Shown: one piece after another, positions 1 to 11,320 of the stretch | Numbering within the stretch: position 1 is the first letter of the stretch | Layout: every line of letters begins with the position of its first letter | Origin: an uncultured Spirochaetaceae bacterium | GTDB taxonomy: Bacteria; Spirochaetota; Spirochaetia; Treponematales; Treponemataceae | NCBI GenBank assembly: GCA_902796985.1 | Contig: CADBRC010000119.1 | Location: 1 to 11,320 of the forward strand | Reading direction: 5' to 3' | Length of the DNA stretch: 11,320 nt | Notes under the pieces: model-generated | The model's database searches: none | What the model was told of the DNA's origin: nothing | The model's input: only the letters and a program-made list of their open reading frames with translations | Made by a program: the position numbers and the translations under genes

Positions 1-178
1 CAGCAAGTTCCGCGCTGACGGTCACCTGCCCCCCGTCCGCCTTCGAGATGCACAAATCCCTCACCGGGAGCTTGTACTTGCGGCTGTCGCATGAGATGAA
101 CGAGGGAAGAAGAAGGAAAAGCCCCGCAAGCAGGTAAACGTGTACCAGCCTGCGGTGAAAAAATGAAGACAGGATCAT
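1..178 (-). CDS. Putative lipoprotein, N-terminal part (runs off left edge)
   Basis: Reading the minus strand from the ATG at 178 gives an open frame of 59 codons to the window edge. The N-terminus is a typical lipoprotein signal: a start region with His-Arg-Arg at residues 8-10, a hydrophobic stretch at about 14-28 (LLAGLFLLLPSFI), and a lipobox-like F-I-S-C with Cys30 as the predicted lipidated residue. Spirochaete lipoboxes are known to be looser than those of Escherichia coli. The mature part visible here (DSRKYKLPVRDLC...) is not recognised. The ATG lies 6 bases after the stop codon of the upstream gene, so the two are probably co-transcribed. The nearest purine-rich sequence (AGGGA) is about 12 bases upstream, which is a weak ribosome site and suggests translational coupling. 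Function is unknown; it is probably anchored in the periplasm or outer membrane. Confidence 0.7.
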   Translation of the reverse strand, partial: MILSSFFHRRLVHVYLLAGLFLLLPSFISCDSRKYKLPVRDLCISKADGGQVTVSAELA

Positions 179-184
179 CAGAAA

Positions 185-904
185 CTAGATTCCCTGAAGG
201 AACTGCTCGCGGTTCTGCTCTGCGACGGTCTCTTCAACACCGGACTCCGCCTGAATTCTGTCGAACACGACCTTGTCGGTGTACTTGAGGCAGAGGGGAC
301 GCTCCAAATCAACAATCATGCTGTCGGAGACCCACTCGGCTTTCTCGGGGTTCAGCGTAGTCGGCGCACCATACTTCTCGCAAAGGGTACTGAATACGGA
401 ATAGTGGTCCAGCTTCTCCTGATTCAGGTTGATGCTCATCACGTAGAGTTTGTCATCAACGAACTGGAACCAGCACCTGTCCAGATAAGGATAGGGAGAG
501 TAGCGGGCCGCGTCCGTCTCAATCAGCTTATTGTTCTCACCGGCAAGCAGGGAGACATCGCGCTCACCCCGGTAGCCGAACCTTCTGTCGGCGAGCAGGG
601 CCTTCTTTACGCTCTCTATGTCCATTCCTATCGATACATTGCCGAAGGAGCTGGGGGGAGGTTCCACGGAGGCCGTGGACTTGCCGGTGGCGGGGTTCAC
701 GCCGCCGTTTTTCTCCCTCACAGCTATGTCGCCCTTGGTGGGACCGGAAATCGTGACGGACGCAGAACCGGACGTGCCGGAGACAGTTCCCGTCACCGAA
801 TCCTCATCCTGCTCGACAGAAGCCGACAAAGCGTTCTGCGCCGCGAGCGGAAAAGAGGCAGCTATGAGAAAAAGAAAGCCAAAGGCAAAAACGAACCCTT
901 TCAT
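185..904 (-). CDS. Secreted protein of unknown function, probably spirochaete-specific
   Basis: A 239-residue protein with a clear Sec signal peptide (residues 1-22, hydrophobic core FVFAFGFLFLIAASF, likely cleavage after LAA). A Ser/Thr/Gly-rich linker follows at about 26-85. The compact C-terminal domain, about 88-215, begins with S-I-G-M-D-I-E-S-V-K-K-A-L. That start resembles the opening helix of BamE/SmpA-like domains, but the similarity is too weak for an assignment. The phrases C-E-K-Y-G-A-P (175-181) and L-E-R-P-L (200-204) look like those of conserved treponemal hypothetical proteins as I remember them; this was not verified. No catalytic motif is visible. The start is well supported by GGAGGG placed 3 bases before the ATG. 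The gene begins 25 bases after the cyclic-nucleotide-binding gene ends and is followed 6 bases later by a lipoprotein, so it is likely a periplasmic member of the same operon. Confidence 0.8.
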   Translation of the reverse strand: MKGFVFAFGFLFLIAASFPLAAQNALSASVEQDEDSVTGTVSGTSGSASVTISGPTKGDIAVREKNGGVNPATGKSTASVEPPPSSFGNVSIGMDIESVKKALLADRRFGYRGERDVSLLAGENNKLIETDAARYSPYPYLDRCWFQFVDDKLYVMSINLNQEKLDHYSVFSTLCEKYGAPTTLNPEKAEWVSDSMIVDLERPLCLKYTDKVVFDRIQAESGVEETVAEQNREQFLQGI

Positions 905-929
905 TTTCCCTCCATAATATAACGGAAGC

Positions 930-2132
930 CTACTGCTGCTTGGCAGCCCTGCGGCTCATCGACTTGCGGTAGAAAGCAGCCTGTTTCTCCAGCTCCTGTA
1001 CGTCGGGAACCTGAATCTTGCCGCCCTTGACCTTGATGTTCTGGTCGGAGAAGAGGGCATAAATCGCCTGCTTCTGCTGGGACGCCTCGATTCCGGCAAG
1101 GTTGACCAGATCCTGCGGAGTGAAGTCCGTCTGGAAAGGCGCACCCTTCTCGAAGGGAACCTTGCGCAGCTCCAGCTGGAGGGCCAGCATGTCTATCATG
1201 CGCTCGCGGCTGTCCGTAAGCTGTCCGTTGAGCAGCTGGCGGTACATGGACCAGATGCGGTCCGCAAGCATGGTGGACAGGCGGGCAATGAAATCCGGCT
1301 GGCTTGTTACCATCATATTGAAGTTGGAAGCATTGACGACCATCACCTTGCAATCGCTGTGGGTAATGGCGGAAGCTGACCGGGGCTTGCTGTCAAGCAG
1401 GGCCATCTCGCCGAACATGTCGCCCTTCTTGAGCATGGCGAGGATAACTTCCTGATCATCGATGACCTTGGTAATCTTGACGGTACCGTCCTGAATGATG
1501 AACATATCGGGACCATACTGGCAGTCAGCGAAAATCATTGAGTCTATAGGATAGCTGCGGATGAGGTCGGGCGTAGACTCAAGGTATACGGGATGAGCCT
1601 TGCCCTTGAGCCTGACCAGAGCCTTCTTGGCGGCATCCACATTCTCTCCCTCCGGAAGCCTCTTGAGGTACTGGTAATAGGCGTAAGAGGCAATGTTCAG
1701 GCTGCCCTGCTCGTTGTAGTACTCCGCAATGTTGAACAGCTCTTCGGGCGTGTCCGTCGCAGCCTTCTTAAGGGTTATCTTAGTCCTCGTATCGTTCAGA
1801 AGGCGCATTTCACGGGCGAAGTAACGGATAATCTTCATAGCTATCGCATTGTTCGTCCTGATGAGCTCGGGGTACTGGTCATGGCGGACAACGATTGCCG
1901 TCACGTCCGTCAGGGCCGTTACCGTCTCGGTCTGTGAGTGACCGGACATACAGGGAATAACGCCCACGAAGTCTCCGGGCCCGAGGTTCTTCACGGTCGC
2001 CCCCGGAACCGGCATCTCATGGTAGCACTTTACTTTTCCGGTCTGGATGATGTAAAAACGGTCGTTTGAATCCGTTCCCTCAACCAAAAGGTAAGAGCCT
2101 GCCGTAAATTTCACAAAAGATAGCTGTAACAT
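930..2132 (-). CDS. Cyclic-nucleotide-binding regulator-like protein with two CNB domains
   Basis: A 400-residue cytoplasmic protein with no signal peptide or membrane segment. The first CNB/CRP-like beta-roll, about 5-115, keeps the fold pattern (R-F-Y-I-I-Q-T-G-K-V-K at 25-35), but its phosphate-binding cassette reads F-V-G-V-I-P-C-M (55-62), without the usual Glu and Arg. A helical, TPR-like linker spans about 125-175. The second CNB domain, about 190-290, has an intact cassette: F-G-E-M-A-L at 240-245 and P-R-S-A-S at 250-254, where Arg251 would pair with the cyclic phosphate. The C-terminal region (about 305-385) resembles a CRP winged helix (F-T-P-Q-D-L-V-N-L-A-G-I near 337-348), but its recognition helix is Gln/Ala-rich, so DNA binding is uncertain. 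The start has AGGA seven bases upstream. The gene lies 60 bases after murB and shares its orientation; I recall a similar neighbourhood in Treponema pallidum, not checked. It could be a cNMP-responsive transcription factor or a pure ligand sensor. Confidence 0.85.
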   Translation of the reverse strand: MLQLSFVKFTAGSYLLVEGTDSNDRFYIIQTGKVKCYHEMPVPGATVKNLGPGDFVGVIPCMSGHSQTETVTALTDVTAIVVRHDQYPELIRTNNAIAMKIIRYFAREMRLLNDTRTKITLKKAATDTPEELFNIAEYYNEQGSLNIASYAYYQYLKRLPEGENVDAAKKALVRLKGKAHPVYLESTPDLIRSYPIDSMIFADCQYGPDMFIIQDGTVKITKVIDDQEVILAMLKKGDMFGEMALLDSKPRSASAITHSDCKVMVVNASNFNMMVTSQPDFIARLSTMLADRIWSMYRQLLNGQLTDSRERMIDMLALQLELRKVPFEKGAPFQTDFTPQDLVNLAGIEASQQKQAIYALFSDQNIKVKGGKIQVPDVQELEKQAAFYRKSMSRRAAKQQ

Positions 2133-2171
2133 TTCTATATCCTATAAAAGCCTGTTTACCGTTCTTATTAT

Positions 2172-2189
2172 CGGTGCAAACCTGCACCG
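2172..2189. repeat. Perfect 7-bp-arm palindrome upstream of the cyclic-nucleotide-binding gene
   Basis: The sequence CGGTGCA-AACC-TGCACCG forms two perfect 7-base arms around a 4-base loop. It lies in the 60-base gap between murB and the cyclic-nucleotide-binding gene, 3 bases after the murB stop. No T-tract follows on either strand, so it does not look like an intrinsic terminator. On the minus strand it runs into GATAAT (2172-2167), a possible -10 hexamer, though no convincing -35 is present. It may be an operator or an mRNA hairpin that shapes the murB 3' end. Confidence 0.45.
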
Positions 2190-2192
2190 CCC

Positions 2193-3167
2193 TCATACAA
2201 AAATAATCTCCGTCTCAAGCGAGAAGCCGGTCCTCTCCCTGACCTCCGTCCTCGCCTTCTCCACGAGGGTCCGTATGTCCCCCGCAGTCGCGGAACCTGT
2301 GTTTATGATGAAGTTGCCGTGCCAGGGGGCTATCTGTGCCCCGCCGACAGCCAGGCCTTTCAGCCCCGCCTCATCAATCAGCTGCCCCGACGGCTTGCCG
2401 AAGCTCCTGTCGTTCTTGAATACGCTCCCTGCGCTCGGCGCACGGAAGTGCCCCTTGTTCCTCCTGTCCTCTATGAAGCCCTCGTTCTCTCGGCGGATGG
2501 ACATCTCGTTGTCCTCCGACATCCCCAGGGCCTCCACGCAGAACGTCACGGAGAGGATAAGGGATCGGAAAGCCTGAAAAGGGGACTTCTTGTAAGCCCA
2601 TTCGCCTCTATTATTATGATACACTTTCGCCAAGTTCGCAAGGGCAAAATCATCTGAAACGTGTTTTTCTGCCCGGATTCCGTCCAAATCAACGTACGAG
2701 ACACTCTCTATCAGGTCGCCCGCACTGACCCCATAGCAGCGTGCGTTCATGTAGGCCGCCCCTCCGGCAGTCCCGGGCAGCCCCGCAAACGAAGAGAGTC
2801 CTTTCAGGCAGTTTGCAGCACAGAATTCAGTAATTCCGTCGAATTTTGCCCCCGCCCCGGCAGTAAGCAGGCCGTCTTTATAAGAAATGCCGTCAAGCCG
2901 CTCCAGAGAGATCACCAGGGCATCAAGCCCGCTGTCGCTGACGATTATGTTGCTGCCCCCGCCCAGAACAAACAGCGGCAGCCCGGCACGGATGGCGGCG
3001 AAGGCGGCGAAGGCAGCGGATTCCGCGTCATGGGGGACGGCAAGGACGGCAGCGGCCCCGCCAACCCGCATCGTCGTCCGGTCTGCAAGGGGTTCCCCGT
3101 AGAGCATATCCCCCCTGAACCGGGGGGACTCCTCCAGCCCCCGCGCGAAGGAAACGATTTCTTCCAT
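2193..3167 (-). CDS. murB: UDP-N-acetylenolpyruvoylglucosamine reductase (MurB)
   Basis: MurB is the cytoplasmic FAD enzyme that uses NADPH to reduce UDP-GlcNAc-enolpyruvate to UDP-N-acetylmuramate, the second step of peptidoglycan precursor synthesis. From the ATG at 3167 the protein has 324 residues. Family marks, in this numbering, are T-M-R-V-G-G (32-37), the FAD loop L-G-G-G-S-N-I-I-V-S-D (68-78), A-G-L-P-G-T-A-G-G-A (128-137), Y-K-K-S-P-F (192-197), the catalytic Ser248 in P-S-A-G-S-V-F-K-N, H-G-N-F-I-I-N (283-289), and a C-terminal L-E-T-E with Glu318 or Glu320 as the likely active-site acid. The motif set and the lack of the tyrosine loop fit type II MurB. An in-frame GTG at 3200 would add 11 residues. 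I prefer the ATG because the predicted -35 and -10 elements (3176-3204) overlap that extension. It heads the minus-strand block. Confidence 0.93.
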   Translation of the reverse strand: MEEIVSFARGLEESPRFRGDMLYGEPLADRTTMRVGGAAAVLAVPHDAESAAFAAFAAIRAGLPLFVLGGGSNIIVSDSGLDALVISLERLDGISYKDGLLTAGAGAKFDGITEFCAANCLKGLSSFAGLPGTAGGAAYMNARCYGVSAGDLIESVSYVDLDGIRAEKHVSDDFALANLAKVYHNNRGEWAYKKSPFQAFRSLILSVTFCVEALGMSEDNEMSIRRENEGFIEDRRNKGHFRAPSAGSVFKNDRSFGKPSGQLIDEAGLKGLAVGGAQIAPWHGNFIINTGSATAGDIRTLVEKARTEVRERTGFSLETEIIFV

Positions 3168-3175
3168 AATATACC

Positions 3176-3204
3176 ATTCTAGCCGATTCAAGAAAGACAC
3201 TCAA
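3176..3204 (-). promoter_or_regulatory. Predicted sigma70-type promoter of murB
   Basis: On the minus strand, TTGAGT (3204-3199) and TAGAAT (3181-3176) are separated by exactly 17 bases; they match the consensus hexamers at 4 and 5 of 6 positions. Transcription would begin near 3168-3170, one to three bases before the murB ATG, leaving essentially no leader. No Shine-Dalgarno sequence is present at that ATG. The call is sequence-based only. Confidence 0.6.
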
Positions 3205-3269
3205 GACCCGCCGGAAGCTTGTACAGCCGGAACTCTGCCCCGCCAAAACTTTGGCTCAGGCCAGCCCCC

Positions 3270-3298
3270 TTGATTTGCCCCTGCTTTTCGGCTACCAT
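3270..3298 (+). promoter_or_regulatory. Possible promoter of the pseudouridine synthase operon
   Basis: TTGATT (3270-3275) and TACCAT (3293-3298) are 17 bases apart, each matching the sigma70 consensus at 4 of 6 positions. Transcription would start near 3305, giving a leader of about 17 bases. This is the best pair I could find in the 154-base murB-to-pseudouridine-synthase gap, but it is weaker than the other promoters in the window. The same gap contains two direct copies of GCCGGAA (3210-3216 and 3226-3232). Confidence 0.35.
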
Positions 3299-3321
3299 TT
3301 CATAGGAGCAGCGGGCAGGAT

Positions 3322-4083
3322 ATGAAACAGCAGGCAGACTTTACGACGATTTATTCGGACAGCGACATCATAGTAGTGAACAAGAGGAGCGGGCTTCTGG
3401 TAGCAGCGGACCGCTACGATGACCAGGCTCCCCGCCTGGACCTCGCCGTACAGAAGGAGGCCGGGGAAATATGGGCCGTCCACCGGATTGACAAGGACAC
3501 GAGCGGGCTGGTCGTCTATGCCCGCAATGCTGAGGCACACAAAGCCCTCTCCGAGCAGTTCGAAAAACGTGAAGTCCACAAAACCTACCACTGTCTGGTC
3601 AACGGAAGGCCGGTCTGGAAGGAGTTCCATGCGGACTATCCCCTTCAGGTGGACGGAGACAAGCGGCACCGGACGATCGTTGCCAAAGGAGGCAAACCCT
3701 CCGTCACCGACTTCCGCTTCATCGGGGCATGCGGCCCCTTCAGCTGGCTTGAGGCATGCCCCAAAACCGGGCGGACCCACCAGATACGTGCGCACCTGCG
3801 GGAAATGAAGCTCACGATCGTAGCCGACCCCCTCTATTCCGGCAACCAGCGGGGGGTCTACCTGAGCGACTTCAAGCGCAAATGGAACGGCAACGAGGAC
3901 GAGGAGCGGCCATTGCTGTCCCGCCTTGCCCTGCATGCATATTCGATAGAATTCAGGCACCCCGCAAGCGGCGAAATGGTCAGCTTCACTGCCCCCTATC
4001 CCCGCGACCTGGAAGCAGTCAGAAAACAGATGGCCAAGGTCTTCAAGGTGGACCCCATCACGGCGGGGGAATGCCCCCTGTGA
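3322..4083 (+). CDS. RluA-family RNA pseudouridine synthase
   Basis: A 253-residue enzyme predicted to isomerise specific uridines to pseudouridine in rRNA or tRNA. The catalytic motif is H-R-I-D-K-D-T-S-G-L at residues 54-63, with Asp57 as the expected nucleophile. Other family marks are I-I-V-V-N-K-R-S-G-L (16-25), K-T-G-R-T-H-Q-I-R-A-H-L in the middle of the protein, and A-D-P-L-Y just after it. There is no N-terminal S4 domain, so it resembles short RluA-like members rather than RluC/D; the exact target base cannot be told from sequence. The ATG has AGGAG about 13 bases upstream and AGGA one base upstream, neither ideally spaced. It is the first gene of a plus-strand operon and its end overlaps the next gene, which suggests translational coupling. 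A long antisense frame over it is a codon-bias shadow. Confidence 0.88.
   Translation: MKQQADFTTIYSDSDIIVVNKRSGLLVAADRYDDQAPRLDLAVQKEAGEIWAVHRIDKDTSGLVVYARNAEAHKALSEQFEKREVHKTYHCLVNGRPVWKEFHADYPLQVDGDKRHRTIVAKGGKPSVTDFRFIGACGPFSWLEACPKTGRTHQIRAHLREMKLTIVADPLYSGNQRGVYLSDFKRKWNGNEDEERPLLSRLALHAYSIEFRHPASGEMVSFTAPYPRDLEAVRKQMAKVFKVDPITAGECPL
4065..4078 (+). promoter_or_regulatory. Small hairpin holding the omptin ATG in its loop
   Basis: GGGGG (4065-4069) can pair with CCCCC (4074-4078) around the loop AATG, which contains the ATG at 4071. The same G-rich run is the only ribosome-site-like sequence, 9 bases before an alternative in-frame GTG at 4080. Ribosomes finishing the upstream gene at 4083 would melt this hairpin, so it may make omptin translation depend on translation of the pseudouridine synthase. 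Confidence 0.35.
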
Positions 4084-5114
4084 CACGCAGGAAACTACCC
4101 GGCGGCCCCGCCGCGCTGATCTTCCTGATTCTGTCCGTCATGCCCCTCCCGGCAAAAGAGAAAAAAAGCAGGAAGCCCTTCCGTGAACACGAATTTCACC
4201 TCTTCATTGAGCCTGAGGTCTGTTACCACCACGGCGAACAGGATGAATACGTGTTCTACGACAAGACAAGTAACAGCGAGGGACTGCTCAGCAAGCTGGA
4301 ATGGCAGGAGCGGAACATCAGGTTCTACGGGGGCAGGGTTGGGGCAAGCTTCGACAGGCTCGGGGCAGAATTCCAGATACTCTCCGCCATCAGGGGCGCC
4401 TCGGGCGAGATGTACGATTCCGACTGGCTCAACTACGACAACATGAAAACCCACTACTCGGTGAACAACAACGAGCTGGACAGCTGCTTCCGGCTGAGTT
4501 TCACGGCGTACTTCGACTTCCATCCAATCCACTCCTTCGAAGGCTTCTCCCTTGCACCGACGGCAGAGTTCGCCTATAAGAACATCCTGTTCTCCTCAAC
4601 GAACATCGAAGGCTGGTACGGGATGCCGGACAAAGACGGGAATTTCTCGGCATGGAATTCCCCGACCGCAGTCCACTTCCCCAACAAGCATGCAGTCCTG
4701 CTCGGCGTGGACTACGAGAAAATCGTCTTCTACACCTTCATCGGCGGTCAGGCCAAGCTGAACCTGCTGAACGACAGGCTGCACCTGGCCCTCGGCGGCG
4801 CAGTCTCCCCCTACAGCTACGTGAAGGCCGAGGACAAGCACTACTCCAACCGAGAACGGACAAGCTACGAGTACTATAACGACTTCATAAACATAGTTTT
4901 CAAGACTTTCAAAGGAAATTTTTCCACTTTCTTCGATATCAATGATATAATATCCCTAGGACTGAACGGGGAGGGCCTGATGAGCCTGACCTCGAAAGGC
5001 ACCCTGAACAAGCTTGAGCCGGGCAAAGGCTGGCGGAGCTACGACGGCAACTGGGGCGGTGTTTCCGAATACGGCCTCCAGATTGGCGCGGGCATCAGGA
5101 TCAACATCTTTTAG
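4071..5114 (+). CDS. Omptin-family outer-membrane protease (putative)
   Basis: A 347-residue protein with a basic N-terminus and signal peptide (hydrophobic 13-27, likely cleavage after Ala28), then a beta-barrel-like alternation of aromatic and polar residues ending in Phe347, as outer-membrane barrels do. The match to omptins (OmpT, Pla) is by motif and order. L-L-S-K-L-E-W (72-78) matches the S-Q-L-D-W region. M-Y-D-S-D-W-L (114-120) matches the D-x-D-W motif, giving Asp116 and Asp118. A-E-D-K-H-Y (253-258) matches the D-E-H-Y motif, giving Asp255 and His257. All four catalytic residues of the family (Asp83, Asp85, Asp210, His212 in OmpT) thus have counterparts. Omptins cleave peptides at the cell surface, often between basic residues. 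The start is either ATG 4071 or GTG 4080; the latter overlaps the upstream stop as GTGA. Strand and spacing place it inside the operon. Identification comes from remembered motifs, not a search. Confidence 0.75.
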   Translation: MPPVTRRKLPGGPAALIFLILSVMPLPAKEKKSRKPFREHEFHLFIEPEVCYHHGEQDEYVFYDKTSNSEGLLSKLEWQERNIRFYGGRVGASFDRLGAEFQILSAIRGASGEMYDSDWLNYDNMKTHYSVNNNELDSCFRLSFTAYFDFHPIHSFEGFSLAPTAEFAYKNILFSSTNIEGWYGMPDKDGNFSAWNSPTAVHFPNKHAVLLGVDYEKIVFYTFIGGQAKLNLLNDRLHLALGGAVSPYSYVKAEDKHYSNRERTSYEYYNDFINIVFKTFKGNFSTFFDINDIISLGLNGEGLMSLTSKGTLNKLEPGKGWRSYDGNWGGVSEYGLQIGAGIRINIF

Positions 5115-5120
5115 GAAAGG

Positions 5121-5777
5121 ATGCAGGACATGAAAAAGATTATCACGATAAGCCGCGAATACGGCTCGGGCGGGCGTTCCATCGGCAAGAAGGTTGCCGA
5201 GAGGCTTGGCATCTCCTTTTATGACAGCGAGATCATAGACATGGCGGCGGAGACTTCGGGCCTGTCCAAGGAATTCATCAGCCGCACGGAGCAGAGCATC
5301 TCAAGCGGCCTGCTCTATACCCTGCTTCTGGGTACGAGCTACGCAACCCCGGGAACGACGGGCTTTCACGGGGGGACACGGGCAACGATGAACGTTCCCC
5401 TTGCAGACCAGGTGTTCAATGCCCAGCGGCAGGTCGTCATAGAGCTTGCGAAGAAGGGCCCCTGCGTCATCGTCGGCCGCTGCGCCGACTACATCCTGAC
5501 CCATACCGAAGAAATAAACAAGGATGACGTTTTCAACGTGTTCATTTATGCGCCGCTGGAATTCAAGGCCAAGCGGGCCGTGGAACTGAAAGGACTTGAG
5601 GAAGCAAACGCAAAGAAGGACGTGAAGCTCATAGACAAGCGGCGTGCCAACCACTACAACACCTTCACGGAGCAGATCTGGGGAGACAGGAAGTGCTACC
5701 ATGCACTGCTCAACAGCTCGCTCTTCGGCATTGACGGCACGGCGGACATCATCGTCAACCTCGTACAGCACACATAA
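5121..5777 (+). CDS. Cytidylate-kinase-like P-loop kinase
   Basis: A 218-residue cytoplasmic protein of the cytidylate-kinase-like type. The N-terminus I-I-T-I-S-R-E-Y-G-S-G-G-R-S-I-G-K (7-23) is the characteristic nucleotide-binding loop, a G-S-G-G-R variant of Walker A. Further marks are I-V-G-R-C-A-D-Y (117-124), which follows the central beta strand, and a C-terminal basic stretch D-K-R-R-A-N-H-Y (172-179), where the lid arginines of nucleoside-monophosphate kinases are found, followed by Y-H-A-L-L-N-S-S (193-200). The substrate is not established for this family; true CMP kinase (Cmk) is a different, more canonical sequence, so no symbol is given. AGGAAAGG overlaps the omptin stop codon and precedes the ATG at 5121. 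Met4 at 5130, nine bases further on, is an equally plausible start and gives the usual M-K-K-I-I-T beginning. Third gene of the operon. Confidence 0.85.
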   Translation: MQDMKKIITISREYGSGGRSIGKKVAERLGISFYDSEIIDMAAETSGLSKEFISRTEQSISSGLLYTLLLGTSYATPGTTGFHGGTRATMNVPLADQVFNAQRQVVIELAKKGPCVIVGRCADYILTHTEEINKDDVFNVFIYAPLEFKAKRAVELKGLEEANAKKDVKLIDKRRANHYNTFTEQIWGDRKCYHALLNSSLFGIDGTADIIVNLVQHT

Positions 5778-5798
5778 AAACACCCTAACGGAGGATGT

Positions 5799-8105
5799 AT
5801 GGCAAAGCACTCGGACAGCGATATCCGCTCGATTGTAAAGAACATGACGCTCAAGGAGAAGTGTTCCCTCCTGTCGGGCGAGGACTTCTGGCACACCAAG
5901 GCCGTGGAACGGCTGGGCATACCGGCCATAATGGTCAGCGACGGGCCGCACGGACTCCGCAAGCAGGACGAGAGCTGCGAGGGCGGCAGCGAGAACGACC
6001 GCATCAAGGCTGTCTGCTTCCCGGCTGCATGTGCGACGACAAGCTCCTTTGACACGGACGTCATGCGGCGGCTCGGCGAAACTCTGGGCGACGAGTGTCA
6101 GGAAGAGAATGTCTCCACGATTCTCGGCCCCGCCATCAACATAAAGCGGTCCCCCCTCTGCGGCCGCAACTTTGAGTACATGAGCGAGGACCCCTACCTT
6201 GCAGGCGAGCTTGCCGCCGCCTACATAAACGGCGTACAGTCCAGGGGAATCGGCGTGTCGCTCAAGCATTTCGCGCTGAACAATCAGGAGTTCCGGCGGC
6301 TCACCTGTTCGTCCAACTGCGACGAGCGGACAATGAGGGAAATCTACCTCGCCGCCTTCGAGACGGCAGTCAAAAAGTCCCAGCCCCGGACCATAATGCA
6401 CAGCTATAACCTGATAAACGGGACCTATGCCGGGGAGAGCCGCTGGCTGCTCCATGAAGTCCTGCGCAAAGAATGGGGCTTCAAGGGACTCGTCATGAGC
6501 GACTGGGGTGCAGTCAACAGCCGCGTCGCCGGAGTCAAGGCCGGGGGAGACCTGGAGATGCCCGGGCACGGCGGCGTGAACGACAAGAAAGTCCTCAAGG
6601 CTGCCCGCAAGGACAAGAAGCTCCTCAAGCGCATAGACGAATCCTGCTTCCGCATCCTGCGCTGGGTCTACGACTCCGTGGACGGCAGGCGGGAAGGCTG
6701 CTTTGACTTTGAGAAGCACCATGAGATTGCCCGCCAGCTGGAAGAAGAGTCAATCGTCCTGCTCAAAAACGACGGGACCCTCCCCCTTCCCGCCCACGGC
6801 TCGTTCGCCCTCATCGGTGAGTTCGCCAAAAAGCCCCGCTATCAGGGCGGCGGGTCCAGCCACATCAACGCAATTGAAGTTACGTCCGCATTCGATGCCT
6901 TCCAGAAAGCAGGGGCAGCGTTCTCCTACGAACAGGGCTACATAATAGAAGAAAAAGAGGGGGACGGGAAGAAGTCCGCCGAACTTCTGGCCGCTGCCGT
7001 CGCCACGGCAAAAAAATGCGGCACCGCGGTCGTTTTTGCGGGACTGCCGGACTCCTTTGAGAGCGAAGGCTATGACCGCAGGCACCTGAACATGCCGGAC
7101 AACCAGAACAGGCTGATTAACGCGCTCGCAGAAGCGGGGGTCAAGGTCGCCGTCGTCATGCACAACGGTTCACCCGTCGTCATGCCCTGGCGGGACAAGG
7201 TGTCCGCCATCGTTGAAGCATACCTCGGAGGCGAGGCCGTCGGAGAAGCGGTCGTCAACATCCTGACCGGAAAGGTCAACCCTTCCGGCAAGCTCGCCGA
7301 AACCTTCCCGCTCAGGCTGGAGGACACGCCGTCCTTCCTGACCTTCGCAAACGATCCCCAGAACTGCGAGTACAGCGAGGGAGTCTATGTCGGCTACCGC
7401 TGGTATGACACGCGCAAAATGGAAGTGGAGTACCCCTTCGGATTTGGTTTGAGCTATACGAGCTTTGAGTACTCGGATCTGGAACTGAACAGCGACTGTA
7501 TCACCGACGGCAAGAAGGGCAAGAACAGGATTACTGCCAAAGTCACCGTCAAAAACACCGGCAAAGTCTATGGCAAGGAAGTCGTGCAGCTCTACGTCTC
7601 CGACAGGACGGGATTCGTCCCCCGCCCGGAGAAGGAGCTGAAAGGTTTCAGGAAAGTCGGCCTGAATCCGGGCGAAAGCGTCCGCATCGAGTTCACGCTG
7701 GACAAACGGAGCTTCGCCTTTTACAACACCGCGCTCGGCGACTGGTACGCAGCGTCAGGAACCTATGAGATTCAGATAGGATCGTCCAGCCGCGACATAC
7801 GGGCCGCAGCCCCGGTCGTGTTCAAGACCAAAGTCAGCCTTCCCGTGGAGATAGGTCCCAACACGACGATAGGCGATTTGCTCGGCAACAAGAAGACCCG
7901 CAAGGTGATAAAGGCATTCCTGTCCAAAGTGATGGAGAAGCGGAACGACAGCGAGGCCGCCCGCGAGGCGATTACCGACGAGATGATCGAGCAGTCGCTC
8001 GACAGCACGCCCCTCCGCGGCCTATACATGGCAGGCATGCACGTGAAGAAGAAGCTTTTCCGCCGTCTGGTGGAAGACCTGCTGGAATCCAAGGAAAAGG
8101 AATAA
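5799..8105 (+). CDS. Glycoside hydrolase family 3 beta-glucosidase-like enzyme
   Basis: A 768-residue GH3 enzyme that should release terminal beta-linked glucose or a related sugar by a retaining mechanism. There is no signal peptide, so it likely acts in the cytoplasm on imported oligosaccharides. The N-terminal (alpha/beta)8 domain, about 10-300, has V-S-D-G-P-H-G (46-52), R-N-F-E-Y-M-S-E-D (123-131), K-H-F-A-L-N-N (156-162), and the nucleophile Asp235 in V-M-S-D-W-G. The alpha/beta sandwich, about 310-545, carries Q-G-G-G-S-S (349-354) and E-S-E-G-Y-D-R (421-427), where the acid/base Glu is expected. A fibronectin-III-like domain spans about 575-668, and a helical tail of about 90 residues follows (680-768), as in some Firmicute-type GH3 enzymes. 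C-S-S-N-C (170-174) lies where relatives usually have no cysteines. GGAGG is 4 bases from the ATG. Last gene of the operon, 21 bases after the kinase, followed by a terminator. Confidence 0.93.
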   Translation: MAKHSDSDIRSIVKNMTLKEKCSLLSGEDFWHTKAVERLGIPAIMVSDGPHGLRKQDESCEGGSENDRIKAVCFPAACATTSSFDTDVMRRLGETLGDECQEENVSTILGPAINIKRSPLCGRNFEYMSEDPYLAGELAAAYINGVQSRGIGVSLKHFALNNQEFRRLTCSSNCDERTMREIYLAAFETAVKKSQPRTIMHSYNLINGTYAGESRWLLHEVLRKEWGFKGLVMSDWGAVNSRVAGVKAGGDLEMPGHGGVNDKKVLKAARKDKKLLKRIDESCFRILRWVYDSVDGRREGCFDFEKHHEIARQLEEESIVLLKNDGTLPLPAHGSFALIGEFAKKPRYQGGGSSHINAIEVTSAFDAFQKAGAAFSYEQGYIIEEKEGDGKKSAELLAAAVATAKKCGTAVVFAGLPDSFESEGYDRRHLNMPDNQNRLINALAEAGVKVAVVMHNGSPVVMPWRDKVSAIVEAYLGGEAVGEAVVNILTGKVNPSGKLAETFPLRLEDTPSFLTFANDPQNCEYSEGVYVGYRWYDTRKMEVEYPFGFGLSYTSFEYSDLELNSDCITDGKKGKNRITAKVTVKNTGKVYGKEVVQLYVSDRTGFVPRPEKELKGFRKVGLNPGESVRIEFTLDKRSFAFYNTALGDWYAASGTYEIQIGSSSRDIRAAAPVVFKTKVSLPVEIGPNTTIGDLLGNKKTRKVIKAFLSKVMEKRNDSEAAREAITDEMIEQSLDSTPLRGLYMAGMHVKKKLFRRLVEDLLESKEKE

Positions 8106-8114
8106 TCCAGCCGC

Positions 8115-8155
8115 AAAAAAAGCCCGTCCTGAAAAGCTTCAGGGCGGGCTTTTTT
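8115..8155. terminator. Bidirectional intrinsic terminator between converging genes
   Basis: A 13-base stem (8121-8133 with 8138-8150, one G-T wobble) closes a 4-base loop, AAGC. It is flanked by A6 on the left (8115-8120) and T5 on the right (8151-8155, then G and T4). The T-tract terminates the plus-strand operon ending at 8105, and the A-tract gives a U-run for the minus-strand aldehyde dehydrogenase ending at 8169. It is the clearest terminator in the window. Confidence 0.93.
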
Positions 8156-8168
8156 GTTTTGGGACCGT

Positions 8169-10160
8169 CTAGCGCAGGATTTTCCGAACCAGCTTGAGGA
8201 GCTTGTCCGAGTAGGGGGAATAGCGGATGTTGAACTCCTTCTTGGGCGACTGTACGAGCACCGACTTCTTGTGCGAGAAAGTCTCAAAGCCGTACACGCC
8301 GTGATAGCAGCCCATGCCGCTCTCCCCTGCCCCGCCGAAGGGGGCCTTGCTGGAGGCCAGATGGAAGACCACGTCGTTGATGCAGCCGCCGCCGAACCGC
8401 AGCTCGCGGGTGACCCGCCTGGTGTTGTCGGCGTTCGTGCTGAATATATAGAGGGAAAGGGGAACCGGCCGTGCGGAAACGTATGCCATCACCGAGTTTA
8501 TGTTGTCGAACGTCAAAACCGGCAGCAGGGGACCGAAAATCTCCTCCTGCATGACCTCGGCATCGTTCGCCTCCCTGCCGTTCATGTCCCCCAGATCCAT
8601 TATCGTCGGGGAAATCTTGTTGGTCACGAAGTCCATCTCCGCCTTGGGGCAGAGGGTGGACAGGTGCACAAAACGGCGTTCGTTTATGATTTTGGGGTAA
8701 TCCTTGTTCTCCAGCGGCTTGTCACCGAACTGCCTGAGAATTTCGCCCTTCATCAGGTTAATCAGCTTGTCCTTCACGCCCTTGTCCACGAGGACGTAGT
8801 CGGGGGCAACGCAGGTCTGTCCGGCGTTCAGGAACTTGCCCCAGACAATTCTGCGGGCGGCAACCTCCAGGTTGGCGGAGGAATCCACGATGCAGGGGCT
8901 CTTGCCGCCCAGCTCCAGGCAGACCGGAGTCAGGAAGCGGGCCGCGCTCGACATGACGATGCGGCCAACGTTCTGGCTGCCCGTAAAGAAGATGAAGTCG
9001 AAGTGCTGTTCCAGAAGGGCGTGGTTTTCCGTGTAGCCGCCCTGAACGACCGCCAGATAGGAGCTGTTGAACGTCTTTTCCAGCATCACCTTGAGTGCAT
9101 TGTTGGTCGCCGTGGCGTACTCGGAGGTCTTGAGGATGACCGTGTTGCCCGCAGCGATGGAGCTGATGATGGGGTCAAGCGAAAGCAGGACGGGATAGTT
9201 CCACGTTGACAGGATGAGGGAAACCCCCAGCGGCTCCGGGCAGATCCTGAAACTGGCGGGGAAGAGGTGCAGCTCGGCCCGGCACTTTTTGGGGCGGGCC
9301 CACTTCTTCAGGTGGCGGATGACGTAGCTTATCTCATGGAGGACAAGACCTATTTCCGTCACGTAGCTCTCATAGGTAGACTTGGCGAGGTCCTTCTGCA
9401 AAGCTGCCGTTATCAGCTCCTCGTTGTCCTTTATGGCCCCGTAAAGCTTTTTCAGCTGCAATATGCGGAAGTTAACGTCGCGGGTCTGGCTGGTATTGAA
9501 GAAGGTCCTCTGGCTTTCCACGAGGGTGCGCATCTTGCTGTCAATCCGCTCCTGCGCGAGCTCGAACTCTACTTCCCTCCTGTCGCTGAAGTCTGCAGAA
9601 AGGACAGGACTGTCGGACTCCGCTTCGGCAGCTGCCTCGGACATGCTGGAAACCGGCGCAAAGGCTCTGTCAAAATCAACGCCGCCCTCAGAGGAGTCAC
9701 CGGCGGGCTCTTCCTGAACAAAGGGCGTCTCCACTGCAGAAGACAGTGCCGCTCCGTCAGGAGCAATATCTCCGGCGGACGGCTCCTCCGAAACGAAGGC
9801 GAAGCTATTCTCCACCTGCGCCTCGGGCTCCTCCTCCTGCACGGGCATGAGCCTGGCCGGGGCGGTCACGAAGGTCGCATCCGGCTCATCCGGCCGTTCT
9901 GCCGCTGCCTCAGCGGCCGCAGGGGAATACTCGGAATCAAAGGAGAAGGGGGCATCGACTTCCCCGGTCTTGGGATCATACAGCTTGACACCGGTCTCAT
10001 CGACCGGCTCTTCCTCCGGAACAGCGGCCTCCGGGAGCCTGTCCTTCCGCGGCCGCCCCCTCTTTGCCGGGGTCTTGGGGGCATCGCCCTTTGCCTTGAC
10101 GGCCCTCGTTCCCCTGGGCTTGGACTCCTTTTTACCTGTCGTCGTATTCCTCTCTGCCAA
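8169..10160 (-). CDS. Aldehyde dehydrogenase with a basic/acidic N-terminal extension
   Basis: A 663-residue protein. Residues about 209-663 form a complete class-3-like aldehyde dehydrogenase that oxidises an aldehyde to an acid with NAD(P)+. Marks are S-Q-R-T-F-F (216-221), S-T-W-N-Y-P (318-323), F-T-G-S-Q-N-V-G (392-399), the general base Glu416 in L-E-L-G-G-K, the nucleophile Cys450 in G-Q-T-C, and E-E-I-F-G-P (539-544). Ordinary relatives start near residue 209. The first 40 residues are Lys/Arg-rich with K-R-G-R-P-R-K (33-39), an AT-hook-like core. Residues 41-208 are acidic, Ala/Glu/Pro-rich and probably disordered, with V-x-E-E-P repeated four times. The frame is open throughout, with no sign of a frameshift. 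The start is TTG 10160 (AGG 8 bases upstream; an in-frame stop lies 9 bases before it, so nothing longer is possible). Internal Met210 could give a core-only enzyme. The physiological substrate is unknown. Confidence 0.9.
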   Translation of the reverse strand: MAERNTTTGKKESKPRGTRAVKAKGDAPKTPAKRGRPRKDRLPEAAVPEEEPVDETGVKLYDPKTGEVDAPFSFDSEYSPAAAEAAAERPDEPDATFVTAPARLMPVQEEEPEAQVENSFAFVSEEPSAGDIAPDGAALSSAVETPFVQEEPAGDSSEGGVDFDRAFAPVSSMSEAAAEAESDSPVLSADFSDRREVEFELAQERIDSKMRTLVESQRTFFNTSQTRDVNFRILQLKKLYGAIKDNEELITAALQKDLAKSTYESYVTEIGLVLHEISYVIRHLKKWARPKKCRAELHLFPASFRICPEPLGVSLILSTWNYPVLLSLDPIISSIAAGNTVILKTSEYATATNNALKVMLEKTFNSSYLAVVQGGYTENHALLEQHFDFIFFTGSQNVGRIVMSSAARFLTPVCLELGGKSPCIVDSSANLEVAARRIVWGKFLNAGQTCVAPDYVLVDKGVKDKLINLMKGEILRQFGDKPLENKDYPKIINERRFVHLSTLCPKAEMDFVTNKISPTIMDLGDMNGREANDAEVMQEEIFGPLLPVLTFDNINSVMAYVSARPVPLSLYIFSTNADNTRRVTRELRFGGGCINDVVFHLASSKAPFGGAGESGMGCYHGVYGFETFSHKKSVLVQSPKKEFNIRYSPYSDKLLKLVRKILR

Positions 10161-10183
10161 TTTCTTTACCTACCAGTCCTTCC

Positions 10184-10212
10184 ATTATGATACAGTTCCG
10201 GTATTTTTTCAA
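10184..10212 (-). promoter_or_regulatory. Predicted sigma70-type promoter of the aldehyde dehydrogenase
   Basis: On the minus strand, TTGAAA (10212-10207) and CATAAT (10189-10184) are 17 bases apart, each matching consensus at 5 of 6 positions. Transcription would begin near 10177, leaving about 17 bases of leader before the TTG start, including the AGG ribosome site. It lies back to back with the lysA promoter. Confidence 0.65.
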
Positions 10213-10227
10213 CTGCAATCCAACGTC

Positions 10228-10256
10228 TTACCATTCGACAGAAAATATGCTATACT
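10228..10256 (+). promoter_or_regulatory. Predicted sigma70-type promoter of lysA
   Basis: TTACCA (10228-10233, 4 of 6) and TATACT (10251-10256, 5 of 6) are separated by 17 bases. Transcription would start near 10262-10264, only 2 to 4 bases before the lysA ATG at 10266. No Shine-Dalgarno sequence exists between the -10 and the ATG, so the mRNA is predicted to be nearly leaderless. Confidence 0.6.
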
Positions 10257-10265
10257 CCACTCACT

Positions 10266-11320
10266 ATGAGCAAAGACTTTCCCCTTTCCCACGAGGAGCT
10301 CAAGGCCCTCGTCAAGAAGTTCCCAACCCCCTTCTACCTCTACGACGAGAAGGGCATCCGCGAGAACATGCGGCAGTTTACCAAGGCCTTCAGCAATTTC
10401 CCCTCATTCCGGGAGTACTTCGCAGTCAAGGCCCTGCCCAACCCCTATATATTGAAGATTTTGAAGAGCGAGGGCTGCGGCGGGGACTGCTCCAGTCTGC
10501 CCGAGCTGATGCTCTGCGACAAGTCCGGCATAACGGGCGACTACGTGATGTTCACGAGCAACGACACCCCGGCGGCGGAATACCGCTACGCCTACGAGCG
10601 GGGTGACATCATCAACCTGGACGACATCACCCACATTGACTTCCTCAAGGAGGCCCTCGGCGGCAAGCTGCCCGACACGATCTGCTTCCGCTACAACCCC
10701 GGTCCCCTCAAGGCAGGCGGCAACGCGATAATCGGCAAGCCCGAGGAGGCCAAGTACGGGCTGACCCGCGACCAGATGATAGAGGCATACGCAAGATGCA
10801 AGGCGGAGGGGGTCAAACGCTTCGGCCTGCACACGATGGTCGCCTCCAACGAGCTGAACCCGGACTTCTTCGCGGACACCGCCCGCATTGTCTTTGAGCT
10901 GGCAGCCGAGGTCAAGGAAAAGACCGGCGTGCGAATCGAGTTCGTGGACCTGGGCGGCGGCCTCGGCATTCCCTACAAGCCGGGCCAGCAGAAGGTCGAT
11001 CTGGAATATGTCTCCCGCGAGATACGGAAGCTCTACGACAAGATCATCGTTCCGGCGGGGCTGGATCCGCTCGCGATATGCTGGGAGTGCGGCCGCCCGA
11101 TTACCGGCCCCTACGGCTGGCTCGTCACGACGGCGATACACGAGAAGCACATCTGGCGCGACTACATCGGTACGGACGCCTGCATGGCAGACCTGATGCG
11201 GCCCGGCATGTACGGGGCCTACCACGAGCTCACCGTCAGCGGCAAGGAGAACGCCCCGAAAGACCACGTGTACGACGTGACGGGAAGCCTCTGCGAGATC
11301 TGCGACAAGTTCGCCGTCCA
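10266..11320 (+). CDS. lysA: Diaminopimelate decarboxylase, partial (runs off right edge)
   Basis: From the ATG at 10266 the frame stays open for 351 codons to the window edge. The product is a fold-type-III PLP enzyme (alanine-racemase-like barrel plus C-terminal beta domain). It is predicted to decarboxylate meso-diaminopimelate to L-lysine, the last step of lysine synthesis. Expected residues are present: the PLP Schiff-base Lys55 in Y-F-A-V-K-A, C-S-S-L-P-E-L (75-81), His189 in G-L-H-T, the phosphate-binding D-L-G-G-G-L-G (228-234), E-C-G-R (274-277) in the place of E-P-G-R, G-A-Y-H-E (317-321), and the partner-subunit Cys343 in S-L-C-E-I-C-D. The H-T-M-V-A-S-N run and the whole layout fit a divergent LysA subfamily that I recall from Firmicutes. 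Ornithine/arginine decarboxylases of the same fold are the main alternative. It has its own promoter and no ribosome site. Confidence 0.87.
   Translation, partial: MSKDFPLSHEELKALVKKFPTPFYLYDEKGIRENMRQFTKAFSNFPSFREYFAVKALPNPYILKILKSEGCGGDCSSLPELMLCDKSGITGDYVMFTSNDTPAAEYRYAYERGDIINLDDITHIDFLKEALGGKLPDTICFRYNPGPLKAGGNAIIGKPEEAKYGLTRDQMIEAYARCKAEGVKRFGLHTMVASNELNPDFFADTARIVFELAAEVKEKTGVRIEFVDLGGGLGIPYKPGQQKVDLEYVSREIRKLYDKIIVPAGLDPLAICWECGRPITGPYGWLVTTAIHEKHIWRDYIGTDACMADLMRPGMYGAYHELTVSGKENAPKDHVYDVTGSLCEICDKFAV

Follow-up and report, generated by a model that had tools for sequence, protein, structure and literature searches.

Among proteases, omptins are described as the only ones that need rough LPS (PMC3724046), and the way in which LPS activates them is presented as unsettled (PMC7356225). 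How, then, would an omptin work in a bacterium that seems to make no lipid A? The question is raised by an open reading frame in the window, that is, the whole stretch of 11,320 nucleotides analysed here (contig CADBRC010000119.1 of assembly GCA_902796985.1, from an uncultured Spirochaetaceae bacterium). A first-pass annotation had proposed an omptin-type outer-membrane protease on the forward strand; the frame is there, and it carries D116-S-D118-W and D255-K-H257-Y as that annotation had read them.

Locus and family assignment

The window is a piece of spirochaete chromosome. Genes for a hypothetical protein, a double cNMP-binding protein, MurB and an RluA-family pseudouridine synthase come before the omptin gene, and on its 3' side lie a cytidylate-kinase-like gene, genes for a GH3 glycosidase and an aldehyde dehydrogenase, and a lysA-like decarboxylase gene (Table 1). 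The protein with two cyclic-nucleotide-binding domains (930-2132, minus strand) is otherwise ordinary. The aldehyde dehydrogenase frame (8169-10160, minus strand) starts with TTG and is extended N-terminally by about 200 residues, first basic and AT-hook-like (KRGRPRK), then acidic. A homologue at locus L015 has a like extension, with 39% identity across the extension and 85% across the enzyme.

Table 1 Features of the omptin locus, in window coordinates
Feature	Position	Strand	Remark
RluA-family pseudouridine synthase, directly upstream of omptin	3322..4083	+	adjoins omptin in most congeneric genomes examined
Omptin-family outer-membrane protease gene (predicted)	4071..5114	+	347 aa from ATG 4071; 344 aa from GTG 4080
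Glu59, at OmpT Glu27 (S1 pocket), kept	4245..4247	+	alignment
Asp116-Ser117-Asp118 codons (OmpT Asp83/Asp85), outer end of strand 3	4416..4424	+	alignment, model
His128, at OmpT Asp97 (S1' pocket), acid lost	4452..4454	+	alignment
Phe167/Tyr169/Asn171, at OmpT LPS-motif Tyr134/Glu136/Arg138	4569..4583	+	alignment
Ile218, at OmpT LPS-motif Arg175	4722..4724	+	alignment
Ala253, at OmpT Asp208 (S1 pocket), acid lost	4827..4829	+	alignment
Asp255-Lys256-His257 codons (OmpT Asp210/His212), outer end of strand 7	4833..4841	+	alignment, model
Asn274, at OmpT LPS-motif Lys226	4890..4892	+	alignment
Cytidylate-kinase-like protein (PF13189), downstream of omptin	5121..5777	+	same position in 32/75 congeneric genomes examined

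The ATG at 4071 falls inside rluA. Judged from the sequence, the GTG at 4080 is the likelier start, because the ATG of the relative P0005 aligns there (alignment A1, below) and because a start at this codon gives a GTGA overlap with the rluA stop codon. The N-terminus has a basic start and a hydrophobic stretch, signal-peptide-like by eye only; residues 12-22 form a helix in the structure model. The terminal residue is Phe.

As a single sequence, the protein has no match in Pfam or NCBIfam, and the PF01278 profile gave 0 matches in the window's own genome. A single-sequence PDB search returned nothing useful, its sole row being a photosystem I subunit (E 0.45). A protein search found 20 relatives, and for 9 of these a PF01278 label had been precomputed. 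In alignment A1 (the window protein and 19 relatives, with the apparent chimaera P0016 excluded), a Pfam scan at E <= 1 matched Omptin (PF01278) in 9 of the 20 sequences, at best with 1.1e-17. At E <= 0.01, Omptin was found in 50 of 60 scanned locus proteins chosen from 120 distinct locus ORFs (best 2.2e-82). With the profile of alignment A2 (the window protein and 21 relatives, 22 sequences), omptins of solved structure were matched at 4e-19 (2x55) to 2.1e-16 (7xw0), the matches covering positions 32-328 of its 331; the best value from a narrower profile was 6.2e-7, and 1i78 (OmpT) came at 0.0051 there. Hence, as far as sequence comparison goes, the family link is visible only via relatives. 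The A2 matches support the omptin identity first proposed and place the two signature pairs well beyond chance. We class the protein as an omptin that stands outside the LPS-activated enterobacterial subgroup (OmpT, Pla).

Predicted barrel, active site and pocket

The structure model is a ten-strand barrel; together with the structural alignment with omptins, it bears out the ten-strand outer-membrane barrel that had been proposed. Identity to enterobacterial omptins is 12-15% in this alignment. In the model, Asp116/118 and Asp255/His257 sit where strands 3 and 7 reach the outer rim of the barrel, as catalytic residues had been expected to do. The protein shares with E. coli OmpT (PDB 1I78; PF01278) the ten strands, the counterparts of Asp83/Asp85 and Asp210/His212, Glu27, Ser99 and the C-terminal Phe. 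On the other hand, it is 12% identical to OmpT in the structural alignment, and the five LPS-motif residues, Asp208, Asp97 and His101 are replaced.

Both signature pairs are invariant in all 20 A1 sequences, as are D116, S117, D118, D255 and H257 in all 22 sequences of A2. After alignment to E. coli K-12 OmpT, the Asp-Asp-Asp-His quartet is complete in 82/82 full-length congeneric rows, and one of these rows belongs to a named Treponema MAG. A split copy adds two more rows, both of them fragments. The 60 sequences of alignment A4, most of them less than 30% identical to its first row, all keep the quartet too. An omptin fold without protease function, with the kept barrel serving as an adhesin or a channel, is improbable against this constancy in the 82 congeneric rows and the 60 A4 sequences. 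In the entire OmpT-aligned set (153 rows, including 13 database proteins and the window protein; 148 full-length), the quartet is kept in 144/148 full-length rows, the exceptions being three rows with Asn in place of Asp and an extra copy that is degenerate.

At L018, the omptin copy at 6001-7062 is split over two frames, and a second omptin ORF lies at 8286-9359. Two genomes of other classes, G356 and G299 (loci L074, L075 and L079), have several omptin-like copies, adjacent on L075 and L079, and one copy of G299 has a degenerate catalytic site (EGDY).

Around the quartet, OmpT Ser99 is kept in the window protein, and the congeneric rows have Ser (73/82) or Thr (9/82) there. The position of OmpT His101 is Asn132, with His in only 26/82 congeneric rows; its counterpart in Pla is described as supporting the active site (PMC3724046). 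According to the same source, Pla active-site mutants lose plasminogen activation and still cleave the uPA precursor, so that intact residues alone are an imperfect guide to activity. Given a ten-strand outer-membrane barrel with an Asp/Asp and Asp/His site at its outer rim, the protein would act as a cell-surface endopeptidase.

The substrate pocket points to a specificity different from that of OmpT, whose dibasic preference is described as being set by Glu27, Asp208 and Asp97 (PMC11410778). This acidic S1/S1' set of the OmpT/Pla subgroup is incomplete in the window protein, and among the full-length congeneric rows Glu27 is kept in 78/82, Asp208 in 5/82 and Asp97 in 9/82. Since Glu59 is kept and both Asp acids are gone, we predict from the alignment that cleavage would occur after a single basic residue, with no basic residue required behind it, unlike in dibasic OmpT. 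A likely role would be the degradation of cationic peptides or of surface proteins that the bacterium encounters in the rumen.

Lipid A genes and the LPS motif

A further difference from OmpT lies in the host. The congener set, a sample of a larger group, comprised 196 genomes, with that of the window among them. Neither the lpxC model (0/196) nor the lpxB model (0/196) had a match in it, and the positive control, the Omp85 (BamA) family, was found in 191/196. Among 14 control genomes, the lpxC model matched E. coli and three others; the lpxB model matched six control genomes, two of them below its cut-off. The earlier reading of a probable spirochaete host, which if a treponeme might well lack LPS, agrees with this, and the Treponema-like host genus seems, from the missing lpxC and lpxB matches, to make no lipid A. 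Because of this, the omptin would have to fold and cut without LPS made by its host. Either it would need no lipid cofactor, or another treponemal lipid would take the place of LPS. Omptin-like matches are found in 172/196 congeners, and in 81/84 of the good genomes among them.

In a sample of 296 genomes of the phylum, omptin-like matches (E <= 0.001), some weak or partial, occurred in 89 genomes and lpxC in 110, none of the latter in the window's class. Both were present in six genomes (G203, G207, G216, G228, G279 and G356), as against about 33 expected if independent, a figure that ignores kinship and assumes that the two surveys drew the same 296 genomes (handles and totals agree). The omptin-bearing genomes without lpxC make up 67/67 in the window's class and 16/22 in other classes. 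No omptin match was obtained in G251 (1.1 Mb, same family) or in ten listed genomes of the genus g23 (same class, 1.0-1.8 Mb).

Whether the LPS-binding residues of OmpT are conserved or lost had been left as a check: all five are replaced in the window protein, in what is a distant alignment. At least three of the five are kept in 0/148 full-length rows, again in a distant alignment in which single columns may be off. In Pla (PDB 2X4M, 2X55, 2X56, 4DCB), the arginines R138 and R171 are said to bind a lipid A phosphate (PMC3724046); this pair has no counterpart at the OmpT Arg138 and Arg175 columns, which are both basic in 0/148 full-length rows. In a loose scan, the pattern YxExR/K was absent from the whole window protein and occurred in 14/133 rows besides OmpT, at scattered positions.

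Loss of the motif was considered as a marker of LPS-less hosts and rejected, because the omptins of lpxC-bearing spirochaetes are also without it: the nine rows from such genomes keep at most two motif residues (0/9 keep three or more). Nor does motif loss, in our analysis, prove a changed activation mechanism in the window protein. OmpT mutated in three or all five motif residues is reported to have low activity that is markedly raised by added LPS, and the authors of that study regard the motif as non-critical, with LPS perhaps binding at another site (PMC7356225). As LPS still stimulates the mutated enzyme, lipid A may act at sites outside the motif residues examined.

A narrower version of the explanation favoured here, an omptin working without LPS of its host, is that the enzyme needs a specific treponemal glycolipid as a stand-in cofactor, as OmpT uses lipid A. 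Apart from the described requirement of omptins for rough LPS (PMC3724046), it can draw on T. pallidum: this species is described as having no LPS, and its LptD ortholog is believed to be the exporter of a glycolipid yet to be characterised (PMC8407342). Against it, the R138, R175 and K226 columns, the only ones examined for this purpose, are variable across the genus and present no conserved replacement site. The LptD model PF04453 also matched 0/196 congeners, though it may miss treponemal LptD; we do not read this as absence of LptD, because the treponemal protein was recognised by structure modelling (PMC8407342). A dedicated stand-in appears rather unlikely. Much further down the scale, the cell might borrow lipid A from neighbouring rumen Gram-negatives, an idea prompted by a close relative that comes from goat rumen. 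We consider this very improbable: there is no evidence of uptake, the LPS-motif residues are absent, and matches in 172/196 congeners with a conserved neighbourhood argue for a steady function.

Gene history and place in the omptin family

Of the 172 congeneric genomes with a match, 75, counting that of the window, had their loci examined: the best-scoring ones, some from the middle, ones taken from the phylum survey, and 20 that stand low among the matches listed (E 3.4e-30 to 5.7e-38). An rluA homologue is found upstream within 500 bases, in the same orientation, in 63/75 of them (own included), in 5/16 genomes of the wider family and in 0/32 beyond, two of these 32 having fewer than 800 bases upstream; the kinase is downstream in 32/75. 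Orthology of both neighbours was assigned by tblastn alone. Tandem diverged omptins stand behind rluA in 6/75 congeneric genomes at the places examined (L012, L026, L050, L055, L062 and L066).

This synteny contradicts the idea that the gene is a contaminant or an enterobacterial omptin recently acquired by horizontal transfer; the 12-15% identity to enterobacterial omptins and the breadth of matches among congeners also speak against it. Omptins are described as horizontally spread (PMC3724046), and the window comes from a fragmented assembly of 426 contigs (75.66% complete); even so, we give this origin practically no credence.

Against five relatives (L002-L006), dN/dS of the omptin gene is 0.22-0.37, compared with 0.04-0.07 for rluA and 0.02-0.10 for the kinase, at dS broadly similar to that of the omptin; three further comparisons were saturated. 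The omptin gene is therefore under purifying selection, yet evolves several times faster than both neighbours. By mean identity among 14 relatives, the regions least like the window protein are the N-terminal extension (0.28) and loops L5 (0.31), L4 (0.32) and L3 (0.52). The ten strands lie at 0.61-0.89, and loops L1 (0.69) and L2 (0.77) are not variable. Overall, the best explanation, which we hold to be probable, is a genuine surface omptin working without LPS of its own, encoded by a gene that Treponema-like spirochaetes have long had and passed on vertically.

Omptins in treponemes are already annotated. NCBI names omptin-family proteins in Treponema denticola and T. putidum, of the same family as the window protein, and an omptin family protease in a Spirochaetia MAG. 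The T. denticola and T. putidum proteins were found with a PF01278-labelled query that keeps the quartet and comes from another genus of the same taxonomic family; unlike the window's genus, that of the query has no rluA neighbour in five genomes examined (G214, G226, G315, G351 and G359). LIC20019 of Leptospira is likewise a spirochaete barrel modelled as Pla-like (PMC5406399), a likeness by description, but Leptospira is described as having LPS (PMC8407342). By titles and the starts of abstracts, our literature search found no recognisable study of a treponemal omptin and no paper joining the omptin family with the rumen. What is new is the combination: the gene is near-universal in the genus, its product has an intact active site, an altered pocket and no lipid A motif, and a lipid A pathway was not detected.

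The spirochaete omptins may form an old, vertical, lipid A-independent branch, LPS dependence being a later proteobacterial specialisation and not part of the enzyme mechanism; we put this at slightly under an even chance. With a large natural set of omptins that keep an intact active site, have lost the lipid A motif and come from bacteria with no detectable lipid A pathway, the need for LPS becomes testable by ordinary protein chemistry, and the rumen Treponema omptin offers a clean test case for whether omptins truly need LPS.
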